From NCBI GenBank assembly GCA_002840405.1, contig PHAR01000009.1, forward strand, positions 62,001 to 126,000: DNA of 64,000 nucleotides, written 5' to 3'. Below are positions 1-64,000 of this stretch, in pieces; the first letter of the stretch is position 1; each line of letters opens with the position of its first letter. The notes under the pieces are model-generated. The model searched no databases and was not told where the DNA came from. It worked only from the letters and a program-made list of their open reading frames with translations. Source of the DNA: Deltaproteobacteria bacterium HGW-Deltaproteobacteria-8. Lineage in GTDB: Bacteria; Desulfobacterota; Desulfovibrionia; Desulfovibrionales; Desulfovibrionaceae. The position numbers were made by a program, and so were the translations under genes.

Positions 1-49
1 AGGGCCATGCGGGGGGCGGCGGGAAGACTCGTGGGCATGTGCTCTGTCC

Positions 50-814
50 TCACGCGTTGTTCTCTGCGGTTGCGGCCAGGGTTTGGCCCAGCATGCGTTC
101 GTACTCCACGGCCAGGGACACTCCCTCAGCCAGTAGCTCCGGCCCGTAGCGGCGCCCGCCCTCGGTGCGGAACCCGCCATCAAGGCCTTTGGCGCGTCGC
201 ACGCCCTCGGGAAAGGCCGTGGCGATCCTCTCAAGGGGCCACTCGTCGCACTCGCACAGCTCCCAGAGGATGGTGCCGAAAATATCCGGCCCGTAGCGGA
301 AGACGTCGGCGTCGTGCACAACCCCGGCCAGGAGCAGGGCGGACTCGCCGGCCTCCGTGAGCCGCGGGCCGTCGTCCTCGTGCCCGGCCACGGCCCCGGC
401 GATCCAGAGCCGTTCCTCCGGGGCAAGGGCGTAGCCGCGCAGGATGCGCATGCAGAGGTCCGCGCCCTTCTCGGCGTGGTCGTCCTCGTAGCGCAGGGCG
501 TCGTGCAACAGCCCGGCCAGCTCGGCCAGCACGGCCAGCCTGCGGCGCTCGTCCGTGGACAGGCCGGAGGGCTCAGCCAGGACCAGGGCCGCAGCGTCCA
601 TGGCCACGCGCTTGGCGTGCTCCACGCCCAGGCCGCAGGCCTCGTTCAAAAAGCCCAGGGCGTCGCCCTGCAGGCGCAGCACCAGCGGGTGGTCAAAGAA
701 CAGATCGCGCGCGTAGGTCAGCTCCTCGGCGCACTCGAGCGAAAACGCCGACTGCGCGCGGGACACGGCCAGATCGCGGGCGCGCCGCTTGAGTTCCAGA
801 ATGCGCACGTCCAT
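50..814 (-). CDS. HD-domain phosphohydrolase-like protein
   Basis: A 254-residue soluble protein with an HD-type metal site: a His-Asp pair in the segment GLLHDALRYEDDHAEKG (about residues 102-118), followed by GHEDD and a second VVHDAD motif. HD proteins are metal-dependent phosphohydrolases, often acting on nucleotides, but the substrate cannot be read from this sequence. The start ATG lies four bases after the rpoH stop and its ribosome binding site (GAGGAG) sits inside the last codons of rpoH. The two genes are therefore probably translationally coupled in one operon. There is no signal peptide and no second fused domain. The family call is fairly safe; the function is unknown. Confidence 0.75.
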   Translation of the reverse strand: MDVRILELKRRARDLAVSRAQSAFSLECAEELTYARDLFFDHPLVLRLQGDALGFLNEACGLGVEHAKRVAMDAAALVLAEPSGLSTDERRRLAVLAELAGLLHDALRYEDDHAEKGADLCMRILRGYALAPEERLWIAGAVAGHEDDGPRLTEAGESALLLAGVVHDADVFRYGPDIFGTILWELCECDEWPLERIATAFPEGVRRAKGLDGGFRTEGGRRYGPELLAEGVSLAVEYERMLGQTLAATAENNA

Positions 815-818
815 AGCC

Positions 819-1793
819 CTACTCCTCGCCGTCGATCCAGTCGGCGGAAAAATCCTTGACCCGGGAGGACAGGTGCTCCCTCAACTTTTCCAACAGACGC
901 GATTCGATCTGCCGCACGCGCTCACGGGTCACGCCAAAGCGGTCGCCGATCTCGCGGAGGGTCACCGGGCTGTCCGAGAGCAGGCGCTCGTTCAGGATGG
1001 CCTGCTCCTTGTCCGAGAGGTGCGGCACAATGGTCTTCAGGTTCTCCAAAAGCAGCATGGAGATCTGGTTGGAGCTCAGAATCTCCTCGATGCCCGGCCC
1101 CAGCGCGGGCAGAAAGTCAAGCCGGGTGTTCTCGGAGTCGTCGCCGAGCGTGATGTCCAGGCTCATGTCCTGGCGCGAGAGGCGCTGGTCCATCTGCTCG
1201 ATCTCGGCCTCGGACACGTTCAGGCTCTCGGACAGGGCGCTGGTGGTGGGGTCGAAGCCCATGTTGGTCAGGCGCTGGCGTTCCTTGTTCAGGTTGTAGA
1301 ACAGCTTGCGCTGGGTCTGGGTGGTCCCGATCTTGACCATGCGCCAGTTGTCCATGATGAACTTGAGGATGTACGCCTTGATCCAGAAAGCAGCGTAATA
1401 GCTGAACTTGATGCCCTTGTCCGGGTCGAACTTGCGCACCGCCTTCATCAGCCCGACGTTGCCCTCCTGAATCAGATCCTGCACGTTCTGCATCCAGCGG
1501 CGCTGGAAATCCATGGCGATCTTGACCACCAGGCGCAGGTGCGAGGAAATGAGCCGGAACGCGGCTTCCTGGTCGCCCGACTCGCGCACGCGCTGGGCCA
1601 GTTCGAACTCTTCCTCCGGGGCCAAAAGCGGGAACCGGGCGATTTCGCGCAGGTAGTGGTGCAGCGAATCGCGCAGGCCAACCTCGCCGCGCTTGGTGGA
1701 AACCAGGGCGGGGAGGTGCTTCTTCCCGGCCACGGCCGGGGTCGTGGAACGGCGGCTTTCGGGAGGGGAGGCGTGGGTATTGTTGGACTTCAT
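819..1793 (-). CDS. rpoH: RNA polymerase heat-shock sigma factor RpoH (sigma-32)
   Basis: A 324-residue sigma-70 family protein. Region 2 is intact (core-binding and -10 recognition, DLIQEGNVGLMKAVRKFDP and the following aromatic residues). It carries the RpoH-box type sequence QRKLFYNLNKE, which separates RpoH from other alternative sigma factors, and it ends with region 4, including the helix-turn-helix TLREIGDRFGVTRERVRQIE. I chose the ATG at 1793 because region 1.2 begins about 35 residues downstream. The open frame continues much further upstream but only as an antisense shadow of metH. RpoH directs transcription of chaperone and protease genes. It is divergent from metH and followed at four bases by an HD-domain gene. 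Confidence 0.93.
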   Translation of the reverse strand: MKSNNTHASPPESRRSTTPAVAGKKHLPALVSTKRGEVGLRDSLHHYLREIARFPLLAPEEEFELAQRVRESGDQEAAFRLISSHLRLVVKIAMDFQRRWMQNVQDLIQEGNVGLMKAVRKFDPDKGIKFSYYAAFWIKAYILKFIMDNWRMVKIGTTQTQRKLFYNLNKERQRLTNMGFDPTTSALSESLNVSEAEIEQMDQRLSRQDMSLDITLGDDSENTRLDFLPALGPGIEEILSSNQISMLLLENLKTIVPHLSDKEQAILNERLLSDSPVTLREIGDRFGVTRERVRQIESRLLEKLREHLSSRVKDFSADWIDGEE

Positions 1794-2040
1794 GCCAGCC
1801 TTTTCATCCGGGAGGGCTCGTATTCCCTGGCTCGGACGCTTGTTTCGCAAAGTGGGAGCGTATAGTTTTTGTTTGTCCTTTTCAACGTTTTTCAGTACAC
1901 CCAACCTCCTGGGCCGGGCCTCACAACATACGTGTTTTCCCGTGACCCGCAAGATCAATGCGCAAGCGAAACGAGCGCCCGGCCGGTGACCGGCGACCCC
2001 TTTGCCCCACCTTCCAGCCCGCGCCGCACGGAGATACCAC

Positions 2041-4455
2041 ATGTCCCACTTCCGCTCCCTTTTGGCCGACGGCCGCATCCACTTCTTCGACGGCGGCTTC
2101 GGCGCGCTTTTGCAGTCGCGCGGACTTCCCCCGGGCGTCTCCCCTGAGCTCTTCGGCCTGGCCAACCCCGAGCCTGTGGCCGCCATCCACGCCGAATACG
2201 CGGCGGCCGGGGCCGAGATCATCACCACCAACACCTTTGGCGGCACGCGCTTCAAGCTCGACCCCACCACCGACGTGCGCGCCCTGAACCGCCAGCTCGC
2301 CGCGACGGCCAAGCAGGCCGTGGCTGGCCGGGCCTTTGTGGCCGGCAGCGTGGGCCCCACCGGGCACTTCGCCCAGCCGCTGGGCAAGCTCCCCTTCCGC
2401 GAGCTGGTGGCGGCCTTCAAGGAACAGATCCAGGGCCTGGTGGACGGCGGAGCCGACCTCATCATCATCGAGACCCAGTTCGACCTGGCCGAGGCCAAGG
2501 CCGCGGTCATCGCCGCGCACGAGGTTTCAGACCTGCCCGTGGCCGTGAGCATGACCTTCGAGGGAGCGGTGTCCTTGACCGGCACCCCGCCGCTGACTTT
2601 CATCGACACCATGCAGAACCTGGGCGTGGACCTCATGGGCACCAACTGCTCGGCCGGGCCAGAGCAGCTGGTGGACCTGGTGCGGGCCATGCTGCCCCGG
2701 CTGTCCACCCCGCTCATCGTGCAGCCCAACGCGGGCCTGCCGGAGCTGGACGACCAGGGCAAGACCGTGTTCCGCCTCGGCCCGGACGCCTTCGCCCGCC
2801 AGTGCCGCGTGTTCGCCGAGCTGGGCGCGAAGTTTTTGGGCGGCTGCTGCGGGACGACCCCGGCGCACATCACGGCCCTCAAGTCCGTTGTGGGCGGCAT
2901 GCCCTACCTGCGCCCCGAGCCCCAGGACAAGACCCCGCTGGTGCTCACCTGCCGGTCGTTCTCCGTGGGCCTGGGCGCTGGCAACCCCGTGGCCATCATC
3001 GGCGAGAGGATCAACCCCACGGGCAAGCAGGTGCTGGCCGAGGAGCTGGTGCGCGGCGAGCACGCCGAGGCCCTGCGCCTGGCGCAGGCCCAGATCGCCG
3101 ACGGGGCCAGCATTCTCGACGTCAACGTGGGCGCGGCCATGGTCGACGAGAAGGCCGTGCTGCCGTCGCTGGCGCTGGCCTTGTCCGCGCGCTTCGAGCT
3201 GCCGCTGTCGCTCGACACCTCCGACCCCATCGCCATGGAGAACGCCCTGTGGACCCAGCCGGGTTCGCCGCTGGTCAACTCCATCAGCGGGGAGCCGGGC
3301 CGCCTGGAGCTGCTTGGCCCCCTGTGCAAAAAGTTCGGCGCGCCGTTCATCCTGCTGCCCCTTGAGGGCCGCAAGCTGCCCTACACCGCAGCCGAGCGCA
3401 TCGCGGTCATCGAGCGTCTTCTCGCGCAAGCCGACGAGCTGGGCATCCCGCGTCGGCTGATCATGGTCGACGCCCTGGTGCTCACAGTTTCGAGCAAGCC
3501 CGAGGCCGCGCGCCACTGCCTGGACACCGTGCGGCACTGCCGCGAGGTGCTGGGCCTGGCCACCACCATGGGCCTGTCCAACGTCAGCTTCGGCCTGCCC
3601 GCGCGCGAGCTGCTCAATTCGACCTTCCTGGCCATGGGCATGGCCTGCGGCCTGTCGTCCTGCATCGCCAACCCGGCCAGCCAGCGACTGCGCGAAACCT
3701 TGAGCTCGGGCGAGGTGCTGCTGGCGCTGGACCCCCAGGCCGGGCGCTACATCGAGGGCTACGCCCAGTGGACGCCGGTGGCGCCGACCTCTGGCGGCTC
3801 GGGCGGACCTGTGGTGTCCCGGGGCGCTGCCACCACCCCGGGCGAGGCGGTCATAAGCGGCGACAAGCCCGGGCTGCTCGCCATGCTGGAGGCGCGCCTG
3901 GCCGAGGGCGCGGACCCCTTCGCCCTGGTGGACGCGGAGCTCATCCCGGCCATCCTCGAAGTTGGCGTAAAGTACGAGCGCAAGGAATACTTCCTGCCAC
4001 AGTTGTTGCGCTCGGCCGAGGCCATGCAGGCGGGCTTCGCCGTGCTGGAGCCCCTGCTTTTGGCCTCTGGCCGGGCCGAGAAGAAGACCCCGGTGGTCAT
4101 GGCCACGGTTGAGGGCGACATCCACGACATCGGCAAGAACATCGTCTGCCTGATGCTGAAGAACCACGGCTTCGAGGTCTTCGACCTGGGCAAGGACGTG
4201 CCTGCGTGCACGATCGTGGACGAGGCCGAGCGCGTGGGCGCCAAGGTCATCGGGCTCTCGGCGCTCATGACCACCACCATGGTGCGCATGGAGGACACCG
4301 TGCGCCTGGTCAAGGAGCGCGGGCTGGACATGAAGGTGATGATCGGCGGGGCCGTGGTTACCGAGGCCTTTGCCGCATCCATCAAGGCCGATGGATTCTC
4401 CCGCGACGCCGTGGCCGCGGTCAAGCTGGCCGCCGAATTGTCGGGCAAACACTAG
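2041..4455 (+). CDS. metH: Cobalamin-dependent methionine synthase, short form without activation domain
   Basis: An 804-residue protein with three modules. The first is homocysteine S-methyltransferase (about 1-295), with zinc ligands Cys203 and the Cys-Cys pair near 269-270 in GGCCGTTP. The second is a pterin (methyltetrahydrofolate) binding barrel (about 310-580, starting near IIGERINPTGK). The third is the cobalamin cap and Rossmann domain (about 610-804), with the B12-ligand motif EGDIHDIGKN (His695). It ends there, so the C-terminal S-adenosylmethionine reactivation domain of E. coli MetH (about 1,230 residues) is absent. Reactivation would need a separate protein, as in other anaerobes. 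A linker rich in Gly/Ser lies near residues 580-610. The start at 2041 follows GGAGAT; an upstream in-frame start at 2002 has no ribosome binding site. Confidence 0.93.
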   Translation: MSHFRSLLADGRIHFFDGGFGALLQSRGLPPGVSPELFGLANPEPVAAIHAEYAAAGAEIITTNTFGGTRFKLDPTTDVRALNRQLAATAKQAVAGRAFVAGSVGPTGHFAQPLGKLPFRELVAAFKEQIQGLVDGGADLIIIETQFDLAEAKAAVIAAHEVSDLPVAVSMTFEGAVSLTGTPPLTFIDTMQNLGVDLMGTNCSAGPEQLVDLVRAMLPRLSTPLIVQPNAGLPELDDQGKTVFRLGPDAFARQCRVFAELGAKFLGGCCGTTPAHITALKSVVGGMPYLRPEPQDKTPLVLTCRSFSVGLGAGNPVAIIGERINPTGKQVLAEELVRGEHAEALRLAQAQIADGASILDVNVGAAMVDEKAVLPSLALALSARFELPLSLDTSDPIAMENALWTQPGSPLVNSISGEPGRLELLGPLCKKFGAPFILLPLEGRKLPYTAAERIAVIERLLAQADELGIPRRLIMVDALVLTVSSKPEAARHCLDTVRHCREVLGLATTMGLSNVSFGLPARELLNSTFLAMGMACGLSSCIANPASQRLRETLSSGEVLLALDPQAGRYIEGYAQWTPVAPTSGGSGGPVVSRGAATTPGEAVISGDKPGLLAMLEARLAEGADPFALVDAELIPAILEVGVKYERKEYFLPQLLRSAEAMQAGFAVLEPLLLASGRAEKKTPVVMATVEGDIHDIGKNIVCLMLKNHGFEVFDLGKDVPACTIVDEAERVGAKVIGLSALMTTTMVRMEDTVRLVKERGLDMKVMIGGAVVTEAFAASIKADGFSRDAVAAVKLAAELSGKH

Positions 4456-4633
4456 GCCGGACTCCGGGCTGGCCCGGCTTTCCCAACCGGCCGGGCCACC
4501 TGCCCGGTCGCGTGAGAAAGCCGCCGACCGCCGATCGGGCCGCCTGGGCCTTTGCGTCTGGCGCGGGTTTCTGCTACATGCGCGGCAGACGTCATGACAC
4601 CGCCCCCGCACGGCGGCCTTGCAGAGGACACCA

Positions 4634-5134
4634 ATGACCAAGACCCTCATGAAATACGCGTTCTTGCTCGTGCTGATCCTCAGCCTGGGCGTGCTCCCCG
4701 CGTGCTCCGGCAACGGCAAGCCGGGCTCCCCGGAAAAGTTCGAGTCTCTGGACATGTCCGGCGTGGAAAAGCTCATCGCCGCCAACAAGGGCAAGGTCAC
4801 GCTCATCATGTTCTGGGCCACCTGGTGCCCGGCCTGCAAGACCGAGCTGCCCGTGCTGGAGCAGCTGCGCGCCAAATATCCCAAGGACAAGCTGGACATC
4901 GTGGCCTTAAGCGTGGACGACACCGACCAGGCCATGCACACGTATCTGAAGTCCCGGCCCACCACGCTCACCGTGCTCATGGCCAAGGGTGACGTGAGCA
5001 ACGAGTTCGGCGTGCGCAGCATACCGAGCCTGGTCATCTTCGACGGCGAGGGCCAGGTGGCCTTCAACAGCGCCGGGGCCTATCCCTTTGAGATGCTGGA
5101 CCCCGTGGTCGGCCAGCTGGTGCAGGGCCAGTGA
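4634..5134 (+). CDS. Thioredoxin-like (TlpA/ResA-type) lipoprotein
   Basis: A 166-residue exported protein. A hydrophobic signal segment ends in a lipobox (VLPAC, Cys24), so it should be anchored to a membrane on the periplasmic side. The mature part is a thioredoxin fold with the redox motif WCPAC (Cys65 and Cys68) inside FWATWCPACKTELP and a cis-proline segment (RSIPSLVIF) near the C-terminus, as in the TlpA/ResA/AlkA peroxiredoxin-like group. It probably reduces or exchanges disulfides in periplasmic or cytochrome precursor proteins. AGAGGA precedes the ATG at 4634; the frame also has a TTG start at 4619. The stop overlaps the GTG start of the next gene (GTGA), so the pair is likely co-translated. 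Confidence 0.85.
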   Translation: MTKTLMKYAFLLVLILSLGVLPACSGNGKPGSPEKFESLDMSGVEKLIAANKGKVTLIMFWATWCPACKTELPVLEQLRAKYPKDKLDIVALSVDDTDQAMHTYLKSRPTTLTVLMAKGDVSNEFGVRSIPSLVIFDGEGQVAFNSAGAYPFEMLDPVVGQLVQGQ

Positions 5135-5610
5135 GCGCGGCCGTGAGCTACCGGCTGCGCAAGGCGCGCATCACCGACGTCAAGGGCATCCACAAGCTGC
5201 TCATGACCCCCACCGGCGACGACGGGCTGGTGCTGCCGCGCTCGTTCAACCAGCTCTACAGCCACCTGCGCGACTTTTTCGTCATCGCAAGCCTTGCGGA
5301 CGAAACCGTGCTGGCCTGCTGCGCGCTCTCCATCAGCTGGGAGAACCTGGCCGAGGTGCGCTCCCTGGTGGTGGCGCACGATGAGCGGGGCCAGGGCCTG
5401 GCCCGCAAGCTGGTGGAGGCCTGCCTGTCCGACGCCGTGACGCTCGGCATCTACCGGGTTTTCGCCCTGACCAACACCGTGCCCTTTTTCGAGCACATGG
5501 GCTTTGTCGAGACCAGCAAGGACAGCCTGCCCCAGAAGGTTTGGAGCGACTGCCTGAACTGCCCGCGCTTCCCGGACTGCGACGAGATCGCCATGATCAT
5601 GGAGCTGTAA
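5131..5610 (+). CDS. argA: GNAT acetyltransferase, probable short N-acetylglutamate synthase
   Basis: A 159-residue GNAT-fold protein. The acetyl-CoA loop VVAHDERGQGLARKLVEA (about residues 72-90) matches the Q/R-x-x-G-x-A/G signature. The C-terminal Cys-bearing tail QKVWSDCLNCPRFPDCDE is characteristic of the stand-alone N-acetylglutamate synthases found in Desulfovibrio, Geobacter and actinobacteria, which lack the kinase-like domain of E. coli ArgA. The expected reaction is acetyl-CoA plus glutamate to N-acetylglutamate, the first step of arginine synthesis. It starts at a GTG that overlaps the preceding stop by four bases and ends five bases before hpt. The role as ArgA is inferred from family resemblance; another small acyl acceptor is possible. 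Confidence 0.75.
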   Translation: MSAAVSYRLRKARITDVKGIHKLLMTPTGDDGLVLPRSFNQLYSHLRDFFVIASLADETVLACCALSISWENLAEVRSLVVAHDERGQGLARKLVEACLSDAVTLGIYRVFALTNTVPFFEHMGFVETSKDSLPQKVWSDCLNCPRFPDCDEIAMIMEL

Positions 5611-5615
5611 GCGCA

Positions 5616-6140
5616 ATGTCCCACACGATGATTCCCGTCATCACGGCGGACGCCATCCAGAAGCGCGTAGCCGAGCTCGGCGCGGAGATCAGCGCCCACT
5701 ACCAGGGCCAGCCCCTGGTCTGCGTGTGCGTGCTCAAAGGCGCATTTCTGTTCTTCGCCGACCTGATGCGCCACATCACGGGCGGCCCGGAGATCGACTT
5801 CCTGCGCCTGGCAAGCTACGGTGCCTCCACCAGCCGGGGCTGCGAGGGCCTGTTCACCAAGGATATTGAGGTGGATGTGGCGGGCAAGCATGTGCTGTTG
5901 GTGGAAGATATCGTCGACACTGGCCGCAGCGCGGAGCACCTGCTGCGCGTGCTTGAGAAGCGCGGCGCGGCCAGTTTGAAAATTTGTGCGTTTGTTGATA
6001 AGCACGAACGCAGGGAAATCGAAGTCACGGTTGACTTCGCCGGGTTCCCCATTCAAAAGGGATTCATCGTGGGATACGGCATGGATTACGCGGAAAAGTA
6101 CCGCGAACTGGACGCCGTGTACGAACTCGTCCCCAAATAG
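5616..6140 (+). CDS. hpt: Hypoxanthine phosphoribosyltransferase
   Basis: A 174-residue type I phosphoribosyltransferase. The PRPP-binding motif VLLVEDIVDTGRSAEHLL (acidic pair E97-D98) and the upstream loop VCVLKGAFLFFADL are both intact. It converts hypoxanthine (and usually guanine) plus PRPP to IMP or GMP for purine salvage, in the cytosol. Length is normal for bacterial Hpt (170-185). The ATG at 5616 lies five bases after the stop of the acetyltransferase gene, so it belongs to the same transcript. The following zinc-ribbon gene begins 24 bases after its stop. Confidence 0.92.
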   Translation: MSHTMIPVITADAIQKRVAELGAEISAHYQGQPLVCVCVLKGAFLFFADLMRHITGGPEIDFLRLASYGASTSRGCEGLFTKDIEVDVAGKHVLLVEDIVDTGRSAEHLLRVLEKRGAASLKICAFVDKHERREIEVTVDFAGFPIQKGFIVGYGMDYAEKYRELDAVYELVPK

Positions 6141-6164
6141 GGGCGATGGAGCTAGAGAAGAACC

Positions 6165-7262
6165 ATGATTGTCGCCTGCCCAAAATGCGAGAGCAAATAC
6201 AACATTCCTGAGGACAAGATCGCGCCCAACGGTTCCAAGGTCCGTTGCGCGAAATGCCAGCACGTCTTCACCGCCATGCCTCCGGCCAAGGATTTCGACG
6301 CCGAGCTGAGCGGCCTGCAGGCCGCCGAGGCCCCGGCGGCGCCCGCGCCCAAGCCCCAGGCCCCGGCCCCGGCCCAGAAGATGCCCTGGGACGACGACGA
6401 ACCCGCCGCCGGTCCCACGGACGATGCTGCCGGTCCTGCCAAGAAGATGCCCTGGGATGACGACGAGCCTGCCGTCGCCGCTGGCGCGGGTCTCGACGAA
6501 CCTGCTGGGCCTGCCAAGAAGATGCCCTGGGACGACGACGAGCCCGCTACCGGCGTCGTGGATGACGAGCCTGCCGGCCGCAAGCCCGGCCGTTTCGACG
6601 ACGAGCCCATGGACGGAGCCTCTGCGCCGAAGTCTGCGGGCAAGGACGACGACTTCCTGAACTCCCTGGGCGGCGGAGGCGAGTCCTTCAGCCTGGACAA
6701 GCCCTCCGGGGCGCAGAGCGCCAAGAAAAAATGGATCATCCTGGGCGCGGTGCTGGGCCTGCTCGCCCTGTGCGGCGCGGGTCTGTTCATCTTCAAGCCC
6801 TGGACCAAGATGAACATCCCCTTCTTAAGCTCGCTCACCGGCAAGCCCAAGGCGGCTGCCGACAACGCCGACAAGGTCAAGGACATCGCCCTGCGCAACG
6901 TCCGCCAGTATTACATCCCCAACGAGAAGTCCGGCCAGATCTTCGTGGTCGAGGGCAAGGCCGTGAACAACTTCGCCACGCCCAAGGAGCGCATCAAGGT
7001 CGAGATCTCGCTGTTTGACGAGAAGGGACACGTGCTGGTCGCCAAGCAGCTGCTCTGCGGCAACACCCTTTCGCAGTTCCAGCTGCAGGTGCAGAGCGAG
7101 GAGGAGATCAACTCGAGCCTGGCCTCCGAGGTCGGCATCCTGACCAGCAACACCTTCCTCAAGACCGGCATGGACACGCCGTTCATGGCCGTGTTCTTCA
7201 AACCGCCAGACACGGTCAAGGAGTTCGGGGTCAAGGTCATCGACGCCCTGGACACGAAATAG
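6165..7262 (+). CDS. MJ0042-type zinc-ribbon membrane protein with acidic repeats
   Basis: A 365-residue protein. The N-terminus is a zinc ribbon of the MJ0042 family (CPKC at residues 5-8 and CAKC at about 28-31). Next comes a low-complexity Ala/Pro linker that carries three copies of KMPWDDDEPA separated by 20-25 residues, a single transmembrane helix (about 190-210, WIILGAVLGLLALCGAGLFIF), and a C-terminal domain of the DUF3426 type (about 230-360). The order suggests a cytoplasmic zinc ribbon and linker with a periplasmic domain. Proteins of this architecture are common in delta-proteobacteria and have no firm function. A strong terminator follows. The three near-identical repeats are recent in-frame duplications. 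Confidence 0.8.
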   Translation: MIVACPKCESKYNIPEDKIAPNGSKVRCAKCQHVFTAMPPAKDFDAELSGLQAAEAPAAPAPKPQAPAPAQKMPWDDDEPAAGPTDDAAGPAKKMPWDDDEPAVAAGAGLDEPAGPAKKMPWDDDEPATGVVDDEPAGRKPGRFDDEPMDGASAPKSAGKDDDFLNSLGGGGESFSLDKPSGAQSAKKKWIILGAVLGLLALCGAGLFIFKPWTKMNIPFLSSLTGKPKAAADNADKVKDIALRNVRQYYIPNEKSGQIFVVEGKAVNNFATPKERIKVEISLFDEKGHVLVAKQLLCGNTLSQFQLQVQSEEEINSSLASEVGILTSNTFLKTGMDTPFMAVFFKPPDTVKEFGVKVIDALDTK

Positions 7263-7308
7263 TCGGGCCGCCGAAAGAGCGAAGGCCACACACGCGAACG
7301 GCACCAGG

Positions 7309-7346
7309 CGCCGGGGCAGGGCGAAAGCACCCCGCCCCGGCGTTTT
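7309..7346 (+). terminator. Rho-independent terminator
   Basis: A perfect 9-bp stem (CGCCGGGGC at 7309-7317 with GCCCCGGCG at 7334-7342) is followed by TTTT. It closes the lipoprotein-argA-hpt-zinc ribbon run just before aguB. Confidence 0.8.
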
Positions 7347-7378
7347 CATTCCACCGCCCAAAAAACCACGGGGCAGCC

Positions 7379-8281
7379 ATGAACCGCACACCCTACACCA
7401 TCGCGCTCATCCAGACCGGCTGCCGCGCAAGCGCCGAGGAGAACCTGGCCGCGCACCTTGACCTGGCCAGGCGCGCCGCAGCGCTCGGCGCGGACGTCAT
7501 CTGCCTGCAGGAGCTCTTCCTCGGCCCGTACTTCTGCCAGCAGGAGGACGCGCGGCTCTTCGACCTGGCCGAGCCGGTGCCCGGCCCGACCACCGCCGCC
7601 TTTGCCAAACTTGCCCGGGAGACCGGCACGGCCATCGTGGTCTCGGTGTTCGAAAAACGGGCGCCCGGCCTGTACCACAACACCGCCGCCGTGCTGGGCC
7701 GCGAAGGCGATGTGCTCGGGGTCTACCGCAAGATGCACATCCCCGACGACCCGGCCTTCTACGAAAAGTTCTACTTCACCCCCGGCGACCTGGGCTTTTT
7801 GGCGGTGGACACCCACGTGGGCAGAATCGGCGTGTGCGTGTGCTGGGACCAGTGGTACCCCGAGGCCGCCAGGCTCACCGCGCTGAAAGGCGCGGAGGTC
7901 ATCTTCTACCCCACGGCCATCGGCTGGCACCCGGCGGAAAAGGATCTCCTGGGCGACGAGCAGAAGAGCGCCTGGACCACCGTGCAGCGGGGCCACGCCG
8001 TGGCCAACGGCTGCTATATCGCGGCGGCCAACCGCATCGGCTTCGAGAGACCCCTGGCCGACGGCAACAACGCCCAGGGCGCGGGCATCGAGTTCTGGGG
8101 GTCGAGCTTCGTGGCCGGGCCGAGCGGAGAGATCAACGCCCTGGCCGCGACGGACGAGGAAACCATCCTGCTCGCCCAGGTGGACCCAGAGCGCATCGAG
8201 ACCGTGCGCCGGGGCTGGCCGTTCCTGCGCGACCGGCGCATCGACGCCTACGCCGCGCTGACCAAGCGGTTTGACGACTAA
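7379..8281 (+). CDS. aguB: N-carbamoylputrescine amidase
   Basis: A 300-residue carbon-nitrogen hydrolase. The catalytic triad is in place: Glu45 in LQELFLGPYFCQ, Lys118 in YRKMHIPDDP and Cys155 in CVCWDQWYPEAAR. The FLGPYFCQ and HIPDDPAFYEKFYF stretches are typical of AguB rather than of nitrilases or beta-ureidopropionases. It hydrolyses N-carbamoylputrescine to putrescine, CO2 and ammonia in the agmatine route of polyamine synthesis. The usual partner, agmatine deiminase (aguA), is not in the window; it may lie elsewhere. The gene begins 33 bases after a terminator, so it probably has its own promoter or depends on readthrough. Confidence 0.9.
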   Translation: MNRTPYTIALIQTGCRASAEENLAAHLDLARRAAALGADVICLQELFLGPYFCQQEDARLFDLAEPVPGPTTAAFAKLARETGTAIVVSVFEKRAPGLYHNTAAVLGREGDVLGVYRKMHIPDDPAFYEKFYFTPGDLGFLAVDTHVGRIGVCVCWDQWYPEAARLTALKGAEVIFYPTAIGWHPAEKDLLGDEQKSAWTTVQRGHAVANGCYIAAANRIGFERPLADGNNAQGAGIEFWGSSFVAGPSGEINALAATDEETILLAQVDPERIETVRRGWPFLRDRRIDAYAALTKRFDD

Positions 8282-8741
8282 GGGCTGAGGCCCCCGCGCA
8301 CCGGCAAATCCGACGCGGAGAGCCTTGACAGCATAAGCAGAGCCCTTCATTGTTTCCCGCACACGCACCCAGCACTGGAGATTCCGCACAATGCACCTGC
8401 ATCACCTGAACGTTTCCCCGCCGCCTCCGCTCTAGCGAGGGGAGAGACACTTCGAGAAGTCGCCTCTCGTGAGCCGGTTTGTCTAACGACCGGTTTTCTG
8501 GGTGTGCGCGCACAGACTCCCCCCTCAAGACTCCCCCGTTTCCTGTTGCCTTGCGCAGCCCCTCCTTCCTGTCCGCAATGATCGGCCCGGAAGGGGAACC
8601 CGCTGTCGTCAAGATCGGCTATGATTCTGGGCTTCCGGCACCAATGTCAGTGCACATGCATTGACCGCAGGCCAGAGGCATGAGCATGCGTCTGCTCTTT
8701 TACGCCTGTGCGTTCAAGAGAGAGCAAAGGGGATATCCTTC
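8282..8741. other. 460-bp intergenic region with two hairpins
   Basis: No credible reading frame. An imperfect long hairpin (GCGAGGGGAGAG at 8435-8446 with CCTCTCG at 8463-8469, with an inner ACTTC/GAAGT stem) is followed at once by a short stem (CCGGT 8474-8478 with ACCGG 8489-8493) and TTTT. This could be a terminator for aguB or the 3' end of a small RNA. The rest up to the MFS gene shows nothing I recognise. Confidence 0.4.
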
Positions 8742-9884
8742 ATGAAACGCTTCATTCCACTGGCAGGGCTGTGCCTTGCCGTGTTTCTCATAATGACCGG
8801 CATGGGAATGGCTGTCGTCGCACTGCCGAGCAAATTCCTTGCGTCATCCGGAACCCTGCGGTCTTCGGGCTGGCTCGCCTCGTGTTTCGCCTTGTCCTAC
8901 ATGCTCTGCCAGTATCCGGCGGGCCGTCTTGCGGACAGGTTCGGCTACCGGGAAGTTCTGGCGTGCGGCTGCCTTCTGATGGCCATTGCGGCTGCGCTCA
9001 TGGGCTTTGCCGAGACGACCGGCGCCCTCTACCTGGGCAGATTCCTTCAAGGCGCGGGCGAGGCCCCTGTCTGGGCCTCCGCGCCAGCCTTGCTCGCCCG
9101 CCTCTATCCGGGAATGAAAGGCCGGGTCATGGGGATGTACAACGCGAGCTTTCACCTCGGCTTGATGCTTGGCCCGGTCATGGTGGCCGGGCATCTGGTG
9201 GATGACCTGCGCACCCCCTTCCTCGCCTTCTCAGGGCTATGCCTCGTGGCCATGATTCTGGTCCTGCTCTCGCTACGCAACACCAGCTTTCGGCCCGTGG
9301 AAAAGCAGCCCCGGACACGCTTGCTGGTCCGTCCAGGCAGCATGCCGGTCTTCTGCAGCGTGCCGGTGTTCGGGGCCATATACGGACTGCTGGTTAGCTG
9401 CTTCCCGGTCTACCTGACCACCGACGCGGGCTTCTCTCCCGAGCGCCTGGGCCTCTACTACGTTTCGGCCTACGCCGGAATCGCTGCCTCGCAGCTCGCA
9501 AGCGGAGCACTTTCCGATCGCTATGGCCGCGTGCGCTTCATGGTCGGCGGGCTCGCGCTTCTGGGCTGCGCGCTCATCTTCAGTGTCTTGCCACCCTTCA
9601 CCCATGTGACGCTGGCCGTGGCTGCCATTGGCCTTGGGGCCGGCTCATTCGCCACAGCCTCCATGGCCTTCCTGAGCGAGACATGCGACGATGACCGCAA
9701 AGCAACCGTTTCAGGATATTACTACCTGGCCTGGGGTTCCGGATATTTCGCAGGCCCGCTGCTGGTAGACCACTTCGGCGTCGCGGCAGGAAGCAGAGCT
9801 CTCGCGCTTTGCTCCCTGGCCATGGCGTTGCTCATTGCCTGGCGCACATGGCCACTGGCCAGGCCTACGCAGGCTGCGGGATAG
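8742..9884 (+). CDS. Major facilitator superfamily transporter
   Basis: A 380-residue membrane protein with about 12 hydrophobic segments. The MFS loop 2-3 signature is visible as GRLADRFGYREVLA (about residues 63-76), with a related second-half copy SGALSDRYGRVRFMVGG (about 252-268). It is probably a drug- or metabolite-proton antiporter or sugar/organic-acid carrier; the substrate cannot be assigned. AAAGGGG precedes the ATG at 8742, and the upstream GTG/ATG extensions of the frame lack such a site. The gene stands alone: non-coding DNA on its left and a bidirectional terminator shared with the convergent coiled-coil gene on its right. Confidence 0.82.
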   Translation: MKRFIPLAGLCLAVFLIMTGMGMAVVALPSKFLASSGTLRSSGWLASCFALSYMLCQYPAGRLADRFGYREVLACGCLLMAIAAALMGFAETTGALYLGRFLQGAGEAPVWASAPALLARLYPGMKGRVMGMYNASFHLGLMLGPVMVAGHLVDDLRTPFLAFSGLCLVAMILVLLSLRNTSFRPVEKQPRTRLLVRPGSMPVFCSVPVFGAIYGLLVSCFPVYLTTDAGFSPERLGLYYVSAYAGIAASQLASGALSDRYGRVRFMVGGLALLGCALIFSVLPPFTHVTLAVAAIGLGAGSFATASMAFLSETCDDDRKATVSGYYYLAWGSGYFAGPLLVDHFGVAAGSRALALCSLAMALLIAWRTWPLARPTQAAG

Positions 9885-9968
9885 AACGGCTAGGGGGGGC
9901 GTGAGCATTATCAGGTGCGCTCCCCGCCCCCTTTGAGGCGCAGGACCCACCACCCTCAAGACTCCAAT

Positions 9969-10006
9969 AAACAAAGAGCCCCGGCCAAAACCGGGGCTCT
10001 TTGTTT
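9969..10006. terminator. Bidirectional terminator
   Basis: A 16-bp perfect inverted repeat (9969-9984 with 9991-10006, 6-base loop) starts with AAACAAA and ends with TTTGTTT, so it can terminate both the MFS gene and the convergent coiled-coil gene. Confidence 0.85.
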
Positions 10007-10047
10007 AGCAAGGTGTCGAGGACAGGCCGGGGGACCCGGCGCAGTCC

Positions 10048-10938
10048 TCAGGCGTGGGTGGTCATGCTCGCCCCGCCGCTCACCGAGCTGCTGCTGGACG
10101 AACTGCTGGTCTCGCTCTCGGCCTGCAGCTTCTCAAGCTGCAGCTGCGATAGCTGCACATTCAGGGTATTCAGCTGCGCCTGCTGCGTCTTCACCGCATC
10201 CGCCTTGGAGTCGTCCCCTTTGGCCTCCTGCTTGGACTGTTGCAGCTTGGCCTGCATCGCCTTGACCTTCACCTTCATGTCATCAATCTCGTCCTCGAGG
10301 TCGCTGACGGTCGTGTCGCTGCTGGAGCTGGAGCCGCCCCCGCCCCCGCCACCGGCCTTGGACTGCCCTGCGGCCAGAGACGAGCTCTTGGAGCTTGCGG
10401 TATCCGCACCCGTCGCGTCTTTCTCAGCGCTGGGACTACCGGAGTCGTTGCTTCCGGTGGAGCCGTCCTTGGAGGCGAGATCCTTGCCCTCGTTGGAGAT
10501 GGACACCGTATCCCCGCCCGCCACACTGCCAGAAGAGGCCGCGCTCACACCGAGCACCGCCTGGCCGACGTCCTTCAGGCTGGACATGTCACCGGTCTTG
10601 GCCGCCTCGGCGAACTGTGAGGAGATGGCGGCGAACATCTCTTTCTGGGTGGGGTCCGTGCTTTCGCTCGCACTTTGGGACAGGTTGTCGGCGATGGTTT
10701 GCGCCGCTGCCTTGAAGGCATCCTGGTCCGTGTTGGCCAGCTGCTGCAGATTGCTCATCAGCTTGCCGAACTGGGACACCTTGGCCTGATCGGCGTCCTT
10801 GCCATTGACGGTTGAGACGCCATCACCAGTTCCCGCCACTTCCGTCTGGCTCGCTTCCTTGTTCTTCCTGATTTCTTCCAACGCCTGCTTGTCGAACAAC
10901 GCGCCCAGTGCAGAACCTGTTGAACTGACTGTTGCCAT
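10048..10938 (-). CDS. Unrecognised Ser/Gly-rich coiled-coil protein
   Basis: A 296-residue protein that I cannot assign. There is no signal peptide and no membrane helix. Residues 1-130 are helical and polar. Residues about 130-215 are a Ser/Gly/Ala/Asp-rich disordered stretch with runs of Gly and Ser. Residues about 216-275 form a heptad-type coiled coil (SDLEDEIDDMKVKVKAMQAK and onward, Gln- and Leu-rich), followed by a poly-Ser run and a short tail. The coiled coil recalls FlxA-like proteins, but that is weak. AAGGAG stands eight bases before the start ATG. The upstream DNA is unusually AT-rich for this genome and full of inverted repeats, which suggests dedicated regulation. Secreted, cell-surface or flagellar-regulon roles are all guesses. 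Confidence 0.7.
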   Translation of the reverse strand: MATVSSTGSALGALFDKQALEEIRKNKEASQTEVAGTGDGVSTVNGKDADQAKVSQFGKLMSNLQQLANTDQDAFKAAAQTIADNLSQSASESTDPTQKEMFAAISSQFAEAAKTGDMSSLKDVGQAVLGVSAASSGSVAGGDTVSISNEGKDLASKDGSTGSNDSGSPSAEKDATGADTASSKSSSLAAGQSKAGGGGGGGSSSSSDTTVSDLEDEIDDMKVKVKAMQAKLQQSKQEAKGDDSKADAVKTQQAQLNTLNVQLSQLQLEKLQAESETSSSSSSSSVSGGASMTTHA

Positions 10939-11317
10939 GATCAGCTCCTTTATTTGCTGTTTTACTGCTTATCGGCACTCTGCATTAAAGCTTTAGTGCT
11001 TGCGTCATTTTACTTTGATTTTTATTTTACTGCAACGAAGCAACACTTAATGCAGTATAAGACGCTCGTACAGTGCATAAAGTTACACCCAAAATGCACT
11101 GATCAAAAAATATTGCCCGGAAAAATTCAGACCTGCGACAGTCTTCGTCGTCTGGCCAACCAGCTGCGCTTCCGCACGCAGGCTTCAGCCCGCAGGCTTG
11201 CCCGCACAAATCTTCCCCCGCCCCCTTGCGCCTTCCGCCAAGGTGCGTATTTTACAGGAATGCGCTTGGTCCCTGCTGACGAGAGGCCCGCGCCAATCCT
11301 CGATCTGGAGTTGCGCC
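10939..11317. promoter_or_regulatory. AT-rich divergent regulatory region with repeated palindromes
   Basis: This 379-bp gap between the coiled-coil gene and nifU is clearly AT-richer than its surroundings from about 10960 to 11140. It holds a near-perfect palindrome GCATTAAAGCTTTAGTGC (10982-10999), a related TTAATGCAGT near 11048-11057, and an inverted repeat CAGTGCAT (11071-11078) with ATGCACTG (11094-11101). The shared core TGCA/GTGCAT suggests several sites for one DNA-binding protein. No regulator is identified. Confidence 0.5.
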
Positions 11318-12151
11318 ATGTGGGAATATACGGACATCGTCAAGGAACACTTCCTGAACCCGAAGAACGTCGGCGAGATGAAGGACGCCTCCTGCGTGGG
11401 CGAGGTCGGCTCCATCGCCTGCGGCGACGCGCTCAAGCTGTTCCTCAAGATCGAGGACGGCATCATCCGTGACGCCAGCTTCCAGACCTTCGGCTGCGCC
11501 AGCGCCATCGCCTCAAGCTCCGCCCTGACGGAACTGGTCAAGGGCAAGACCGTGGACGAGGCCATGAAGATCACCAACAAGGACATCGCCGCCGCCCTGG
11601 GCGGACTGCCCAAGGAAAAGATGCACTGCTCGGTCATGGGCGAGGAGGCGCTGGAGGCGGCCATCAAGAGCTGGCGCGGCGAAAAGGTCGACGCCGTGGA
11701 GCATTCCGAGGGCGAGATCGTCTGCGAGTGCTTCGGCGTCACCGACGAGCAGATCCTGCACGCCGTGCGCGAAAACGACCTCAAGACCATTGAGGACGTG
11801 ACCTACTACACCAAGGCTGGCGGCGGCTGCGCCAAGTGCCACGAAAAGATCGAGGCGCTCATCGCCCAGGCCCGGGGCGAGACCCCAGCGCCCACCCCCC
11901 AGCCCGCGAAGAAGCTCACCAACCTCCAGCGCATGAAGCTCATCGAGGAGGTGCTGGAGAAGGAGATCCGCCCGCGTTTGCAGATGGACGGCGGCGACAT
12001 CGAGCTCGCCGACATCGACGGCTTGGTGGTCAGCGTGAACCTGCGCGGCCACTGCGTGGGCTGCCCGGCCAGCCAGGCCACGGTGCAGGGCACGGTGCAG
12101 GGCATCCTGCGCGAGAAGGTCGACCCGGAAATCGTGGTGCGGGAGGCATAA
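11318..12151 (+). CDS. nifU: NifU-type Fe-S cluster scaffold protein
   Basis: A 277-residue three-domain scaffold. An IscU-like N-terminal domain has cluster ligands Cys35 (ACGD), Cys60 (FGCAS) and a third Cys in HCSVMGEEAL. The central domain binds a permanent 2Fe-2S cluster (CECFGVTDEQI and the GGGCAKCH pair). The C-terminal Nfu domain has CVGCPAS. This is full-length NifU, which anaerobes use as a general Fe-S assembly scaffold even without nitrogenase. CTGGAG precedes the ATG. nifS follows with two bases between stop and start, so sulfur donor and scaffold are made together. No nitrogenase genes are present nearby, and a housekeeping role for the many Fe-S proteins of a sulfate reducer is likely. 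Confidence 0.93.
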   Translation: MWEYTDIVKEHFLNPKNVGEMKDASCVGEVGSIACGDALKLFLKIEDGIIRDASFQTFGCASAIASSSALTELVKGKTVDEAMKITNKDIAAALGGLPKEKMHCSVMGEEALEAAIKSWRGEKVDAVEHSEGEIVCECFGVTDEQILHAVRENDLKTIEDVTYYTKAGGGCAKCHEKIEALIAQARGETPAPTPQPAKKLTNLQRMKLIEEVLEKEIRPRLQMDGGDIELADIDGLVVSVNLRGHCVGCPASQATVQGTVQGILREKVDPEIVVREA

Positions 12152-12153
12152 CC

Positions 12154-13371
12154 ATGAGCGCACAGAACGTCGTCTACCTGGACAACAACGCCACCACCCG
12201 CGTGGCCCCGGAAGTCCTTGAGGCCATGCTGCCCTTCTTCTCCGAGCGCTACGGCAACCCGTCGTCCATGCACAACTTCGGCGGCAGCGTGGGCCGCGAG
12301 ATGCGCGAGGCGCGCGAGTCCCTGGCCGACCTGCTGGGCTGCGGCACGGACGAGATCATCTTCACCTCCTGCGGCACGGAGTCGGACAACACCGCCATCC
12401 GCTCGGCGCTTACCGCCCAGCCCCAGAAGCGGCACATCATCACCACCCGCGTGGAGCACCCGGCCGTGCTCTCGCTGTGCAAGTTCCTGGAGCGCAGCCA
12501 GGGCTACCGCGTGACCTACCTCGGCGTGGACGCCGAGGGCCGGCTCGACATGCGGGAACTGGAGGACAGCCTGAGCGACGATACGGCCATCGTCAGCATC
12601 ATGTGGGCCAACAACGAGACCGGAGTGCTCTTCCCCATCCCGGAGATCGCCACCCTGGTGAAAAGCCGCGGCAGCATCCTGCACACCGACGCCGTGCAGG
12701 CCGTGGGGAAGGTGCCCATCAACCTGGGCAACCTGGACGTGGACATGCTCTCGCTCTCCGGCCACAAGCTGCACGCGCCCAAGGGCGTGGGCGCGCTCTA
12801 CGTGCGCCGCAAGCTGCCCTACCGGCCATACCTCATCGGCGGGCACCAGGAGCATGGACGCCGCGCCGGGACCGAGAACACCACGGGCATCATCGCGCTT
12901 GGCGCTGCCGCCCGCGCGGCCAAGGCCCACCTGCCCGTCGAGAACACCGTGGTGCGAGCCCTGCGCGACCGCCTGGAGAACGCCCTGCTCAAAGCCGTCA
13001 GCGACAGCCGCTTGAACGGCCACAAGACCGAGCGTCTGCCCAACACCAGCAACATCAGCTTCAAGTACATCGAGGGCGAGGCCATCCTGCTTTTGCTCGA
13101 CCAGCTGGGCATCGCGGCCAGCTCCGGCTCGGCCTGCACCTCGGGCAGCCTGGAGCCGTCCCACGTGCTGCGCGCCATGGGCATTCCCTTCACCTACGCC
13201 CACGGGTCCATCCGCTTCTCGCTCTCGCGCTACACCACGGACGCGGACGTGGACTACGTCATCAAAAACGTGCCCGGGATCATCGAAACCCTGCGCAAGA
13301 TCTCGCCCTACAAGCAGGGCGAGGCCGAGCCGCTGTCCCCGCTGGACGCCAAGCCCGCCTGCGGGTGCTAG
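12154..13371 (+). CDS. nifS: Cysteine desulfurase, NifS type
   Basis: A 405-residue PLP enzyme. The N-terminal motif YLDNNATTRV is typical of NifS/IscS; the PLP lysine is Lys205 in SGHKLHAPKGVGALY, and the catalytic cysteine is Cys328 in SSGSACTSGSLEPSHVLRAMG. It converts cysteine to alanine and passes persulfide sulfur to NifU. GGGAGG lies just upstream, inside the end of nifU. The sequence ends with a Cys-rich CGC tail. A hairpin cluster terminates the pair against the convergent acs gene. Confidence 0.94.
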   Translation: MSAQNVVYLDNNATTRVAPEVLEAMLPFFSERYGNPSSMHNFGGSVGREMREARESLADLLGCGTDEIIFTSCGTESDNTAIRSALTAQPQKRHIITTRVEHPAVLSLCKFLERSQGYRVTYLGVDAEGRLDMRELEDSLSDDTAIVSIMWANNETGVLFPIPEIATLVKSRGSILHTDAVQAVGKVPINLGNLDVDMLSLSGHKLHAPKGVGALYVRRKLPYRPYLIGGHQEHGRRAGTENTTGIIALGAAARAAKAHLPVENTVVRALRDRLENALLKAVSDSRLNGHKTERLPNTSNISFKYIEGEAILLLLDQLGIAASSGSACTSGSLEPSHVLRAMGIPFTYAHGSIRFSLSRYTTDADVDYVIKNVPGIIETLRKISPYKQGEAEPLSPLDAKPACGC

Positions 13372-13380
13372 ACGAAGTGC

Positions 13381-13488
13381 CCAGGGGCGCTGCCCCTGGA
13401 CCCCGCCAAAGGGCCTGAGGCCCTTTGGAATCCCCATAAAGCCGAAAGGGCTGTGTCAGGATGAACCTGAAACAGCCCTTTCGGCTTT
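13381..13488. repeat. Composite three-hairpin intergenic repeat, copy 1, with bidirectional terminator
   Basis: Three hairpins in series between the convergent nifS and acs genes: CCAGGGGC/GCCCCTGG (13381-13399), CCAAAGGGCC/GGCCCTTTGG (13406-13427), and a long stem AAAGCCGAAAGGGCTGT with its complement (13438-13488) that ends in TTT. The second and third hairpins recur almost unchanged at 48929-49012. Confidence 0.8.
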
Positions 13489-13553
13489 GGACACTACGAC
13501 AACCCGCTGAGAGGTTTTGGGGGAATCCTTTCCCTCGACCGTCAGAGGCTCCC

Positions 13554-15533
<1,980 letters not shown>

Positions 15534-15675
15534 GTCCTCCTCGGGCGCGGCCCTGGGAACCTTCCCCTGAGCGCGCCTTGGACCTACTGGCCCGCATCTA
15601 CACCCTGCGCGGCGGCAGAGCCCATTATATTCGGCGTACGGCGGTCCAGGGGTGGCGAACGGACGCCTCCCGGCG

Positions 15676-16560
15676 CTAGAAGCCCAGTACCTGCTTCAGG
15701 CTGGCCAGCCTGCGGCGGCTGATGGGCAGCTCGATGCGCGTGCGGCCGGCCGTGCGCAGCATGAAATTGCTGCCGGGCAGGCTCGCGATTTCCGTCACCA
15801 TGTCCAAGTTGACCAGGTACTTGCGGTGCACGCGGAAGAAGCGGTGCGGGGCCAGGCGCTCCTCCAGGTACTTCAGCCGGTACGAGGTCAGGTATTTCTG
15901 GGCGGCCGTGTTCACGTACGAGTAGTCCTCGTAGGCCTCCACAAAGACAATCTGGTTGTAGGGCACCAGGTACATGCGCCCGTCCTGGCTCACGGCCAGC
16001 TTCTCGATCTCCGGGGTGCGGTGCTGGTTGGTGTCCCAGGCCTGCTTGAGGGCGGACAGGAAGTGGTCCTGCTCGTCGTCCTCGAGCGGCAGGGACACGG
16101 TCTCGCCGTCGTCGCCCTCGGACCAGTTGTCGACGCTGGGCGGGGCAGCCTCGGCCCACTTGTCGGGCATGGGCACCTCGCGGAAGCGGGCCTTGAACTC
16201 GGAGAGCTTGGAGAGCGTCTTCTGCACGCGGTCCTCGCCCGCAGGCCAGAGCAGATAGTCCGTGGCCCCGAGCTCAAAGGCGGCGTAGGCCTGGGCCTCG
16301 GCTGCGGCCAAAAAGACAAGGGCGGGCTTGTTCTTGCGCCCGGCCAGCATCTGGGCCAGCTCCAGGCCGGTGACCCCGCCGGGCAGGTCCACTGCCAGGA
16401 ACAGCGCGCCGTAGGGGATGGCCTCCAAAAGCTCCAGGGCCTCAAAGGCGCTGACGGCCTCGCCCAGGACCTGCAGAAAGCTCGCGCCCTCCAGCACCCG
16501 GCGCAGGTCGCGCCGGACGGTGGCGTCAGGGTGCAGGAGCAGAGTCTTGAGCTTGGCCAT
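15676..16560 (-). CDS. LytTR-family response regulator with degenerate receiver domain
   Basis: A 294-residue two-domain protein: a CheY-like receiver (about 1-120), a linker, and a LytTR DNA-binding domain (about 190-290; it contains FVEAYEDYSYVNT and FFRVHRKYLVNL). The receiver has lost its chemistry. The position of the phosphorylated Asp is Ala56 (LFLAVDLPGGVTG), the N-terminal acidic pair is His10-Pro11 with Asp12 only, and the conserved Lys near the end is Trp (DYLLWP). It therefore probably works without phosphorylation, through dimerisation or ligand binding. It lies upstream of acs on the same strand, and no LytS-type kinase is next to it. LytTR domains bind pairs of direct repeats; none was identified here with confidence. 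Confidence 0.85.
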   Translation of the reverse strand: MAKLKTLLLHPDATVRRDLRRVLEGASFLQVLGEAVSAFEALELLEAIPYGALFLAVDLPGGVTGLELAQMLAGRKNKPALVFLAAAEAQAYAAFELGATDYLLWPAGEDRVQKTLSKLSEFKARFREVPMPDKWAEAAPPSVDNWSEGDDGETVSLPLEDDEQDHFLSALKQAWDTNQHRTPEIEKLAVSQDGRMYLVPYNQIVFVEAYEDYSYVNTAAQKYLTSYRLKYLEERLAPHRFFRVHRKYLVNLDMVTEIASLPGSNFMLRTAGRTRIELPISRRRLASLKQVLGF

Positions 16561-16737
16561 GCGGCTTCATGTTCTCGCTGGTGCAGAGTTGGACCCAAAA
16601 CGGTTCTGCCGGAACTGTCAGACCCGGCAGTCCGGGCGGCCGGGCAAAGGCCGGAGCCCTTCAGGTGTCTTGCCGCAAATAATGGCGCGGCGCAAGGCCG
16701 TGTTGCATCCATGCTGCGGCTGATGTAGCCTCGGCGC

Positions 16738-17505
16738 ATGGTGGAAGCAAAGCAGCAACGCGTCGCCGTCATCTCCGACGTGCACGGCAACCTGGAGGCG
16801 CTCAAAAGCGTCCTGGCGGACGTGGACGCCCAGGGCGTGGCCGAGATCCTGAACCTGGGCGACATGGTGGGCTACGGCCCGGAGCCCGAGGCCTGCGTCA
16901 AGCTCCTGATCGCGCGCGGCGTGCCCTCGGTGCTGGGCAACCACGAACACGGACTTGTGGAGGCCCAGGCCCGGGGCTGGTTCAACCCCCAGGCCAGAAA
17001 GGCGCTGGACCGCACCCGCGAGCTTCTGTCCGACGATTCGGTGATGTACTTCCGCACCCTGCCCCGCACCCTGGAGGCGCATGGCGCGCTCTTCGTGCAC
17101 GGCTGCCCGCCGGGCCTGGTGTCCAAGTACCTCTATGAGCTGGACGACGAGGCCCTGCGCGAGACCTTCGCCCTGTACCCCCACCCGCTCTGCTTCGTCG
17201 GGCACACCCACGACCTGGAGCGCATCAGCCTCCTGGCCGGGGCCGGAGCCGGGCGCATCGAGCGCAAGGACCTGGTCAAGGGTCTTGTGAACCTGGGCAA
17301 AGCCACGCGGCACATCCTGAACATCGGCAGCGTGGGCCAGCCGCGCGACGGCAACAACAAGGCCAAGTATGTTCTGTGGGAGCCGGGCGAAACCCTCGCC
17401 GAGGCGCGGATCGAGGTGCGCTTCGTGCCCTACGACATCGCGCGCACCGCAGCGCTCATCGTGGAGAAGGGCCTGCCCACGGTCTACGCGGACAGGCTCT
17501 GGTGA
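16738..17505 (+). CDS. Calcineurin-like metallophosphoesterase
   Basis: A 255-residue protein with the full metallophosphoesterase motif set: SDVHGNLEAL (residues 14-23), NLGDMVGYGP, LGNHEHG, FVHGCPP and FVGHTHDLE. These bind the two catalytic metals. The YfcE/YvnB-like arrangement suggests a phosphodiesterase or a protein/small-molecule phosphatase; the substrate is not evident. It sits between two signalling genes on the opposite strand (LytTR and the receiver-kinase hybrid) and is convergent with the latter, with only eight bases between stop codons. Confidence 0.85.
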   Translation: MVEAKQQRVAVISDVHGNLEALKSVLADVDAQGVAEILNLGDMVGYGPEPEACVKLLIARGVPSVLGNHEHGLVEAQARGWFNPQARKALDRTRELLSDDSVMYFRTLPRTLEAHGALFVHGCPPGLVSKYLYELDDEALRETFALYPHPLCFVGHTHDLERISLLAGAGAGRIERKDLVKGLVNLGKATRHILNIGSVGQPRDGNNKAKYVLWEPGETLAEARIEVRFVPYDIARTAALIVEKGLPTVYADRLW

Positions 17506-17512
17506 TTTCCGC

Positions 17513-18544
17513 CTAGATCGCCGGGAAGCGCACCAAGAAGCGGCTGCCCTGGCCCGGCGCGGTCTTGATGTCCAGCGCGCCGCCCAGCTGCTCCGCCGCC
17601 GCATGCAGGCACTGCAGGCCGAAAGAATTCCGACCCAACTCCTCCGCATCGCCCGGCAGCCCGGCCCCGTCGTCAGACACCTCCAGCACCGCCATGTCAC
17701 CGTCGGGCCGCAGAACCACCCGGATCACGCCGGGCCGGCCGTCCTGAAAGGCGTACTTGAGGGCATTGGTCATGGCCTCGGCCAGGAAGATGCCGCAAGG
17801 CACCAGCCGGGCGGCGTCCAGGGACACGGGCTCGGCCGCCACGTCCAGGCGCAGGTGGCCATTTCCCCCCTGCGGGCTGTTGCCCTCGAACAGGCCACGG
17901 GCCAGCTTCTCGACAAAGGGGCCTGCCCCGCTCCTGGCCCCCTGGGCCGGGTCGGACATGGTTTCGTGGGCCTTGGCCATGGCCAGCACGCGGGCTCCGG
18001 CATCGGCCAGGGAGCGCTTGGCCTCCGGGTCCGACACCTGCAGCTGCTGCATGCGCAGCATGCCGTGCAAAAGCGAAAAGCTGTTCTTGATGCGGTGGTG
18101 CGCCTCGCGCAGGCGGAAGCCAGCTGCGGGGTCATTGTGGACGCTCATGGCCAGGGCCACCTCCACCGCAGCGCGGATCTGGCTGTTCTGGCAGGGCTTG
18201 AGCAGGTAGGCGGAAGGCAGGGCCGTGCGCGCGCGGCGCAGGAACTGCTCCTCGCCGTGGGCGGTCAGCAGCACCACCGGAATGTGCAGGTCGCGCTGGA
18301 TCTGGGCGCAGGCGTCGATGCCGTCCATCTCCTGGCCAGGCTCCGAGGGCATGACGATGTCCATGAGCACCAGGTCGGGCCGCAGGCTGGTGGCCAGGCG
18401 CACGGCCTCGGCCGCAGTGCCTGCCACGCCCACCACGTCATAGCCCTCGCCGGTGATGAACTCCTCGATCTGCATGGCGATGACGGACTCGTCCTCGGCC
18501 AGCAGGATGCGCGGGCGCATCGGGGAGTCGCTGCCGTTCTGCAT
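17513..18544 (-). CDS. Receiver domain-histidine kinase hybrid (HisKA_2/HWE type)
   Basis: A 343-residue soluble signalling protein. The N-terminal receiver (about 10-130) is intact: acidic Glu17-Asp18, phosphoacceptor Asp62 in LVLMDIVMP, and the Lys of LLKP. It is followed by a HisKA_2-type phosphoacceptor helix (REAHHRIKNSFSLLHGML, His about 165) and an HATPase domain with an N-box (EAMTNALKYAF) and G-box (DDGAGLPG). This order, receiver first and kinase second, is the reverse of usual hybrid kinases and fits a phosphorelay intermediate that takes its signal from another kinase. I chose the ATG at 18544 because GGAGGA stands six bases upstream. No sensor or membrane segment is present. Confidence 0.88.
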   Translation of the reverse strand: MQNGSDSPMRPRILLAEDESVIAMQIEEFITGEGYDVVGVAGTAAEAVRLATSLRPDLVLMDIVMPSEPGQEMDGIDACAQIQRDLHIPVVLLTAHGEEQFLRRARTALPSAYLLKPCQNSQIRAAVEVALAMSVHNDPAAGFRLREAHHRIKNSFSLLHGMLRMQQLQVSDPEAKRSLADAGARVLAMAKAHETMSDPAQGARSGAGPFVEKLARGLFEGNSPQGGNGHLRLDVAAEPVSLDAARLVPCGIFLAEAMTNALKYAFQDGRPGVIRVVLRPDGDMAVLEVSDDGAGLPGDAEELGRNSFGLQCLHAAAEQLGGALDIKTAPGQGSRFLVRFPAI

Positions 18545-18686
18545 GGTATTCCTCCGTTCCGGCCCTGCGGGGGGGCGTGGCTCCACCCATGCGCGTTACA
18601 CCAAGGAGGACTTCGTTACAAGAGTTCCGGGCGCCCCGCGCCTAAAACAGCCGCAAATAAGCCGGGCGCCGCCCCAAAACGCTCGC

Positions 18687-19667
18687 TCAGCAGAGCGGCC
18701 GCACCGGGGCGATGAGACTTCCGGCCAGGCGCATGGTCAACAGCGCGCCCGCCAAATCCTGGGAGGGCGGCGCGAGCCTCCCCGTGCGCGCCAGCTGCGC
18801 AAAGGCCCTGAGCTGGCCGGGAAAGCCGGGCTTCACCACCGCATCGTCGGCGTCGGGCTCCAGCACCTCGCTGGTGCCGTCGGCATAGCTCACCCGGCAG
18901 GTCTCCAGCGGCCGGAACTCCGCCGTGACGCCCTCGCCCTTGAGCACCACGGCCCAGCCGCCAGGGGAGTGCCAGTTGCCGGTGAACGAGCCGAGCACAC
19001 CGCCGGGAAAGCGCAGGCACGCAGCGAACTGGTCGCCCAGGGGCTCGTGCAGGCTGGTGGCAAAGGCGCAGACCTCCTCGGGCTCGCCGCCGAAGTGCCG
19101 GAGCAGGTCGATGGTGTGCGTGGCGTTGGCGAAGATCCAGGCCCGCAGCACCTCGTCGGTGAAGCGGCCCGTGGCGCGCGCCACGCTCATGCGCTCGCTG
19201 CCCTCCACCATGACCGACAACAGCCGCCCGCGCGAGAGCACGCGTTCAAGCCCCTGCTGAAAGATCGAGTAGTGCCGCCGGTTGAAGCCGACCATGTTCG
19301 GCACGCCCTTTTCGCCCGCGAGCCGGGCGGCCTCCTCGGCCTCGGCCACGCTCAGGCCCACGGGCTTCTCCAGAAACAGCGGCAGGCCGAAGTCCAGGCA
19401 CTGCGCGGCCATTTGGGCCATGGCCTGGGGCGAGACCAGCACCATGAGGGCGTCGGGCCGGGCGTCGCGCACCAGCTCTTCCGGGCTGTCGCAGACGTGG
19501 GCCAGGCCGAACTCCCCGGCCAGGGCCTCGGCCTTGGCGCGCGTGCGCGAGCTGATGCCCACGGCCACAAGCTCCGGCACGCGGCTCATGGCGGTGAGGT
19601 GCTGGCGGGCGATGAGCCCCGCGCCGATGAGGCCCACGCGTATGGGGCGGTCTGGTGCGTTGGTCAT
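18687..19667 (-). CDS. Gfo/Idh/MocA-family oxidoreductase (second copy)
   Basis: A 326-residue NAD(P)-binding oxidoreductase. The Rossmann motif is VGLIGAGLIARQH (about 11-23), the EKP catalytic motif is LFLEKPVGLS (about 97-106), and a GFNRRH segment follows. Proteins of this family oxidise or reduce sugar hydroxyls at the nucleotide-sugar or inositol level. It is the last of three minus-strand genes, after a CMP-sugar synthetase and another oxidoreductase of the same family, with 35 bases before it. The two oxidoreductases are related but clearly different in sequence, so they probably act on different positions or substrates. The sugar is unknown. Confidence 0.85.
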   Translation of the reverse strand: MTNAPDRPIRVGLIGAGLIARQHLTAMSRVPELVAVGISSRTRAKAEALAGEFGLAHVCDSPEELVRDARPDALMVLVSPQAMAQMAAQCLDFGLPLFLEKPVGLSVAEAEEAARLAGEKGVPNMVGFNRRHYSIFQQGLERVLSRGRLLSVMVEGSERMSVARATGRFTDEVLRAWIFANATHTIDLLRHFGGEPEEVCAFATSLHEPLGDQFAACLRFPGGVLGSFTGNWHSPGGWAVVLKGEGVTAEFRPLETCRVSYADGTSEVLEPDADDAVVKPGFPGQLRAFAQLARTGRLAPPSQDLAGALLTMRLAGSLIAPVRPLC

Positions 19668-19702
19668 GCGTTGTCCTTTCAGGTGATGGGGCTGACGAGA
19701 AC

Positions 19703-20788
19703 TCAGGTGATGGGCACGTCGAGGGCCAGGCCCTCGCCGCTGAGCGGCAGGGCCACGCGGACCCCGCCCCGTTGCGAGGACAGGTGCGCGCCCAGCACCA
19801 CGTCCACGGACTCGATGCCCGCGCGGATGGTCGGGTGGGCGAAGGGGCCGACCAGGTCCAGCAGGCAGTCGCGCGTGGCCTGCACGATGTCCAGCGCCGG
19901 GCCGTGGTCGAGGGCCACGGGCTCGGGCGGCACGAAGCGCGTCTTGACCACCTGGCGCTGGTCTGCCGGGCGGGCATAGGCGCTGGCCGAGCCCGTGGGC
20001 TGGGGCGCGAGGTCGTCGAACTCGGCCACGCCCTCGGTGCCGATGACCAGACAGCGCGAGGCCCGAGGCACGTCCTCGGAGAGCTCGAAATCGCCCACGA
20101 AGCGGTGGCCGTCCGCGCACTCAAAGCCCACGCTGACCTGCCCGCCGGGATCACAAAACTGGGCGCCGCGCACGTTGGGCGCGGGGTTGGCCGTGAGCTC
20201 CGCGCTGACCCACACCGGGCGGGCGTCGAAGAGCCAGGCCGCGTAGTCGAAATAGTGCAGGCCCACGCAGCCCACGCCGCCGCCGCCGATGATGCCCCAG
20301 AAGCGCCGGGGACGGCCGATGACATTTTCATCGCGCACGGCCTTGCGAAACAGGAGGCAGCGCGTGAGGAAGCGGCGGCAGAGGTTCACGGCCAGCCTGG
20401 TCCCTGCCGCCTCGCAGGCCCGTGACATTTCGCGGGCCTTGGCCCCGCTGGTGCTCATGGGCTTTTCGCAGAGCACAAAGGGAATCTTCGCCGCTGCGGC
20501 GGCCAGCACGATCTCGTGGTGGCTGGGGCCGTTGGTGGCGATGCAGAGCAGGTCAACACCCGCCGGACCTGTCGACAAGAGCTCACGCCAGTCGCTTGTA
20601 GCCACGGGCTTGTCACTGCGCGAGGCCGCGAGTTCCTGCGCCACGGCCAGGTTCATGTCGCAGACCCCGGCCACACGGATGCCCGCCCCCTCGGCCGACA
20701 TGGCGTCCAGGGCCGCGATGTGCCGCCTGCCCATGCCCCCCAGGCCAATCACAGCAGCCCGCAACTTGGTCATGTCACCCCCGCTCAT
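19703..20788 (-). CDS. Gfo/Idh/MocA-family oxidoreductase (first copy)
   Basis: A 361-residue NAD(P)-dependent oxidoreductase with AAVIGLGGMGRRHI at the N-terminus and VLCEKPMSTSGAK as the catalytic EKP motif. The ATG at 20788 overlaps the TGA of the preceding CMP-sugar synthetase gene (ATGA). A second ATG at 20773 has a better ribosome binding site (GCGGGGGTGAC), and most relatives start at that MTKLRAAVIG, so the true start may be five codons downstream. Tight coupling to a cytidylyltransferase points to a nonulosonic-acid or related surface sugar pathway, where such enzymes modify the sugar before or after activation. The exact reaction is unknown. Confidence 0.85.
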   Translation of the reverse strand: MSGGDMTKLRAAVIGLGGMGRRHIAALDAMSAEGAGIRVAGVCDMNLAVAQELAASRSDKPVATSDWRELLSTGPAGVDLLCIATNGPSHHEIVLAAAAAKIPFVLCEKPMSTSGAKAREMSRACEAAGTRLAVNLCRRFLTRCLLFRKAVRDENVIGRPRRFWGIIGGGGVGCVGLHYFDYAAWLFDARPVWVSAELTANPAPNVRGAQFCDPGGQVSVGFECADGHRFVGDFELSEDVPRASRCLVIGTEGVAEFDDLAPQPTGSASAYARPADQRQVVKTRFVPPEPVALDHGPALDIVQATRDCLLDLVGPFAHPTIRAGIESVDVVLGAHLSSQRGGVRVALPLSGEGLALDVPIT

Positions 20789-21489
20789 GCAATGCGCCCG
20801 GCCCTTTTCAGCAGCAGTTCACAGATATCGAAGTCCAAAAGCTCGTCGATGTCCCAGGAGCGCTCGCGCGGCATCTCATAGCCACGGGTCTCCGGGGTCA
20901 GGTAGCTGCGCGTGCGGGCCAGCCAGTCGCACCGGGCCACGTACACCGCGCCGTTGGGCGCGCAGGCCCGGGGCAGATCCTGGCGGCGCGTGTGGAAGCT
21001 CTCCTGGTGGATGATCGGGATCAGGCGCGCGCCCTCATCCATCTGAAACATGTAGTAGGGGCTCTTCTCGGCCTCGGTGACGCTGACGCAGCAGGGCCAG
21101 CCGTGGTCCAGGCAGAGCTTGATGGCGCCGTCGATGTCGGCCGTGGTGCGCAGGGGCGAGGTGGGCTGCAAGAGCACCACATAGTCGTACTGCTCCGGCC
21201 CCAGGGCCTCCACGGCGTGCAGCACCGGGTCCACGCCCGGGGTGTCGTCGCGCGCCAGCTCGGCCGGCCGCACAAAGGGCGTATCCGCGCCAAAGGAGCG
21301 GGCCACGGCCAGGATGCCCTCGTCGTCCGAGGAGACAACCAGCCGGTCCAGGTACGCCGAACACCTGGCCTCGCGGATGGTCCAGGCCATGAGCGGCAAG
21401 CCGCCCAGGTCGCGGATGTTCTTGCCGGGCACGCCCTTGCTGCCGCCACGGGCGCTGATGGTGCCCAGAATGCGCTTGCCTTTATACAT
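20785..21489 (-). CDS. Acylneuraminate cytidylyltransferase-family CMP-sugar synthetase
   Basis: A 234-residue nucleotidyltransferase with the N-terminal CTP-binding motif ISARGGSKGVPGKNIRDLGG, which is diagnostic for the NeuA/KdsB-like CMP-sialic, legionaminic and pseudaminic acid synthetases, and the QPTSPLRTTADID segment found in NeuA. It should transfer CMP from CTP to a nine-carbon acidic sugar. The start at 21489 follows GGAGGA; the longer frame upstream is a shadow of the divergent gene. It heads an operon with two Gfo/Idh/MocA oxidoreductases. No sugar synthase (NeuB/LegI type), epimerase or glycosyltransferase is present, so the pathway must be completed elsewhere. The likely target is O-antigen, capsule or flagellin. 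Confidence 0.87.
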   Translation of the reverse strand: MYKGKRILGTISARGGSKGVPGKNIRDLGGLPLMAWTIREARCSAYLDRLVVSSDDEGILAVARSFGADTPFVRPAELARDDTPGVDPVLHAVEALGPEQYDYVVLLQPTSPLRTTADIDGAIKLCLDHGWPCCVSVTEAEKSPYYMFQMDEGARLIPIIHQESFHTRRQDLPRACAPNGAVYVARCDWLARTRSYLTPETRGYEMPRERSWDIDELLDFDICELLLKRAGRIA

Positions 21490-21646
21490 GCTCGTCCTCC
21501 TGGAGGCGAGTTTATAGCCTGTTTGCTTCGCACCCGCAACGGTGCCCCGGCAGCTCCGGGCCTGCGGCCCTTGCGCCGCGCGGGCGCCTGGCGTAGCATG
21601 TGACCCTGAGAGTCCCCGGCACAACTTCCAGCCCCTGGAGACTGGC

Positions 21647-24310
21647 ATGCTCAAGTTTCTCAACATGCTCCTCGGCAGCGAAAAGAAACCCGCCAACCGC
21701 ACCGAAGAGGCTGCGGTCAAGCGCAAGTACGAGTTCTTCAAGAGCCTGCTCATCAAGAACAACCGCTCCCTTGAGCTTTTGACCGAGCTGGAGCACCTGC
21801 TCTACGAGAACAAGCCCTTCACCCTGGAGCAGGTGCTGACCCTCTCCGAGGACCTGATCAGCCTGGTCTACGACCTGGCCGAAGACCTGAACGCCCTGTC
21901 CCACGGCAAGTATCCCGGCCTGTTCGACGCCACCGAACGCATCGGCATCACGGTGCTGAAGGACCTGGTGCGCCGCAAGAAGGTCAAGAAGAGCGAACTG
22001 GTGCTGCCCCTGCGTTCGCTGTCCGCAGCCATGAGCGACGAGGTGGGCGGCAAGGCCGCCAACCTGGGCGAGGTGCAGAACCGCGCCGGGCTGCCCACGC
22101 CCCAGGGCTTCGCCGTCTCGGCCTATGCCTGCCAGAAGTTCCTGCGCGCCACAGGCCTCTCCGAGCGCATCGAACGGCGCATGCGCGGCATCGACGTCAA
22201 GGACACCGAGCGCCTGGTGGCCCTGTGCGAAGAGATCCAGGCCATGATCCTGACCGCCGAGGTGCCCGAGGAGACCCGGCGCGGCATGGCCCGGGAGATG
22301 GACGCGCTCATCGCCCTGTTCGGACCCGAGGTGCGCGTGTCCGTGCGCTCCAGCGCCACCTGCGAGGACTCCGAGGCCACCTTCGCCGGGCAGCACGCCA
22401 CGGTGCTGAACGTCAGCGCCGCCAACGTGCCCGCGGCCTGGAAGGAGGTCGTGGCCAGCACCTTCAGCCCGCGCGCTGTCTATTACCGCCGCAGCAAGGG
22501 CTACTCCGACCACGACGTCATCATGGCCGTGCTCTGCGTGACCATGGTCGACGCGCGCTCAAGCGGGGTGCTCTACACCCACGACCCAAGCCAGATGGAC
22601 TCCGACGACCTCCTGGTCAGCGCGGCCTGGGGCCTGGGCGTCAGCGTGGTCGACGGCTCGGGCCAGACGGATTTCGCGCGGCTGTGCCGCAAGGACATGC
22701 GCCTGGTGACCTCTGAGGTGGCCGTGAAGAAGCGCCGCCTCGTGCTGCAAGGCGCCGGGGCTCTCGACGGCATCCGGGAGGAGGCCGTGCCGCGCGCCCA
22801 GCAGGCCGAGCCCTGCCTGAACCACGCCCGTCTGCTCCAACTGGCGTCGTACGGGCTCAAGCTGGAGGAGCACTACGGCCAGCCCCTGGACATCGAGTGG
22901 GCGCAGGACCAGCGGGAGCGCCTGTTCATCCTCCAGGCCCGGCCGCTGGGCGTGGAGCAGAGCCCGGGGACCGAAGGCTGCTCCCTTGAGCCCGGCGGGA
23001 GCGAACCCCTGCACGGCCGCGAGGTTCTCCTGCACGGCGGGGCCACGGCCGCAGCGGGCAGCGCGGCCGGACCGGCCTACATCCTGACCAGCGACCACAA
23101 CCTCACGGCCGTGCCCCAGGGTGCCATCCTCGTGGCCCGCCAGACCTCGCCCACTTACGTGCCGGTCATGGACCGCATCCGGGCCATCGTCACGGATGTG
23201 GGCAGCGTCACCGGACACATGGCCTCGGTGGCGCGGGAGTTCGGCCTGCCCACCCTGGTCGGCGTGGAGAACGCCACCCTCAAGATCGAGCCGGGCGCGG
23301 AAATCACCGTGGACGCCACCAACCGCATCGTCTACCGGGGCATCGTGCCGGAGCTCATCCACGACACCCCCCCGGTGAACCTCATGCGCGGCAGCCCGGT
23401 GTACAAGGCCGCGCAGGAGGCCTTGAAGCGCATGGCCCCGCTCACGCTCCTGGACCCCAAGGCCGACAACTTCACCCCCGAAGGCTGCCTGAGCCTGCAC
23501 GACGTCATCCGTTTCGCCCATGAGATGAGCATGCGCGAAATGTTCAACCTCCGCGACGAGATGGAGGACGCCGAAGGCGCGGTGCGCCTGCGCGCGGGCC
23601 TGCCGCTGAACATCCTGGTGGTGGACCTGGGCGGCGGGCTCACCCCCACGGCCCCGAAAAAGGTTGTGGAGTTGGAGCACATCAAGAGCGCGCCCTTCCA
23701 GGCCCTGCTCCACGGCATGACCCACCCGGACATCCGCTGGCTGGGCGGGGTGGGCGTGAGCCTGACCGGCTTCGCCTCGATCATGGCCGAGTCCATCCTG
23801 ACCGACCCCAACGCCGACGGCAGCATGGGCGGCCCGAGCTACGCCGTGACCAGCGACCACTACCTGAACTTCAACACGCGCCTGGGCTACCACTTCGCCG
23901 TGGTGGACAGCTACTGCGGGCCCTCCATCAACGACAACTACATCGTCTTCTCCTTCAAGGGCGGCGCGGCGGACATCGCCCGGCGCTCCCGGCGCGCCAA
24001 CCTCATCGCGCAGATTCTGAAGCGCCTGGGCTTCAAGATGGAGGTCAAAGGCGACATGGTGCGCGGGGAGATCAAGAAGTACTCCCAGAGCGACCTCAAG
24101 CAGAAGCTGGACATGGTGGGCAGGCTGCTCGGGGCCGTGCGCCTGCTCGACATGGTGCTCTCCGACGACGGCCAGATCGGCTGGTACGTGGAGGAGTTCT
24201 TCAAGGGCAACTACTCCTTCGAGCGCTGCGGGGACGGAAGCCCGGCGCCCGAGGGCGAACGTCCGCCCGGCGCTGATCCGGGGAAAGAGATTCCGGGGGG
24301 CAATGCCTAG
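21647..24310 (+). CDS. PEP synthase-like phosphotransferase with an unusual C-terminal domain
   Basis: An 887-residue protein. Residues 1-120 are an N-terminal helical domain. Residues about 125-430 are the ATP-grasp PEP/pyruvate-binding domain, with KAANLGEVQNRAGLPTPQGF, VRSSATCEDSEATFAGQ and a closing LDIEWAQD. Residues about 455-575 are the swivelling phosphohistidine domain, where His524 lies in VTGHMASVAREFGLPTLVG. In PEP synthase a PEP-binding barrel with a catalytic Cys should follow. Here it is replaced by about 300 residues I do not recognise (EMFNLRDEMED, LGGGLTPT, YCGPSINDNYIVFSFKGGAADI). The first two modules can thus charge a histidine from ATP, but the acceptor is unknown. CTGGAG precedes the ATG. 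It is divergent from the CMP-sugar operon. Confidence 0.85.
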   Translation: MLKFLNMLLGSEKKPANRTEEAAVKRKYEFFKSLLIKNNRSLELLTELEHLLYENKPFTLEQVLTLSEDLISLVYDLAEDLNALSHGKYPGLFDATERIGITVLKDLVRRKKVKKSELVLPLRSLSAAMSDEVGGKAANLGEVQNRAGLPTPQGFAVSAYACQKFLRATGLSERIERRMRGIDVKDTERLVALCEEIQAMILTAEVPEETRRGMAREMDALIALFGPEVRVSVRSSATCEDSEATFAGQHATVLNVSAANVPAAWKEVVASTFSPRAVYYRRSKGYSDHDVIMAVLCVTMVDARSSGVLYTHDPSQMDSDDLLVSAAWGLGVSVVDGSGQTDFARLCRKDMRLVTSEVAVKKRRLVLQGAGALDGIREEAVPRAQQAEPCLNHARLLQLASYGLKLEEHYGQPLDIEWAQDQRERLFILQARPLGVEQSPGTEGCSLEPGGSEPLHGREVLLHGGATAAAGSAAGPAYILTSDHNLTAVPQGAILVARQTSPTYVPVMDRIRAIVTDVGSVTGHMASVAREFGLPTLVGVENATLKIEPGAEITVDATNRIVYRGIVPELIHDTPPVNLMRGSPVYKAAQEALKRMAPLTLLDPKADNFTPEGCLSLHDVIRFAHEMSMREMFNLRDEMEDAEGAVRLRAGLPLNILVVDLGGGLTPTAPKKVVELEHIKSAPFQALLHGMTHPDIRWLGGVGVSLTGFASIMAESILTDPNADGSMGGPSYAVTSDHYLNFNTRLGYHFAVVDSYCGPSINDNYIVFSFKGGAADIARRSRRANLIAQILKRLGFKMEVKGDMVRGEIKKYSQSDLKQKLDMVGRLLGAVRLLDMVLSDDGQIGWYVEEFFKGNYSFERCGDGSPAPEGERPPGADPGKEIPGGNA

Positions 24311-24478
24311 GCGAGGGGAACCAAGGCAGGCGGCTTTACGCAGGCTTTTGCACTGTTGCGTGCACAATTTGCACACGCGCGGCCGGGCCCCTGCACCAAC
24401 CCGCCTGCCAGGCCGCGCCAGACCTCGCTTGCGGCCCTGGCCCGATGTTTGCTGTATCCTAACAGGCCCTGCCCCGTC

Positions 24479-24506
24479 TTGACGACAGGCGCGGAAGGCG
24501 TATCTT
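24479..24506 (+). promoter_or_regulatory. Sigma-70-type promoter of the glycine-zipper lipoprotein gene
   Basis: TTGACG (24479-24484) and TATCTT (24501-24506) are separated by 16 bases. They lie about 50 bases upstream of a strong AAGGAGGA ribosome binding site. The match is good but was found by eye only. Confidence 0.55.
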
Positions 24507-24558
24507 TCACGCAGAACAGTGCACATATGCGGGTCAAGCACCCGCAAGGAGGACCATC

Positions 24559-25005
24559 ATGAAACGGCTCATCGCTTCTGTCATCATCACCACCTTCCTC
24601 CTGGGCTCTCTCGCCGCCTGCGCAGACAAGGCCCAGACCGGAGCTGGCGTAGGCACCCTGGCAGGCGCCACCATCGGCGCGCTGACATCCAAGAACAAGG
24701 GCCTCGGCGCCGTCATCGGCGCGGGCATCGGCGGACTCATCGGCTACGCCATCGGCAACGAGATGGACAAGACCGACAAGGCCCAGATCGGCAAGGCCCT
24801 GGAAGAGCAGCCCTCGGGCAAGCCCCTGGCCTGGAAGAACCCGGACACCGGCGCCCGCTACGAGGCCACGCCCGGCACGCCGTACATGCAGCAGGACAAG
24901 ATCTACCGCGACGTGACCATCAAGGCCTACGCGGACGGCCAGGAGAGGGACGTCAAGGCCAAGGCCTACCGCAGCCCCGACGGCACCTGGGTCCTCGTCC
25001 AGTAG
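24559..25005 (+). CDS. Glycine-zipper outer-membrane lipoprotein (17-kDa antigen type)
   Basis: A 148-residue lipoprotein. The signal peptide ends in a lipobox SLAAC. A glycine-zipper helix pair follows ([17 protein letters not shown] and [20 protein letters not shown]), which is the signature of the 17-kDa surface antigen/SlyB-like group. The C-terminal part is a small SH3-like or OmpA-adjacent domain ([17 protein letters not shown] to GTWVLVQ). Such proteins stabilise the outer membrane under envelope stress. It is monocistronic, between a promoter-like element at 24479-24506 and a strong terminator at 25039-25070. Confidence 0.88.
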
Positions 25006-25038
25006 ACACAGTAGCCGCAAGCGCAGAACATGACGCAA

Positions 25039-25070
25039 GGCCCGGAGCACACCGCTCCGGGCCTTTTTTT
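25039..25070 (+). terminator. Rho-independent terminator
   Basis: A 9-bp perfect stem (GGCCCGGAG at 25039-25047 with CTCCGGGCC at 25055-25063) is followed by seven T residues. It ends the lipoprotein transcript. Confidence 0.88.
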
Positions 25071-25423
25071 GCGGCCTGCGGAAAGCACCCCCCAAAGTCG
25101 ACGCCCCCCCCGCCCGGCCCACCTCGGCAAGCCTCCACAAGGGCTGCCGCCCAGGCCGGCGGCTTTCCCCACAACGAACGCGGCAGCCGCACCGGTCGTG
25201 GCGGCCATGGAGAACAGGCCGCTCCTGCGAACCAGGAGCACGCACCCTGCGGCCTGGCAAAACGGCCCCGGGTCCGGAAATCCTGGCAACGGCTGGCCCA
25301 GCCAGCCGCAACCCACGCACGCACGCCAGAGAAGGCGCGCCGGAAGGGCGCAGGCCGATAGGGCACGGCGACCCCGGCAAGGCAATGCTTTCGGGCGCGC
25401 CGCCTTGCTGTTGTGCTCCGGGC
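25071..25423. other. Intergenic gap between two convergent genes, no gene seen
   Basis: About 350 bp of GC-rich DNA between two terminators. Open frames on both strands are Pro/Arg/Ala-rich without ribosome binding sites or family resemblance. I see no RNA gene, repeat or mobile element here. Confidence 0.4.
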
Positions 25424-25452
25424 AAAAGAAAAGGCCGGGCGTGAACCCGGCC
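25424..25452 (-). terminator. Rho-independent terminator
   Basis: Read on the minus strand, GGCCGGG (25452-25446), a 6-base loop and CCCGGCC (25439-25433) are followed by TTTTCTTTT. It ends the Lys-rich secreted protein gene. Confidence 0.82.
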
Positions 25453-25484
25453 TCTTTGTGGCGCTGTGGCTGTTGCCTGTGGAC

Positions 25485-26252
25485 CTAGAAGCGGCCCTCG
25501 CCCGACTTCTGCTCCGTGCCCACGGGCTTGGAGGAGTCCACGGGGCCGGGCTGGACCTGCTGGCGGACCTCCGGGGAGATGGCCGGGGCCACTGGAGCAG
25601 ACGGCTTTTCCTGCCCGGGGCGCTGCACGGAGTAGCCGCTCAGGGCATCTCCCGCCGGGGCGGCTGAGGACGAAGCTGCCGGGGTCTCCCCAGGGGCGGC
25701 GGCCGGAGCGGCCCGGCGCGGCTTGGAGTTGGGACGGCGCACCTCGATGCCGGTGCTGTGCACCTTGGTCTCGCCGGTGTAGGACTTGCCCACCAGACGG
25801 TCGCCCTTGGCCGCGACCTCCTTGCGGGAGCGCTTGCCGGACGTCTTCCCGGTCTTGCTGGCCTTGACGGCCTTCTTCTCAGACGTCTTGTCCGTCTTCT
25901 CGTCAGACTTTTTGGCGGACTTCTTTTCGGGCTTGGTGTCCACCACGTCGGACTTCTTGCCTTTCTTGCCCTTTTGCTCGGCAGCCTTGGTGGTCTTTGC
26001 GGCCTCGTCCACCTTGGTGGACTTCCTGGCTTTGCGCTCGGGCTTGGTGCCGGGCTTGACCTCAACCCAGCCGCCAGGGGCGGCGGCGTTGGCCTTGCCG
26101 GATTTCTTCCTGGCCTTGCGGGCCTTCTTTTCCTTGAGGGCGGCGGCCCGCTCCTCGGGTTTCATCTTGTAGACCTTGGCCTCGGCCTGCCCTGCGGCAA
26201 AAAGGCCGAGGGTCAGGACACAAGCCAACAGTCCGGTGAAAATCCTGCGCAT
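25485..26252 (-). CDS. Lysine-rich secreted low-complexity protein
   Basis: A 255-residue protein that I do not recognise as a family. A typical signal peptide (about 1-25, cleavage near GQAEA-KVYK) is followed by about 140 residues very rich in Lys, with Ala, Ser, Thr and Glu (SEKKAVKASKTGKTSGKRSR and similar), like histone H1 or SPOR-linker tails. The last 70 residues are Pro/Ala-rich. It should be exported and very basic, and could bind peptidoglycan, DNA or acidic polysaccharide; this is inference. AAGGAGG lies before the ATG at 26252. A U-rich terminator follows. The composition makes distant homology hard to judge. Confidence 0.7.
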   Translation of the reverse strand: MRRIFTGLLACVLTLGLFAAGQAEAKVYKMKPEERAAALKEKKARKARKKSGKANAAAPGGWVEVKPGTKPERKARKSTKVDEAAKTTKAAEQKGKKGKKSDVVDTKPEKKSAKKSDEKTDKTSEKKAVKASKTGKTSGKRSRKEVAAKGDRLVGKSYTGETKVHSTGIEVRRPNSKPRRAAPAAAPGETPAASSSAAPAGDALSGYSVQRPGQEKPSAPVAPAISPEVRQQVQPGPVDSSKPVGTEQKSGEGRF

Positions 26253-26378
26253 GTTCCGCCTCCTTGAACTGATCTGTGGCGGTCCGGGCCGCACTCGCTT
26301 GGTTTGATCTTACACGAGGAATCCCGCCCGCGTCCAGAGCCCGGAAGGCCCAGCCCGGGTGAGTCCTCCGGAAATGTC

Positions 26379-27338
26379 CTACTTCAGCAGTTCGTCCAGC
26401 CGCTCCTGGTCAAAGCCCACAACGCGGGCCTTGTCCACAAAGATCACGGGCGTCCCGGTGATTTCCATGCTGCTGGCCCTGGCCATATCCGCAGCCACGG
26501 TCCGGGCGTAGCTGGAGTCGCGCAGGGCGGCCACGATGGCCGCGCCGTCCTTGCCCAGGGCCTTGAGCTCCGGGAAGCGCGCCAGGTACGCGCCGGCCAC
26601 CTGCGCCCAGGCCTTCTTCAAGCTCTCCGGGGTGCGGTCCTTCACCTTGGGCAGGGCCAGGTCGACGTAGCCGAAGCGCACGAAATCAAAGGCCTTCTGC
26701 GGAGCCTTGTCCGCCGCCCAGGCCATGAGCGCGCAGGCGATGTCCGCGCCGGGATGCGAGGACAAGGGGAAATGCGCCAGGCGCAGCTCGGAATAGCTGT
26801 CCTTCTTGTCCATCAGGTAGGCGAAGGCCTGGCGGCAGTACGGGCAGAACGGGTCGGACACGTAGACCACCACGGGCTTGCCGGGCTGGCCCTTGAGGAC
26901 CTCATGCCCGAAGTCCTTCAGGTCCGCCTCGCGCATGCGGTCCCGGGCGTCCTTGAGGATGCTCCGGCCCTGGCTCAGCTCCACGATGTCCGAGACATGG
27001 TACTTGCCGTCCGCGCTGATGAACAGCAGAAACGGCTGGGCCTGGCCCGCGGCGGGCACCAGGCGGCCCTTCACGGCGTAGATGTCCATGCCGCCGAAGC
27101 TGGCGGCCTTTTCCGCCTGGTCCACCTGCACGCTGTCCGCGGTCATGGCCGGGAAGTTGGGTCGGCCGGCCAGACCGGCCAGGAAGTTGGTGCGGAAGGA
27201 CTCCGCGTCGAACCCGGCAGCGGGCGCAGCAGCGGGCTGGGCGGCAACGCCCTCGGCCAAGGCCAGCGTCACGGTCTGGGCCGAAGCCAGGGCGAACAGG
27301 GCCAGGGCAAGAAGAAGGGTAAGGCAAGAGCGGCGCAT
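26379..27338 (-). CDS. DsbC/DsbG-like periplasmic thiol-disulfide protein
   Basis: A 319-residue exported protein. A signal peptide (about 1-28) is followed by a roughly 115-residue N-terminal region and then a thioredoxin-fold domain with the redox motif DPFCPYCRQAF (Cys165 and Cys168) and a cis-Pro segment ITGTPVIFVD near the C-terminus. DsbC-type proteins isomerise disulfides in the periplasm; the long N-terminal region would serve for dimerisation or substrate contact. AAGGAG precedes the ATG. It follows the aminotransferase gene by only 19 bases and so may share the transcript of the amino acid uptake block, although its function is not obviously linked. Confidence 0.83.
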   Translation of the reverse strand: MRRSCLTLLLALALFALASAQTVTLALAEGVAAQPAAAPAAGFDAESFRTNFLAGLAGRPNFPAMTADSVQVDQAEKAASFGGMDIYAVKGRLVPAAGQAQPFLLFISADGKYHVSDIVELSQGRSILKDARDRMREADLKDFGHEVLKGQPGKPVVVYVSDPFCPYCRQAFAYLMDKKDSYSELRLAHFPLSSHPGADIACALMAWAADKAPQKAFDFVRFGYVDLALPKVKDRTPESLKKAWAQVAGAYLARFPELKALGKDGAAIVAALRDSSYARTVAADMARASSMEITGTPVIFVDKARVVGFDQERLDELLK

Positions 27339-27357
27339 GGGCACTCCTTGAAGTTGG

Positions 27358-28535
27358 TTACAGTTGACTGGCCCAGGCGGCCAGACGGTCGCAGGCAATG
27401 TTGATTTCGGCCTCGTCGCCGCCAAATGACAGGCGCACGTGGCCCTCCCCTCCCGGCCCGAAGGCCCCGCCGGGGATGGTGATGACGCGCGCCTCGTGGA
27501 TAAGCCGCAGGGCCAGGGAGCGCGAGTCGGTGACGGGAAATTCAGCCTTGGCCATGACGTAGAACGCGCCCGCCGGGCGGACAAACGAGAAGCGCCCGGC
27601 CATGGCGCCCAGCCGCGCGCAGATGAGGTTGCGACGCTGCTCCAGCTCCACCTGCATGGCCGCGAACACTTCCTGCGGGCCGGTGAGCGAGGCCAGGGCA
27701 GCGATCTGGGCCGGGGTGGGCGCGCAGATGGCCGCCGCGTCGTGGATCTTGAGCATCTGGTTCAAAAGCTCCTCCCGCGCCCAGAGGAAACCCACGCGCC
27801 AGCCCGTGAGGGCGAAGCGCTTGGAGAAACTGAACACGCCGATGAGCAGGTGCCGCAGCTCCGGCACGCGCATCAGGCTGAAGGCGGCCTGCTTGTCGTA
27901 CGTCAGCGCGTCGTAGGTGTCGTCGCAGATGACGAAGAGATTGTGCTTGAGCGCCAGCTCGGCCAGCCTGAGCAGGTCGGCCTTGGCGAACACCGCGCCC
28001 GTGGGGTTGTGCGGGCTGGACACGATGACGGCCTTGGTGCGCGGGGTGATTGCCGCAGCCACGGCGTCCACGTCCAGCCCCCAGTCCGAGCGGCGCAGCG
28101 GTGCGAATACCGGCGTGCCCTCGGCCATGAGCACCTGCTCCACGTGCGACGGGTAGAACGGCTCGGGCACGATGACCTCGTCGCCGGGGCCGATCAAGGT
28201 CAGCATGGCGCACAAGAGGCCCTCCATGCCGCCCACGGTGATGGCCACCTCGCGCTCCGGATCCGCCGGGAGGTCCTTCTCGGCCCGCAGCAGCTCGGCG
28301 GCGGCCACGCGCAGGGCGGGCAGGCCGGGCTGGAGGGAATACTTGCCCGCGGCGGGGTCCTCGCGCAGGGCGCGGCACACGGCGTCCACCACGTGCGGCG
28401 GGGTCATGAAGGACGGGATGCCCTGGCCGAGCGACACGCAGCCGCCCACACGGGCCGCGATCATGGGCATCTCCTTGGTGGCGGAGATCTTGATCTGGCG
28501 CACGCGCCGGGACAAGCGGGTTTCGAGGTCTGCGC

Positions 28536-28539
<4 letters not shown>
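27358..28539 (-). CDS. Class I PLP-dependent aminotransferase
   Basis: A 393-residue fold-type I aminotransferase. The N-terminal SLGQGIPSF motif, SSPHNPTGAVF, the CDDTYDAL segment and the PLP lysine in SFSKRFALTGWRVGF (about Lys237) are all intact, and a substrate carboxylate Arg lies near the end (GHVRLSFGG). It resembles the aspartate/aromatic aminotransferase subgroup; the amino donor is not defined. The start overlaps the stop of the FAD-linked oxidase gene (ATGA at 28536-28539), so the two are co-translated. With the upstream amino acid ABC transporter this suggests uptake, then transamination to the 2-oxo acid. Confidence 0.9.
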
Positions 28540-29945
<1,406 letters not shown>

Positions 29946-29974
29946 GGCCGTCTCCGTCAGGGCAGGGTGCAGGG

Positions 29975-30670
29975 TCAGGACCTGTGGCGCTCAAAGCCGG
30001 GCACGCTCATGGCGTCCTCGGCCAGGTGCAGCAGCCAGGTGGCCAGGGTCACCAACGCCAGGTAGTACACGCCCAGCGTGCAGAAGACCTCGATGTTGCG
30101 CCAGGAGTTCTTGGCGATGGTGGTGGCCGTGCCCGTGAGTTCGTTCACGGTGATGATGGAGGCCAGCGACGAGTACTTGATGAGGTAGATGACCTCGTTG
30201 CCGCAGCCGGGCAGCGCCCGGCGGAAGGCCTGGGGCAGCACCACGCTCTGCACGGCCTGGCGGGTGGTCATGCCCAGCGCCAGGGCCGCGCGGATCTGCC
30301 CGCGCTTGATGGAGTTCAGGCCGCCCCGGATGTACTCGGACTGGTACGCCCCGCTGCACAGGCCAAAGGCCAGGATGGACGCCGGGATGGCGTCGAGCAC
30401 GATGCTGTGCCCGCCGATGCTGATATACGGCAGGGCGAAGTACCAGAAGAACACCTGCACCACCAGCGGCGTGCCGCGAAAGAGCGAGACATAGCCCTCG
30501 GTCAAGCGCCGCACGGGCCTGGGGCCGTACACGCGCAGCACCCCGGCCACCACGCCGATGAGCGCCCCCAGCAGCGCCGAGGGCACGATGACCACGATGC
30601 TGGTCCACAGGCCGTCCATGAGGCCGGGCACCAGCTCGGCGCGCAGGAACTCGAAGTAGGTGCTGCTCAA
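29975..30670 (-). CDS. Polar amino acid ABC transporter, permease 2
   Basis: A 231-residue HisM/GlnP-type inner-membrane permease with about five helices and the EAA loop (ALALGMTTRQAVQSVVLPQAFRRALPG). The probable start is a TTG at 30670 that overlaps the ATPase stop (TTGA), with CGGAG nine bases upstream; a GTG three codons earlier is possible. The long reading frame that extends to 31312 is an antisense-type extension over the ATPase gene in another frame and is not used. It pairs with the other permease (31478-32188) to form a heterodimeric pore. Confidence 0.85.
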   Translation of the reverse strand: MSSTYFEFLRAELVPGLMDGLWTSIVVIVPSALLGALIGVVAGVLRVYGPRPVRRLTEGYVSLFRGTPLVVQVFFWYFALPYISIGGHSIVLDAIPASILAFGLCSGAYQSEYIRGGLNSIKRGQIRAALALGMTTRQAVQSVVLPQAFRRALPGCGNEVIYLIKYSSLASIITVNELTGTATTIAKNSWRNIEVFCTLGVYYLALVTLATWLLHLAEDAMSVPGFERHRS

Positions 30671-31473
30671 ACCCGGCACTCCGGGGCCAGGACCTCGGCC
30701 TCGCCGCCCTCGCCCGACAGCTCGCTGATCTTGGCGCAGAAGGCCAGGGTGCGCGAGCCGGAGTCGCGGCGCAGGAGCTCGGCCGGGGAGCCGGACTCGA
30801 TGACGCGGCCCTTCTCCATGAACAAAAACTCGTCGGCCAGGCTGGCCGAGAAGCTGATCTGGTGCGTGGCCACGATCATGGTCATGCCGTTCTGGGCCAG
30901 GTCGCGGATCACGGCCAGGACCTCGCCGATGAGCTCGGGGTCCAGCGCGCTGGTGGGCTCGTCCAGCAGCATGACCTTGGGGTCCATGGCCAGGGCGCGG
31001 GCAATGGCCACGCGCTGCTTCTGCCCGCCGGAGAGGCTGGCCGGATACAGCGCTGCCTTGTCCTGCAGGCCCACGCGCGCCAGCTCGGCCAGGGCCAGCT
31101 CGCCCGCGTCGAGCTTGCTCATGCCCTTGACCTTCATCAGGGCCACGCGCACGTTCTCCAGCGCGCTCAGGTGGTCGAACAGATTGAAATCCTGAAAGAT
31201 CATGCCCACATTCTGGCGCAGGGTGCAGAGCTCGCGGCGGCTCTTGCCGTTCACCTCGCGGCCCTCCAGGAGGATCGTCCCGGAATCCGGCGGGATGAGA
31301 AAATTGAGGCACTGCAGAAGCGTGCTCTTGCCCGCGCCCGAGGGGCCGATGAGCACCTTCACGCAGCCCTTGGGCAACGACAGGCTCACGGCGTCAAGCA
31401 CGCGGTTGCCGCCCAGGGTCTTGCCCAGGGCGCGCGCTTCCAAAACAGGGGGAGTCTGGTTCTCGGCGGACAT
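30667..31473 (-). CDS. Polar amino acid ABC transporter, ATP-binding protein
   Basis: A 268-residue GlnQ/HisP-like ATPase. Walker A is GPSGAGKST, the signature is LSGGQKQRVAIARAL, Walker B is VMLLDEPTSALD, and the switch His is in VATHQ. The C-terminus (about 25 residues after SGSPAELL) is longer than usual and acidic. It energises the two permeases on either side. Its start lies only four bases before the stop-codon end of the first permease gene and its stop overlaps the start of the second, so the three are tightly coupled. Confidence 0.92.
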   Translation of the reverse strand: MSAENQTPPVLEARALGKTLGGNRVLDAVSLSLPKGCVKVLIGPSGAGKSTLLQCLNFLIPPDSGTILLEGREVNGKSRRELCTLRQNVGMIFQDFNLFDHLSALENVRVALMKVKGMSKLDAGELALAELARVGLQDKAALYPASLSGGQKQRVAIARALAMDPKVMLLDEPTSALDPELIGEVLAVIRDLAQNGMTMIVATHQISFSASLADEFLFMEKGRVIESGSPAELLRRDSGSRTLAFCAKISELSGEGGEAEVLAPECRV

Positions 31474-31477
31474 AACT

Positions 31478-32188
31478 CTACGCGGCTCCTTGGCGGGTGT
31501 AGCCCGCGATGCGCACCCTGCTCTCCAGGTGGTTCAGGGCTTTCACCCCCACCCAGGTCAGGACGAAAAAGATGATGCCCGCCAGAAAGGTCATGCTCAC
31601 CGGCTCATGCGTGGTGGAGGCGATGGAACGCATGCGCGCCATGATCTCGACAACGCCGATGGTGAAGGCCAGGGCCGAGTCCTTGAGCAGGATGGAGTAC
31701 TCGTTGCTCCAGGCCGGAATGGACAGGCGCAGGGCCTGGGGCAGGATGATCGAGCGGATGGCCTGGGGGTCGGTCAGGCCCAGGGCCCGGGCGGCCTTCA
31801 GCTGGCCCGCCGGGAGGGACTGGATGGCGCCCCGGAAGATCTGCGACTGATACGCGCTGCTGGTCAGGCCCAGCACCAGCACGGCGGCCACGAAGGGGCT
31901 GTCGAGCCCGAGGCCCGAGAACAGGGGCAGGGCCGAGATCCAGGACAAGAGGCCGAAATAGAAGATGTACATCTGCACCAGGATGGGGATGCCCCGGAAC
32001 AGCCAGACATAGGTGCCCACGGCCCGGCGCACTGGCCAGGGGCCGTAGACCTGCAGCACGGCCAGGGGCACGCCCAGGGCCAGCCCCAGGAGCATGGCGC
32101 CCACGATGAGGCCCACTGTCCAGACAACGCCGCCCAACATGTAGGGCAGGGCCTCGCGGGCGGCGTTATAGGCGACGGTGAAATCCAT
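31478..32188 (-). CDS. Polar amino acid ABC transporter, permease 1
   Basis: A 236-residue permease of the HisQ/GlnP type with an N-terminal TM domain (YMLGGVVWTVGLIVGAMLLG) and the EAA loop ARALGLTDPQAIRSIILPQALRLSIPAW. It is the first of three transport genes after the binding-protein gene and is separated from it by a stem-loop that may reduce downstream expression. Confidence 0.9.
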   Translation of the reverse strand: MDFTVAYNAAREALPYMLGGVVWTVGLIVGAMLLGLALGVPLAVLQVYGPWPVRRAVGTYVWLFRGIPILVQMYIFYFGLLSWISALPLFSGLGLDSPFVAAVLVLGLTSSAYQSQIFRGAIQSLPAGQLKAARALGLTDPQAIRSIILPQALRLSIPAWSNEYSILLKDSALAFTIGVVEIMARMRSIASTTHEPVSMTFLAGIIFFVLTWVGVKALNHLESRVRIAGYTRQGAA

Positions 32189-32226
32189 GGAGTCCTTCTT
32201 TCAAAAATGGACCAGGGCTGGAAACG

Positions 32227-32264
32227 ACCGAAAGGCCCCGGCGCTTGTCCCGGAGCCTTTCGGT
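32227..32264 (-). terminator. Stem-loop between binding protein and permease genes (attenuator)
   Basis: ACCGAAAGGC (32227-32236) pairs with GCCTTTCGGT (32255-32264), with four more inner pairs. Its position after the binding-protein gene and before the permease fits the usual partial terminator that keeps the binding protein more abundant. The U-tract on the minus strand is poor (CGTTTC). Confidence 0.6.
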
Positions 32265-32286
32265 TTGTTTCCCAAAGGCTTAAGAG

Positions 32287-33087
32287 CTAGTCGATGTCGT
32301 ACTTCTTCTTCAGCTCGGTCCAGTAGGGATCGGCCATGAGCAGCTTCAGGCCCTCGTTGAGCTTCTTCAAGAGCTCGGCGTCGTCCTTGCGCACGGCGTA
32401 GCCGTAGTTCTCCGGGGCGGCGTCAAAGGTGCCGGCGACCTTCATCTTGGCGTCCTTCTTCAGGACTTCCTTGGCGATGGTGCTGTCCATGCCCGAGCCG
32501 TCGATGCGGCCGATGGGCAGGTCCTGCATGGACAGGTCGGTGGAGTCATACTGCACGAGCTTGAACTTCATGCCCGGCTTCTTGGACAGGTCTTCCAGGT
32601 ACTTGGCGGTGACGGTGCCGCGCTGCACGCCGAGCTTCTTGTTCGTGGTCAGCAGCTGCTCCAGGGTGGCCTTGTTGTCGGCCTTGACCACCAGGACCTG
32701 GGTGACCTTGTAGTAGGGGTCGGTGAAGCTGACGCGCTGGGCGCGCTCAGCCGTGGCGCTCATGCCGGAGGCGATCATGTCGATCTTCTTGGCCTCCAGG
32801 GCGGGGATGATGGCCGACCACTCGACGGGCTGGTGCTGGACCTTGAAGCCCATCTTCTTGCCGATCCACTCCACGGCCTCGACGTCGAAGCCCACGGTCT
32901 TGCCCTCTTTGTTCACAAAGGCGTAGGGCGGGAAGCCGCCGCCGTCGATGCCGTTGATGAGGACTTTCTCCTCGGCGGCCGCGGCGGGCTTCTCGGCGGC
33001 CTTCTCGGGCGCCTTTTCGGGAGCTTTCTGGCAGCCCACAAGGGCCAGGCCCAGAACCAGGGCGGCGACAAACAGAAGACGTTTCAT
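32287..33087 (-). CDS. Polar amino acid ABC transporter, substrate-binding lipoprotein
   Basis: A 266-residue family 3 solute-binding protein. The signal peptide ends with lipobox LALVGC, so the protein is membrane-tethered even though the host is Gram-negative. An Ala/Glu/Lys/Pro linker (KAPEKAPEKAAEKPAAAAEE) precedes the domain. The family signature is GFDVEAVEWIGKKMGFK, and the domain has the usual length. The ligand-binding Arg and Asp positions (AERAQRVSFTDPYY) suit a polar amino acid; the exact one is unknown. AAAGGGG lies before the ATG. It leads the block permease-ATPase-permease-FAD oxidase-aminotransferase. Confidence 0.9.
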   Translation of the reverse strand: MKRLLFVAALVLGLALVGCQKAPEKAPEKAAEKPAAAAEEKVLINGIDGGGFPPYAFVNKEGKTVGFDVEAVEWIGKKMGFKVQHQPVEWSAIIPALEAKKIDMIASGMSATAERAQRVSFTDPYYKVTQVLVVKADNKATLEQLLTTNKKLGVQRGTVTAKYLEDLSKKPGMKFKLVQYDSTDLSMQDLPIGRIDGSGMDSTIAKEVLKKDAKMKVAGTFDAAPENYGYAVRKDDAELLKKLNEGLKLLMADPYWTELKKKYDID

Positions 33088-33270
33088 GCTGGGTCCCCTT
33101 TCTTTCATAAGACACTGTGGTTTCAAATTTCCCCGGAGCGCGCTCCGCCTCCGAGACGGCCAATTCGTACCCTGGCGCTTAACAGACTGCGCCCCCGCAG
33201 GCAAGAACCGGCAGGGGCGCATTCAGGTCCGGCTGCTTCGGGCCGGACGCGGGTCCGCCCGGCCCCTGGG

Positions 33271-33304
33271 CCAGGCCCCGACCTGTCTCACGGTCGGGGC
33301 CTGG
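33271..33304 (-). terminator. Strong GC hairpin after the DASS transporter gene
   Basis: A 13-bp perfect stem (CCAGGCCCCGACC at 33271-33283 with its complement at 33292-33304) lies 20 bases downstream of the DASS stop codon on the minus strand. There is no T-run, so it may need Rho or act as an RNA-stabilising end. Confidence 0.6.
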
Positions 33305-33324
33305 ACGCCAGAAGCGGCGCAGTT

Positions 33325-34680
33325 CTACTTCTTCGGGATGGCCCAGTCAGGCAGCACGTTCAGGTCGATGCCCAGCACGATGGGCGCCAGGTAATAGACG
33401 ATGAGCGTGATCTGGAAGATGCCCAAAATATTGAGCCACCAGCCGGTCTTGGCCATTTGTCGTATGGTCACCGCGCCGGAGCCGAAGACAACGGCGTTGG
33501 GCGGCGTGGCCACAGGAAGCATGAAGGCGTAGGAGCAGGCGATACACGCGGCCATGATGGGGCCGAAGGGGTGGATGCCCATGCCCACCGCGATGGCGCC
33601 CATGATCGGGATCATCAGCGTGGCCACGGCGGTGTTGGAAGTCACTTCCGTCAGGAAGATGTTCAGGGTGACGATGGCGCCCAGGATGATGATGACGGGC
33701 AGACCATTCAGGTCGGTCAGGCCACTGGCGATGAACTTGGTCAGGCCGGTGTTCTGGAAGGCGTCGGCCAGGGCCAGGCCGCCGCCGAACAGCAGGATGA
33801 CGTCCCAGGGAATCTTCACGGCGGTCTTCCAGTCAAGCAGGAACACGCCCTTCTTGAGGTCCGAGGGGATGAGGAACAGGATCAGGGCCGCGGTCACGGC
33901 CACGGTGGCGTCGGACACGCCCTTGAACAGGGGGATCTTCACCAGGCCCATGACGATCCAGGTCACGGCTGCGGCGAAGAAGACCAGGGCGATGAGCTTT
34001 TCCTCACGCTTCATGGGGCCAAGCTTCTCGATCTCGGAGCGCACGAGCTCCTCGCCCTTGCCCATGAGGATGTCGCCGTGCACGGGGAAGAGGATCTTGG
34101 TGACGAGCACCCAAGCCATGATCAGGAAGGTGGCGGCCAGGGGCACGCCGATGAGCATCCACTGGGCGAAGTTGATGGTCTGGCCGTACATCTTGTCCAG
34201 CTGGGCCACCATGATGACGTTGGGCGGGGTGCCGATCAAGGTGGCGATGCCGCCGATGGACGCGGCGTAGGCCAGCGAGAGCATGAGCCCGATGGCGAAC
34301 GGGTTCTTGCTGTGGTCATGGTTGCCGGTGATGTCGGCGCAGGCGTTGATGATGGCCATGCCGATGGGCATCATCATGACCGTGGTGGCCGTGTTGGACA
34401 CCCACATGGACAGAATGAACAGGTAGATCAGGTGGTTGGAGTACGCTGGCGTGACCTTCGATGTCGGCAGGATCTGCAACAGCGGAAAGAGTACGATGGG
34501 GATGAGCGAGGTGGCCGGGATGGGGATGGCCTCGGTTATCCACCAGATGGCCATGAGCGCGGTCACCGCGCCGCAGTACAGGGCCGGCTGCGTCAGGTTC
34601 GCCGGCAGCGGCAGGAAGCAGATAATGAGGAACACCAGCGGTCCCAGGAATAATCCGTACAGTTTCAACTTGTCTTGCAT
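33325..34680 (-). CDS. DASS-family anion/dicarboxylate:sodium symporter with apparent internal deletion
   Basis: A 451-residue membrane protein of the divalent anion:Na+ symporter family (SLC13/VcINDY type). Both Ser-Asn-Thr substrate motifs are present (S95-N96-T97 in MWVSNTATT, and TSNTAVATLM near residue 370), as are the GTPPNV and TPPNAVVFGSG sodium-site loops. The segment HLIYLFILSMWVSNTA joins two regions that in typical members are separated by about 45-50 residues (the GG-x-x-LA...LHRRIAL stretch, including a helix and part of the first re-entrant hairpin region). The first SNT therefore falls at residue 96 instead of about 150. Substrate could be sulfate, succinate or similar; whether it still transports is open. 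Confidence 0.85.
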   Translation of the reverse strand: MQDKLKLYGLFLGPLVFLIICFLPLPANLTQPALYCGAVTALMAIWWITEAIPIPATSLIPIVLFPLLQILPTSKVTPAYSNHLIYLFILSMWVSNTATTVMMMPIGMAIINACADITGNHDHSKNPFAIGLMLSLAYAASIGGIATLIGTPPNVIMVAQLDKMYGQTINFAQWMLIGVPLAATFLIMAWVLVTKILFPVHGDILMGKGEELVRSEIEKLGPMKREEKLIALVFFAAAVTWIVMGLVKIPLFKGVSDATVAVTAALILFLIPSDLKKGVFLLDWKTAVKIPWDVILLFGGGLALADAFQNTGLTKFIASGLTDLNGLPVIIILGAIVTLNIFLTEVTSNTAVATLMIPIMGAIAVGMGIHPFGPIMAACIACSYAFMLPVATPPNAVVFGSGAVTIRQMAKTGWWLNILGIFQITLIVYYLAPIVLGIDLNVLPDWAIPKK

Positions 34681-35577
34681 GTCCCCTCCACGAGCGTTGC
34701 AGGTTCGTGGCTGGCGGCATCAGCCGCAGCCACATCAAGCGGTTGCCTCATCCCCTCAATCTTTCTCAAACCGCCGCCCGTCTAGGCCGTGCCGACGCAA
34801 CCGCCCCGTTGGGGGCGGTCAGCCAGGGCATGAGGGTCATGCTCCTGCAGGAAAGCATGACCGTGATGCCCCTTGCCCCCCACCTGTCCGAACCGACCAC
34901 CCGGCAGTGGCTGCGGGCAAGGACAATGGTGGTGGAGGCGCCTTCCGAAGGCCTCATCCAGACAGCGAAGCCCCCCACGCCGGACGCAAAAAAACACCCC
35001 CACACGCAGGGCCAGGGAGGGTCTGCATGTGTAGGTGTATGCACAATGGTCTGCCCACGTTCATGTCGGCTTCCATCCAGCGAAGAGGATTGCGGCTGTC
35101 TTTATCCGGGATGCGGACTTTGGGCAAGCCCCCCTGCCCCCCCTCGCAGCTGTCTTTCGCGCCTGCCCGGCAGTCGGAACCGTTGCCCGGCGCACCCCGA
35201 AAAAGGTTGGTGACAGGGCTTTACGCCTGCGATTCCAGGGACTTTCTGACGCTTGCCCACAAATGGGTCGGTCTATTCCGCCAGGCGGCTTTGCAAACAC
35301 AACTCCCAACGAGTGGAGCGTCCCGGCCGCTGCTGTTTCTTCAAATCAGGAGCGGGGAGGCTTCCTGGCGCTTGGGCTCAGGCTGGTCCAATTCTTCCAG
35401 GCCGCTTCAATTTACGTAATGCAACCCACCTAAAAGTCCCTGCCACAGGCTAGACCCACGGGCAAAGAAGCGATAAGTGATGAAAAATTTTCATGGCGTT
35501 GGGACTCCTTTCACGGACCGGCGCAGTGCTGTCCACAGGGGCCTCCCTCGGCCCCGGCGAACGCACACAAGGAGCAC
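34681..35577. other. 897-bp intergenic region with no convincing gene
   Basis: Between the divergent DASS transporter and the c-di-GMP protein there is almost 900 bp without a frame that has both a ribosome binding site and plausible composition. The frames present (for example 34707-35213 plus, 34766-35044 minus) are rich in Pro, Arg, Cys and Ser and resemble no family I know. At 35480-35494 there is an AT-rich inverted repeat (ATGAAAA and TTTTCAT around one base), about 85 bases upstream of the next gene, which may be an operator. The region could hold a decayed gene. Confidence 0.45.
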
Positions 35578-37995
35578 ATGAAATCTTTTTTCTCCTGGTC
35601 TATCCGCACGCACCTGCTCCTGCTTGTGCTCGCCGCCACCATTCCGGCCCTGGCCCTTGTCTGGTGGAGCGGCCAGGAATTGCAGCAGGCGGCGGTGGAG
35701 AAGACCCAGGAGGCCACCAAGCGGCTGGTCCAGGGCATGGCCGACGACCTGGACCAGGTGGAGGAGAACGCCCGCGTGCTCCTGACCACCCTCTCCAATG
35801 TGCCGACCATCAAGCACATGGACCAAAAGGGCTCGACCCTGCTCTTGACCAAGCTGCACAAGCTGCACCCCCGCTACGCCAACCTCTCCCTCATCGACCT
35901 GAACGCCCACGTGCACGCCCTGTCCGTCCCTTTCAGCGGCGTGGTGGATGTGTCCAAGCGCAAGTATTTCAAGGATGTCCTGCGCACGCGCGAGTTTTCT
36001 GTCGGTGAGTACGCCATCAGCTACACGGCCAAGCGCCCGGTGCTGCACTTCGCGCAACCCGTGTTCGGGGACAATGGCGCGCTGACGGGCGTGCTCGGAG
36101 CCACCTTCGACCTCTCGTCCCTGTCCCAGGCCTTCGACGCCGCAGGCCTGCCCGCAGGCTCGGCCATGGCCCTGTCCGACTCGCGCGGGGTGCGCCTGTT
36201 CCGCTACCCCGACCCCACCAGGTGGATGGGCCAGCAGGAGTCCATCGGCCTCTGGGAGAGTCTGACCAGCCTGGGCGAGGAAGGCCTCACCGTGGCCGAG
36301 GGCTCCGATGGGGTGCGCAGGCTCTACGCCATGAAGCGCCTGCGGCGGCACAAGGACGACCCCTCGTTCCTGCTGGCCCGCGTCGGCATCCCCGAAGACA
36401 AGGCTCTGGGCGAGGCGCGCAGCATCCAGCTACGCAACATCACCCTCACCTGCGCGGTGGGCCTGCTGACTGCGGCGCTGGCCTGGGTGCTCGGACACTT
36501 CATCATCATGCGCCGCATGCACCTGCTCATGAACACGGCCAAGCGCCTGGGCCAGGGAGACCTCTCCGCGCGCAGCGGCCTGGGGCACCAGGAAGGCGAG
36601 CTCGGCATGCTGGCCGAGGCCTTCGACAACATGGCCCTGGCCATGGACGTGCGCGAGGCCGAACGCGTGGAGTTCGAGCAGAAGCTGCGGCACCAGGCCC
36701 TCTACGACCACCTGACCGGCCTGGCCAACCGCTCCCTGGCCGTGGACCGCATCCAGCAGGCCCTGGAGCGCTTCAAGCGGCGCGACGACATCTTCTACGC
36801 CGTGGTGGCCATGGACCTGGACCGCTTCAAGGTCATCAACGACAGCCTCGGCCACGCCTTTGGCGACAAGGTTCTGGAAGCCGTGGCACGGCGCATCGTG
36901 AACACCCTGCGGGGCCTGGACACCGTGGCCCGCTTCGGCGGCAACGAGTTCATCCTGCTCCTGGAGGAGCTGGCCACCCCGGGCGAGGCCATCCGCATCA
37001 TCAAGCGCCTGCGCCAGGCCATCATGGAGCCCATCGAGATCGAGGGGCGCGAGGTGCAGACCTCGGCCAGCTTCGGCATCGTGCTCTCTCCCAACACCTT
37101 TGAGCGCGCCGAGGACCTCCTCCAGAGCACGGCCATCGCCCTGCACGTGGTCAAGGCCAGCGGCCGGGGCCGGTTCAAGGTCTTCACCCCGCGCATGCTG
37201 GAGCACGCCCAGGAGCGCATGACCCTGGAGCAGGAGATGCGCCAGGCCCTGGAGCGCCACGAGTTCGTGGTGCACTACCAGCCCATCTGGGACCTCGCGA
37301 GCACGGACATGGTCGGCTTCGAGGCCCTGGTGCGCTGGCAGCACCCCGAACGCGGGCTGGTGGGGCCAGGCTCCTTCATCACCCTGGCCGAGGAGACCGG
37401 CATCATCCTCGACCTGGGGCGGCATGTGCTTGAGCGCGCCTGCCAGGACCTGGCCACCTGGCGCGCAAACGACCCCTCCGCGCGCAGGCTGACCATGGCC
37501 GTGAACCTGTCCAACAAGCAGTTCATGCAGTTCTCGCTCGTGGAGCAGGTGGCAGGCATCCTGGAGTCCACGGGCCTGCCGGCCGACCGGCTCAAGCTTG
37601 AGATCACCGAGTCAAACATCATGGTCAACGCCGAGAGCGCCCTGGTCATGCTCCATAGGCTGAAGGACCTGGGCGTGCAGATCAGCATCGACGACTTCGG
37701 CACCGGCTACTCGTCCCTGTCCTATCTGCAGCGCTTCCCGGTGGACACGCTGAAGGTGGACCGCAGCTTCGTCAGCCGCCTGGGGCTGGACCCGGAAAAC
37801 CACGAGATCGTTCGCGCCATCGTGGCCCTGGCCCACAGCCTGGGCCTCAACGTGGTGGCCGAGGGCGTGGAGGAGAACGGACAGGCCGTGATGCTGCACA
37901 AGCTCGGCTGCGAGTGCGTGCAGGGCTTCTTCTTCTCCAGACCCCTTGAGCACGCCCACGCGGAGGAAGCCATAGGGCGCATGCCCGAGCGGTAA
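35578..37995 (+). CDS. Cache-HAMP-GGDEF-EAL protein, c-di-GMP phosphodiesterase with degenerate GGDEF
   Basis: An 805-residue inner-membrane signalling protein: TM1 (about 10-30), a periplasmic dCache sensor (about 35-280), TM2 (about 286-306), HAMP (to about 360), GGDEF (about 375-535) and EAL (about 550-800). The GGDEF active-site motif reads RFGGNEF, with Asn456 in place of the Asp/Glu needed for cyclisation, so cyclase activity is doubtful. The EAL domain looks catalytic: EAL at 582-584 (GFEALVRWQHP), LEITESNIM and IDDFGTGYSSL. It should break down cyclic-di-GMP in response to a small periplasmic ligand, and the GGDEF could be a GTP sensor. AAGGAG lies just before the ATG. Confidence 0.9.
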   Translation: MKSFFSWSIRTHLLLLVLAATIPALALVWWSGQELQQAAVEKTQEATKRLVQGMADDLDQVEENARVLLTTLSNVPTIKHMDQKGSTLLLTKLHKLHPRYANLSLIDLNAHVHALSVPFSGVVDVSKRKYFKDVLRTREFSVGEYAISYTAKRPVLHFAQPVFGDNGALTGVLGATFDLSSLSQAFDAAGLPAGSAMALSDSRGVRLFRYPDPTRWMGQQESIGLWESLTSLGEEGLTVAEGSDGVRRLYAMKRLRRHKDDPSFLLARVGIPEDKALGEARSIQLRNITLTCAVGLLTAALAWVLGHFIIMRRMHLLMNTAKRLGQGDLSARSGLGHQEGELGMLAEAFDNMALAMDVREAERVEFEQKLRHQALYDHLTGLANRSLAVDRIQQALERFKRRDDIFYAVVAMDLDRFKVINDSLGHAFGDKVLEAVARRIVNTLRGLDTVARFGGNEFILLLEELATPGEAIRIIKRLRQAIMEPIEIEGREVQTSASFGIVLSPNTFERAEDLLQSTAIALHVVKASGRGRFKVFTPRMLEHAQERMTLEQEMRQALERHEFVVHYQPIWDLASTDMVGFEALVRWQHPERGLVGPGSFITLAEETGIILDLGRHVLERACQDLATWRANDPSARRLTMAVNLSNKQFMQFSLVEQVAGILESTGLPADRLKLEITESNIMVNAESALVMLHRLKDLGVQISIDDFGTGYSSLSYLQRFPVDTLKVDRSFVSRLGLDPENHEIVRAIVALAHSLGLNVVAEGVEENGQAVMLHKLGCECVQGFFFSRPLEHAHAEEAIGRMPER

Positions 37996-38038
37996 CAAGC
38001 CTGCCCGCCCCAAGCATCCAAGTCCAACCGGGAGAGGC

Positions 38039-38365
38039 ATGAACGGAAACTTGCACCAGCGCTTCATCAATTCACAGCTGAACCTGACCGAGCATCTGGC
38101 TGCGGCGCGCTCCATCCTGGCCAACGAGCGCACCTTCCTGGCCTACCAGCGCACGGCCCTGACCGAACTGGCCGTGGCAGCCACCTTCATCCACTTCTTC
38201 GACCACCCGGCGCTGACGGTCATCGGCTGGATCCTGGTGCCCGCCTCGGTGCTGACCATCGCCATTGGGCTGCACCGCTTCCGGCGCATGCACAGGCTCA
38301 TCCATCTGCTCGAAACCCACGCCAATCAGCCTTCGACACCAGAACAGCCTCCCACCACTGAATGA
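38039..38365 (+). CDS. DUF202 inner-membrane protein
   Basis: A 108-residue protein with the DUF202 signature LANERTFLAYQRTAL and two membrane helices (about 46-62 and 66-84). DUF202 proteins such as YidH and YidG are small inner-membrane proteins of unknown function. The start lies 44 bases after the EAL protein, and GGGAGAGGC precedes it, so it may share the transcript. A strong terminator follows. Confidence 0.85.
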   Translation: MNGNLHQRFINSQLNLTEHLAAARSILANERTFLAYQRTALTELAVAATFIHFFDHPALTVIGWILVPASVLTIAIGLHRFRRMHRLIHLLETHANQPSTPEQPPTTE

Positions 38366-38369
38366 GAAA

Positions 38370-38401
38370 AGCCCCCCGGCATCCGCCAGGGGGCTTTTTT
38401 T
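38370..38401 (+). terminator. Rho-independent terminator
   Basis: A stem of AGCCCCCCGGC (38370-38380) with GCCAGGGGGCT (38385-38395), one mismatch, is followed by seven T residues. Confidence 0.87.
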
Positions 38402-38465
38402 GCATCGCCGGGCTGCGCCGGGACGGCCCCGGCCATGGCCAGCACGCAGCAAGGCAGCCTAGCGG

Positions 38466-39167
38466 CTAGCGGAAAAAACGCACCGCGCCCACCCACAGCG
38501 TGCCCGCTCCAGGCTCGGTGCGCCGCCCGTCCACGCCGATGCGGATGGCCTCCACGCTGTCCGGCCGGAGCACCAGGTCGCCCGGGTCCAGCCCGGCGCG
38601 GCGGGCCTCGGCGGGCCAGGCAGGGTCTGCCGCCAGGTGCCGGAAGGGCAAATGCAGCACCTTCCACTGCGTGCCGACGTGGAAGGTTCCGAAGAAGCGG
38701 TCCTGGGACTTGCGGCCGTCGGGGTTGGAGGTGGTGATGTAGAGGACCGCGGCCACGGGCCGGCTGGCGCGCACCGCGAACTCGATGCCGCGCGAGCGGT
38801 AGTGGCTCTGCCGGACGCTGGTGCCGATGCAGGCGCAGTCCTCGGCCTGGGCGGCCAGGGTGAAGTCGATGCGGAAGGCCCCACCGCTGTTTTGGACCGC
38901 AGCCTGGCCCGGCGGCGCGGCCTGGGCGTCCAGGCTGACCGCAAAGGCCAGCGGTCCGGAATCCCGGCGCGCCAGCGGCCAGGCCGGATCGCCCGGCGCC
39001 ACGGCGGCGTTGTGCGCGGCCACGGGCGCAAGGTCCGACTCCTGCGGCGGGGCCGCCACGGCCGGAGCGTGGAGCGCGAGCGCCAGCAGCCAGAGAAGCG
39101 GCACGAGCAGAAGCGGCAAAGGGGAGAGCGGCAAAGAGAAGAACGATGGAAGAGACGGTCGGCGCAC
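38466..39167 (-). CDS. Exported hypothetical protein, possible carbohydrate-binding-like beta domain
   Basis: A 233-residue protein that I do not recognise. The start is uncertain: a GTG at 39167 just after CTGGGGGGCTT seems best and gives a signal peptide (SLPLSPLPLLLVPLLWLLAL, then APAVAAPP). Upstream ATG starts fall in or before the terminator of the TSUP gene. The mature part looks like a beta-sandwich (FAVSLDAQAAPP, IDFTLAAQAED, VAAVLYITTSNPDGR, FFGTFHVGTQWKVLHLPFRHL, EAIRIGVDGRR, LWVGAVRFFR), a pattern seen in galactose-binding or CIA30-like domains. It is probably periplasmic or cell-surface. It stands between two terminators and is thus its own unit. Confidence 0.65.
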   Translation of the reverse strand: MRRPSLPSFFSLPLSPLPLLLVPLLWLLALALHAPAVAAPPQESDLAPVAAHNAAVAPGDPAWPLARRDSGPLAFAVSLDAQAAPPGQAAVQNSGGAFRIDFTLAAQAEDCACIGTSVRQSHYRSRGIEFAVRASRPVAAVLYITTSNPDGRKSQDRFFGTFHVGTQWKVLHLPFRHLAADPAWPAEARRAGLDPGDLVLRPDSVEAIRIGVDGRRTEPGAGTLWVGAVRFFR

Positions 39168-39263
39168 AAGCCCCCCAGAAATCACGGACAAAATCACGTA
39201 CAAAAGATCGGAACGTCCCAGCACATAGCCCAGACCGCGCCGCGGCTCAAGGCCCAGGTGCCA

Positions 39264-39303
39264 CAAAAAGGAACAGCCCCCGCTGGAGGTTGCGGAGGCT
39301 GTT
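39264..39303 (-). terminator. Rho-independent terminator of the TSUP gene
   Basis: On the minus strand a 12-bp stem (AACAGCCTCCGC at 39303-39292 with GCGGGGGCTGTT at 39283-39272, one G-T pair) is followed by CCTTTTTG. Confidence 0.85.
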
Positions 39304-39335
39304 GAACGGGCGGCTTACGGCCCGCGGCCCGCGGC

Positions 39336-40310
39336 TCAGACGAAGAAATCGCGCACGTACTTGAGGGCCAAAAACACAATGAGGATGGAGAGCATCCACT
39401 TGATATAGCGCGCCGGCACATGCTTCTGGCAGCGCGCACCCAGGTACATGCCTGCCATGCCGCCGATGCCGAAGAGGAAACCCAGAAGCCAGTCCGGGGC
39501 GATGGACATGCTCGGGTAGAAGGGCGCGATGGACTGGTAGAAGGCCACGCCGGCGATGGAGGTGATGAAGGTGCCCATGAGCGCCGCCCCGGCCACGGTG
39601 TATACCGGCAGGCCGAAGAAGGACACGAAGAAGGGCGCGATGATGGCCCCGCCGCCGATGCCGTAGACCCCGCCCACGATGCCCACGATGAAGCTCAGGG
39701 ACAGGATGCCGAAGGTCGGCACCTCGTAGGTCTCGCCATAGAACTCGTAGGCGATGCGGGTGGTGGTGAAGCGCACCACGCGCACGGATTCCAGCTTCTC
39801 GCCAACGGCCTCGCTCTGCTTGGCCTTCTCGCGGAAGCGCGCCACCTGCTCCTGGAAGCGCTTCTCCGCAGCCTGGGCCGAGGTGAGCCCGGTCGGATTC
39901 TTGGGGCCCCGCAACTGCTTGATGAGGTCCTTGGCCATGCGCACCCCGATGTACAGGAGCACCATTGCGGCGAAGAGCTTGAAGTTCTTGGCATCCGGCA
40001 GGTACTGCACGCGGACGATGGCCCCGATGAACACGCCGGGCAGCGTGCCCACGATGACCACCCAGGTCAGCGGCCAGACCATGCGGCCTTCCTTGATGTA
40101 GCGCCAGACGCCGCTCGGGATGGCCACAATGTTGTAGAACTGGTTGGTGGAGCTCACCGAGGGGTTGACGTAGCCGAGCACGCTCATCTGGAAGGGCAGG
40201 AGCAGAAACGCCCCGGACACCCCGCCCATGGACGTGAAGAAGGAGATGACCAGCGACACCAGCGGCGGAACCCAGGGCTGAACCTCAATGCCTGCGACGG
40301 TAAAGAGCAT
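39336..40310 (-). CDS. TSUP (TauE/SafE) family anion exporter
   Basis: A 324-residue membrane protein with the two repeated halves of the TauE/SafE fold (SFFTSMGGVSGAFLLLPFQM in the first and FIVGIVGGVYGIGGGAIIAPFF in the second) and about 75 hydrophilic residues between them. TSUP proteins move sulfite, sulfoacetate, taurine-derived or other anions. Here the divergent neighbour is a TunR-type regulator; in sulfate reducers one branch of that family represses TSUP genes that are thought to export or exclude tungstate and molybdate. A 28-bp inverted repeat lies 52 bases upstream of the ATG. CAGGAGG gives the ribosome binding site. The physiological substrate is inferred. Confidence 0.88.
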   Translation of the reverse strand: MLFTVAGIEVQPWVPPLVSLVISFFTSMGGVSGAFLLLPFQMSVLGYVNPSVSSTNQFYNIVAIPSGVWRYIKEGRMVWPLTWVVIVGTLPGVFIGAIVRVQYLPDAKNFKLFAAMVLLYIGVRMAKDLIKQLRGPKNPTGLTSAQAAEKRFQEQVARFREKAKQSEAVGEKLESVRVVRFTTTRIAYEFYGETYEVPTFGILSLSFIVGIVGGVYGIGGGAIIAPFFVSFFGLPVYTVAGAALMGTFITSIAGVAFYQSIAPFYPSMSIAPDWLLGFLFGIGGMAGMYLGARCQKHVPARYIKWMLSILIVFLALKYVRDFFV

Positions 40311-40361
40311 GGCGGCCTCCTGTGTGGCGGGCCTGGCCTCGCGCCTCCCGCCTTGGATTGC

Positions 40362-40389
40362 TGTCACGAAATATACAATTTGCGTGAGA
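40362..40389. promoter_or_regulatory. Candidate TunR operator
   Basis: An imperfect inverted repeat of 28 bp: TGTCACGAAATA (40362-40373), a 4-base spacer and ATTTGCGTGAGA (40378-40389). Eight of twelve arm positions are symmetric, centred on TCACG/CGTGA. The size and two-arm layout fit the roughly 30-bp sites reported for TunR proteins and the arm geometry of Xer recombinase sites. On the minus strand a TATATT lies within it, so a bound protein would block the TSUP promoter. Confidence 0.6.
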
Positions 40390-40458
40390 CAAAAATACCG
40401 CCTGTCAACAGAAATGTCACCATCTTTTTTACCAGCGCTGCAGATTTTTCGCCACCCC

Positions 40459-40487
40459 TTGGCAGCAGCCGGGTTTGGCCGTATGCT
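40459..40487 (+). promoter_or_regulatory. Promoter of tunR
   Basis: TTGGCA (40459-40464) and TATGCT (40482-40487) are 17 bases apart, 53 bases upstream of the tunR start. This is a good sigma-70-type pair found by eye. Confidence 0.5.
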
Positions 40488-40540
40488 GGGGCTGATAATA
40501 CGCGCCAAAAGGCGCGCCGCAAGACGAAACGGAGGGTCGG

Positions 40541-41611
40541 ATGGGCAAGACGGCACGACACGGCGCAACCGCGACACCCGGCCAGGGCCAACGCGGCCTG
40601 GAGCCGGCACAGCTCTCCGCCCTGGAGCAGGCCTTCCGGGACTGGGTTGCCGCCTCGCGCCGCCAGGCCGACCGCCTCTCGCGCCAACGGCTGTGGCTCA
40701 TCTTTCTGCTGCTGCGCTCCACCGGCGCGCGCCTGGGCGAGGTCCTGGCCCTGGACCCCGGCCGCGACCTGGACCTTGAGCCGACGCGGACCCTGGTCCG
40801 GTTCCGGTCAAACGGCGGGGACCGCGAGGTGCCCCTGCCGGCCGACGTGGCCGAGGAGCTGCGCGTCGCCCTGGCCGACCCGGCCCTGCTGGGCAGCCTG
40901 GGGGACGACCTGTCTCGGCTCTTCGACATGGACCAGGGCCACGTGCGCCGCAAATTCTACGAGCGCGCGCTGGAAGCGGGCATCCCGCGCGAGCTGGCCA
41001 GCCCCAGCGTGCTCCGGCGTTCCCTGGCGCGCAAGCTGGTGCGCCAGGACGTGCCCCTGCCCGTGGTCCAGCGCATGCTCGGCCAGTCCTCGGCCAACCT
41101 GACCGCCGCCTTCTGCGACTACTCCGAGGACGAGGCCGGGCTTATCGTGGAGGAGTACCTGAGGCGCGAGGAGCGGCGCAAGACCAGCGCGCGCAACCGT
41201 TTCGCCGGGCAGATCACGCGGGTCCTGCGCGGACCCGTTGTCAGCGAGATCGAGCTGACCAGCCTGGGCGGCTTCAAGGTCTACAGCGTGGTCACCCTGG
41301 ACTCCGTGGAGCGCCTGGGCATCCGGCCCGGGGTGCTGGCCACGGCGGACATCAAGGCCCCCTGGGTGCAGGTCACGGCCGGAGCCGACGAGCCGGTGTG
41401 CACCGCCGCCAACCGCTATCCGGGCGTGGTGCGCCGGGTGCTGGCCCACGCGGACGAGCCTGTGGCCGCAGAGGTGGTGGCCGAGCTGGCCGACGGCACG
41501 CGCATGGCCGCCGTCATCACCGCCGAGAGCGCGCGCCGCCTGGGCCTCAAGGAAGGCGCGCCGGTGTGGGTCTCCTTTGGGGCGTTCTCGGTCATTTTGA
41601 ACTTCGGCTGA
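40541..41611 (+). CDS. tunR: TunR-type oxyanion-responsive regulator: recombinase fold fused to two TOBE domains
   Basis: A 356-residue protein. Residues 25-195 have the tyrosine-recombinase (XerC/XerD) catalytic fold, but the active site is dismantled. Arg64 (TGARLGE) and Arg159 remain, while the box II His positions are Ser156 and Arg160, the LGHSS His is Gln182, and the nucleophilic Tyr position is Phe191. Residues about 208-270 and 287-356 are two TOBE/Mop domains (SLGGFKVYSVVTLDSVERL and DGTRMAAVITAESARRLGL), the molybdate/tungstate-binding modules of ModE. This is the TunR architecture known from sulfate-reducing bacteria: a transcription factor descended from a site-specific recombinase. 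It is divergent from a TSUP exporter, which it probably represses. CGGAGG lies before the ATG. Confidence 0.88.
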   Translation: MGKTARHGATATPGQGQRGLEPAQLSALEQAFRDWVAASRRQADRLSRQRLWLIFLLLRSTGARLGEVLALDPGRDLDLEPTRTLVRFRSNGGDREVPLPADVAEELRVALADPALLGSLGDDLSRLFDMDQGHVRRKFYERALEAGIPRELASPSVLRRSLARKLVRQDVPLPVVQRMLGQSSANLTAAFCDYSEDEAGLIVEEYLRREERRKTSARNRFAGQITRVLRGPVVSEIELTSLGGFKVYSVVTLDSVERLGIRPGVLATADIKAPWVQVTAGADEPVCTAANRYPGVVRRVLAHADEPVAAEVVAELADGTRMAAVITAESARRLGLKEGAPVWVSFGAFSVILNFG

Positions 41612-41637
41612 CGCAGGCAACCCTGCGGGGAGGGCGC

Positions 41638-42678
41638 ATGGTCGAGGGAAACACCCACGAGGCACGGCTCTGGAAGCCACTCAAGGACAATGTCGCCCAG
41701 TGCCGCCTGTGCAGCCATTTCTGCATCATCGACCCCGGAGCGCGCGGCAAGTGCGGCGTGCGCGAGAATCGCCAAGGCACGCTTTTCACCCTGGTCTACG
41801 GCCTGCCAGCAGCGGTCAACGTGGACCCGGTGGAGAAGAAGCCGCTGTACCATTTCCTGCCCGGCACGCGCACCTTCTCGCTGGGCACCATGGGCTGCAA
41901 CATGAGCTGCACCTTCTGCCAGAACGCCTCGCTCTCGCAGCCCCCGCGCCTGGGCGGGCGCATCACCGGGCATCTGGCCTCCCCGGCCGATCTGGTGGCC
42001 GCAGCCCTGGACAGCGGCTGCCAGAGCATCTCCTACACCTACTCCGAGCCCACCATCTTCTTCGAGCTGGTGGAGGACACGGCGCGCCTGGCGCAGGCCC
42101 GTGGCCTCAAGAACATCCTGGTGACCAACGGGTTCATGAGCCCGGACTGCCTGGACGCCCTGGGTCCGGCCCCTTCGGGGCTCATCCAGGCCGCCAACGT
42201 TGACTTGAAGGCCTTCAGCGAAGGCTTCTACCAGGAGCGCTGCGGGGCCAGGCTCGCGCCGGTGCTGGCCAACCTCAAGCACATGCGCGGGCTCGGCTGG
42301 TGGATCGAGGTCACCACCCTGCTCATCCCCGGGTTGAACGACGCCCCGGCCGAGCTGGCGGACCTGGCCGCCTTCATCAGCACAGAGCTGGGGCCGGACA
42401 CGCCCTGGCACCTCTCGCGCTTCCACCCGGACTACAAGCTCACGGACCGGCCCGTGACCCCGCACGAGACGCTGCTGGCCGCGCGGCAGGCCGGGCGCGA
42501 CGCCGGCCTGCGCTTCGTGTACATCGGCAACGCCTCCGGCCCAGGCTTCGGCGACACCTTCTGCCCGGCCTGCCAGGCCGTGGTCGTGAGCCGCGAGGGT
42601 TTTCAGGCCAAGGACGGCGGGCTGCTGAACGGGGCGTGCAGGGCCTGCGGCCAGGGCCTGCCCGGGGTCTGGGCCTGA
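41638..42678 (+). CDS. amrS: AmmeMemoRadiSam-system radical SAM enzyme
   Basis: A 346-residue radical SAM enzyme. The 4Fe-4S motif is CNMSCTFC (CxxxCxxC) in GTMGCNMSCTFCQNASLSQ. A characteristic Cys-rich N-terminal segment (CRLCSHFCIIDPGARGKCGVR) precedes it, and a CPAC/CRAC pair sits near the C-terminus. The family is similar to pyruvate-formate-lyase activating enzymes, and in many genomes AmrS is found with the AMMECR1 and Memo proteins; neither partner is next to it here. The function of the system is not established, and glycyl-radical activation is a homology-based guess. GGGGAGG precedes the ATG. It starts 26 bases after tunR. Confidence 0.88.
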   Translation: MVEGNTHEARLWKPLKDNVAQCRLCSHFCIIDPGARGKCGVRENRQGTLFTLVYGLPAAVNVDPVEKKPLYHFLPGTRTFSLGTMGCNMSCTFCQNASLSQPPRLGGRITGHLASPADLVAAALDSGCQSISYTYSEPTIFFELVEDTARLAQARGLKNILVTNGFMSPDCLDALGPAPSGLIQAANVDLKAFSEGFYQERCGARLAPVLANLKHMRGLGWWIEVTTLLIPGLNDAPAELADLAAFISTELGPDTPWHLSRFHPDYKLTDRPVTPHETLLAARQAGRDAGLRFVYIGNASGPGFGDTFCPACQAVVVSREGFQAKDGGLLNGACRACGQGLPGVWA

Positions 42679-42756
42679 GACGGGCATACCGCCGCCCGCA
42701 CCTCGGCTTGCGGCCCCGGCTTGCAGACTCGCCCGCCGCCGGGTATGGTCCTGCCT

Positions 42757-44040
42757 ATGGCCACCACTAAACACATCCAGCCCACCCTCGTCTTTGCCGA
42801 CGAGGCCGGCAACATCTACGACCACCCCGACCTGCTCATGCTCTGCCGCCGAGGCACCGAGCTCACCCTGCCCCGGCCGGACGAGCTGATGCCCCTGCCC
42901 GAGGGCAGCGAATTTTTCCTGCTGCCGGGGCGCGGGGCGCTCGGCTTCGACCCGGAGACGGGCGAGGTGGAGGAGCTGGAGGAACTGGCCGTGGCCGTGT
43001 TCGCAAGCCCGGCGCACACCCTCTCGGCCCTGGCCGCCTACACCAAGCGGCCCGGCGCACCGACGCTGCCGCTCTTTGCCTACGGAGCCGTGGGCTTTGC
43101 CGAGGGCCGCTTCTGGGTCTGCGCCAAGAAGGTCGACCAGGACCGCAGGCAGGTCTTTGAGGGCATCCCGCGCGAGCGCATCGAGAACGGGGCGCGCAAG
43201 CTGCTCACAGAGCTGCCGGGCAACCGCCTGGTGCGCCACCTCACCGGCTGCGCCCTGACCTACGGCTGCCCTGCCGCCAAGAACCTCGCTTTGGGGCGCT
43301 TCGAGGCCCCGCTGCCGACCTCGCGCACATGCAACGCCCGCTGCGTGGGCTGCATCTCGCTCCAGCCCGAGGAATCCGGGTTCCCGTCCACCCAGAACCG
43401 CATCGCCTTCGCGCCCACGGAGAAGGAGATCTGCGAGGTCATGCAGTACCACCAGCGCAAGGAGAAGCACCCCATTTACTCCTTCGGCCAGGGCTGCGAG
43501 GGCGAACCGCTCACCGAGGCCGCGCGCATCGGCAAGTCCGTGACCCAGTTCCGGAAAGCCGGGGGCAAGGGCACGGTGAACATCAACACCAACGCCAGCC
43601 TGCCCGGCACCCTCCCGGACCTCGCAGCGGCGGGCGTCAACTCCATCCGCGTGAGCCTGAACAGCGCGCGGCAAGTCCCCTATGACATCTACCACCGCCC
43701 CAACGGCTACGCCTTCGCCGACGTGCTGGAGTCCATCCGCACGGCCAAGGGCCTGGGGCTTTTCGTGTCGCTGAACCTGCTCTACTTCCCCGGCCTCACG
43801 GACTGCGAGGCCGAGTGGGATGCGCTCTCGGACCTGGTGGCGGACACGAAGCTCGACTTCATCCAGCTGCGCAACCTGAACCTGGACCCCGAGCTGTACC
43901 TGGGCCTGATGAAGGGCGTGGACTTCGGCCCGTGCATGGGCCTGGCGAACTTTTTGAAGCGCCTGAAGAAGACCAACCCCTGGCTGGGCTTCGGCTACTT
44001 CAATCCGTACCTGGACCCGGACAGGGTCACGGGCGCCTAG
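42757..44040 (+). CDS. Radical SAM protein of unknown function with a large N-terminal extension
   Basis: A 427-residue protein. The 4Fe-4S motif is CNARCVGC (in SRTCNARCVGCIS), about 190 residues from the start, later than in most radical SAM enzymes. The N-terminal 180 residues (LVFADEAGNIYDHPDL, acidic stretch EVEELEELAVAVF) form an extra domain I do not recognise, with a Cys-bearing GCALTYGCPAAKNLALG just before the SAM barrel. The barrel has the GCEGEPL and NINTNASLPG motifs that bind SAM. I chose the ATG at 42757; an ATG four codons earlier (42745) is equally possible, and neither has a clear ribosome binding site. It probably follows amrS in one transcript (78 bases apart). The substrate is unknown. 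Confidence 0.83.
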   Translation: MATTKHIQPTLVFADEAGNIYDHPDLLMLCRRGTELTLPRPDELMPLPEGSEFFLLPGRGALGFDPETGEVEELEELAVAVFASPAHTLSALAAYTKRPGAPTLPLFAYGAVGFAEGRFWVCAKKVDQDRRQVFEGIPRERIENGARKLLTELPGNRLVRHLTGCALTYGCPAAKNLALGRFEAPLPTSRTCNARCVGCISLQPEESGFPSTQNRIAFAPTEKEICEVMQYHQRKEKHPIYSFGQGCEGEPLTEAARIGKSVTQFRKAGGKGTVNINTNASLPGTLPDLAAAGVNSIRVSLNSARQVPYDIYHRPNGYAFADVLESIRTAKGLGLFVSLNLLYFPGLTDCEAEWDALSDLVADTKLDFIQLRNLNLDPELYLGLMKGVDFGPCMGLANFLKRLKKTNPWLGFGYFNPYLDPDRVTGA

Positions 44041-44071
44041 CCGCTGGGCTGAGGCAAGCCGGCAGCAACGG

Positions 44072-45055
44072 TCAGCAGCACCGCCCCGAGCCGCCGCCCG
44101 CTGGCGCGCCCTCCGGCAAGATGGGCAACAACTCCACCGGCAGTCGCACAGGCTCAGCCCCGCTCATGAGGTGCGCGCGCACCAGGTCCATGAACGCCAC
44201 GAGCGGCGGGGTCAGCCACTTGTCCTTGTGCCGCAGCATGAGCACCATCGTCTCAAGCGGCCCCCCTTCGTCCCAGGCCCAGGGCAGCACCGCCAGCCGC
44301 CCGGCAGCCACATCGGTGCGCACGGCCAGCTCCGGCAGGATGCTCACCCCCAGCCCATTCAGGACGCAGCCGCGCAAGGCCGCAGCGCTGGAAAACTCCA
44401 CCCCGGCGGCGAGCCCCACCCCGGCCTCGGAAAGCAGGTGCTCGAACATCTTGCGGTAGGAACAGTCCGCCGCAGAGAGCACCAGGGTCTCGCCCTGCAG
44501 GTCCTGCGGACCCACCGCTGAAAATCCGGCAAGCCGATGCCCCGGCGCGGCCACCAGCACCAGCTTCTCCACCCCCAGCGCCTCCACCACCAGATCGCCC
44601 GCGCGCACGCTGTCGGCCATGAGAAAGGCCAGGTCCGTGACGCCCTGGCGCAGGTCCTTGTCCAGGCCCTCCTGGGTGCAGGCCGTGAAGCGCAGGGCCA
44701 CATGCGGGAAACGCTCGCGGAAGGCGCGGATGATGCCGCCCAGCCGCCAGGCGCACAACGACTCCGGCACGCGCACCGTGAGCGAGCCGCGCGCCTCGCT
44801 TTCGCCCGCCACAAAGGCCCGGGCCTCGTCCTCCAGGTCCAGCAGCTTCACGGCAAAGGCGCGCAGACGCTCCCCGGCGCTGGTCAGGTCCACGCGGCGG
44901 CCCAGGCGCTCGAAAAGACGCACCCCCAGCTCGTCCTCCAGGGCCGCGATGCGCGCGGATACCGTGGACTGGGCCGCAAAGACCTCGGCCGCCGCCCGGT
45001 GGAAGCTCAAATGCCGCGCCACGGCCACAAAAGTCCGCAGATCCCGCAGTTCCAT
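44072..45055 (-). CDS. LysR-family transcriptional regulator
   Basis: A 327-residue LTTR: a winged helix-turn-helix at the N-terminus (MELRDLRTFVAVARHLSF, AAEVFAAQSTVSARIAALEDELG), a helical linker and a periplasmic-binding-type effector domain (about 90-300). The C-terminal tail ends with Gly/Cys-rich residues. It is divergent from the DGC-domain, C_GCAxxG_C_C and metallo-beta-lactamase genes and most likely controls them. Two ATCGCTGT direct repeats 17 bases apart lie between the divergent genes. The effector is not evident. Confidence 0.92.
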   Translation of the reverse strand: MELRDLRTFVAVARHLSFHRAAAEVFAAQSTVSARIAALEDELGVRLFERLGRRVDLTSAGERLRAFAVKLLDLEDEARAFVAGESEARGSLTVRVPESLCAWRLGGIIRAFRERFPHVALRFTACTQEGLDKDLRQGVTDLAFLMADSVRAGDLVVEALGVEKLVLVAAPGHRLAGFSAVGPQDLQGETLVLSAADCSYRKMFEHLLSEAGVGLAAGVEFSSAAALRGCVLNGLGVSILPELAVRTDVAAGRLAVLPWAWDEGGPLETMVLMLRHKDKWLTPPLVAFMDLVRAHLMSGAEPVRLPVELLPILPEGAPAGGGSGRCC

Positions 45056-45111
45056 GCCCTTCCCCCCCTTGCATTCCTGATCGCCAGCGCCGATTGGCCG
45101 CATCAAATATA

Positions 45112-45136
45112 ATCGCTGTACACGATTGATCGCTGT
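45112..45136. promoter_or_regulatory. Direct repeats in the LysR/DGC divergent region
   Basis: ATCGCTGT occurs at 45112-45119 and 45129-45136, a spacing of 17 bases. A LysR-type regulator could bind here. No clear T-N11-A palindrome was found, so this is a candidate only. Confidence 0.4.
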
Positions 45137-45185
45137 TCGTATCCAATTATTCAGATCGAAAGAGCATGTCAACGACATCAACAAC

Positions 45186-45213
45186 GGTCCCGCCAAGGTT
45201 TTCCGGCGGGGCC
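45186..45213 (+). promoter_or_regulatory. 5' leader hairpin of the DGC-protein gene
   Basis: GGTCCCGCC (45186-45194) pairs with GGCGGGGCC (45205-45213), with one G-T wobble. It ends just before the AAGGAGG ribosome binding site, so it may protect the mRNA or modulate translation. Confidence 0.45.
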
Positions 45214-45232
45214 ACAAACAAAGGAGGACGCC

Positions 45233-45622
45233 ATGTCCAACACCTGTTGCAGCGCAAAGCAGCCGCGCATGATCCTGGCCTGCTCCGGCGGCTCCAACGT
45301 GGGCCAGCTGACCAACCAGGCCGCAGTGGAGCTGACCCGGGAGGGCTTTGGCACAATGTTCTGCCTGGCCGGCCTGGGCGGCGGGATTCCAGGGATGGTC
45401 AAGGCCGCGCGCGATGCCGGACAGGTCACCGTGCTCGACGGCTGCGCCGTGGGCTGCGCCAAGGCCATCCTGGAACAGGCCGGACTGCCTTTGGGCGACT
45501 ACCTGGTGGTCACGGACCTGGGCATCGACAAGGTCGCCGGCAAGAATATGAACCCGCAGCTGACCATCCGCCCGGAAGAGGTGGAACGCGTGAAGCAGGC
45601 CGCGCGCCAGGCCCAATCTTAA
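45233..45622 (+). CDS. DGC-domain putative zinc-binding protein
   Basis: A 129-residue protein with a Cys-rich start (MSNTCCSAKQPR), LACSGGSNVGQLTNQAAVEL, CLAGLGGGIPGMV and the VLDGCAVGCA motif that names the DGC family. These cysteines probably bind a metal. Function is unknown; members often sit with redox or metal-stress genes. AAGGAGG stands before the ATG. It is followed 41 bases later by a C_GCAxxG_C_C gene; both are small Cys-rich proteins and likely co-transcribed from the LysR divergent region. Confidence 0.8.
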   Translation: MSNTCCSAKQPRMILACSGGSNVGQLTNQAAVELTREGFGTMFCLAGLGGGIPGMVKAARDAGQVTVLDGCAVGCAKAILEQAGLPLGDYLVVTDLGIDKVAGKNMNPQLTIRPEEVERVKQAARQAQS

Positions 45623-45663
45623 GGCCCCGCGCATTTCCAACCACTTACAACACGAGGAGAATC

Positions 45664-46188
45664 ATGATGAACAGAGAACAGGTGGAGCAGCGGACAACGG
45701 AACTGTTTCAGAGCGGGCTGCACTGCGCCGAGGCCGTGCTGGCCGCCGTGCTGGAGGGCCAGGGCGCAGACGCCGCCAGCTTCTCGCCGCGCGCGGCCTC
45801 GGCTTTTGGCGGCGGCGTTGGCCGTAGCAAGCAGTCGCTCTGCGGGGCGCTTTCCGGCGGGCTCATCGCCCTGGGGCTGCTTCAGGGCCGCGACACCCCG
45901 GACGACGACTGGGGAGCCGTGGCCGCAGCAGCCCAGGGCGTGCGCTCGCGCTTCGAGGCAAAGCACGGTTGCACCGACTGCGGCCAACTGTTGGAGCGCC
46001 TCGGGCCCCAGGAGGGCATGGACAAGTGCATCCGCCTGGCAGCCACCACCGCCGGGATGTTCCATGACGCCCTAGAAAGCACGGTCGACGCCGAGACCGC
46101 CGCAGCTTGCGGCTGCACGGCCATGAAGGCCCCCAGCCCAGACAAGGCCCTGGCCAAGCCCTCTGGCTGCGGCTGCGGCTGCGGGTAG
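45664..46188 (+). CDS. C_GCAxxG_C_C-family redox protein
   Basis: A 174-residue protein with the spaced cysteines that define the C_GCAxxG_C_C family: SGLHCAEAVL, SLCGALSGGLIALG, CTDCGQLL and MDKCIRLA. The C-terminus adds an unusual run ACGCTAMKAP ... SGCGCGCG that looks like an extra metal-binding tail, possibly for copper, zinc or an Fe-S cluster. Family members are thought to be redox-active but have no defined substrate. CGAGGAG precedes the ATG pair at 45664/45667. Second gene of the LysR-divergent set. Confidence 0.83.
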   Translation: MMNREQVEQRTTELFQSGLHCAEAVLAAVLEGQGADAASFSPRAASAFGGGVGRSKQSLCGALSGGLIALGLLQGRDTPDDDWGAVAAAAQGVRSRFEAKHGCTDCGQLLERLGPQEGMDKCIRLAATTAGMFHDALESTVDAETAAACGCTAMKAPSPDKALAKPSGCGCGCG

Positions 46189-46314
46189 CGGCCACGCCCT
46201 TCGCCCTCCCGGATGGACGCCATCGGAAATTTTGATTGGCGTCCTCCGGGCGCTCGGGGTAAGCAGACTCGCACACCTCAACGCGCAACCGCAACGCACA
46301 GCAAAGGAATGACC

Positions 46315-47241
46315 ATGCGCAGAAGCTCCCATGTTCTGGCCCTTGTCCTGGCCCTCGTCCTCCTCGCCGCAGCCTCGGCCCAGGCCCAGGGCCTGACCAA
46401 AATCGCCGAGAACGTCTACTCCTACGTCGGGGTCAAGGACGACTCGCCCAAACACAGCTACGCCGCCAACGCGGGCATCGTCATCGGCGCCGATGGCGTG
46501 CTGGACATCGACACCCTGACCTCTGCCAAGGAAGGCAAGCGCCTTTTGCAGGACATCCGGGCCATCACCAAGAAGCCCATCAAGTACGTGGTCACCACCC
46601 ACGCGCACTTCGACCACGCCCTGGGCTCCAGCGTGTTCACGGACCTCGGCGCCACCCTGGTGGGCCATGAGCTGGACCGCGCCTACCTGGCCAAAAACGG
46701 CGAGCGCATGCTGAAGAAGTCCCAGGCCTTCGGCCTGACCCCGCAAGACATGGCAGGCACCAAGATCGTGCTGCCCAGCCTGACCTTCACCGAGCGCATG
46801 ACCATCCGCCTGGGCGGCGAGACTATTGAGCTCATCCACCTGACGCCCTCGCACACGGGTGGCAGCACCCTGGTGTACCTGCCCAGGCAGAAGGTGCTCT
46901 TCGCGGGCGATGTGCTGTTCACGGACTTCCACCCCTTCATGGGCGAGGGCGACATCCCCGGCTGGGTCAAGACGCTGGACTTCATCCAGGGCCTGGACGC
47001 GGCCGCCATCATCCCCGGCCACGGCCCGCTTTCGACCAAGAAGGACGTGGCCGAGATGCGCGACTACATCCTGCTCTTCGACGCCAAGGCCACGGAACTG
47101 GCGGCCACCGCCACGACCAACGACGCCAAGACAGCCGCCTCGCTGGCCGCCGAGATGAAGAAGCTTTTGCCCGCCCGCACCCTGGGCGTGGGCATGATCC
47201 AGTACAACCTGATGATCAAGTACCTGCCCGCCAAGAACTAG
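46315..47241 (+). CDS. Secreted metallo-beta-lactamase-fold hydrolase
   Basis: A 308-residue exported protein. The signal peptide (MRRSSHVLALVLALVLLAAA, cleavage near AQAQ) is followed by an MBL fold with zinc ligands THAHFDHALG (His96, His98, Asp100, His101), SHTGGST, AGDVLFTDFHP and IIPGHGPLS. The spacing is typical for SoxH/quinoprotein relay-like MBL proteins rather than for true beta-lactamases; the substrate is unknown. AAAGGA lies six bases before the ATG at 46315; an ATG at 46309 is too close to that site to be used. It lies about 130 bases after the C_GCAxxG_C_C gene and may be part of the same transcription unit. Confidence 0.85.
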   Translation: MRRSSHVLALVLALVLLAAASAQAQGLTKIAENVYSYVGVKDDSPKHSYAANAGIVIGADGVLDIDTLTSAKEGKRLLQDIRAITKKPIKYVVTTHAHFDHALGSSVFTDLGATLVGHELDRAYLAKNGERMLKKSQAFGLTPQDMAGTKIVLPSLTFTERMTIRLGGETIELIHLTPSHTGGSTLVYLPRQKVLFAGDVLFTDFHPFMGEGDIPGWVKTLDFIQGLDAAAIIPGHGPLSTKKDVAEMRDYILLFDAKATELAATATTNDAKTAASLAAEMKKLLPARTLGVGMIQYNLMIKYLPAKN

Positions 47242-47675
47242 TCCCTGCCGGAGGGGGCTGGCCACCCGCTGGCCCCCTCCGCATCCCAAACCCCGCGCAT
47301 TCAAGGTCCCCGCCGCAGCCGACACCTCCGTTGCGCCCTGCCCTTCCAACATCCTTCCCTGAAACCTCCTCCCGGCAGGTCGGCCCGACACTTTGGCCCG
47401 GCATCCTGACATGACCAGCCACCGGCTCGTCACGCCCCCTGCCCCGCGCTGCACAACCCTTTGCAGCCGTCACCAAAGCGTCACCCTCGTGGCGTGCTTT
47501 TGTGCTGGATTTCCTCTTGGCAACTGTTTAGAGAATTTCTACAACCAGTGGCAATCAGCGGGTGCGTGAGCCCGTTCAAGTGGGGGGTGAGTCAAAAGAA
47601 ATCAACACATTAGGCACGACGAGCGGTGGCCCTGCCGGTCTGACCAGACCGAACTCCCAAACACCAAGGGAACCC
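47242..47675. other. 434-bp intergenic region before the PhoH gene
   Basis: A GC hairpin (GGAGGGGGC at 47250-47258 with GCCCCCTCC at 47272-47280) lies right after the MBL gene and may end its transcript, although no T-run follows. The rest includes an AT-richer stretch near 47500-47560 that probably carries the PhoH promoter. No gene is supported. Confidence 0.45.
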
Positions 47676-48869
47676 ATGGCATCAAAAAACTTCGTGCTCG
47701 ACACCAACGTGCTCATTGAGAATCCCAAGTGCATCGCAGCACTTAGAAACGGCAACGAAAACGTCATCCACATCCCGTACACGGTGCTCACCGAACTCGA
47801 CGGGCTCAAACGCGACGCCCGCATCGGCCATGTGGTGGCCCAGGCCGTCACCTCCATCATGGAGGACCCCAAGGTCCTGATCTTCCCGCCAAACGGCCAC
47901 AACTTCTCGCCCGACATGTCCGCCGACGACCGCATCCTGCGCGAGATCGGACACCAGAGCGGACTCGGCGAGCCCATCCTGGTCACCAACGACCGCATCC
48001 TCCAGCTCAAGGCGCGCGTCTTCGGCATCCCCAGCGAGGGCTACCGCGACTCCGTACCCTTCCAAAGCGAATCGCAGATCTACACCGGCTTTGTGGAAGA
48101 GGGCGAAGAGCCCGTGCCCAACTCCTTCAGGTGGGAGAACGGCACCCCTGTGTTCCACGGCCCGGAGGGACCCAAGCCCATCGGCTACAACCACGAGATC
48201 TGGGGCGCCAAGCCGCGCACCGTGTACCAGAACCTGGCCATGGAGCTCATGCTCGACCCGCGCATCGACCTCGTGTCCATCCAGTCCGAGGCGGGCTACG
48301 GCAAGACCTTCCTGGCCCTGGCCGCCGCGCTCTTCCTGACCCTGGAGCGCAAGGACAACCCCTACAAGCGCATCTACCTGGTCAAGCCCATGGTGGAGAT
48401 CGGGGCCAAGATGGGCTACCTGCCCGGCGACGTGGAAGAAAAAATGGGGCCCTACGTGCGCTACATCACCGACCTCCTGCTCAAGCTGCACGAGATGCGC
48501 CCGGCCAACCGGATCTTCCAGGACCCCCAGGCCGACACCCTCAAGCTCAACCCCAAGCGCTTCATCATCCAGCCCATCGCCTTCATCCGGGGCATGAACA
48601 TGGAAAACTGCATCGTCATCGTGGACGAGATGCAGAACCTCTCGCGCAATGAGACGCGCGCCCTGCTCACACGCATGGGCGAGGGCGTGAAATGCTTCTG
48701 CCTGGGCGACACCCGCCAGGTGGACAACCCCTACCTGAACGAGGCCAACAATGGGCTCAACTGGGTGGTGAAGAAACTCAAAGGCTACAAGAACTACGCG
48801 CACATGGTCCTGAAGGGCGAAAAATCGCGCGGGCCCATCACCGACATTGTGCTGAAGAGCAAGCTTTAG
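47676..48869 (+). CDS. PIN-domain PhoH-type ATPase
   Basis: A 397-residue fusion. The N-terminal PIN nuclease domain (about 1-130) starts with FVLDTNVLIENP and contains TELDGLKRD and TNDRILQLKA, which supply the acidic metal-binding residues. The C-terminal PhoH ATPase (about 180-397) has Walker A SEAGYGKTF, YLVKPMVEIG and Walker B IVIVDEMQN. PhoH2-type proteins are thought to be ATP-driven RNA helicase-nucleases, and some act in toxin-antitoxin pairs. No antitoxin gene is visible here, so a general RNA-turnover role is more likely. The start ATG at 47676 follows AAGGGAA. A long frame extends upstream but has no ribosome binding site. Confidence 0.9.
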   Translation: MASKNFVLDTNVLIENPKCIAALRNGNENVIHIPYTVLTELDGLKRDARIGHVVAQAVTSIMEDPKVLIFPPNGHNFSPDMSADDRILREIGHQSGLGEPILVTNDRILQLKARVFGIPSEGYRDSVPFQSESQIYTGFVEEGEEPVPNSFRWENGTPVFHGPEGPKPIGYNHEIWGAKPRTVYQNLAMELMLDPRIDLVSIQSEAGYGKTFLALAAALFLTLERKDNPYKRIYLVKPMVEIGAKMGYLPGDVEEKMGPYVRYITDLLLKLHEMRPANRIFQDPQADTLKLNPKRFIIQPIAFIRGMNMENCIVIVDEMQNLSRNETRALLTRMGEGVKCFCLGDTRQVDNPYLNEANNGLNWVVKKLKGYKNYAHMVLKGEKSRGPITDIVLKSKL

Positions 48870-49238
48870 GAGGCTGTGGCCAGGGGCTCCGCCCCCGGCA
48901 CCCCCGCCGTGGGACGGGCCTCCGGCGGCCAAGGGGCCTGAGGCCCCTTGGAACCCCCATTACGCCGAAAGGGCTGTTTCAGGAGGAACCTGAAACAGCC
49001 CTTTCGGCTTTCTTTGGGGCAGTCACGGGAGAGCGTCTTGCTCTTTGCCCTCTGCACCCACCGTCTTAAAAGGGCCAACCGTGCTTCGCTACCCAGCCCT
49101 CTTCAAAGGGGCCAACCGTGCGCGAGTTTTTGAGCGTCTCCGCTCAAAAACTCGCGCACATTGCCAGGGCCGGCCCAGGCCAATGGGGGGTCCGGGGGCC
49201 TCAGGCCCCAGGCCGCCGGAGGCATCCCAGGTCTTTGG
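48870..49238. repeat. Repeat-rich intergenic region: composite repeat copy 2 and a 19-bp perfect palindrome
   Basis: This 369-bp gap between convergent genes holds the hairpin CCAAGGGGCC/GGCCCCTTGG (48929-48951); the terminator-like 20-bp perfect inverted repeat GCCGAAAGGGCTGTTTCAGG (48964-48983) with its complement (48989-49008), followed by TTTC; two copies of GGGCCAACCGTGC about 37 bases apart (ending near 49084 and 49122); and a 19-bp perfect inverted repeat (49118-49136 with 49141-49159, loop TCTC). The first two match the 13381-13488 element. Confidence 0.8.
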
Positions 49239-49589
49239 CTATTTCGCCTTCTTGGCGGCGGGCTTCTTGGCAGCGGGCTTGGCGGGCTTGGGCTCAGTCT
49301 CGGGCATGTCCTTGGCCCAGTCCAGCAGCGCCTCGGCGATCTTGCGGCCCTGCTCCACGTTGGAGATGTTGAACTTGCTCTGCTGCTTGTATTCGCCGCC
49401 GGTCTTCTTGTAGCGGCGCACGGAGAAGGCCACCGGGCCGTAGTCGACGCGCGCGCGGTCCATCTCCCGGTACTTGAAGAGGATGGTGGTCCAGGCTCCG
49501 CGAGAGAGGATGACCTTGTCCAGTTCCTCGCGCACGAGCAGTCCTTCCTCTTCAAAGCTGATGGTGATTTCGTCCACGGTTTCGGCCAT
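49239..49589 (-). CDS. Conserved small protein with Lys/Ala/Pro-rich tail
   Basis: A 116-residue protein with no family I can name. The first 90 residues look folded (EITISFEEEGLLVREELDKV, WTTILFKYREMDR, VAFSVRRYKK, SKFNISNVEQGRKIAEALLDW). The last 20 are a basic PAKPAAKKPAAKKAK tail that could bind nucleic acid. No signal peptide and no cysteine. AAGGGAGG precedes the ATG. It lies 40 bases downstream of the GATase gene and is likely co-transcribed with it. The function is unknown. Confidence 0.75.
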   Translation of the reverse strand: MAETVDEITISFEEEGLLVREELDKVILSRGAWTTILFKYREMDRARVDYGPVAFSVRRYKKTGGEYKQQSKFNISNVEQGRKIAEALLDWAKDMPETEPKPAKPAAKKPAAKKAK

Positions 49590-49629
49590 GGGTGCCTCCC
49601 TTAAGATATAGATGATCTGGGGCCGGGCT

Positions 49630-50358
49630 CTACCCCAGCGCGGCCATGTTGTCCAGGATGCGGTCAAGAAGGCCCCGCAGGGCCGCGAGCCGCTCCGGCC
49701 GCTCCAGCATGGCGGCGACGGGCTGGATGTACGGCTGGGCCTGGGGGTCCAGGCGGATCTCGTCCGCGCAGTGCTCGGCGATCTCGGCCATGCTCCCGGC
49801 GTTGGTCTCCAGGTGGAACTGCAGGCCGACCACACGGCCCCTCTTGGCCTCGAAGGCCTGGTGCGCGCAGCCCTCACTTTTGGCCGTCCACAGCGCGCCC
49901 TCGGGGATGGAGAAGGTGTCGCCGTGCCAGTGGAAGGCCTCGTAGGTGTTGGGCAGACAGCAGAAAATGCGGCTCAGCGCGGCCTGGGGCGCGGCCTGGA
50001 CCTCGTGCCAGCCGATCTCGGAATGGCGGTTTCTGGTCACTGTTCCGCCCAGCACCACGGACAGAAGCTGCGCGCCCAGGCACACGCCCAGGACCAGCTT
50101 GCCCGCGTCCACGGCCTGGCGCAGGAAGCGCTTCTCTCCGGCCAGCCAGGGGTATTTGTCGTCGTCGTACACGCCCATGGGACCGCCCATGACGATGAGC
50201 CAGTCGAAGCTGGCCAGGTTCGGCAAAGCCTCGCCCTTCCAGAGGTCGGTGTGGGTCAGGCTGTGGCCGCGCTTGGCGGCCCAGGCCGCGATCTCGGCCT
50301 CGCGCTCGAAGCTCTCGTGGCGGATGCCGTGCAGGCGCAAGGGTTTGGGCATGGGCAT
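49630..50358 (-). CDS. Class I glutamine amidotransferase-like protein
   Basis: A 242-residue GATase1 domain protein. The nucleophile is Cys93 in GVCLGAQLL, the oxyanion region is VMGGPMGVYDD, and the catalytic His is in GLQFHLET. It is related to the GuaA-like stand-alone amidotransferases used for gamma-glutamyl hydrolysis or as glutaminase subunits; the partner enzyme is not known. GGAGGA lies eight bases before the ATG at 50358. The gene is followed by a small Lys-rich protein gene and preceded, 29 bases away, by the spermidine synthase-like gene on the same strand. Confidence 0.87.
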   Translation of the reverse strand: MPMPKPLRLHGIRHESFEREAEIAAWAAKRGHSLTHTDLWKGEALPNLASFDWLIVMGGPMGVYDDDKYPWLAGEKRFLRQAVDAGKLVLGVCLGAQLLSVVLGGTVTRNRHSEIGWHEVQAAPQAALSRIFCCLPNTYEAFHWHGDTFSIPEGALWTAKSEGCAHQAFEAKRGRVVGLQFHLETNAGSMAEIAEHCADEIRLDPQAQPYIQPVAAMLERPERLAALRGLLDRILDNMAALG

Positions 50359-50387
50359 GGAAATCGTCCTCCGGGTTTGATGCGGCC

Positions 50388-51920
50388 CTACAGGCTCAGC
50401 AGGTAGTGCTCCACGGGCGCGAAGTCGTCGGTGAGCGCCGGGGGGTCTCCGGGCCGGGGCGGGCCGGGCTCGAAGCGCGCGTCCAGCATGGCCTGGAGAT
50501 CCGCCTTGGGGCTGGTCAGCGCCGGGGCCGCAGGCGACTTGAAAGCCACCAGCAGGATGTTCTGGAACGCCGCCGGGTCGTCGGGGTGCAGCACCAGGAA
50601 GCTCTCCACGCGCGGAAACACGGACGCGTACGTGGCCAAAAGCGCCCGGTAGAAACGGCTGCGCGGGCCTTCCGCCGCGCTGATGCAGTTCACCAGCACC
50701 ACGCCGTCGGCGTCCAGCAGGGACGAAAGCGCGGTCAGCGTCTCCCGCGTGGCCAGATGGAAGGGCACGGAATAGTGGCTGGTGAACACATCCATCAGGG
50801 CCACCTGGTACGGTTCAGCGCCGGGCTGGGCGCGGGCCCCCTCGCGTGCGAGAAAACGCCGGGCGTCGTCGTGGAAGACGCGGACGTCCGGATGCCCGGT
50901 CCACTGGAAATACCTGCGCGAGATGGCCGTGACCCCAGGGTCGATCTCCACCACGTCCATGTGCGGCCGGCCGCCGAACTCCTGGGGCTGGCTCAGCACA
51001 TACTTGGGGAAGGAGTAGCCCCCGCCGCCGAGCATGAGCATGCGCCGGACGTCCGGCCGGAAGTGCCCGGCCAGGCGGTAGAAGCGCGTGTAGGCCACGG
51101 CCAGGGCCTGGGGGTCGGCGGGATACAGGGCCGACTGCACGCCTTCCGGCCCGGTGGTCATGACGCGCATCTCCTTGCCGCTGCGCTCGTCCGTGGTGTT
51201 GAACACCAGCACGCGCTGGTACCCGGTGTCCAGGTCGAACAGGCCGATGCGCCGGAGCTGGCCGTCCCACGCGGCCAGGGTCACAGCGGCCAGCCCCACC
51301 AGGGCCAGGGCCGCGAGCCGGGCCACGACATCGCCCCGGTACACGCAGGCCGAGGCCACCACCAGCACCCCGGCCATGCACAGGATGATGTTCGTGGTGC
51401 CCAGGGTGGCCGTGAGCCAGAAGCCCGCGGCAAAGGTGCCGGTGATGCTGCCCAGGGTCGACAGGGCGTAGAGGTTCCCGGCGGTGCGGCCGGAGCTGGC
51501 CGCGCTCTCCAGGCGCAGGCGCACGGCAAAGGGCGAGACCATGCCCAGCAGCACCGAGGCCGGGCCAAAGAGGATCGCCGTGGCCAGGAGCGTGACCCCG
51601 GCCATGGGCAGGGGCAGCTCGGGCAGGCCCCAGGCCGTGCGGTTTTGCAGAAAGTGCAGCAGCAGGCCCTTGGTTCCGGCCAGGAGCAGCGTGGCCAGGG
51701 CGGCATAAAGGATCAGCCGCGAGAGGAGTCTGGGCTCGGGCCTGCGGTCGGCCAGGCGGCCGCCCCACCAGTAGCCCAGGGACAGGGCTCCCAGCACCAC
51801 GCCGATGAGGCTGGTCCAGACCACGATGGAGGTGCCGAGATACGGCGCGAGCACGCGCGAGCCCGTGAGCTCCAGCACCATGACCACGGCTCCGCAAAGG
51901 AATACGGCGAGTTCGAGCAT
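50388..51920 (-). CDS. Membrane-embedded spermidine synthase-like protein
   Basis: A 510-residue fusion. The N-terminal part (about 1-210) has seven to eight membrane helices with a conserved first motif (MVLELTGSRVLAPYLG, SLGYWWGGRLADR). The C-terminal part (about 225-480) is a spermidine synthase-like Rossmann methyltransferase fold with MLGGGGYSFPKYVL, VVEIDPGVTAISRRYF, DDARRFL and DVFTSH. These membrane-bound relatives are widespread and their reaction is mostly unproven; some act as aminopropyl- or methyl-transferases. aguB elsewhere in the window would supply putrescine, but the link is speculative. The frame starts at MLELAVFLCG; no strong ribosome binding site is seen. Confidence 0.87.
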   Translation of the reverse strand: MLELAVFLCGAVVMVLELTGSRVLAPYLGTSIVVWTSLIGVVLGALSLGYWWGGRLADRRPEPRLLSRLILYAALATLLLAGTKGLLLHFLQNRTAWGLPELPLPMAGVTLLATAILFGPASVLLGMVSPFAVRLRLESAASSGRTAGNLYALSTLGSITGTFAAGFWLTATLGTTNIILCMAGVLVVASACVYRGDVVARLAALALVGLAAVTLAAWDGQLRRIGLFDLDTGYQRVLVFNTTDERSGKEMRVMTTGPEGVQSALYPADPQALAVAYTRFYRLAGHFRPDVRRMLMLGGGGYSFPKYVLSQPQEFGGRPHMDVVEIDPGVTAISRRYFQWTGHPDVRVFHDDARRFLAREGARAQPGAEPYQVALMDVFTSHYSVPFHLATRETLTALSSLLDADGVVLVNCISAAEGPRSRFYRALLATYASVFPRVESFLVLHPDDPAAFQNILLVAFKSPAAPALTSPKADLQAMLDARFEPGPPRPGDPPALTDDFAPVEHYLLSL

Positions 51921-52037
51921 CAGGCGCGCCCCCAGGAATCGAGATGCGCGACCTTACGCTGGCGCGGCGGGTGAGCGCAAGAGGGGGACAAGGGGAGAGG
52001 CAAGGGGGGCCTTGCCGGAAGGTGGTCCGGGGGGCGG

Positions 52038-52970
52038 CTACAGGTCCACCAGGGTCACGTCCGCAGGCGACAGCGGCTCGCCCAGGAAAATCTCGCCGAT
52101 CTTGGCGAAGCGCTCGGGGTCGTCCGTGGCGAAAAAACGCACGGTTCCTTGAACCGGCCCCGGAAGGCTACCCGCGCCCGCAGCCACGCCCGCAGCCATG
52201 CCCTCGTTCCGCAGGAGCCCGCGCGCGGCCAGCTCCTCGGCCACCCAGCGGGCCGTGGTCTCGGCGGAGTCGATGAGGCACACGCCCTGGGGCAGCACGC
52301 TCTGGATGGCCTCGGCCAGCACCGGGAAGTGCGTGCAGCCGAGGACCAGGCAGTCCGGGCTGCCGTCCGGGAACTCGGCCATGAGCGGGTCGAGGTAGCG
52401 CCGGGCGATGTCCGTCACCACCTGCCCGTCGATCCAGCCCTCCTCGGCGAGCGAGACGAAGAGCTGGGCGGGCCGGGTGGCGATGGTGGCCTCGGGCCGA
52501 CGGCGCAGGATGGCGCCCTGGTAGGCCGCGCCGCGCACGGTGCCGCCCGTAGCGATGACCGCGATGCGGCCGCGCGGGGCGGCTTCGCAGGCGGCGGCCG
52601 CGCCGGGCTCGATGACCCCGGTGCAGGGCAGGCCGGGGTAGGCCTCGGCCAGGCCGGGCATGGCCACGGACGAGGCGGTGTTGCAGGCGACCACGAGCAT
52701 CTTCACGCCGATGTCCACCAGGACGCGGGTGGTTTGCAGCGCGTAGCGGGCAACGGTCGCGCCGCTCTTTGTGCCATAGGGCAGGCGGGCCGTGTCGCCC
52801 AGGTACAGGAAATTCTCGGCGGGCAGCGCCTTGCGCAGGGCTCGCAGGACGGTCAAGCCGCCCACGCCGGAGTCGAAGACCCCTATTGGCAGATTTGCGG
52901 GGAGTGATGAAGTGTCGGTACTCATGGTGGAGTCGTTTTGCACCGGGGCGCGGCGGGAGTCAATCGGCAC
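52038..52970 (-). CDS. murI: Glutamate racemase
   Basis: A 310-residue MurI. Motifs are IGVFDSGVGGLTV, VACNTASS with the first catalytic Cys, and GCTHFPVL with the second. It makes D-glutamate for peptidoglycan. I annotate the GTG at 52970 as the start because GGAGGGGTGAG lies directly upstream, inside the end of the thioesterase gene, which couples the two. An ATG at 52925 gives a protein 15 residues shorter but has no ribosome binding site. An acidic C-terminal extension of about 25 residues after SLPGPVQGTV is longer than in E. coli. Confidence 0.92.
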   Translation of the reverse strand: MPIDSRRAPVQNDSTMSTDTSSLPANLPIGVFDSGVGGLTVLRALRKALPAENFLYLGDTARLPYGTKSGATVARYALQTTRVLVDIGVKMLVVACNTASSVAMPGLAEAYPGLPCTGVIEPGAAAACEAAPRGRIAVIATGGTVRGAAYQGAILRRRPEATIATRPAQLFVSLAEEGWIDGQVVTDIARRYLDPLMAEFPDGSPDCLVLGCTHFPVLAEAIQSVLPQGVCLIDSAETTARWVAEELAARGLLRNEGMAAGVAAGAGSLPGPVQGTVRFFATDDPERFAKIGEIFLGEPLSPADVTLVDL

Positions 52971-52971
52971 C

Positions 52972-53415
52972 TCACCCCTCCAGCAGCCGTTTCACCTCGG
53001 CCTCGTCCTCCACGATCTCAAAGGCGGCGCGCAGGGCGTCGGGCACCTTGGTGGGCCGTCCGGTCTTGAGGTCCACGAAGACCCACATGGTCTCGGCCTC
53101 GGCCAGAATGGTCTTGTCCGCCGCGCGCCAGAACAGGTACTTGCGCGGGCTCATGCGCGGGCTGAAGCCAGCGATCCAGGTGCAGGCCGTGACCACCTCG
53201 CCCAGGAACGCCGGACGCTTGTAGGTGATCTGGTGCGTGCGCACCACCCAGCCCATGCCCTCGTCCGCATAGCGCTGCATGGTCCAGCCCTGGGCGCTGG
53301 AGTGCGCCACGGCCACGTCCTGCATCCACTGGAGGTAGCGCAGGTTGTTCACGTGGCCCTGGATGTCGATGTCCGTCGCGGCGACAGTGATCTCTTGGGT
53401 GAAGATGCGCGGCAT
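52972..53415 (-). CDS. 4-hydroxybenzoyl-CoA thioesterase-family acyl-CoA thioesterase
   Basis: A 147-residue hot-dog-fold protein with the active-site motif TDIDIQGHVNNLRYLQWMQD (catalytic Asp) and a WVVRTHQITYKRPAFLGE segment. It should hydrolyse a short or aromatic acyl-CoA; YbgC- and FcbC-type members vary in substrate. AAGGGGAG precedes the ATG at 53415. Its stop is one base before the GTG of murI, and its start is 11 bases after the PocR-domain gene's stop, so the three form one operon. Confidence 0.87.
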   Translation of the reverse strand: MPRIFTQEITVAATDIDIQGHVNNLRYLQWMQDVAVAHSSAQGWTMQRYADEGMGWVVRTHQITYKRPAFLGEVVTACTWIAGFSPRMSPRKYLFWRAADKTILAEAETMWVFVDLKTGRPTKVPDALRAAFEIVEDEAEVKRLLEG

Positions 53416-53426
53416 GGCAGCTCCCC

Positions 53427-53930
53427 TTAGCCCTTGGCGGCCAGGGCCGCCTCGACGCGCTGGCGCAGCTCCTCGGCCAGGGCCTCGGCCTCGGCCTCGG
53501 GCATGGGCCTGAGGTCCGAGGTCAGCGCCGCCACTTCGGCCTCGCTGATGCCTGCGGACTTCTCGATCATGAACGAGTCCACCTCGCCCTCGCCCAGCAG
53601 CCGCCCGCAGCCGCCCACGATGCCCACCAGCTGGCCGTCCACCATCACCGGCACGCAGACCTTGAGCAGCCCGGCGTCGCACTCGCCCACCACGGGCAGG
53701 CCCGTGGCCTGGGCCTCGGCCGCCAGGGCCTGGTTGGCCACGGAGCAGATGGCCGAGACGCCCCCCGGCCTGGCCCGGATGGCCGGACAGAGGCGGTTGC
53801 ACCAGGTGGTGTGCCCGGTGAAGACGGAGCCCTTGACGTCGTAGGCGCGGCCGTTGAGCCCGTACCGTTCGAAGATCTCCTGCTCCAGGGCCTGCCAGGC
53901 CTCCTTGGACAGGATGTCGGTCATCTGCAT
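53427..53930 (-). CDS. Stand-alone PocR-type sensory-domain protein
   Basis: A 167-residue cytoplasmic protein that consists of a PocR-like ligand-binding domain. Five cysteines are spread through the segment TWCNRLCPAI to LLKVCVPVM (CNRLC, AIC, GEC, KVC), and the spacing fits a Cys-rich metal or cluster site. A conserved GGCGRL follows. PocR domains sense small molecules and are usually joined to a DNA-binding or kinase domain; here no output domain is present. AGGAGA precedes the ATG at 53930. A TTGAT/GTCAA box lies just upstream. The 30-residue C-terminal coil is Ala/Glu-rich. The role is unknown. Confidence 0.75.
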   Translation of the reverse strand: MQMTDILSKEAWQALEQEIFERYGLNGRAYDVKGSVFTGHTTWCNRLCPAIRARPGGVSAICSVANQALAAEAQATGLPVVGECDAGLLKVCVPVMVDGQLVGIVGGCGRLLGEGEVDSFMIEKSAGISEAEVAALTSDLRPMPEAEAEALAEELRQRVEAALAAKG

Positions 53931-53945
53931 GTTCGCGTCTCCTAA

Positions 53946-53959
53946 TTGATTTGCGTCAA
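53946..53959. promoter_or_regulatory. FNR/CRP-like palindrome upstream of the PocR-domain gene
   Basis: TTGAT (53946-53950), TTGC, GTCAA (53955-53959) matches the FNR-type TTGAT-N4-ATCAA at nine of ten positions. It is only 16 bases upstream of the start codon and next to the ribosome binding site, so if real it would more likely mark repression or an upstream promoter element. By-eye match; low certainty. Confidence 0.35.
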
Positions 53960-54082
53960 AGCGGGCGCAGGAAATTTTTGGCATAACCGGGCGAGGCCGT
54001 CAAACCGGCCCGCTCCAGCCGCAAGCCCATAACACGCCAAAACACATGCGGAAATATTTTTCAGAAAAGTGGATCGTTCCGG

Positions 54083-54110
54083 TTGACATTAAAGTAGGAA
54101 GGATTACTAT
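54083..54110 (+). promoter_or_regulatory. Sigma-70-type promoter
   Basis: TTGACA (54083-54088) and TACTAT (54105-54110) with a 16-base spacer lie 26 bases upstream of the start ATG at 54136. One of the best promoter matches in the window. Confidence 0.7.
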
Positions 54111-54135
54111 TTGTATCAGACAGCAAGGAGGAACC

Positions 54136-54486
54136 ATGGGCAGCCTGAATGAATATCGCGACCTTGAGATCGACTGGAGCATGACCCCCTGGGACGCCGT
54201 GACTCTTTACCTGGAGTGGGGCAACAACTCCTGGCACGCGCAGCATCAGCCCGTGCGCTCCAAGGCCGACTACAGCAACTATTTCGTGGTCTACACCTGG
54301 GACAAGCAGCCCAGGGCCATCCTGGTCCGGCGCAACTCCGAGGAAGCCCGGGAGCTGGTGGAGCTCGACCTGCCCGAGCAGATGGGCAGGAACTTCCTGG
54401 AGTCCGTGGGCCACCTGAAGGGCGTGTACCCGCCCAATGACGAAGTCCGCACCTGGCTGGAAACCCAGCTTCGCGCCAAGAATTAG
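54136..54486 (+). CDS. Small conserved protein of sulfate reducers
   Basis: A 116-residue soluble protein that resembles a conserved hypothetical family found widely in Desulfovibrio-type bacteria; I recall its EWGNN, PVRSKADYSNYFVVY and GVYPPNDEVRTWL segments but know no function. There is no signal peptide and no cysteine. It is rich in Trp and acidic residues. A perfect ribosome binding site (AAGGAGGAA) and a consensus-like promoter suggest high, perhaps constitutive, expression. It is a single gene, convergent with nothing and followed by a lipoprotein gene. Confidence 0.8.
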   Translation: MGSLNEYRDLEIDWSMTPWDAVTLYLEWGNNSWHAQHQPVRSKADYSNYFVVYTWDKQPRAILVRRNSEEARELVELDLPEQMGRNFLESVGHLKGVYPPNDEVRTWLETQLRAKN

Positions 54487-54678
54487 GGCAAGACGAACAC
54501 CCCCTGTCCGACGCACGCCTTTGCCAGACGAACACTTTCGCCAGACGAACACCTCTCCAACCTCCTCTCATTGATCCGCTTCATCCTCCTCTCCCCCAGG
54601 GGCCGGGCAACCGGCCCCACTTTTTTTGCCCGCCGCACATCTTGCCACCCGCCCCGGCCACGGAGTACACCACCGCAC

Positions 54679-55104
54679 ATGCACATACCCATCCCGCCCC
54701 CACGGACGCGCCCTTTGCCGCTTTTCGCCACCCTGACCCTGTTGCTGCTGCTGGCGGCCCTGCCGGGCTGCGCGCACATGCCCAGCATGCTCGGCGGCTC
54801 CGAGGACACGGTCCTGATCCTTGACGGCGAGCAGGCCCACGAGGCCACCCTGCTGCAGGGCCGCCTCCTGATCCTGGACATGCGCAACCCGAGCATAAGC
54901 GGCTATGCCTTTGCCGGAGCCTCCTTTGATCCCGAGATGCTGCGCCTGGACGGCATCGTGCAGCAGCCCGGCGGGCGCGTGCGCTACCTGTTCAGGGCCA
55001 CGAACAAGGGCGAGTCGGACATCCAGATCAAGATCAAGAAGGACGAGCCAGGCTATCGGCCCGACGTGTACAAGCGCGTGCACGTGACCATCAGTCAGCA
55101 ATAA
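54679..55104 (+). CDS. Lipoprotein with a possible I42 (chagasin-like) inhibitor fold
   Basis: A 141-residue lipoprotein: an Arg/Pro-rich N-terminus, a hydrophobic segment and lipobox ALPGC. The mature domain (about 45-141) has the pattern MRNPSISGYAFAGASF, LDGIVQQPGGRVRYLFRATNKGES and KRVHVTI, similar to the protease-inhibitor I42/chagasin beta-sandwich (NPxxGY and late G-x-x-x-hydrophobic strands). The match is my own reading and not certain. The start is not well fixed: no good ribosome binding site precedes 54679. A terminator follows. Confidence 0.65.
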   Translation: MHIPIPPPRTRPLPLFATLTLLLLLAALPGCAHMPSMLGGSEDTVLILDGEQAHEATLLQGRLLILDMRNPSISGYAFAGASFDPEMLRLDGIVQQPGGRVRYLFRATNKGESDIQIKIKKDEPGYRPDVYKRVHVTISQQ

Positions 55105-55147
55105 TCCGGCGGACAGCTCCGGGGCGAAAGGTTTTGGGAGTAGAAAC

Positions 55148-55194
55148 GCGCACGGCCCGGCCAGGAGAATCTCCCGGCCGGGCCGTGCGCTTTT
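55148..55194 (+). terminator. Rho-independent terminator
   Basis: A 14-bp perfect stem (55148-55161 with 55177-55190) is followed by TTTT. It ends the lipoprotein gene and can also serve the convergent CBS gene. Confidence 0.88.
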
Positions 55195-55206
55195 GTTGGT
55201 GCGGGG

Positions 55207-55884
55207 CTAGTCGTTCACGATGGTGGTCCGCCCGTCCTCCACGTAGAACAGCACGGTGTAGCGCGCGCCCAGGTTGGCCAGGAGGCTCTGCACCGTGTGC
55301 TCGCCCATGTGCCCCAGGCGCACGTAGGCGTGCCGGTAGCCGGGGTCCACATGGTCATACGAGGTGAAGACCGAGGCGTAGCGCACGCCCTCGGAGCGGA
55401 TGTCGGCCAGGAGCGTAGCCAGGGGACCGGGCTTGGCGTCGAGCTTGAAGGCGATCTGCGGCCCGCCTCGAGCCACGCCGGAAACCGAGCAGAGAAAGCG
55501 CAGCACGTCGGCCACAGTGATGATGCCCACCAGCCGCCCCACGGTGTCCACCACGGGCAGGCCACCGAACTTGTGGCGCTGGAGCATGTTGGCCACGATG
55601 TCCACCGGGGTGGTGAGGGTCACGGTGAGCGGTTCGGAGGTCATGATGTCCGCCGCGCGCAGCTTGGCCAGGCTGCCGCCGGTGGCCATGTCGCCGGGGA
55701 GGTATTTGGAGGGCATGGCGTCGCGGATGTCGCGGTCGGAGACGATACCCGCCAGCATTCCCCGCTCGTCGATGACCGGGAACTGCCGGATCCTCTTGGA
55801 GCGCATGACTTCCGCCGCGTCGACCACCGTGGTCTTGAGGCCTAGGGTGATGACATTCCTGGTCATCCAATCGCGTACGAGCAT
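55207..55884 (-). CDS. CBS-pair protein with C-terminal ACT-like domain
   Basis: A 225-residue protein. Two CBS motifs (residues about 7-60, MTRNVITLGLKTTVVDAAEV ... GMLAGIVSDRDI, and about 79-133, MTSEPLTVTLTTPVDIV ... GRLVGIITVADVLRFL) bind adenine nucleotides or similar ligands. The last 70 residues (GPLATLLADIRSEG, VFTSYDHVDPGYRHAYVRL) resemble an ACT-like regulatory fold. It is probably a small-molecule sensor of energy charge; the partner is unknown. GAGGAG precedes the ATG at 55884. An antisense frame over it is not credible. Confidence 0.85.
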   Translation of the reverse strand: MLVRDWMTRNVITLGLKTTVVDAAEVMRSKRIRQFPVIDERGMLAGIVSDRDIRDAMPSKYLPGDMATGGSLAKLRAADIMTSEPLTVTLTTPVDIVANMLQRHKFGGLPVVDTVGRLVGIITVADVLRFLCSVSGVARGGPQIAFKLDAKPGPLATLLADIRSEGVRYASVFTSYDHVDPGYRHAYVRLGHMGEHTVQSLLANLGARYTVLFYVEDGRTTIVND

Positions 55885-56009
55885 TGGCGACTCCTCTGGA
55901 AAATTAGGCTTGTGCGGCAAGCATACCCGTCCAGGGGGAAATGTCAAAGGTTCCGCCTGGCCACCAGGCCGTGGCGACCCTGCGCACGATGCGCTTTGGC
56001 CACAAACAC

Positions 56010-56028
56010 GGAGCGCCCTTGCGGACGC
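56010..56028 (-). repeat. Degenerate terminator-like repeat, copy 1
   Basis: The 19-bp GGAGCGCCCTTGCGGACGC occurs here and again at 56691-56709. It lies just downstream of the DinB-like gene. This copy forms only an imperfect stem; the second copy is a full terminator after sat. Confidence 0.6.
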
Positions 56029-56037
56029 CCAGCAAGG

Positions 56038-56535
56038 CTACGCCCCGGCCAGTTGACCGAGAATTCCGCGCATGTGGTCGATGTGCATCTGGACATGGTA
56101 CTGCCCCAGGCCACCAATGAACGCCGCCAGGGTGGGGTGCTCGGTGAGGGGCGAGTCCTTGAACAGAGGGACGTGCGCCGTCCGGGCCAGCTGCGCTTCG
56201 CTCAAGCCCTCGGCATATCTGGCCAAGCCCTCGTATCTCTGCTCGATCTCGTGCAGTAGCTGCGCAAAGGTTGTGTTCCGGCGCGGCCCGGTGAAATGGG
56301 TCTGCTCCGGAACAATCTCGATCAGCGGCACGTCGCTGGCGATGAACGCCTCCAGCATGGGCATAAGCCCATTATTTTCGGGGCCAAGGAGATGGGAGAG
56401 AATCTCCTTGGGAGACCAGCGCCCCGCCAGGGCGCGCGAGGCTGTGCCCTCATCCACACCGGCGCAGACCGCCTTCAGTTCCGTGATCTTTTCGCGGATG
56501 CCCTGGGCCAATTGGGTTCCGGTTGCAGTAGCCAT
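56038..56535 (-). CDS. DinB-like four-helix protein
   Basis: A 165-residue protein of the DinB/YfiT superfamily. Three His positions fit the metal-binding trio: one in SPKEILSHLLGPE and two in YHVQMHIDHMRGIL, with Trp/Ser before the first. DinB-like proteins are often metal-dependent transferases for bacillithiol or other thiols, but many are uncharacterised. AAAGGAG stands before the ATG at 56535. It is monocistronic between sat (upstream) and the CBS gene. Confidence 0.78.
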   Translation of the reverse strand: MATATGTQLAQGIREKITELKAVCAGVDEGTASRALAGRWSPKEILSHLLGPENNGLMPMLEAFIASDVPLIEIVPEQTHFTGPRRNTTFAQLLHEIEQRYEGLARYAEGLSEAQLARTAHVPLFKDSPLTEHPTLAAFIGGLGQYHVQMHIDHMRGILGQLAGA

Positions 56536-56683
56536 GCGCCACTCCTTTGAGCTGTTCGGAGAGAATTTGGACTGATCCACGATGCCGCAGAGCGGCGCTG
56601 ACTGCAAGCGCTGTCAGGGGAACAAGCTCTCTTGGGGGGGGCACACCCTCCGGGCCGAGAAGACTTCCAGACCGAGACGGCGC

Positions 56684-56713
56684 AAAAAAGGGAGCGCCCT
56701 TGCGGACGCTCCC
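56684..56713 (-). terminator. Terminator of sat
   Basis: On the minus strand GGGAGCG (56713-56707), a 10-base loop and CGCTCCC (56696-56690) are followed by TTTTTT. It carries copy 2 of the 19-bp repeat seen at 56010. Confidence 0.85.
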
Positions 56714-56744
56714 TGGATGATCTCTTGCAGTTGTCTTTCGACGA

Positions 56745-58013
56745 CTACATGGCAGAGCCGGAAGCGGCTTTCTGCATCTTGACTTCGACCTTCTCGGTCA
56801 GGCCGGCGTAGTACTTGCGCAGGATGACCAGGCACTCTTCGCGACCGAAGTGATCGGGCACGTCGCCACCTTCGCTGAGCAGCTTGCGCAGCTTGGTGCC
56901 GGACAGGATGACGCGGTCTTCCTTGGAGTGGGGGCAGGTGCGCAGGGAGGCCATGCCGTCACACTTCACGCAGTAGAAGGTCCAGTCGATCTTCAGCGGC
57001 TGGGTCAGCAGGTCCTTGGAGGCATTGCCGGTGACCGGGATCTTGTCGAAGATCTCCTGGGCCTCGAACATGCCGTAGAAGTCGCCAACGCCCGCGTGGT
57101 CACGGCCGACGAGCAGGTAGTTCATGCCGTAGTTCTGGCGGAACAGGGCGTGCAGCAGGGCCTCGCGGGGACCGGCGTAACGCATGTCCAGGGGGTAGCC
57201 GGCCTGGATCACGTTCTTCTTCACGAAGTAGTGCTCGACCAGGGTGTTGATGGCGTCAACGCGGACTTCGGCCGGGATGTCGCCGGGCTTCAGCGCGCCC
57301 ACCAGGGAGTGGATGACGACGCCGTCGCACACTTCAACGCCGATCTTGCACAGGTACTCGTGCGAGCGGTGCATGGGGTTACGCAGCTGCAGAGCGGCAA
57401 CCTTGGCCCAGCCGCGCTCGTCCATCTCAGCGCGGAGCTGAGCGGGGCTCTTGTAGACGCCGGGGAACTTCTCGGGGAAGCCGCCCTCGGACAGGACCTT
57501 CACCGGACCGGCAAGGCAGAACTGCTTGCGGGCCAGGACCATCTGCACGCCGGGGTGATCCTTGGTGGCGGTGCCCATGAAGTCGGTCTGGCTGTCGGCG
57601 CCTGCGCCTTTGTAGACCTGCTCGCATTCCCAGGTCTTCTCGGCGTCGGAGAGCTCGAACTTCTCGGTGACCTTCATGGTGGCCATGATGGTGCCGTTGC
57701 GCTCAAGAGTGATCTCGTCGCCGGCCTTGACGGAGGCATCTTCGGTGGCCAGCATCACGGGGATGGGCCAGAAGGTGCCGTCAGTCATGGTGTACTTCTC
57801 GCAGATGCTCTTCCAGTCGGCCTTGCCCATGAAGCCGGTCAGCGGGCTGAAGCCGCCGATGCCCATCATGATCAGGTCGCCCTTTTCCTGGGAGGAGATT
57901 TGGATTTTCTTCAGGCCCTCGGCCTTCTTGGTCTCAGCGGCCAGAGCGGCGCCTTCGAGCAAGCAGCAGACGAGGCCTTTGCCACCATGCGGGGGAACGA
58001 GTTTCGATGCCAT
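56745..58013 (-). CDS. sat: Dissimilatory sulfate adenylyltransferase (ATP sulfurylase)
   Basis: A 422-residue protein that activates sulfate with ATP to adenosine 5'-phosphosulfate, the first step of sulfate respiration. Motifs: [15 protein letters not shown], which holds the nucleotide-binding Arg and the HxxH-like His pair; [29 protein letters not shown]; and a zinc-type [17 protein letters not shown] cluster near the C-terminus (two Cys pairs), typical of bacterial dissimilatory Sat. There is no fused kinase. AAGGAGAA precedes the ATG at 58013. It is divergent from aprBA across 661 bp, and a terminator follows its stop. A Rex-like box overlaps its -35 element. Confidence 0.97.
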
Positions 58014-58201
58014 CTACGTTTCTCCTTGAAAAAAAGCGGGTTGATGTGTGCCACTACCTCTGCCAAAGCCGTGGCCCCAAGGGGGACACGCCTAGCTGGC
58101 GACGCCCTGGGGCTCTGGGGGTCGTCGTCCGGACTGGCGCAAGCGCCAGCTGTCGGGCCTTGTGCGACAAGTCGCCACCCGTGGACTGTATAAGCGTCGA
58201 A

Positions 58202-58231
58202 AGTATGAACAGATTGTGAAAGTTGTGTCAA
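58202..58231 (-). promoter_or_regulatory. sat promoter with overlapping Rex-like box
   Basis: On the minus strand TTGACA (58231-58226) and CATACT (58207-58202) are 18 bases apart. The 18-mer TTGACAC-AACT-TTCACAA at 58231-58214 matches the Rex consensus TTGTGAA-N4-TTCACAA perfectly in its right half and at four of seven in the left. Rex represses sat in D. vulgaris and is released by NADH, so this placement is functional-looking. Confidence 0.6.
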
Positions 58232-58529
58232 GCCATATTTCCGCGCACGCAGAGTCCATGCCCTATGAACACTGTAATTCACTATAACACAAGGCATTCA
58301 TATACAGTTCTCCCTGCCCCCAGGAAAATGCTTGCATCGAATTGCGAACCTGGTGTAAGCCTATCACGCTACGTCAAAAAACTGCGGCTTGCGATAAAAA
58401 ATCGCGAAGAAGCCAAGGATCATGCGCACCTCGCCTTCCCGGCCACTCCGGCAGGTCAGGAAGGATAGCGGGGCATGATTATGTTTGCATCGGGAGTTCC
58501 CGGCAAAGTGAGAATCAAGGCGAATACCC

Positions 58530-58547
58530 TTGTTCAAAAATTCACTT
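58530..58547 (+). promoter_or_regulatory. Rex-like box upstream of aprBA
   Basis: TTGTTCA-AAAA-TTCACTT matches the Rex consensus at ten of fourteen fixed positions. It ends five bases before the -35 element of the apr promoter. Confidence 0.5.
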
Positions 58548-58552
58548 TCGCC

Positions 58553-58581
58553 TTGACACCCCCGGAACGGCTTGCTAATCG
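58553..58581 (+). promoter_or_regulatory. aprBA promoter
   Basis: TTGACA (58553-58558), a 17-base spacer and TAATCG (58576-58581). The -35 is consensus. The leader to the aprB ATG is about 90 bases and ends with TAGGAGGAG. Confidence 0.6.
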
Positions 58582-58674
58582 AGGTTTTTCACGAGTCCGT
58601 GCTGCGTAAAAGCACGTAGTTGGCTGTGGATCGTGTCGGTAACTGTTTCATTTAAACCTGTTAGGAGGAGTGTT

Positions 58675-59166
58675 ATGCCGACCTTTGTTAATCCGGAAAA
58701 ATGCGACGGCTGCAAGGGTGGCGAGAAGACCGCTTGCATGTACATTTGCCCGAACGACCTCATGATCCTGGATCCGGACGCCATGAAGGCGTACAACCAG
58801 GAGCCTGATGCCTGCTGGGAATGCTACTCTTGCGTGAAAATCTGCCCCCAGGGCGCCATTGAAGCCCGCCCCTACGCCGACTTCGCCCCCATGGGTGGAA
58901 CCTCCATCCCCATGCGTTCGGCCGAAGACATCATGTGGACCGTTAAGTTCCGCAACGGCTCCGTAAAGCGCTTCAAGTTCCCCATCCGCACCACCCCTGA
59001 AGGTTCCATCAACCCCTTCGGCGGCAAGCCCGAAGGCGCCAGCCTGGACAACGAACTGCTCTTCACCGAGACGACTCTGTCCACGCCCGAGAGCCCGATC
59101 ATGAAGAAGTTCGACGTGGCCGAAGGCGACAAGAGCCAGTGCTGGCTCGACGCCGTTTGCGACTAG
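58675..59166 (+). CDS. aprB: Adenylylsulfate reductase, beta subunit
   Basis: A 163-residue ferredoxin-like subunit. Eight cysteines form two 4Fe-4S clusters: Cys10, 13, 21 and 25 (CDGCKGGEKTACMYIC) and Cys47, 50, 53 and 57 (CWECYSCVKIC). The C-terminal extension (SLDNELLFTETTLS and onward, ending with CWLDAVCD) wraps around AprA in known structures. It passes electrons from the Qmo complex to the FAD of AprA for APS reduction to AMP and sulfite. Strong ribosome binding site TAGGAGGAG. Codon use (CGT, GGT, GCT more frequent) suggests very high expression. aprA follows after 78 bases. Confidence 0.97.
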   Translation: MPTFVNPEKCDGCKGGEKTACMYICPNDLMILDPDAMKAYNQEPDACWECYSCVKICPQGAIEARPYADFAPMGGTSIPMRSAEDIMWTVKFRNGSVKRFKFPIRTTPEGSINPFGGKPEGASLDNELLFTETTLSTPESPIMKKFDVAEGDKSQCWLDAVCD

Positions 59167-59244
59167 CCTCGGACTGGATCGACGGACAAACAGCGTTGAA
59201 GAGGTTTTACAAAATCAACTTTATGAGAGCATACGGAGGTAGCT

Positions 59245-61242
59245 ATGCCTCAGATTCCGTCTAAAGAAATCGTCAAAGGTGTCCCCCTGGCCGAGCCGAC
59301 GATCGTCGAGATGCATGCAGACATCCTGATGGTCGGTGGCGGCATGGGCAATTGCGGCGCCGCCTACGAGGCCTGCCGCTGGGCTGACAAGATCGGTGGC
59401 ATTTCCATCATGCTGCTGGACAAGGCCGCCCTCGAGCGCTCCGGCGCCGTGGCCCAGGGTCTGTCCGCCATCAACACCTACATCGGCGACCAGAAGTCGG
59501 ACGACTACGTCCGCATGGTCCGCACCGACCTCATGGGTCTGGTCCGCGAAGACCTGATCTACGACGTGGGCCGTCACGTTGACGACTCCGTCCACCTGTT
59601 TGAAGAGTGGGGCCTGCCGGTCTGGATCAAGAAAGACGGCAAGAACCTCGACGGCGCCCAGGCCAAGAACGCCGGCCTGTCCCTGCGCAACGGCGACGCC
59701 CCCGTGCGTTCCGGCCGTTGGCAGATCATGATCAACGGCGAGTCCTACAAGGTCATCGTCGCTGAAGCCGCCAAGAAAGCCCTTGGTGACGACCGTTACC
59801 TCGAGCGCATCTTCATCGTGAAGCTGCTCCTGGATGCCAACACCCCGAACCGCATCGCCGGCGCCGTGGGCTTCAGCACCCGTGAGAACAAAGTCTACAT
59901 CTTCACCTGCAACGCCTGTCTCGTGGCGTGCGGCGGCGCGGTCAACGTGTTCCGTCCCCGCTCCATGGGTGAAGGCATGGGCCGTGCCTGGTATCCGGTT
60001 TGGAACGCTGGTTCCACCTACACCATGTGCGCCCAGGTTGGCGCCGAGATGACCATGATGGAAAACCGCTTCGTGCCCGCCCGCTTCAAGGACGGTTACG
60101 GCCCGGTCGGCGCCTGGTTCCTGCTGTTCAAGGCCAAGGCCACGAACTACAAGGGCGAGGACTACTGCGCCACCAACCGCGCCATGCTGAAGCCTTACGA
60201 GGATCGCGGCTACGCCAAGGGTCACGTCATTCCGACCTGCCTGCGCAACCACATGATGCTCCGTGAAATGCGTGAAGGCCGCGGCCCCATCTTCATGGAC
60301 ACCAAGAGCGCCCTGCTGGCCACCATCAATGGTGACCTGAAGAGCCCCGAGTGGAAGCACCTGGAGTCTGAGGCTTGGGAAGACTTCCTCGACATGTGCG
60401 TGGGCATGGCCAACCTGTGGGCCTGCACCAACTGCGCTCCTGAAGAGAAGGGCTCCGAGATCATGCCCACTGAGCCCTACCTGCTCGGTTCCCACTCCGG
60501 TTGCTGCGGCATCTGGGTTTCCGGACCGGACGAGGCCTGGGTTCCCGAAGAGTACAAAGTCCGCGCCGCCAACGGCAAGGTCTACAACCGCATGACCACC
60601 GTCGAAGGTCTCTGGACCTGCGCGGACGGCGTCGGCGCCTCCGGCCACAAGTTCTCCTCCGGTTCCCACGCTGAAGGCCGCATCTGCGGCAAGCAGATGG
60701 TGCGCTGGGTGCAGGACCACAAGGACTTCAAGCCCGCTCTCAAGGAGAAGGCTGCTGACCTGGCCAAGGAGATCTACCAGCCCTGGTACACCTACGAGCA
60801 GTTCAAGGGTGCTTCCACCGCTCCTGAGATCAACCCGAACTACATCAGCCCCAAGAACTTCATGATGCGCTTGATCAAGTGCTCGGACGAGTACGGCGGA
60901 GGCGTTGCCACCCTGTACATGACCTCCGGCGCCCTGCTCAAGACCGCCTTCTGGCTCATGGGCATGCTTGAGGAAGACTCCAAGAAGCTGGCCGCCCGCG
61001 ACCTGCACGAACTGATGCGCGCCTGGGAGCAGTTCCACCGTCTGTGGACCGTGCGCCTGCACCTGCAGCACATCGACTTCCGTGAAGAGACCCGTTACCC
61101 CGGCTTCTACTACCGTGGCGACGCCATGGGCCTGGACGACTCGAAGTGGAAGTGCTTCGTGAACTCCAAGTACGACCCGGCCAAGAAAGAGATCAAGATC
61201 TTCAAGAAGCCTTACATCCAGATCATCCCTGACGCCCAGTAA
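59245..61242 (+). CDS. aprA: Adenylylsulfate reductase, alpha subunit
   Basis: A 665-residue flavoprotein. FAD-binding begins with ADILMVGGGMGNCGAAYEAC (about 28-47). The active-site region includes RSGRWQIMINGESYK and the Arg/His pair of the RNHMML segment. The fumarate-reductase-like C-terminal half carries GCCGIWVSGPDEAW and the helical domain with WEQFHRLWTVRLHLQHIDFREETRYPG. It reduces APS to sulfite in the cytoplasm. Length is the same as in other Desulfovibrio. CGGAGG lies before the ATG. The qmo genes follow after a 299-bp spacer with two stem-loops. Confidence 0.98.
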   Translation: MPQIPSKEIVKGVPLAEPTIVEMHADILMVGGGMGNCGAAYEACRWADKIGGISIMLLDKAALERSGAVAQGLSAINTYIGDQKSDDYVRMVRTDLMGLVREDLIYDVGRHVDDSVHLFEEWGLPVWIKKDGKNLDGAQAKNAGLSLRNGDAPVRSGRWQIMINGESYKVIVAEAAKKALGDDRYLERIFIVKLLLDANTPNRIAGAVGFSTRENKVYIFTCNACLVACGGAVNVFRPRSMGEGMGRAWYPVWNAGSTYTMCAQVGAEMTMMENRFVPARFKDGYGPVGAWFLLFKAKATNYKGEDYCATNRAMLKPYEDRGYAKGHVIPTCLRNHMMLREMREGRGPIFMDTKSALLATINGDLKSPEWKHLESEAWEDFLDMCVGMANLWACTNCAPEEKGSEIMPTEPYLLGSHSGCCGIWVSGPDEAWVPEEYKVRAANGKVYNRMTTVEGLWTCADGVGASGHKFSSGSHAEGRICGKQMVRWVQDHKDFKPALKEKAADLAKEIYQPWYTYEQFKGASTAPEINPNYISPKNFMMRLIKCSDEYGGGVATLYMTSGALLKTAFWLMGMLEEDSKKLAARDLHELMRAWEQFHRLWTVRLHLQHIDFREETRYPGFYYRGDAMGLDDSKWKCFVNSKYDPAKKEIKIFKKPYIQIIPDAQ

Positions 61243-61541
61243 GGGAGCTCGTTGAAAACGGGCGGCCGTGAGCCTAGTGCTTGCGGCCGCCCTGCTTCCC
61301 AGACGGGGAAGTGGTCTGAACCCGGACTGGAACAGCCTCGTTGCAGTCCGGGTTCGGGCCATTTCAACTGCTGGGGCCATTTCAGCCCGTTCGGGGGCAT
61401 ATCACGGGGAGGGCCAAGCCGGGGCCATCCCCAAAGTCATGCCCAAACGGGCCTGGGGAAAACCCAAGCCGTGGCGCATGCCGTTCGGCCCAGACAGCCT
61501 GGCAAGGCCTGCCTGGCACACTTACAGAGGGAGGACAGCGA
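61243..61541 (+). other. aprA-qmoA spacer with two strong hairpins
   Basis: Hairpin 1: GGGCGGCCG (61260-61268) with CGGCCGCCC (61284-61292). Hairpin 2: GAACCCGGACTG (61318-61329) with CAGTCCGGGTTC (61344-61355). Neither is followed by a T-run, so they are more likely mRNA 3'-end stabilisers or processing sites that set the apr:qmo ratio than full terminators. No gene is seen. Confidence 0.6.
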
Positions 61542-62789
61542 ATGTCGAACAACAGTATTCTCGTCGTAGGCGGGGGATTCGCCGGGATCACCGCCGCCCT
61601 CGAGGCCGCCGAAGTTGGCCACGAGGTCTACATCGTCGAGACCAATCCGTATCTCGGCGGACGGGTGGCGCAGCTCAATCAATATTTCCCGAAGCTCTGC
61701 CCACCTTCATGCGGCCTGGAGATCCAGTTCCAGCGCATCAAAAACAACCCCAAAGTCAAGTTCTTCACCATGAGTGAAGTTGTCAGTGTGACTGGCACGC
61801 CGGGCGCTTTTGATGTCAAAATCAAAGAGCGCCCTCGTTTTGTCAACGCCAACTGCACCATGTGCGGCGAGTGCGAAAAGGCCGCCACCACCAGCGTCAC
61901 CAGCGAGTTCGAGTTCGGACTGGCCGAGCGCAAGGTGGCCTACTCCACGCACCTCTTCGCCTTCCCGCAGCGCTACGTGGTGGACGCCGCCGCCTGCGCC
62001 CCGGGCGAGCTCGACGCCCTCAGGGACGCCTGCCCCTACGGCGCCATCGACACTGCGGATGCGGAAAAGACCTTTGACCTGCAGGTCGGCTCCATCATCT
62101 GGGCCACCGGCTGGAAGCCCTACGACATGGCCAAGCTGGACAACCTCGGGGGCGGCAAGCTCAAGAACGTTGTGTCCAACATGCAGTTCGAGCGCCTGGC
62201 CGCGCCCAACGGTCCCACGGGCGGCAAGATCGAGCGCCCGAGCGACGGCAAGGCGCCCAAGCGCATCGCCTTCGTGCAGTGCGCGGGCTCCCGCGACGAG
62301 AACCACCTGAACTACTGTTCGTACATTTGCTGCATGGCGTCGCTCAAGCACGTCACCTACATCCGCGAGAAGCTGCCCGAGGCCCAGGTCGTCATCTACT
62401 ACATCGACCTGCGCACCCCGGGCCGTTACGACAACTTCATGCAGATGGTTGCGGCTGACGACAAGCTCACCCTGGTCAAGGGCAAGGTCGCCAAGATCGT
62501 CGAGTGCGAATGCAAGAGCCCGATCCTCACTGTCGAGGACGCCGTCACCGGCATCAAGGGCGAGGAGCGCTTCGACATGGTGGTTCTGGCCACCGGCATG
62601 CAGCCGAGCTGCGCGGGCTCCAAGCTGCCCGTGGAGCTTCCTGTTGATGATGACGGCTTCATCATCGGCGGCGCCGAAATGGGCGTGTTCGCCGCAGGAT
62701 GCGCCAAGCTGCCCCTGGACGTGATGAAGACCGCCCAGACCGGCACCGGCGCAGCCCTGAAAGCCATTCAAAACGTGGTGGGGAGGTAG
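61542..62789 (+). CDS. qmoA: Quinone-interacting membrane-bound oxidoreductase subunit QmoA
   Basis: A 415-residue soluble flavoprotein of the HdrA family. The FAD motif is ILVVGGGFAGITAAL, and CPPSCGLE and the CTMCGECEKA Cys set lie in the first third. QmoA, QmoB and the membrane subunit QmoC link menaquinol to AprAB. GAGGGAGGA precedes the ATG at 61542. The gene is followed, four bases later, by qmoB. The frame upstream of the ATG reads through the apr-qmo spacer and is not used. Confidence 0.96.
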   Translation: MSNNSILVVGGGFAGITAALEAAEVGHEVYIVETNPYLGGRVAQLNQYFPKLCPPSCGLEIQFQRIKNNPKVKFFTMSEVVSVTGTPGAFDVKIKERPRFVNANCTMCGECEKAATTSVTSEFEFGLAERKVAYSTHLFAFPQRYVVDAAACAPGELDALRDACPYGAIDTADAEKTFDLQVGSIIWATGWKPYDMAKLDNLGGGKLKNVVSNMQFERLAAPNGPTGGKIERPSDGKAPKRIAFVQCAGSRDENHLNYCSYICCMASLKHVTYIREKLPEAQVVIYYIDLRTPGRYDNFMQMVAADDKLTLVKGKVAKIVECECKSPILTVEDAVTGIKGEERFDMVVLATGMQPSCAGSKLPVELPVDDDGFIIGGAEMGVFAAGCAKLPLDVMKTAQTGTGAALKAIQNVVGR

Positions 62790-62793
62790 CCAA

Positions 62794-64000
62794 TGGCTGA
62801 AAAGCTTGGAGTATACATCTGTTCTGGATGCGACATCGGCAAGGCGCTTGACATGGCGCCCTTGCTCGAAGCCGTCACCAAAGGCAAACTCGCGGGCATC
62901 TGCCCGGTCGTAAAGCAAAACCCCGTGCTCTGCAGCCCCGACGCCATCGCCGAGATCGAGGCCGACATCGCGGCCAATGGTCTTGACGGCGTTGTGGTCT
63001 GCGCCTGCTCGCCCCGCGTCAAGTGGGACATCTTCAAGTTCGGCCAGGGCGTCCAGGTCGAGCGCGTGAACCTGCGCGAGCAGTGCGTGTGGAGCTTCCG
63101 CGAGGACGAAAAGGTCCCGGGCCTGCTCCCGCTCATGGCCAAGGACTACATCAAGATGGGCGTGATGAAGCTCTCCAAGAGCCGCATCCCGGCCCCGGAA
63201 TTCCCGGAGACCTTCAAGACCATCATGGTCCTCGGCGGCGGCATGACCGGCCTCACCGCAGCCCTTGAGGCCGCCAAGCTCGGCAAGGACGTTGTCCTGG
63301 TTGAAAAGGCAGCCACCCTGGGCGGCAAGGCCGCCACCATGTACAAGACCTTCCCCATGAGCCACCCCTACCTCAAGGCCGAGGACACGGGCGTGGACGC
63401 ACTCATTGCGGAAGTCACCTCCAACGCCAAGATCAAGGTGCTGACCAGCGCCGAGTTCGTGTCCCTTGAGGGCGCGCCCGGCCTGTACAGCGCCACCATC
63501 AACGCCGGTGGCGAGCAGAAGTTCGACATCGGCGCGGTTGTCCTGGCCACCGGCTGGGTCCCCGGCGACACGAGCTTCCTGGCCCCCATGGGCTATGGCA
63601 GCATCAAGAACGTGGTCACCGCCGCCGAGTTCGAGGCCATGGCCAAGGCCGGCAGCATTGTCCGCCCGTCCGATGGCAAGGCCCCGGCTTCCGTGGCCTT
63701 CTTGACCGACGTCAGCCTGTGCAAGGTCGCCGAGGCCGAAGAGCCCTGCGAAACGCCTGCGGCTGCTCCTGCTGAAGGCGAGGAGGCTCCGGCTTACCCC
63801 GACAAGGAAAACGCCAAGCACCTGGCCTACAGCTCGGAGCTCACCAGCCTGGTGGCGCTGAAGCAGGCCGGCTACGTGCGCGAGAAGCTGGGCGACGCCC
63901 TGGCCTTCGTGCTCTACGACCACATGATGGTCCCGGGCATCAATGAGCGGTACTACAAGTCCGCCCAGGACGACGCGGGCATAATGCTCTCCAAGGCCAC
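62794..64000 (+). CDS. qmoB: Quinone-interacting membrane-bound oxidoreductase subunit QmoB (partial)
   Basis: The first 402 codons of qmoB; the 3' end lies beyond the window. An N-terminal domain with GVYICSGCDIGKALD and VCACSPRVKWD precedes the HdrA-type FAD motif IMVLGGGMTGLTAALEA and a KAATMYKTFP segment. It resembles QmoA in fold but is larger and in full length carries extra Fe-S and MvhD-like regions. GGGGAGG precedes the ATG at 62794. A Glu/Ala/Pro-rich loop (EAEEPCETPAAAPAEGEEAP) near residue 320 is a variable insert. qmoC is expected just outside. Confidence 0.95.

Follow-up and report, generated by a model that had tools for sequence, protein, structure and literature searches.

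Organization of the tunR locus

The window, by which we mean the whole 64-kb stretch of DNA that was analysed, carries a gene for a predicted transcriptional regulator, tunR, and a divergently oriented gene for a TSUP-family membrane transporter, with a predicted operator and the putative promoters of both genes in the intergenic region between them. From left to right the features are:

39336..40310, minus strand: TSUP (TauE/SafE) membrane transporter, 324 aa, PF01925, divergent from tunR
40362..40389, no strand assigned: predicted TunR operator, a TGTCACG-N14-CGTGAGA dyad, from conservation and matrix score
40392..40397, minus strand: putative TSUP -10 element, TATTTT, ending 2 bp before the operator
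40415..40420, minus strand: putative TSUP -35 element, GTGACA, with a 17-nt spacer; resembles a second half-site (TGTCACC on the plus strand)
40459..40464, plus strand: putative tunR -35 element, TTGGCA, in 14 of 14 congeneric loci aligned
40482..40487, plus strand: putative tunR -10 element, TATGCT, with a 17-nt spacer
40541..41611, plus strand: tunR, 356-aa regulator with an Xer-like domain (residues 50-191) and two Mop/TOBE domains (~213-279 and ~285-353)

A preliminary description of this DNA, made from the sequence alone, had placed a divergent TSUP gene beside the regulator, and the Pfam match bears this out (PF01925, E 1e-37, 130.5 bits against a cut-off of 32.6). The ATG of this gene, at 40310, is preceded by AGGAGG, and a sequence search of its product found no solved relative at E<=1. 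The exporter function given to it in that description is putative. On the other side, a gene for an AmmeMemoRadiSam radical SAM protein (window 41638-42678) starts 26 bp past the tunR stop and may share the tunR transcript.

The TunR protein and its lost catalytic set

The tunR product matches Pfam PF00589 (Phage_integrase) over residues 50-191 (E 7.7e-11), PF03459 (TOBE) in two stretches, and the NCBIfam Mop model (2.5e-28); its matches to Xer-type NCBIfam models fall under their cut-offs, and the domain search gave no match to a core-binding domain. Among solved structures, those closest in sequence are ModG, ModE and further Mop proteins, together with XerA and XerD. An AlphaFold model of the protein (mean pLDDT 81, with residues 1-16 and 184-216 under 50) finds its fold matches in the di-Mop domains of ModG and ModE and in XerA, XerH and Cre. 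An Xer-like domain followed by two TOBE/Mop domains is the architecture of the TunR family, and a palindrome of ~30 bp at the promoter of TSUP or mod genes, the reported length and targets of the published motif, is likewise found here. ModE regulators combine an N-terminal winged helix with a di-Mop region; the di-Mop region is present in this protein, but the N-terminal domain is of the Phage_integrase type. Judged by these matches, the 40541-41611 product is a TunR-type protein, with an Xer-like domain predicted to be catalytically dead and two Mop/TOBE domains, in agreement with the earlier reading of a regulator with a recombinase fold and two TOBE domains. A single full-length tunR match was found in the window's own genome, and some congeners (G049:C21, G257:C178 and G287:C2) have a second tunR, ~45% identical to that of the window.

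Alignment with XerD places R64 at the first catalytic Arg, S156 at the HxxR His, R159 at the HxxR Arg, Q182 at the second His and F191 at the nucleophile Tyr. The R-K-H-R-H/W-Y set of the tyrosine recombinases is therefore broken in this protein, with Ser at 156 and Phe at 191. The catalytic set had been described at the outset as dismantled, which is true of the window's protein (Phe191, Ser156, Gln182), but comparison of 93 non-duplicate TunR homologues indicates that two of these residues, Phe191 and Gln182, vary by lineage: the 93 have F (36), Y (35), L (14), W (five), H (two) or V (one) at position 191, and at position 182 H in 67 and Q in 23. Only the loss of the HxxR His is general, position 156 never being His in any of the 93. 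Across the same homologues no conserved lysine was found at beta-hairpin positions 88-94. Arg64 and Arg159 had both been regarded as retained; this holds for Arg159 (93/93) but not for position 64, which is R in 72, K in 20 and Q in one, counts from a set that was gathered in part with a pattern admitting only R or K there. Eighty named TunR loci were collected via the peptide patterns TGA[RK]LGEVL and H[VI]RRKF[YQ]E, so that conservation at residues 61-69 and 134-141 is partly selected. In the first Mop domain, R218, T252, S255 and K272, presumably the oxyanion ligands by analogy with ModE, are kept in all 93 homologues.

A conserved, predicted operator at the TSUP promoter

The inverted repeat TGTCACGAAATATACAATTTGCGTGAGA occupies positions 40362-40389 of the tunR-TSUP intergenic region, with nine of its 14 pairs symmetric, and its TGWCACG half-sites lie 21 bp apart centre to centre, ~two helical turns. 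A divergent TSUP gene accompanies 58 of the 93 non-duplicate tunR loci, and CACG-N14-CGTG is found in 37 of these 58 intergenic regions, compared with 0.3 expected from shuffles. Other CACG/CGTG spacers between 4 and 30 are found in three (N24), two (N27), one (N20) or none of the regions, with 0.1 to 0.55 in shuffles. An operator matrix scored 18 or more in 56 of the 58 regions (minimum 13.0), against a median of -5.7 and a maximum of 14.4 over 1160 shuffled regions, but this matrix was trained on the regions that it then scored, and a matrix of 55 sites from outside the genus is therefore the cleaner test. With the latter, the window's dyad scores 29.3 bits and the next best place in the 64 kb scores 6.0. 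On these grounds the dyad, which the preliminary description had singled out as a 28-bp inverted repeat between the two genes, is a conserved, predicted operator and not a chance repeat.

The position of the dyad relative to promoter elements is likewise conserved. In 56 of the 58 regions (14-nt window) a -35 element directed towards TSUP, within one mismatch of TTGACA, has its start 28-36 bp ahead of the operator; it is exact in 28, where shuffled sequences gave 3.0 within one mismatch and 0.2 exact; the reverse strand of the same window gave 29 of 58 within one mismatch (through TTGTCA) and no exact match. In 45 of 58 regions the best-fitting TSUP -10, a box that is frequently weak, has its end 2-5 bp short of the operator. 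From the position of the -35 element it follows that the operator would cover the putative TSUP start, which is the geometry of a repressor. In the window, the best-fitting TSUP promoter reads GTGACA (40420-40415), 17 nt, TATTTT (40397-40392), 2 bp, operator. The repeat had also been said to overlap a TATATT; the minus strand does contain this hexamer (AATATA at 40370-40375), but it belongs to the operator core, and it was ruled out as the TSUP -10 given the better-fitting TATTTT/GTGACA pair. The promoter of tunR itself, of the form TTGGCA-N17-TANNNN in all 14 congeneric loci, lies 68-91 bp beyond the operator, and with a distance of about 70 bp direct self-occlusion is unlikely.

Some loci depart from this arrangement. 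In 11 loci of other genera (L014-L016, L019, L021, L022, L026, L029, L032, L059 and L079) a strong second dyad lies 55-56 bp from the operator, at the TSUP -35, so that the two stand in tandem. A candidate second dyad 53 bp from the operator was set aside, being in this genus mostly the -35 box. Eleven tunR loci of the Solidesulfovibrio clade (L023-L025, L027, L028, L030, L031, L083, L088, L093 and L098) lack an operator within the 700 bp searched upstream, and several other loci are likewise site-free; one genome of this clade (G103) has a TunR site before modBA elsewhere.

Spread of the family and its other carriers

A TunR homologue at E<=1e-20 is present in 229 of 297 genomes of the order, in which the family can thus hardly be called rare, contrary to the first impression; the tunR loci found include some labelled Nitrospirae and Chloroflexi (metagenome-assembled). 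Among the 35 tunR loci that lack a divergent TSUP gene, eight have a divergent MOT1-type gene and seven a divergent CHR gene with a good site; Pfam confirmed six of the eight MOT1 and six of the seven CHR proteins (all that were tested), the rest being assigned by resemblance. The remainder comprises the 11 loci of the Solidesulfovibrio clade and nine others, some cut by a contig end and two (L103 and L105) with a site. The operator at L105 (3738-3767) is a good one beside tunR with no known carrier adjoining, and the nearest ORF tested resembles an alpha/beta hydrolase.

The promoter arrangement seen at TSUP recurs with the other carriers: a -35 element within one mismatch was found at 11 of 13 MOT1 sites (eight beside tunR and five elsewhere; 20-nt window, shuffled 0.88) and at six of seven CHR sites (20-nt window, shuffled 0.63), and at neither of the two mod sites (20-nt window). 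In a quickly built TunR tree with 93 rows, of which 73 are labelled, carrier type needs at least six changes against a least possible two, and well-supported branches force at least three for CHR.

A profile of 67 tunR-adjacent sites, from which the window's own site was omitted, was run against 120 genomes of the order and identified 21 distinct places, which lie in 17 of the genomes; some of the tunR-adjacent places were training members. The 17 genomes are a low bound, because the stricter filters also missed the window's own site. All 20 places with a locus adjoin TSUP (12), MOT1 (five), modA/modB (two) or a Mop-like ORF (one, E 2.3e-8), and at half of them (10/20) the flanking 1.5 kb to left and right contain no tunR.

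A probable second site at the nif-mod junction

The regulator and its TSUP target had been presented as a self-contained module, a description that a search of the rest of the genome no longer supports. Run against the 3.51-Mb genome at E<=10, the 67-site profile returned the window's operator alone, but at E<=0.3 the same profile recovered only six of 11 known congener operators, plus one further congener match (G297). A genus pattern allowing up to three mismatches matched the operator on both strands and nine other places at 2-3 mismatches, a number level with the ten matches (4+6) of a reversed-pattern control; two earlier patterns gave no matches in this genome. For the genus pattern to detect a site with exact arms, one or more of four ATTT letters must also fit, and the genome may therefore contain more such sites. 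One of the nine, TATCACGCTGTTACAAAAACGCGTGAGT at G000:C3:10125-10151, has exact arms and a matrix score of 17.6, compared with 5.8 or less for the other eight, and was kept because it is conserved across congeners. It lies between nifV-modB-modA-modC-nifA (minus strand) and nifH (plus strand). NifH, NifA, ModA and ModB pass their NCBIfam cut-offs, which NifV misses, and the modC assignment comes from gene position and an ABC_tran match. The site ends 2 bp before TGGCACG-N4-TTGC upstream of nifH, which we take to be a sigma-54-type box. On the same contig (C3:74005-76871), a Pst-like ABC transporter (two permeases, one ATPase) lies beside a 93-aa single-Mop molbindin; the best TunR matrix score across 7 kb of that locus (L124) is -7.5.

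All ten congeneric nifH upstreams compared contain TATCACG-N14-CGTG at this place, and none of 20 from other genera does; the 30 upstreams are the top-ranking loci out of 163 genomes that gave a NifH match, and one more congener match, G049 at a contig end, is not among them. Over the ten congeners the invariant columns are seven of seven in the left arm, two of 14 in the spacer and four of seven in the right arm (CGTG), against a background at the nifH upstream of 30 invariant columns in 151 and a mean pairwise identity of 0.60. Beside the site, modB and modC are found in all ten and modA in six. All 22 exact matches in 341 kb of congeneric DNA fall at the tunR-TSUP or the nif-mod place (same-locus duplicates counted), and shuffled 400-nt nifH upstreams contained the dyad in 2 of 20,000 cases. 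The spacer of the nif site is AT-poorer, and its scores over the ten genomes range from -3.9 to 20.7, under the weakest training site (20.9). Since chance alone would give about 0.4 exact-arm sites in a genome, the case for this site rests on its conservation. With that conservation, and the failure of the profile to recover more than six of the 11 congener operators, a single-site regulon was dropped, and we conclude that TunR in this genus probably binds the nifV-modBAC/nifH dyad, which would tie nitrogenase and/or ModABC expression to Mo/W supply. Most of the ten congeners (L171-L180) also have a conserved inverted repeat, TGTAG-N3-CTACA or near it, at a distance of ~70-90 bp on the upstream side of the dyad.

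A model for TunR action and its alternatives

The best explanation for the locus as a whole, with repression, release and a nif role included, is a TunR-type oxyanion-responsive transcription factor acting with its operator, a reading that we regard as likely. In this model an oxyanion-free TunR dimer would bind the dyad and block initiation at TSUP, tungstate or molybdate on the Mop domains would free the operator from TunR, and TSUP, once expressed, would lower cytoplasmic oxyanion. The outer half-sites may be read by the catalytic-type domain alone, given that no core-binding domain was detected. Bound at the nif junction, TunR would by its position impede nifH under Mo/W scarcity, or could act on nifV-modBAC. 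The sign of the mechanism rests on D. vulgaris, in which tungstate reportedly weakens TunR activation of modABC (Kazakov et al. 2013), and the apo form would thus be the active one. MOT1 proteins are importers in plants, which fits poorly with release by high oxyanion.

The opposite sign, with oxyanion-bound TunR repressing and TSUP (like MOT1) serving as an uptake carrier that is off when Mo/W is plentiful, would suit the annotation of MOT1 as a molybdate transporter and the naming of the TSUP family after uptake, and the operator geometry is compatible with either sign. We nevertheless consider it unlikely, as it runs against the reported D. vulgaris result and against the presence of CHR, a chromate-efflux family, at the same operator in seven loci. 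It is doubtful, too, that the dyad at the nif junction belongs to another nif regulator and resembles TunR half-sites and spacing by coincidence. The different spacer composition, the several low matrix scores and the nearby TGTAG-N3-CTACA repeat, which suggests other regulators at this junction, would favour such a reading; the half-sites of the TSUP operator at the exact 14-bp spacing, present in all ten congeneric nifH upstreams but in none of the 20 from other genera and set beside modB and modC in all ten, argue against it.

That TunR has remained a recombinase with a dif-like target site, regulation being a secondary role, is highly improbable: it would agree with the Xer-like fold and with the Tyr at position 191 in over a third of the homologues (35/93), but not with the universal loss of the HxxR His, the lack of a conserved hairpin Lys, Phe191 in this protein or a site that is fixed relative to promoters. 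Returning to TunR as an oxyanion-responsive repressor, two broader proposals, which we rate jointly as evenly balanced between true and false, extend it beyond the window. Within the genus, including records labelled Humidesulfovibrio, TunR would have been recruited to the nifH/nifV-modBAC junction, with Mo/W setting nitrogenase, the molybdate importer and TSUP together; family-wide, TunR operators would stay in place while TSUP, MOT1 and CHR carriers replaced one another beside them, like plugs in a fixed socket. If this exchange is real, the bacterial MOT1 and CHR proteins at such sites would be Mo/W efflux or overflow carriers.

Relation to known systems

The TunR family is said to have been described by Kazakov et al. 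in 2013 as an Xer-like DNA-binding domain joined to ModE-like Mop domains, with a TSUP target and a ~30-bp site. These are all features of the window's TunR as well, and since the family was already known, the locus is a new member of it. What differs from the family as reported is the conserved nifV-modBAC/nifH site and the divergent MOT1 and CHR carriers; the site at nif-mod may be new, and so may the exchange of carriers. Molybdate and tungstate are needed yet toxic for sulfate reducers, and the analysis predicts a role for TSUP, MOT1 and CHR carriers that otherwise lack an assigned one in these organisms. It also defines, for a repressor that descends from a site-specific recombinase, an exact predicted operator and its position relative to the promoter, and raises the testable question of whether a Mo/W sensor gates nitrogenase transcription in one bacterial genus.

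In full-text literature searches the name TunR came up solely where the 2013 paper is cited or where the letters mean something else, and PMC3944678, PMC10533852, PMC10102598, PMC7774982, PMC5840216, PMC10516654 and PMC6147048 are not among the papers listed as using the word. No link to TunR was found in the portions consulted of the literature on TSUP, MOT1 or CHR with molybdate/tungstate, or on nif. MOT1-type proteins (PF16983) are noted in sulfate reducers in one paper (PMC5840216), and in another MOT1 is counted in eukaryotes only (PMC6147048).

Each half of TunR has counterparts among better-known proteins. The di-Mop sensor is common to TunR, ModG (E 5.6e-16) and ModE (E 2.5e-9), also by fold. 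ModE binds DNA through a winged helix, in contrast to the recombinase-type DNA-binding domain of TunR. The catalytic domain of XerD and XerA is homologous to that of TunR, but the alignment covers the C-terminal domain alone and TunR is without the active-site residues. A tyrosine-recombinase fold also serves as a repressor in MrpR of the SP-beta prophage (PMC10516654). MrpR includes a core-binding domain and retains the Lys and Tyr, whereas in TunR no core-binding domain was detected and a metal-oxyanion sensor is present.
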